DNA of 13,244 nucleotides, taken from NCBI GenBank assembly GCA_018971455.1, contig JAGXAV010000017.1, positions 1-13,244 on the forward strand. Reading direction: 5' to 3'. The translations under genes were made by a program, and so were the position numbers. Below the pieces are notes generated by a model that was not told the DNA's origin, made no database searches, and worked only from the letters and a program-made list of their open reading frames with translations. This document shows positions 1 through 13,244 of the stretch, one piece after another. This DNA is from Rhodospirillales bacterium. Lineage in GTDB: Bacteria; Pseudomonadota; Alphaproteobacteria; Acetobacterales; Acetobacteraceae. Position 1 is the first letter of the stretch, and each line of letters begins with the position of its first letter.

Positions 1-255
1 CAATCCGCCCCGCACGCCGACCTCTGGCGCGGCAAATTGCGAACCGCCGTTGACGCCTTGGAAAGTGAGGCCGATGAACTCGCCTCCAGCCCGTTCGACA
101 TCGGCCAGATCGCTATCGGCGTCGCGCTCGGCTATCTCGATTTTCGGTTCGCCGAATTATCGTGGCGCGATTCCCATCCCCAACTCGCCTCCTGGCAAGA
201 GGAATTCGACGCCCGCCCCAGCGTCCGTGCCAATCTACCGGTAGACGATAGCTGA
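1..255 (+). CDS. Glutathione S-transferase family protein, C-terminal part (partial)
   Basis: The frame is open from the first base and ends at TGA 253-255, so only the last 84 residues are visible and the start lies outside the window. The segment looks like the all-helical C-terminal domain of a GST. It has a helix with the pattern D-I-G-Q-I-A-I-G-V-A-L-G-Y-L-D, followed by the tail signature W..SHP.L..W...F.ARPS...LP, which is typical of bacterial GSTs at the end of the fold. The glutathione-binding thioredoxin-like N-terminal domain is not in view, so substrate and catalytic type cannot be assigned. It converges on phaZ, and a second GST-family gene lies just beyond phaZ. No clear terminator was found in the 164 bases between it and phaZ. 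Confidence 0.85.
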   Translation, partial: QSAPHADLWRGKLRTAVDALESEADELASSPFDIGQIAIGVALGYLDFRFAELSWRDSHPQLASWQEEFDARPSVRANLPVDDS

Positions 256-419
256 CGACGGCACATCGCAGCCTGTCGCCAAACGCTTGAGCGCCGGATT
301 GAAAGGTTGGCGAGGGACAAATTATCCTTTGCTCCAACGGCGGCTGGTCAGGCGGTGATGCGACTGTCCAGTACAAAACGAGATCCCGGCTTTCGCCCAG
401 CCTGCGCCACGAACGTCGC

Positions 420-1631
420 TCAATTGGCGACCTCGATTACCTCGCGCACCAACGGGTAGATCTCGGTGCTCCATCGCCGCCCATTGAATACACCGTAATG
501 GCCAACGCCGGTCTGCAGATGATGCCGCTTCATTGAGGACCGCAGGTTGGTGCACAGATCCAGTGCCGAGAGCGTCTGACCAACGGCACAGATGTCGTCG
601 TATTCACCTTCAACGGTGAACAGGAAGGTGCGGCGAATCGCCCCCGGATTAACCTTGCGGCCACGAAAAGACAACTGACCCTGCGGCAGTGCGTGTTCCT
701 GAAATACGGTCCGGACGGTCTGCAGATAGAATTCGGCGGGCAGGTCCATCACAGCGAGGTATTCATCGTAAAAGCGCCGATGGGCGTCCGCACTCTCGCG
801 GTCACCGCGGACCAGCGCGCGAAATTGTGCCGCGTGAGCGCCGATATGTCGGTCGAGGTTCATCGACACAAAAGCAGTAAGCTGGAGGAAGCCCGGATAG
901 ACAAGCCGTCCGACTCCGGCATTTGGCCAGGGCACGGTGGTAATCATCTTGCGCTCGAACCAATCGATCGACCGCGACTGCGCAAGGTGATTGACCCGGG
1001 TGGGGTTGAGCCTGGTATCGATCGGCCCAGCCATCAAAGTCATGCTGCGCGGCTGCGCCTTGCTGCCAGCCTCGGCCATCAGGGCCGCGGCGGCCAACAC
1101 AGCCGGGGCTGGCTGGCACACGGCCAGCACGTGCCCGCCTGGGCCGATCTCCTCAAGGAAGCGCATCACATGATCGGTGAAGTCATCGAGTTCGAACGAC
1201 CCGGCCGACAGCGGAACGTCCCGCGCATTGATCCAGTCTGTAATGTAGACGTCGTGATCGGCCAGCATCGTGCGAACCGTGCCGCGCAGCAGCGTAGAAA
1301 AATGCCCGCTCATCGGCGCCACAATCAGAACGCGAGGCTGCTCGGGCGCATCGGGCTTGCGAAAATGCAGCAGCCTGGCAAACGGTGTGGCCGCAGCCAC
1401 CTCTTCGACCACCTCAAGTTCTCGGTTTCCCACCATCACCCGGTCGATGCCGAATTCCGGGCGGTGGTGGGTGGTCCCGGAATGGCCGAACCCCTCAAAG
1501 ATCGCCGCCACCTGCCGCATACCGAGGGCAATCGGCGAATCGACGCCCTGTAACATCCGAGCGGTAAAGCGGGCCATCCGCCGTGACGGCGCGAGCGCCG
1601 CAGCCTGTGCTTGATAGTAACCGTAGATCAT
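420..1631 (-). CDS. phaZ: Intracellular poly(3-hydroxybutyrate) depolymerase PhaZ
   Basis: This 403-residue alpha/beta-hydrolase hydrolyses native intracellular PHB granules, releasing stored carbon. The start was placed at ATG 1631 because the protein then begins M-I-Y-G-Y-Y-Q-A-Q with LAP at 13-15, the usual N-terminus of this family; an upstream in-frame ATG at 1706 would add 25 residues without family character. The nucleophile elbow is the cysteine type (A-V-C-Q-P-A, Cys172), as in Ralstonia PhaZ1, instead of the serine lipase box. Asp345 (E-G-E-Y-D-D) and His378 (G-V-G-H-Y-G) complete the triad, with spacing close to that known for PhaZ1 (Cys183/Asp355/His388). The C-terminus (F-N-G-R-R-W..EIYP.VR..I) is also family-typical. 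There is no signal peptide, which fits an intracellular enzyme. It is transcribed divergently from the GST gene at 1736; no PHB synthase or phasin gene is in the window. Confidence 0.93.
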   Translation of the reverse strand: MIYGYYQAQAAALAPSRRMARFTARMLQGVDSPIALGMRQVAAIFEGFGHSGTTHHRPEFGIDRVMVGNRELEVVEEVAAATPFARLLHFRKPDAPEQPRVLIVAPMSGHFSTLLRGTVRTMLADHDVYITDWINARDVPLSAGSFELDDFTDHVMRFLEEIGPGGHVLAVCQPAPAVLAAAALMAEAGSKAQPRSMTLMAGPIDTRLNPTRVNHLAQSRSIDWFERKMITTVPWPNAGVGRLVYPGFLQLTAFVSMNLDRHIGAHAAQFRALVRGDRESADAHRRFYDEYLAVMDLPAEFYLQTVRTVFQEHALPQGQLSFRGRKVNPGAIRRTFLFTVEGEYDDICAVGQTLSALDLCTNLRSSMKRHHLQTGVGHYGVFNGRRWSTEIYPLVREVIEVAN

Positions 1632-1700
1632 CGCGTTTTTTGGCTCATGCGATTGTGGCGTCCCAAGAGGTTCCATGCGCATCATCGACCTGCGATCATG

Positions 1701-1711
1701 CTGCAATGCGC
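1701..1711. promoter_or_regulatory. Possible PhaR-type operator in the phaZ/GST divergent spacer
   Basis: The 104-base spacer between the divergent phaZ and GST starts contains CTGC-AAT-GCGC. The PHB-responsive repressor PhaR of Paracoccus is known to bind CTGC-N3/4-GCAG; this site matches six of the eight defined positions. Such short matches occur often by chance, so this is a weak suggestion only. No convincing -35/-10 pair was seen for either gene in this spacer. Confidence 0.15.
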
Positions 1712-1735
1712 CATCAGCGCGAAAGGTGCAATCGA

Positions 1736-2392
1736 ATGGCCCCCGCCACCCTTATCATCAGCAGTCGTAACTACTCTTCCTGGTCGCTGCGGGGCTGGCT
1801 GCTGGCGCGGATGTCGGGCCTCGCATTCACCGTGCAGACCACCGAGGTTGATGATGCCGCCGCGCGGGCCGAACTGCTCCTCCGCTCTTCCTCCATCCTG
1901 GTGCCGTGTTTGATACATGAAGGCATTTCCGTATGGGACACGCTGGCGATTGCTGAATATCTCAATGAAGTCAAACCAGAGGCTGGCATGTTTCCCGCTG
2001 GACGTGAAGCCCGTGCACGCTGCCGGTCGATCTCGGGGGAAATGCACTCCGGCTTCAGCGCGCTGCGCTCCGCCCTGCCGATGAACCTGCGCGCCCGGCG
2101 CAGTGGCTTCACCATCTGGTCCTCTGCCCGGGAGGACATCGCCCGCATCAGCGCAATCTGGGCCGAATGCCTGACGCGCTGGGATGGTCCCTACCTGTTC
2201 GGCCCAAGGCGCAGTGTGGCCGATGCCATGTTCGCCCCGGTCATAACCCGCTTCCGAACGTACGACGTCGGGCTCGATACCGCATGCGAGGCTTACGCCA
2301 AAGCAATCGAGAGGTGGTCCGACTTGCGCGAATGGACGGCCGCGGCTCTTGAGGAACCGGCCGAGATCGAGGAACTGGATCTCGATTTCTAA
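1736..2392 (+). CDS. Glutathione S-transferase family protein
   Basis: A complete 218-residue GST-fold protein. The N-terminal thioredoxin-like domain carries S-R-N-Y-S-S-W-S-L-R-G-W-L at 10-22, the signature of a bacterial GST subgroup in which serines near residues 14-15 take the place of the catalytic Ser/Tyr. It is followed by I-L-V-P-C-L at 54-59 (Pro57, the cis-proline that holds glutathione) and V-W-D-T-L-A-I-A-E-Y-L at 66-76, where W-D-T replaces the usual E-S of the gamma-glutamyl-binding turn. The C-terminal helical domain includes V-A-D-A-M-F-A-P at 161-168, the conserved folding motif region. The start is supported by GAAAGG at 1721-1726, nine bases before ATG 1736; longer in-frame starts would run into phaZ. 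The likely role is glutathione-dependent detoxification or redox chemistry in the cytoplasm; the substrate is unknown. It converges with the cupin gene, with stops 11 bases apart. Confidence 0.9.
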   Translation: MAPATLIISSRNYSSWSLRGWLLARMSGLAFTVQTTEVDDAAARAELLLRSSSILVPCLIHEGISVWDTLAIAEYLNEVKPEAGMFPAGREARARCRSISGEMHSGFSALRSALPMNLRARRSGFTIWSSAREDIARISAIWAECLTRWDGPYLFGPRRSVADAMFAPVITRFRTYDVGLDTACEAYAKAIERWSDLREWTAAALEEPAEIEELDLDF

Positions 2393-2403
2393 GCCTCTCG
2401 GCC

Positions 2404-2850
2404 TCAGGGTGAAGCAGGGGCGGATGCGGGCCACGGTCGCGGCGGTGGTACGGCACAGGGCCCCTCCACCTCGACGGTGGCGAAATCTGCTGGCGAGACG
2501 ATTTCGAGGTATTCCATATCCGGCGAATAATCGAACAGATAATGAGTAATACCAGGGCGTTGGTGGACACAATCCCCCGCGGAAACCAGCGTTTCCTTGT
2601 CCCCATACATGAACCGCGCCCACCCCTTCAGCATCAGAACGATATGGAAATCAGCCTCATGGCGATGCCACCCGGTGCCATGTTCAGGCGCTGCGTTCGC
2701 TCGGACAAGTTGCGCCACCACACGCCCGCCAGTGGCCGCCGCGACGCCGAGATCGCGGTAGAGAAAAAAATCTCGCAGGCCATCGCCGCGGAATTGGGTA
2801 TCGGCAGGCTTCACATGCGCGAATTCAGTGACGACGGCGTGATCAGGCAT
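2404..2850 (-). CDS. Small cupin-domain protein
   Basis: A 148-residue single-domain beta-barrel protein. Cupin motif 1 is H-G-T-G-W-H-R-H-E-A-D-F-H (57-69), with His62 and His64 placed to bind metal, ending at Gly76. Motif 2 is A-G-D-C-V-H-Q-R-P-G-I-T-H (91-103), with His103 as a further ligand. The start at ATG 2850 is preceded by GGAG nine bases upstream; the longer frame starting at 2967 would run into the ligase gene and adds cysteine-rich residues without cupin character. The last 18 residues are rich in proline and alanine and look disordered. It follows the O-antigen ligase gene by 79 bases on the same strand, so co-transcription is possible but the gap allows its own promoter. Substrate unknown: such proteins include sugar isomerases, dioxygenases and ligand sensors, and nothing here decides between them. 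Confidence 0.82.
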   Translation of the reverse strand: MPDHAVVTEFAHVKPADTQFRGDGLRDFFLYRDLGVAAATGGRVVAQLVRANAAPEHGTGWHRHEADFHIVLMLKGWARFMYGDKETLVSAGDCVHQRPGITHYLFDYSPDMEYLEIVSPADFATVEVEGPCAVPPPRPWPASAPASP

Positions 2851-2929
2851 GCCATGGCACTCCAGTTCGACGGGCAGATATGCTGCGATGCAATAATCTG
2901 CCCGCCAACATCTAGAGCTGCAAGAAAAT

Positions 2930-4228
2930 TCAGCGAATTCCGCCGCTTCGTGCCTCAGCAAGCCCAAAACCCAGCAGAAGGAATGACAATCCGCCTATTT
3001 CAATGGCAAACGCGCTGCTCGTCGAGGCGATCGGCCATTGTTGGATAAGCAACGCAACGAACAACCCCACGCGCAGCGCTGTCGGCGTGCGCGACAGACC
3101 ACGACCGAGCACCGCCAGCCAGGTCACAACAAGTGCCGCGAACAGGAACAGGCCGGGAAAGCCCGAATCGGTGAGCGCCTGAAGATAGTGGTTGTGCGGA
3201 TGAATATTGCACCCCGCCAATCCCCCACCGTCATCGTTCGGATTGGCGGGCCAAGTCCAACCATGGAAGTAGCGCGGCTCGGCGCACCCGGTCCGGAAGC
3301 CATTGAACCCCCGCCCGGTCCACGGATGTTGCTCGGCGATCGCCACCGCGCGGGCCGCCAGTTCGCCATAGGGGCTCGTTGGGAAGGTCTCCATCTGGGC
3401 GCTGAACTTGGTCACCAGCCGGTAGAATGTCGGTGGCACCAGGACGGCGGACGCGGCGATCAGAATCGCCGCTCCCAGCAAGGCAATCGTCGCCGGCCGG
3501 CGGAGCGGAGCAAGCAGAGCCGCACTGACCACAAAACCCATCACCACCAACAGCAATGGCATGCGTTGGCCAATCAGTACCTGGGCGGCCAGCGCAGATC
3601 CGGTCAGCACGAGAGCAGCGAGTCCGCCGGCCCGGGAGCCGCGCCCAATAAGCGACATGGCCGGCGGGAGCAGCGCGACAAAGAATAGTCGTGAAATCGG
3701 CGCGCCTGCCCGGGGCTTGTCAAAAGGCCCGGTCAGTTCGCCGCTCGGCCAGCGTGCTTGACCAAACAAATTATGGCCGATGAAGGCCTGCAAATAAACC
3801 TGCAGAGCGATATAGGCCGCGCACAATGCAAGCACGCGCCACAACCAGCGGCGCAACCACGCATCACGCAGCACCTGGTGCTCGAGCGCCGCGGCCAGCA
3901 CCAGGTAACGCACGACCACGACCGCCTGGATCAGGCTCGCTGTCCCCCCGCGCCCAACGCCGGGCAGCGAGCAGAACACCAGCCATAACCACCACAACCC
4001 AGCCAGCACAACCCAGGGCGTACGCAACCAAATCCAGTCGCCAAGCAGGGCGCAACGAGCCAGGAACGCAACCGCGACGAGCCCGATGCATATCTCGGCA
4101 AGCACGTAGGCATGCAACATGCCTGGCGCCATCAACAACACCGCCGTCGCCGACATCTGGTCGAGCCGACGTAGCCAGGCACCGGTGGCACCGTCTCCAC
4201 CGTCCATGGCATTCGCCGTTCCGCTCAC
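2930..4228 (-). CDS. O-antigen ligase / polymerase family (Wzy_C) membrane protein
   Basis: A 432-residue polytopic inner-membrane protein with many hydrophobic helices (for example about 27-57, 70-90, 98-115, 128-150, 178-196, 202-220, 223-240, 246-265, 357-375, 386-404). A large periplasmic loop at about 266-355 holds I-H-P-H-N-H-Y-L-Q (342-350) before D-S-G-F-P-G-L, the hallmark of the WaaL/Wzy_C family; a conserved-type arginine lies in G-Q-R-M at 220-223. Members join O-antigen or related glycans from undecaprenyl diphosphate to lipid A-core, or polymerise them; ligase and polymerase cannot be separated by sequence alone. The GTG start at 4228 is preferred because it overlaps the lptF stop as GTGA and has GGAGG a few bases upstream; the ATG at 4207 is a less likely alternative. 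The overlap implies translational coupling with lptF. Confidence 0.88.
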   Translation of the reverse strand: MSGTANAMDGGDGATGAWLRRLDQMSATAVLLMAPGMLHAYVLAEICIGLVAVAFLARCALLGDWIWLRTPWVVLAGLWWLWLVFCSLPGVGRGGTASLIQAVVVVRYLVLAAALEHQVLRDAWLRRWLWRVLALCAAYIALQVYLQAFIGHNLFGQARWPSGELTGPFDKPRAGAPISRLFFVALLPPAMSLIGRGSRAGGLAALVLTGSALAAQVLIGQRMPLLLVVMGFVVSAALLAPLRRPATIALLGAAILIAASAVLVPPTFYRLVTKFSAQMETFPTSPYGELAARAVAIAEQHPWTGRGFNGFRTGCAEPRYFHGWTWPANPNDDGGGLAGCNIHPHNHYLQALTDSGFPGLFLFAALVVTWLAVLGRGLSRTPTALRVGLFVALLIQQWPIASTSSAFAIEIGGLSFLLLGFGLAEARSGGIR

Positions 4229-5358
4229 GCCGCCTCCACCACGGAGGGCGGCTCTTCGGCCGAACCGGGCGAGATGAACAGCCACGCGGCACAGATCATG
4301 GCGGGTGCCAGCGCCTGCAACCAAAGCAGTCCGATCAGCGCCGGGTGCCGGACAGCCAGGCTTTCGATGGCTAACTCCACCGCCACCAGACCAACCACTG
4401 CCGCGATGGCCGCCAGCGGACGGACGACCCCGCCATGGCGGCGGAACGGTCCCGTGAGCACCGAGACCAGCGCAATCATAACGAACGACAGAGTGGAAAG
4501 CGGGCCGGTGAGGCGCTTATTGGCCTCAACCCTCATGCGCGGATATTCGGACGGGTTGATCACACCAGGCCTTGGGTCAAGCAGCTCGGTCAGGCTCATT
4601 TCACCGATATCGCGCAGGCGCGGCGCCTCGTTGTGGTCCGGCTGGGACAGGTCGATCGCGCTCGACTGAAACGTGACGACATCTAGTTGGCCGGTATGGG
4701 CATCGATCTCCTCGCGGCTGCCGCGCATCAGCACCACTCTCGGCGCCGCGTTGCCGACCTCGAGTCGCCCACTCTCAGCAAATACCGTCACATGGTGCTG
4801 CGGGTCGCGCGCATCATCGACCATGATGCCACGAAGGGCTCCGTCCGCCGACCGATCGCGGACATAGACCACCAGATTGTCCATCACCGGCGTGAACACC
4901 CCCTCCTGAAGCAAAAAGGCGGCGAGCCGGTTCCGGATCTCGAATTGGAATTCGCGGAAAATTGCCTGGCTTCTCGGCACAACGTCCAAGGTCAATCCAT
5001 AGCCAATGACAACCGCAAGCCCGGCCAGAGCGAGCGCAGGTGTGGCCAGTGCGAGCGGCGAGACACCAGCGGCACGCATCACGGTAAGCTCGCGGTCGTT
5101 GGCCAGCCTCAGATAAATGAACTGCACCGTCATGAAGCAGGTAATCGGCAGAATCACCGCCAGAAAGCCCGGAATCAGCAATCCGGAAAGCTCCAGGAAC
5201 ACGCCTAGCGACAGGCCACGATTGACGACTACCTCAACAAAACGCAACGACTGCGTAAGCCAGATCAGTGCCACAAGAAAGCCGGTCACCACGACAAGCC
5301 CGAACAGCAATTGGCGGAACAGATATCTCTGCAGCAATAGGATGAAGGGGCGCACCAT
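4225..5358 (-). CDS. lptF: LPS export ABC transporter permease LptF
   Basis: A 377-residue permease of the LptF/LptG (YjgP/YjgQ) family, part of the LptB2FGC complex that extracts lipopolysaccharide from the inner membrane and feeds it to the LptA bridge. It has the expected six membrane helices, about 14-37, 55-80, 102-123, 283-303, 313-331 and 339-362, around a periplasmic beta-jellyroll region at about 125-275. The N-terminal pattern R-Y-L-F-R-Q-L-L, then I-W-L-T-Q-S-L-R, V-V-N-R-G and the coupling-helix region N-D-R-E-L-T-V-M-R-A-A-G-V-S (87-100) resemble alphaproteobacterial LptF more than LptG. AAGGTGG lies about 11 bases before ATG 5358. It begins 5 bases after the glycosyltransferase stop, and its stop overlaps the ligase start, so the three genes form one operon. 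Unusually, the neighbour is not lptG. Confidence 0.92.
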   Translation of the reverse strand: MVRPFILLLQRYLFRQLLFGLVVVTGFLVALIWLTQSLRFVEVVVNRGLSLGVFLELSGLLIPGFLAVILPITCFMTVQFIYLRLANDRELTVMRAAGVSPLALATPALALAGLAVVIGYGLTLDVVPRSQAIFREFQFEIRNRLAAFLLQEGVFTPVMDNLVVYVRDRSADGALRGIMVDDARDPQHHVTVFAESGRLEVGNAAPRVVLMRGSREEIDAHTGQLDVVTFQSSAIDLSQPDHNEAPRLRDIGEMSLTELLDPRPGVINPSEYPRMRVEANKRLTGPLSTLSFVMIALVSVLTGPFRRHGGVVRPLAAIAAVVGLVAVELAIESLAVRHPALIGLLWLQALAPAMICAAWLFISPGSAEEPPSVVEAA

Positions 5359-5363
5359 TGATT

Positions 5364-6752
5364 TTAGTCCACCTTCAGCGCTGCGAGCAGCCGGTCCGGC
5401 ACGCCCTGGCCGGCGTCGGTCGGAAGCAATGCCGCCGAGTGGTCGAGCGCGCGCTCGTCAAGGCACAACACGCGCCTGCCCCGCTCCCGAAGCAAAGCGC
5501 CAGGCCAAGCCGCCTCCAGCCGGGCCGCCGTCGCGCCCCGCGCGCCATGGGCAAGGGCAACGGCGGCAAGCGCAGCTGCATGCGGCCCGCCGCCAGCAGC
5601 GCTTTTGAGGGCATCCAGCCGGACGGGATCAAGGTCAGCCACCTCCACCAGCGTATCAAATCGCCGTTCGCCGAGTTCGAGGCACCGTGAATACGCGGCA
5701 AGCAGCCGGTCTGTAACGATCTCCCGGGTGAAATCGGCCTGATAGGCGGCTGACCCGCCGGCGATCAGTCGCGCGGCAAGGCCGGGCTCATCAAGCACGC
5801 GGCGTAGGCAGGATGCCAAGGCCGTCACATCGTCAATCGGACAAAGCAGCCCGTTTTCGCCGTCACGCACATATTGCCGCGCCCCATCGGCTCGCGTCGC
5901 CACCAGCGGCCGGCCAGCGGCCCAAGCCTCGACGATGACAGTGCCGAACGGCTCATAGCGACTTGGCAGCACGCAGATATCGGCGGCTTCCAGCAGCGCC
6001 TTGCGATCACCACGCCAGCCCAGGAAGCGTACTCGCCGGTCCACGCCCAACCGCGCCGCCAAAGCCTCCAAACTGGCCCGTTCGGGCCCATCGCCAGCGA
6101 CCCATAACGTACAGTCCGGCAGCCGCACGAGCGCCTCGAGCATGGTGTCGATGCCCTTCACGCCGTGCAGGCGTGCGAGCACAAGCAGCACCCGAGCATC
6201 TGCTGGTGTATCAAGCGCCGCGCGACTGATCCTCGCAGCCTCAGGCATGGTGCCAAAAGTGTTGAGCATGAAAACCCGATGTGGCGGCGCCCCGTTTGCG
6301 ATGACGTGGCGCGCGATATCGGGTGTGACACAGAAGAAGCAGTCCGCCCGGCGGAAATACTTCAGATCGTAGTAGTCACCGAACCACCCGATGACCGGAC
6401 AGGGCATGCGGGCCGGAATAAAGGAGTTGGCCCGCGACATCCATGCGTGCACCAGGTCGGCCTCTTGCGCCGCGGCTCGGATCACCCGCCCGCGGCCGCG
6501 CAGACGGTCGGCCAGCGAGAAGGCAAAGGGCATCATCTCGAGACGGGCCGCGATAAAGCGCGCCTTCAACGCCGGATAGGGCCGGCAAATGACGCGCTGC
6601 CATAGACCGCGCCCGTGCAGCGCAAGGATAGCGTCCTGAGCAAATGTCTCCGCCCCGCCTACCGGTGCTCCCGCGATCACGTGCAGCAATCGCATCGGCG
6701 CGGCTGGTGGGGCATCCTGTTCGGCCATGTGCGCGCTCATAGGCCAGTCCAT
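5364..6752 (-). CDS. GT4-type (GT-B fold) glycosyltransferase with C-terminal extension
   Basis: A 462-residue cytoplasmic glycosyltransferase. The N-terminal Rossmann domain starts M-R-L-L-H-V-I-A-G-A-P-V-G-G-A-E-T (20-36), with the acceptor-side glycine loop. The C-terminal domain has the family's donor-binding block: A-G-D-G-P-E (219-224), then E267-P-F-G-T-V-I-V-E275, the E-x7-E motif that contacts the nucleotide-sugar, and A-A-G-R-P-L-V-A-T. The domain ends near 358. About 100 residues follow, rich in Ala, Arg and Leu, that are not part of the standard fold. The start is uncertain: ATG 6752, 6740, 6728 and 6695 are in frame and none has a strong ribosome site; the last begins directly at the conserved strand. 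As the first gene of the lptF-ligase operon it probably adds a sugar to LPS core or O-antigen; the sugar is unknown. Confidence 0.88.
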   Translation of the reverse strand: MDWPMSAHMAEQDAPPAAPMRLLHVIAGAPVGGAETFAQDAILALHGRGLWQRVICRPYPALKARFIAARLEMMPFAFSLADRLRGRGRVIRAAAQEADLVHAWMSRANSFIPARMPCPVIGWFGDYYDLKYFRRADCFFCVTPDIARHVIANGAPPHRVFMLNTFGTMPEAARISRAALDTPADARVLLVLARLHGVKGIDTMLEALVRLPDCTLWVAGDGPERASLEALAARLGVDRRVRFLGWRGDRKALLEAADICVLPSRYEPFGTVIVEAWAAGRPLVATRADGARQYVRDGENGLLCPIDDVTALASCLRRVLDEPGLAARLIAGGSAAYQADFTREIVTDRLLAAYSRCLELGERRFDTLVEVADLDPVRLDALKSAAGGGPHAAALAAVALAHGARGATAARLEAAWPGALLRERGRRVLCLDERALDHSAALLPTDAGQGVPDRLLAALKVD

Positions 6753-6780
6753 AGCCCGCTGTCGAGGCAGTCCAACGCCC

Positions 6781-6808
6781 TTGGCCGGCCTCGCCAGCCG
6801 GATATAGT
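6781..6808 (+). promoter_or_regulatory. Candidate promoter of the FAH-family gene with an inverted repeat in its spacer
   Basis: TTGGCC (6781-6786) and TATAGT (6803-6808) are separated by 16 bases, a reasonable sigma70-type pair, and sit about 35 bases before the ATG at 6842. The spacer contains the inverted repeat CCGGC-N7-GCCGG (6785-6801), which could be an operator. The ribosome site GGGGAG (6826-6831) follows, ten bases before the start. Inferred by eye; GC-rich inverted repeats are common in this genome. Confidence 0.4.
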
Positions 6809-6841
6809 GCGGTCTCAGAATCCTTGGGGAGCGGGCATGCC

Positions 6842-7669
6842 ATGAAGCTGATGAGTTTCCGCCGGCCCGACTGCCCTGCGAGTTGGGGAATCGCAGAAGA
6901 CGGCACTGTGGCCGACTTGGGCGGCCGCGCGGTAAGCCTGCGTGCCGCTTTGGCCGGGGGGATCGATCTGTCCACTGCGGGCGCGCCCCGATATGACCTT
7001 GCCGACGTTGAATACCTGCCGCCTATCCCTGACCCAGAAAAAATCATTTGCGTCGGCCTGAATTACCTCAGCCATATCCTCGAGGGGGGGCGCGAGGTGC
7101 CAAAGCACCCCACCATCTTCACGCGCTGGGCCAATACACAAATTGGCCATGGCGGCACCATCCGGCGCCCTCATGCCTCGGCGACTCTGGATTTCGAGGG
7201 AGAGTTGGCGGTGGTGATCGCGCAGCGATGCCGGCATGTTCCGGCGAGCGAGGCGGCCGCGGTAATCGCCGGGTACAGCTGCTACAATGACTGCTCGGTG
7301 CGGGAATGGCAGCGCCATTCCTCCCAGTTCACACCAGGAAAGAACTTTCCCGCGACCGGGGGGTTCGGGCCGTTTCTGGTAACACCGGAGGAGGTCGGCG
7401 ACATCACCGCGCAGAGCCTGGTCACACGACTGAACGGGACCGAAATGCAACGCGCCAGGATCAACGATCTGGTGTTTAACGTCCCGAAACTGATCGAATA
7501 TTGCTCCACCTTCACCATACTCGAAGCCGGCGACGTGCTCATCACCGGTACGACCGGCGGGGTCGGCGCCTACCGCGAACCACAGATATGGATGAAGCCC
7601 GGTGATGTCGTTGAGGTTGAAATCAGCGGTGTCGGCCTCTTGCGCAACATGGTCGCCCAGGAGGTGTAA
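6842..7669 (+). CDS. Fumarylacetoacetate hydrolase (FAH) family protein
   Basis: A 275-residue cytoplasmic enzyme with a short N-terminal domain (1-60) and the FAH catalytic fold (65-275). Family landmarks are I-I-C-V-G-L-N-Y (68-75), the metal ligands in D-F-E119-G-E121-L-A-V-V-I, Asp150 in Y-N-D-C-S-V-R-E-W-Q, and G-K-N-F (166-169), which in many relatives continues D....P.GP. Here it reads P-A-T-G-G-F-G-P, a variant of that lid segment. I-T-G-T..G-V-G (234-242) and M-K-P-G-D-V-V-E-V-E-I-S-G-V-G (251-265) close the fold. Members cleave or decarboxylate beta-diketo acids in aromatic degradation (for example homoprotocatechuate pathway isomerase/decarboxylase) or act as oxaloacetate decarboxylases; the exact substrate cannot be read here. 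ATG 6842 was chosen on the ribosome site GGGGAG and the family-typical start M-K-L-M-S-F-R. It stands alone, divergent from the envelope operon. Confidence 0.9.
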   Translation: MKLMSFRRPDCPASWGIAEDGTVADLGGRAVSLRAALAGGIDLSTAGAPRYDLADVEYLPPIPDPEKIICVGLNYLSHILEGGREVPKHPTIFTRWANTQIGHGGTIRRPHASATLDFEGELAVVIAQRCRHVPASEAAAVIAGYSCYNDCSVREWQRHSSQFTPGKNFPATGGFGPFLVTPEEVGDITAQSLVTRLNGTEMQRARINDLVFNVPKLIEYCSTFTILEAGDVLITGTTGGVGAYREPQIWMKPGDVVEVEISGVGLLRNMVAQEV

Positions 7670-7671
7670 TC

Positions 7672-7694
7672 GGGTGGCTCACGTGGAGCCGCCC
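7672..7694 (+). terminator. Hairpin immediately after the FAH gene stop
   Basis: GGGTGGCTC, a 5-base loop ACGTG and GAGCCGCCC form a 9-bp stem with one G-U pair, beginning two bases after the FAH stop codon. No T-run follows, so it is at best a weak intrinsic terminator or a 3'-end stabilising stem for the FAH transcript. Confidence 0.4.
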
Positions 7695-7763
7695 ACTCTG
7701 CCTCCCGCCTCTACGGCCAATCAATCCCAACGCGCCCGTGCCTTTGGAACAAACTGGCAAGCA

Positions 7764-7787
7764 GGGCAGGTAGACGGCTACCTGCCC
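7764..7787. terminator. Perfect 10-bp hairpin between convergent FAH and ctrA-like genes
   Basis: GGGCAGGTAG, loop ACGG and CTACCTGCCC make a perfect 10-bp stem with a tetraloop. It lies about 95 bases after the FAH stop and 130 bases after the ctrA-like stop, between converging genes, which is where a bidirectional terminator is expected. Read on the minus strand it is followed by a moderately T-rich stretch; on the plus strand no T-run follows. It also lies close to the left edge of the AT-rich segment. Confidence 0.45.
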
Positions 7788-7917
7788 GTCACTTCACCCA
7801 CATTCCGAAGAGCAGCTTACCCGATCAACACCAACGCATCGTTCGAAGCACACCCTCATATTATAAGGCAATTAAGCCAGACGGAAATTAATCAGACAAA
7901 TCCATCGAACACTATAA

Positions 7918-8649
7918 CTAAGCGAATCCTCTTACATACTCACGAGCCTTATTAAAATCAGAGTTTCTTTCGTGATTAACACTTTCTCGAATGGTGTAAC
8001 CCCTTCCCCAGACCGTGCCGATGATGTTTTCTACATTTGCCGTTTTAAGTTTTTTCCGAAGTTTGCATATAAAAACGTCTATTATCTTCATTTCTGGCTC
8101 ATCAACTCCGCCATACAAATGATTTAGAAATATCTCCTTTGAGATTATAGTGTTTTTCTTCAACATTAGAAGCTCCATTATCATGTATTCTTTTCCGGTA
8201 AGGTGAATTTTTTTACCGTCCACGTACATTTCTTTATTTTCAGTATTCAATTCGATATTATTTATAATAATTTTTGCCTGGCTGAATCCTTTCCATCTCC
8301 TTGTAACAGCCAATATTCTAGATATAAATTCCTCTTTGTCGAATGGTTTTGTAATATATTCATCGGCGCCTATTGAAAACGCCTTTATTTTCGCCGGCAT
8401 TCTATTCATTCCAGAAATAACCATTATGGGAACATCTAATTTTGAATTCCTTATTCTTCGAATTACTTCGTATCCATCAGTGTCTGGGAGCATGATATCT
8501 AAAATGACAATGTCATATTCATAGTGTTTCACCAAATCAACGGCCTCTTCGCCCGTGACGGTCTTGTCCACAACAGCACCCCGAGCGGCAAGCATCAGCT
8601 GGATGCTTCTGGAAACTGCCACGTCATCTTCAACCAAGAGCACACGCAT
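7918..8649 (-). CDS. CtrA-family two-component response regulator (AT-rich paralog)
   Basis: A 243-residue OmpR-type regulator: receiver domain 1-115, winged helix 125-222. Receiver residues are all present: acidic pocket E7-D8-D9, phosphorylated Asp51 (L-D-I-M-L-P-D), Ser79, Tyr98 and Lys101 (T-K-P-F). The DNA-binding half closely follows CtrA, the alphaproteobacterial cell-cycle master regulator: V-H/I-H-L-T-G-K-E-Y (148-155), K-E-I-F-L-N-H-L-Y-G-G-V-D-E-P-E (171-186), K-I-I-D-V-F-I-C-K-L-R-K-K-L (188-201) and T-V-W-G-R-G-Y (212-218). It should therefore recognise TTAA-type CtrA sites. The start has GGAG (8657-8660) seven bases upstream. The C-terminal tail (222-243) ends R-G-F-A, not the Ala-Ala ClpXP tag of Caulobacter CtrA. 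Bases 8041-8520 are about 33% GC by hand count, with many ATA and AAA codons, against 62-72% in sampled neighbours. No histidine kinase or phosphotransferase is adjacent. It is probably a second CtrA copy and not the housekeeping one, though that cannot be shown from this window. Confidence 0.93.
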   Translation of the reverse strand: MRVLLVEDDVAVSRSIQLMLAARGAVVDKTVTGEEAVDLVKHYEYDIVILDIMLPDTDGYEVIRRIRNSKLDVPIMVISGMNRMPAKIKAFSIGADEYITKPFDKEEFISRILAVTRRWKGFSQAKIIINNIELNTENKEMYVDGKKIHLTGKEYMIMELLMLKKNTIISKEIFLNHLYGGVDEPEMKIIDVFICKLRKKLKTANVENIIGTVWGRGYTIRESVNHERNSDFNKAREYVRGFA

Positions 8650-8982
8650 TTGTTTTCTCCACTACTTCCGGTTGTAGCGTAGCAGTAACTTCTGCCGTTA
8701 ACAAGGATCAAATTTTAGCTTTTTGTGGTGCCGTCCTGGGCGCCCACGGCTATAGGGCTCACCGGTCAGTCTTCGATTTTCAGACCATTGATGAGCGTCG
8801 AAGGAGAGGCACCCTGATCCTCTCCAATTCCTGTGCCCCCAGGAGAGTAGAGCTTTGGGGAGCGGCCTCCCTTCGGAAGAACGGACCGATGGGCAATTCC
8901 CCGTTCACGGTGAGCGGCCGGTAGAAGCCCCACCGATCGGGAAGATCTGGGTCATGGCGAGTGGCGCCAGCCCCGCAGCGAG
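8650..8982. other. 333-base gap without an assignable gene; possible gene or element remnant
   Basis: The first 75 bases next to the ctrA-like start are AT-rich and probably hold its promoter; the rest returns to GC-rich composition. In the GC-rich part, CCTCTCC (8819-8825) can pair either with GGAGAGG (8803-8809, 7-bp stem, 9-base loop) or with GGAGAG (8842-8847, 6-bp stem), and GGGAG/CTCCC (8858-8871) forms another small hairpin. On the minus strand an open frame without a start codon runs about 70 codons from the end of the FHA gene, reading W-G-F-Y-R-P-L-T-V-N-G-E-L-P-I-G-P in its middle and ending at TGA near 8790. This looks protein-like but I do not recognise it. It could be a decayed gene, an insertion-element fragment or chance. 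Confidence 0.35.
8676..8704 (-). promoter_or_regulatory. Weak candidate promoter and CtrA half-site upstream of the ctrA-like gene
   Basis: On the minus strand TTGTTA (8704-8699), a 17-base spacer and TACGCT (8681-8676) form a weak -35/-10 pair about 30 bases before the start codon. GTTAAC (8697-8702), containing the TTAA half of the CtrA box, overlaps the -35, and a partial GTTA follows at 8-base spacing. A full TTAA-N7-TTAA is not present, so autoregulation is only a possibility. Confidence 0.22.
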
Positions 8983-10140
8983 CTAGGGAAAATGCAAGAC
9001 GACGAGGGCAAGATCATCCTCGAGCTCGCTGGTGCCGGTAGCGGCAATCAGAGCGTCGAACAGACGTTGCGGCTCGGGTATGCCCGGGCGCTCTGGGCCA
9101 CGAATCAAGGCCGCCATGTCCTCAAGCGTGAAAGCGGCACCGTCCGGGCGGCGCAGCGCAAGCACGACATTGCTGAAGATAACCAGCTTACTGCGCGGTG
9201 GTATGGTGACGCTCCGCGCCGTGTAAGCAGTCCCGCCCGCCGACCCAATCGCCGGATTTGGCGCGTGCAGCGCCGCAAGTCGCTCGCGATCTTCGGCCAG
9301 CAGCAACGCCGGATGGTGGCCGGCGGCGCAGAAATCCAGCCGGCGTTCATGCGGCCAGAATACCCAGCACCACATTGTGCAGCTGTGCGTCGCGTGCGCC
9401 GCCACCGGATAGCTGGCATTGAGCCGGCCCATCACCGCGGCCGGATCGTCTCCATCCCCGCCGGCGGCGCGCAGCACGCTGGCAACTGAAACCGCGTGCA
9501 TCGCCGCTGCCAGCCCTTGCGTCGCGCCGTCCATCAAGTAGCCGGCATACGCGCCGTCCGCGCGACGTCGATAGCCAAAGCAATCGCCACCCAGCCGGGC
9601 GCATGGCCGGAAGACCCAGTCGATCCGCAAATCCGCCGCATCCAGCTGTGCAGGCAGCAGGTCGAGCACATATTGCCGCGCCCTCTGGAGATCCTGATCG
9701 AGCGCATCTACCGTTTCCAATTCCCGACGGCCGCGTCGCTCATAGACCAGCCGATACGGCCCGATCGCTAGCCGCGCGCCAGGCTTGAGCGCCACTTGCT
9801 GACTGATCCGCGTACCATCGACGAAGGTCCCGTTGGTGGACCCCAAATCCGTTGCCAGCACCTCTCCGCCAGCGAGCACGTCGGCACCAATCAGGTCGAT
9901 GCGGCAGTGCCGGCGTGAAACGTCGGGCCCGGCCAATAGCAGATCACAACCCTCCGCCCGGCCAATAATCAGCGCCCCGGGCTCGAGGCGCCGCACCTCC
10001 ATCGGCGCGGCCAGATCAGTCGATTGGACGCGCAGCAGGTGTACCACCTCCTCCGCTGACGGGGCTCCCGCCAGAAGTGCCGCCGGGCGGCGAAACTGTG
10101 TCCGGTCGGGATCGGTGTCGGTGCCCTCCTGGTCAGACAC
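8983..10140 (-). CDS. FHA-domain protein fused to PP2C/SpoIIE-type phosphatase domain
   Basis: A 385-residue cytoplasmic protein. A disordered N-terminus (1-40) precedes an FHA phosphothreonine-binding domain at about 48-132: I-G-R (59-61), D-V-S-R-R-H-C (73-79) and D-L-G-S-T-N-G-T-F-V-D-G (98-109), with all phosphopeptide-binding residues present. A helical linker (143-163, ending L-L-P) leads to a SpoIIE/RsbU-type PP2C domain (170-384). It retains L-G-G-D186, D204, A-G-H-H-P (273-277) and the closing E-D-D-L-A-L-V (374-380). Two usual motifs are altered: the G-H-G after the second aspartate is A-T-Q-G, and the Y-T-D-G segment is F-S-N-V (322-325). It may be a weak or regulatory phosphatase acting on phosphoproteins or anti-sigma antagonists. 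The GTG start lies three bases after the LLM monooxygenase stop, suggesting coupled translation; no strong ribosome site is visible. Confidence 0.88.
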   Translation of the reverse strand: MSDQEGTDTDPDRTQFRRPAALLAGAPSAEEVVHLLRVQSTDLAAPMEVRRLEPGALIIGRAEGCDLLLAGPDVSRRHCRIDLIGADVLAGGEVLATDLGSTNGTFVDGTRISQQVALKPGARLAIGPYRLVYERRGRRELETVDALDQDLQRARQYVLDLLPAQLDAADLRIDWVFRPCARLGGDCFGYRRRADGAYAGYLMDGATQGLAAAMHAVSVASVLRAAGGDGDDPAAVMGRLNASYPVAAHATHSCTMWCWVFWPHERRLDFCAAGHHPALLLAEDRERLAALHAPNPAIGSAGGTAYTARSVTIPPRSKLVIFSNVVLALRRPDGAAFTLEDMAALIRGPERPGIPEPQRLFDALIAATGTSELEDDLALVVLHFP

Positions 10141-10143
10141 GAA

Positions 10144-11355
10144 TTAATCCGGTTTGATCGGCTCGACGTCACGCGCGCCGGAGGCGCGGGCGTGATACTC
10201 ATCCGGTACTGCCCGACCCGCATCAGTGAACGCCTTGCGTAGCGCCTCCACATTGGGACCGAAGATGCTACGGCGGTTGGCCTTGGCCCACTCATGCGAT
10301 GCCGCCAGCGTATCGAGTGACTGCTGAAAGCGCGGCATGACATAGCGGGCAAAGAGCTCGTAGCTGCGCCAGGTCGCTTCGCGATCGGCCCAATCATGGG
10401 CACGGAACAGGAAGCCGCCGAAACCGCCCTGACTCAGTTCGATCAGCCTCTCGACGCCGCGAATCACCGTCTCCGGCGAGCCAACCAGAGTACTGCCTGA
10501 CTTGATTCCATCCCGCAATGGATCTTCCGAGCGTCCGGGCGGGCGGCCCAACGCATCCTCGAAATAAGTCACGGTCTCCATGCGCTCACCGTGCTGCACA
10601 TCGGCGAAGGCGCGCGCATCGCTTTCTGCGACATGAACATTGAGGACCAGCCGCCATTGTCGACGATCCATCGTTTTCCCATGCGCCGCGGCGGTCTCCT
10701 CGGCAATCTTCCACTGCCCGGCCAATGCATCCGGCCCGCCCGGCAGCCCCGCGCCAAGAGACAGCATGCCGATTCCGTGCTTTCCCGCGCTTACTGGCCC
10801 GGCTGGAGTGAGCGTACTCGCACAGGCGATTGGGAAATGCGGATCACTATACGGGCGCAGATGCAGCCGCGCCTCACGCATCTCGAACCAATCGGTCTTA
10901 ATTGTTACCGGTTCCTCGCAGGCAAGCAGGCGCATAATGGCATCGAGCGACTCATCCATGCGCCGCCTTTGAGTCGCCGGATCGATCGCCAACATGTAAG
11001 CGTCCGAGACCAAAGCGCCGGGCCCGCAGCCAAGCATCACACGCCCTCGCGTCATGTGATCGAGCTGTACAAAGCGCTGTGCGACCATGAACGGGTGATG
11101 ATAAGGCAGGCTCGTCACCCCGGAGCCAAGGCGGATATTTTTTGTCCGCTCCGCGGCGGCGGCGATGATAAGCTCTGGGGATGCGATGATCTCCCAGCCA
11201 GCCGAATGATGCTCGCCGATCCAGGCTTCATCATAACCCAAACGGTCGAGATACTCGATCATTTCGATATCGCGCGCCAGCGCCAGCGTCGGATTATCGC
11301 CGATGCGATGGAATGGTGCGAGGAAGATGCCGAAGTTCAGTCCACGACGCGCCAT
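10144..11355 (-). CDS. LLM-class flavin-dependent monooxygenase (limonene monooxygenase-like)
   Basis: A 403-residue bacterial luciferase-like (LLM) TIM-barrel oxidoreductase. These enzymes use reduced flavin (FMNH2) from a partner reductase and O2 to oxidise small organic substrates. Typical elements are G-I-F-L-A-P-F-H (9-16), D-E-A-W-I-G-E-H-H (42-50), S-L-P-Y-H-H-P (82-88), D-H-M-T-R-G-R (99-105) followed by the glycine loop G-C-G-P-G-A (109-114), and V-G-S-P-E-T-V (291-297). The start G-I-F-L-A-P-F-H with length near 400 and the C-terminal tail resemble limonene 1,2-monooxygenase-type members, but substrate is not determined. ATG 11355 has a strong AGGGGGG just upstream; a farther in-frame start at 11406 would add 17 residues without family character. 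No flavin reductase gene is adjacent. The gene sits 72 bases after the phosphoesterase and directly before the FHA protein. Confidence 0.9.
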   Translation of the reverse strand: MARRGLNFGIFLAPFHRIGDNPTLALARDIEMIEYLDRLGYDEAWIGEHHSAGWEIIASPELIIAAAAERTKNIRLGSGVTSLPYHHPFMVAQRFVQLDHMTRGRVMLGCGPGALVSDAYMLAIDPATQRRRMDESLDAIMRLLACEEPVTIKTDWFEMREARLHLRPYSDPHFPIACASTLTPAGPVSAGKHGIGMLSLGAGLPGGPDALAGQWKIAEETAAAHGKTMDRRQWRLVLNVHVAESDARAFADVQHGERMETVTYFEDALGRPPGRSEDPLRDGIKSGSTLVGSPETVIRGVERLIELSQGGFGGFLFRAHDWADREATWRSYELFARYVMPRFQQSLDTLAASHEWAKANRRSIFGPNVEALRKAFTDAGRAVPDEYHARASGARDVEPIKPD

Positions 11356-11361
11356 GAGAGT

Positions 11362-11398
11362 CCCCCCTGTGGCGGGTATCGTGCAACGAGTAAGGGGG
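11362..11398 (-). promoter_or_regulatory. Ribosome site of the LLM gene inside a possible hairpin
   Basis: The Shine-Dalgarno AGGGGGG of the LLM gene (minus strand, 11368-11362) is complementary to CCCCCT (minus strand, 11398-11393), giving a 6-bp all but one GC stem with a 24-base loop. If formed, it would hide the ribosome site. Seen directly in the sequence; regulatory meaning is inference, and part of the stem could simply reflect a strong SD in GC-rich DNA. Confidence 0.3.
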
Positions 11399-11427
11399 TC
11401 TGCCAAGTCACCTACGCCACCGGCGGG

Positions 11428-12291
11428 TCAGGGCAACAGCCCGTGCGCTACCGCCGCCAAGCCTGGCGGCGCCGCGCCAGCCAACCGGGCAATGGTCGCC
11501 AGCGTGTCGTAATGGTTCACCGGGCGGGAGTCTTGCCCCGGCACGACCCCGGCGCCGAGCACCAGCAACGGCATCGTCGCTGACGCGAAGGGCGAAATAT
11601 CGTCCTCCTCGTCCCAGGTGATGATCAACAGACTGTGATGCAATGGCGCCCAGTCAGCATAGGCGGCGAGATGCGCACGGAGCCAGCTATCGCCGGCGCG
11701 CACGAGCGCCGGCCCGAAATTCAACGCTGATGTTCCGTGCATATCGTGGTTCTGGTCCGGCACGACGAAAGCAACGCGCGGCAGGTCCTCGAAATTGGAG
11801 GGAAAGGCTGAGAATGGCTTATTGGCGGCGGGCGTGATAGCCCAGACGCTTGGCGTAGCTGACTGCCAGTTCGACCAGGGATTGTGCTTGCGTGCATAGG
11901 CCCCGGCACGCATCACCAGGCTGCCCGCTTTCGGCAACCCCTCGCTGTAGCCTATGAAATCGGCCCCCGCCCTGCGCAGCGCGCCGGCAAGATTGGGGGT
12001 CACAAGTGGCGCGCCCTCCACAGCGCCGTCGTGACGCACGCCCTGCGTGGTGCCCGAGAATAGGGCGAGATAATTGGGCTGGCTTGGATGCGCCACCCCC
12101 CGCGCACGCGTATAGACCCGAGCGCGCGGCACAAGCACATGGTTGATGAAGGGGGCCGCATCGCTGCCGATAATCTCGTTTGCGCTGTGATTCTCTTCGA
12201 TGACGACAACAATATGCGCGACTGCCGCAACCGCCGCGGCGGGCTTCATGAAGATCGCCAGCAGCAGAAGAAGCACCTCGAGGCGCCTCAA
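11428..12291 (-). CDS. Secreted phosphoesterase (acid phosphatase / phospholipase C-like)
   Basis: A 287-residue protein of the phosphoesterase family that includes acid phosphatase AcpA and PI-PLC-like enzymes, hydrolysing phosphate monoesters or phospholipid headgroups outside the cytoplasm. The N-terminus M-R-R-L-E-V-L-L-L-L-L-A-I-F-M (1-15), then A-A-A-V-A-A-V-A, is a good Sec signal peptide. Catalytic landmarks are I-E-E-N-H-S (31-36, metal-binding Glu/Asn), H-P-S-Q-P-N-Y-L (68-75, with the probable nucleophile Ser70), P-D-Q-N-H-D-M-H-G (178-186) and T-W-D-E-E-D (225-230, metal-binding acids). TTG 12291 is preferred as the start because it overlaps the upstream stop as TTGA and preserves the signal peptide; ATG 12249 would remove its positive and hydrophobic segments. 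It is shorter than classical AcpA (about 500 residues) but in the range of small relatives. Confidence 0.87.
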   Translation of the reverse strand: MRRLEVLLLLLAIFMKPAAAVAAVAHIVVVIEENHSANEIIGSDAAPFINHVLVPRARVYTRARGVAHPSQPNYLALFSGTTQGVRHDGAVEGAPLVTPNLAGALRRAGADFIGYSEGLPKAGSLVMRAGAYARKHNPWSNWQSATPSVWAITPAANKPFSAFPSNFEDLPRVAFVVPDQNHDMHGTSALNFGPALVRAGDSWLRAHLAAYADWAPLHHSLLIITWDEEDDISPFASATMPLLVLGAGVVPGQDSRPVNHYDTLATIARLAGAAPPGLAAVAHGLLP

Positions 12292-13244
12292 CGGCTCAGC
12301 TCGCGCGTCATCGCATCGAGCCCGGCCAGGCTGAGCGGATACATGCGCCCCCTCATCGCCTCCCGAACCAGTCCGACCGACATGCTGAGGCTCCAGCCGC
12401 GTTCAGGAATGGGGTTAAGCCAGGCGGCATGACGGAAGTGGCCGCACAGCCGCTCCATCCAGACGCGCCCGCTCTCCTCGTTCCAGTGCTCAACGCTGCC
12501 GCCGGGCTGTGTAATTTCGTACGGACTCATCGACGCATCGCCAACGAAGACGGCGCGGTAATCCGGCCCATAGCTGCGCAATATGTCCCAGGTCGATCGC
12601 TCGAACTCGCGCCGCCGCCGGTTCTGGATCCACAGTCGCTCATAGGGGCAATTGTGGAAATAAAAATGGTGCAAATGCTTGAACTCGGCCCGTGCTGCCG
12701 AAAACAGCTCCTCACAGAGGCGTACATGCTCGTCCATCGAGCCGCCGATATCGAGGAAGAGCAGCACCTTCACCGCATTATGGCGTTCCGGCACCAGCTT
12801 GAGGTCGAGTTGGCCAGCATTGCCGGCCGTCGCGCGGATTGTTTCAGCCATATCAAGCTCGCTCGCCGCACCCTGACGGGCAAAGCGCCGCAGGCGTCGA
12901 AGTGCCAGCTTCATGCCACGCGTGCCGAGCTCAACGCCGTCATCGAGGTCGCGGAACTCCCGTCGATCCCACACCTTGACGGCGCGGCGATGGCGGCTCT
13001 CCTGTTGGCCGATCCGCACGCCCTCAGGATTGTAGCCCTGCGCGCCAAACGGTGAGGTTCCCGCGGTGCCGATCCATTTGCTGCCGCCCTGGTGGCGGCC
13101 TTCCTGCTCGGCAAGGCGATCGCGCAACGTCTCCATCAGCACGTCGAGGCCGCCCAACGCCTTGATCTTGGCCATTTCCTCAGGCGACAGCAGCTTCTCT
13201 GCGAGGTTGCGCAACCACTCCTCGGGCAATGCCCGCGCCATCTC
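12288..13244 (-). CDS. VWA-domain protein, CoxE-like (5' end outside window)
   Basis: At least 318 residues are visible and the frame stays open through the right edge, so the true start is probably beyond it; relatives known to me are nearer 390 residues, with an extra N-terminal helical region. The visible part has a helical N-terminus (P-E-E-W-L-R..A-E-K-L-L-S-P-E-E-M), a conserved G-T-A-G-T-S-P-F-G..G-Y-N-P-E-G-V-R segment (58-76 from ATG 13241), and a von Willebrand A domain from about 155. The metal-ion (MIDAS) motif reads L-D-I-G-G-S-M-D (163-170) where the textbook form is D-x-S-x-S; a later acid lies in G-D-A-S-M-S-P (234-240). These proteins usually work with a MoxR-type AAA+ ATPase in assembling or activating protein complexes; none is visible, but it may lie just outside the window. 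The stop overlaps the phosphoesterase start. Confidence 0.9.
   Translation of the reverse strand, partial: EMARALPEEWLRNLAEKLLSPEEMAKIKALGGLDVLMETLRDRLAEQEGRHQGGSKWIGTAGTSPFGAQGYNPEGVRIGQQESRHRRAVKVWDRREFRDLDDGVELGTRGMKLALRRLRRFARQGAASELDMAETIRATAGNAGQLDLKLVPERHNAVKVLLFLDIGGSMDEHVRLCEELFSAARAEFKHLHHFYFHNCPYERLWIQNRRRREFERSTWDILRSYGPDYRAVFVGDASMSPYEITQPGGSVEHWNEESGRVWMERLCGHFRHAAWLNPIPERGWSLSMSVGLVREAMRGRMYPLSLAGLDAMTRELSR

Follow-up and report, generated by a model that had tools for sequence, protein, structure and literature searches.

The question raised by this locus is how a ctrA gene came to lie, AT-rich, in otherwise GC-rich DNA, and whether it is still intact. CtrA stands at the top of motility and cell-cycle control in alphaproteobacteria and is usually regarded as chromosomally inherited. 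The window analysed here is the whole stretch of 13,244 nucleotides, apparently the entire length of contig C532 of bin G000 (3.12 Mb in 721 contigs, 85.8% complete, 2.5% contaminated). The features on which the argument turns are collected in Table 1.

Table 1. Features of the window, with positions counted from its first nucleotide
Feature	Position	Strand	Remarks
Wzy-like / LptF / glycosyltransferase block	2930..6752	-	
Fumarylacetoacetate hydrolase (FAH)-family gene	6842..7669 (from ATG at 6842)	+	GC 62%; convergent with ctrA
AT-rich segment	7858..8540		34.3% GC; codons ~37 to stop of ctrA and ~60 bases downstream; maximum-likelihood segmentation; 60-base profile drops from ~7830
ctrA-family response regulator	7918..8649	-	243 aa; GC 38.1%, GC3 40%; intact open frame; only CtrA found in the bin
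First 40 codons of ctrA	8530..8649	-	GC 57%, GC3 62%, host-like; 0 of 15 residues conserved in >=90% of family rows changed
GTTAAC, putative CtrA-type half-site upstream of ctrA start	8697..8702		weak; half-site in 29 of 90 family promoters
FHA and SpoIIE-type phosphatase gene	8983..10140	-	upstream neighbour, on ctrA strand
Luciferase-like monooxygenase	10144..11406	-	80.5% identical to G091

An intact member of the CtrA family

The product of the gene carries a Response_reg and a Trans_reg_C domain (Pfam PF00072, 99.5 bits, and PF00486, 67.5 bits), the receiver and winged-helix output that mark CtrA as a regulator of the OmpR/PhoB type. Its best NCBIfam model is CtrA (Rhodobacter type) with 321.7 bits, the runner-up reaching 161.6, and the score lies below the 350-bit cut-off of the model. 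Since the model is of the Rhodobacter type, and since a Gluconobacter CtrA also misses the cut-off (327.8 bits, while the other four of the five family CtrAs scored reach 364-379), such a score is compatible with CtrA membership. The residues D8, D9, D51 (the phosphoacceptor), S79 and K101 are all retained, and 29 of the 33 residues in the recognition stretch equal the consensus of 90 family rows; these residues and the recognition stretch we take to be functionally important in CtrA. At the C-terminus, where a degradation tail would be expected in CtrA, the protein reads GFA; the family proteins end in AA in 68 and in a final A in 78 of the 90 rows.

The CtrA identity and the intact phosphorylation and DNA-recognition residues proposed in the first-pass annotation are thus borne out by the domains, the best model and the conserved residues. 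The suggestion made there of a decaying paralog has to be abandoned, as 203 codons at 34.5% GC are free of stops (chance expectation 2.5e-7) and the key residues are kept; the open frame and the retained residues exclude a pseudogene. The CtrA gene is real and intact and highly unusual in its composition and location, but it is a variant of a known system and not a new kind.

An AT-rich segment in GC-rich DNA

Outside the AT-rich segment the window has 63.1% GC, and a model with two compositions is 110 lnL units above one with a single composition; within 3 lnL units the segment may start at 7800-7863 and end at 8523-8730. The count of 157 G+C among 480 bases at 8041-8520 in the first-pass annotation was reproduced exactly. 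The flanks are indeed high in GC, but the 62-72% per 60-base block given for them is slightly flattering, as only 46% of the 203 blocks fall in that range (47-80%, median 63%). Among 565 overlapping 480-base windows off the island, the minimum is 56.7% and the mean 63.4% GC. In the bin, no 500-base window below 54% GC was found among 2413 taken from 46 readable contigs (262 kb).

The anomaly claimed for the gene holds on comparison with its relatives. The gap in GC between gene and flanks is -0.270 (38.1% vs 65.1%), outside the range of -0.136 to +0.034 spanned by all 109 comparison loci (90 family rows, 12 of the Gluconobacter type and 7 others, encompassing 97 distinct genes with some species represented twice). 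Family ctrA genes are mostly below their flanks in GC at these loci; the host-like GC of a core Acetobacteraceae ctrA is nevertheless lacking here, and the composition is that expected of a horizontally acquired gene. The bias extends to the protein, in which F, Y, M, I, N and K make up 37.8% of the residues as against 22.5 +- 1.7% (maximum 26.1%) in the 90 family rows, and at most 31.5% over 129 CtrA-type rows that include genome regions of 29-43% GC. The codons ATA, AGA and AAA are used in the body of ctrA and nearly shunned by the nine neighbouring genes: ATA accounts for 13 and AAA for 16 of 204 codons in the former, and each for 9 of 3424 in the latter. Composition, rather than divergence, is what distinguishes this ctrA.

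A ctrA gene away from fliI

In the family, fliI is found on the opposite strand within 500 bases of ctrA at 60 of the 68 loci from named records. Four of the eight loci without it hold less than 530 bases upstream before the contig ends, while at L072, L094, L108 and L109 the 1.8-6 kb covered are without fliI. The window ctrA is not divergent from fliI, being flanked by the FAH hydrolase and FHA-phosphatase genes. L108 and L109 come from a single strain of Roseomonas nepalensis with a ctrA gene on each of two contigs, both genes being 92% identical to their respective nearest rows; their GC lies above that of the flanks, unlike nearly all other loci.

The surrounding genes are GC-rich and, besides those in Table 1, encode a PHB depolymerase, a GST-like protein, a cupin, a phosphoesterase and a VWA protein. 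In the comparison loci, the window genes other than ctrA gave two weak partial matches only. The genome G091 keeps the order VWA, luciferase-like and FHA (76.3, 80.5 and 50% identity), but next to FHA it has an AMP nucleoside phosphorylase gene instead of ctrA, its own ctrA adjoining fliI. The match of the luciferase-like monooxygenase ties the contig to the Acetobacteraceae. At the opposite flank, LptF is again next to the glycosyltransferase gene in G018, G004 and G033, the last with the Wzy-like gene as well. With conserved blocks on both sides, ctrA lies at or near a block junction.

Two side observations concern these neighbours. The phosphoesterase-family protein (11428-12291) matches its Pfam profile from position 126 of 356 and may be a shortened member. 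FHA-SpoIIE phosphatase genes occur twice in the bin, the window gene and one on contig C154 (5258-6250) being 39% identical, and matches at E 1e-25 were obtained in 22 of 150 family genomes, its own genome counted.

No integrase or IS was found among the window ORFs scanned, no tRNA in the tRNA search and no non-coding RNA with Rfam. As borders of a mobile element, a direct repeat pair of 14 nt and an inverted one of 13 nt were considered and judged to be probably chance pairs. A promoter and terminator scan gave 3 promoter-like sites against 2.4 in shuffles, and 0 terminators against 1.2. Upstream of ctrA neither a full CtrA box nor GANTC is present, only the single GTTAAC, which we take to be a CtrA-type half-site motif, and autoregulation through a CtrA box was rejected on this ground. 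Among the 90 family promoters (some species twice), a full box occurs in 2, a half-site in 29 and GANTC in 35.

Copy number in an incomplete bin

A search of the bin for a second ctrA gave none, the next-best matches sharing 26-31% identity along their full length, as is usual among OmpR-type regulators; however, this comes from a bin that is 85.8% complete and in which fliI was not found either, the three matches to it at 27-31% probably being rotary or Rho-type ATPases of another kind. The idea that flagella had been lost was dropped, since a 3.3 kb contig carries flhA, next to a sigma-54 activator gene that is truncated at the end of the contig. The presence of flhA together with the absence of fliI suggests that fliI is probably unassembled, and likewise a native ctrA if the family arrangement has been kept. 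A native ctrA may thus be missing from the assembly. The distance from ctrA/fliI to flhA is about 8-14 kb in G018, G017 and G001 and about 290 kb in G011, so their linkage is not general.

That ctrA is normally single, as assumed in the first-pass annotation, is too strong a statement: several relatives have further CtrA-like copies, the distant ones of which may be other OmpR-type regulators. The lack of kinase partners beside the gene carries little weight, as the conserved neighbour in the family is fliI, and a ChpT-family match above cut-off and a GcrA-family match are found elsewhere in the bin.

Divergence and position in the tree

The nearest protein is 63% identical (among the best 120 of 7819 matches listed, with 8000 candidates scored). 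CtrAs of the Acetobacteraceae type head the matches, at about 55-63%, and the closest loci are titled mainly Acetobacteraceae or Rhodospirillales. A quick tree of 82 rows, thinned of rows at least 86% alike and omitting both the AT-rich L147 and the further regulators of the bin, put the window CtrA inside a set of 63 Acetobacteraceae rows (split support 100), with its composition flagged as odd. Placing the window CtrA outside the remaining 62 family rows gave a tree with a better score, which the test did not reject (p 0.935), so that the protein stands in or just beside the Acetobacteraceae clade, its exact placement being unsure. The end branch is 3.0 against a median of 0.38, with comparable lengths in the family rows L143 (3.97), L144 (3.38) and L145 (2.99).

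Divergence was also set against that of LptF, for which the closest relative listed is 68% identical. On the CtrA-against-LptF line of 20 relatives the window lay 4.4 residual sd below, with only G001 alike. These 20 were taken from the 31 family genomes with an LptF match, a biased choice in which most of the fast-evolving relatives were absent, and seven were added; G004, G023, G029 and G032 stayed outside, their CtrA match being absent, partial or distant. With 27 relatives, the mean deviations of G013 (-1.69 sd), G001 (-1.41) and G030 (L145; -1.23) exceed that of the window (-1.07), and G008, G022 and G025 deviate nearly as much. Exceptional divergence as a sign of transfer was accordingly withdrawn; this slightly lowers the case for transfer and for the displacement or duplication of the core regulator by a chimeric ctrA (see below), and slightly raises that for drift in place. 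On these distances, fast CtrA evolution recurs within the family. In G001 such a gene (L144; 6875-7540 in L222) adjoins fliI and has normal GC, while in G013 (L143), from a genome region of 41% GC, ctrA has 43.6% GC and a protein with 25.7% of F, Y, M, I, N and K. The share of these residues in the fast-evolving relatives, G013 included, is 20-26%.

A possible mosaic

The AT-rich composition does not extend over the whole gene. Codons 41-222 have 34% GC and 36% GC3, in contrast to the host-like first 40 codons, while the difference in GC between the same two parts in the 90 family rows is 0.009 +- 0.038, with a maximum of 0.115. The changed conserved sites are distributed likewise, as among residues with at least 90% conservation across rows, all 15 in the first part are unaltered and 25 of the 109 further on have changed (Fisher p 0.04); at 95% conservation the counts are 0 of 9 and 17 of 92, and significance is lost (p 0.35). 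Both the shift in composition and the changes at conserved sites begin near codon 40, a cut that was picked after the composition had been seen. These tests were based on the 90 family rows, representing 78 distinct genes and excluding the Gluconobacter-type L116-L127, seven non-family rows and the later L129-L148. The DNA identity of the first part to the family is lower than that of all but 5 of the 90 rows, and at third positions of all but 2, and the part is therefore no recent copy of any family gene compared. The window ctrA may be a mosaic with a host-like 5' end.

Origin of the AT-rich gene

Given the composition and the location, the best reading is a CtrA gained from an AT-rich source, and we infer such a transfer with a probability somewhat below one half (roughly 0.47). 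The horizontal transfer proposed in the first-pass annotation stands to this extent, though no donor or mobile element was identified among the best 120 matches listed or the window ORFs scanned. The gene, encoding a working CtrA-type regulator, would have resided for long in an AT-rich setting, whether in an AT-rich relative of the Acetobacteraceae or as a mobile or plasmid copy rich in AT, before its acquisition by a GC-rich Acetobacteraceae lineage, landing between the FAH-hydrolase and FHA-phosphatase genes and not at fliI. Host-like sequence may have taken the place of its 5' end or been joined to it. A spread of ctrA is made possible by the extra CtrA-like copies of relatives and by known plasmid-borne CtrA genes; on the other side, the extra copies in relatives have host-like GC, which speaks against acquisition. 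A phage or plasmid origin was rejected, as the matches to 174 phage and at least 5000 plasmid records were all below 60%, and viral contigs gave one match, at 34%. Among the papers listed in literature searches, judged by titles and the beginnings of abstracts, none describes a ctrA of Acetobacteraceae as AT-rich or transferred.

Further-reaching is the idea that a chimeric ctrA, of 40 host-like codons and the remainder from an unsampled AT-rich lineage, displaced or duplicated the core regulator, so that the CtrA circuit would run on a foreign, AT-adapted effector domain; this we regard as rather improbable.

Alternatively, the native ctrA of the lineage may have left its site at fliI and be changing rapidly where it now lies, under relaxed constraint and with local AT-biased change, a reading which is possible if doubtful. 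It is consistent with the gene being the only CtrA in the bin, with its position in or beside the Acetobacteraceae clade, with the rapid evolution of CtrA in G013, G001 and G030 (in G001 at fliI and at normal GC) and with the tendency of family ctrA genes to lie below their flanks in GC. The sole copy loses weight, however, in a bin without fliI despite flhA, whose assembly may lack the native site; the amino-acid bias is absent from the fast-evolving relatives, and a 5' composition border within the gene is hard to account for by drift. The first-pass annotation had taken a sole ctrA grouping with the species tree, with equally AT-rich orthologs at the same locus in relatives, as the pattern at odds with transfer, and the outcome is mixed: the copy is the only one in an incomplete bin, and its long branch lies within the family or next to it, but no equally AT-rich ortholog was found in the GC-rich relatives examined.

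That the contig is misbinned, gene and flanks coming from another Acetobacteraceae organism, appears unlikely, even if its composition sets it apart. The flank GC of 63.3% is lower than in any of the 46 readable contigs sampled from the bin (mean 69.8, sd 2.1), the tetranucleotide distance of 0.254 exceeds those of all 23 sampled bin contigs of at least 5 kb (0.089-0.233), and the mean signature correlation is the lowest of 25 (0.834, the next being 0.842). Against this, contigs C451 and C180 have GC near that of the window and correlate with it at 0.89-0.90, as does C445, of ordinary GC, at 0.89; LptF and PhaZ are single-copy in the bin, and the neighbours in the window are Acetobacteraceae-like, as is the bin. 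The two low-GC contigs (C451, L189; C180, L179), with their window-like signature, perhaps represent a second replicon, an island or shared contamination. Were misbinning true, copy number in the bin would be uninformative, while the anomaly of gene against flank would stand.

Very improbable is an assembly chimera of a GC-rich contig with the AT-rich ctrA of another organism, for although one composition border lies inside a conserved gene and the source bin is fragmented (721 contigs), the frame crosses the border unbroken to give a full-length CtrA, and two chance joins would be needed at borders without a shared repeat.

Predicted function and comparison with known CtrA systems

If gained from an AT-rich source, the window CtrA would most likely receive phosphate at D51 from a relay of the CckA-ChpT type, bind the same TTAA-type boxes as other family CtrAs and act on motility genes, alongside or in place of a native copy. 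Motility is the most likely sphere of action of a divergent CtrA here. A cell-cycle role of CtrA is not established for Rhodospirillales; in excerpts of PMC8116508, CtrA loss in two Rhodospirillales is described as without harm to growth or viability. The same excerpts give ctrA, gcrA and ccrM together in 72-82% of Rhodospirillales genomes, and an excerpt of PMC2877005 describes Granulibacter as without even ctrA; as far as these excerpts go, the presence of ctrA varies within the order. If the window gene is working, even CtrA can be exchanged or drift far, and the locus offers a natural test of how much of a DNA-binding surface must stay fixed, with the recognition stretch near-constant and the rest shifted to AT-coded residues.

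Compared to the CtrA of Acetobacteraceae such as Limobrevibacterium gyesilva (L050, which over 250 aa is identical to the fliI-linked copy of G091), the window protein shares the domain order, D51, the N-terminal MRVLLVEDD and the recognition stretch typical of the family. It differs in being about 60% identical, AT-rich, located away from fliI and in ending in GFA, not AA. The solved CtrA receiver (PDB 4qpj, a structure of the receiver only) matches residues 1-118 with E 1.1e-33. The extra CtrA-like copies of G007, G015, G016, G020, G033 and G091 are likewise without a fliI match in the surrounding stretches; these copies (L228-L233, L295-L297) have, however, host-like GC and are 32-50% identical to the window protein, and some may be other OmpR-type regulators. 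The plasmid-borne CtrA genes, on large replicons of Azospirillum and on Methylobacterium plasmids of 44-66 kb, are also off the usual chromosomal place, while the identity of their products to the window protein reaches no more than 55.6% in the 20 rows listed and stays below 60% in all of at least 5000.
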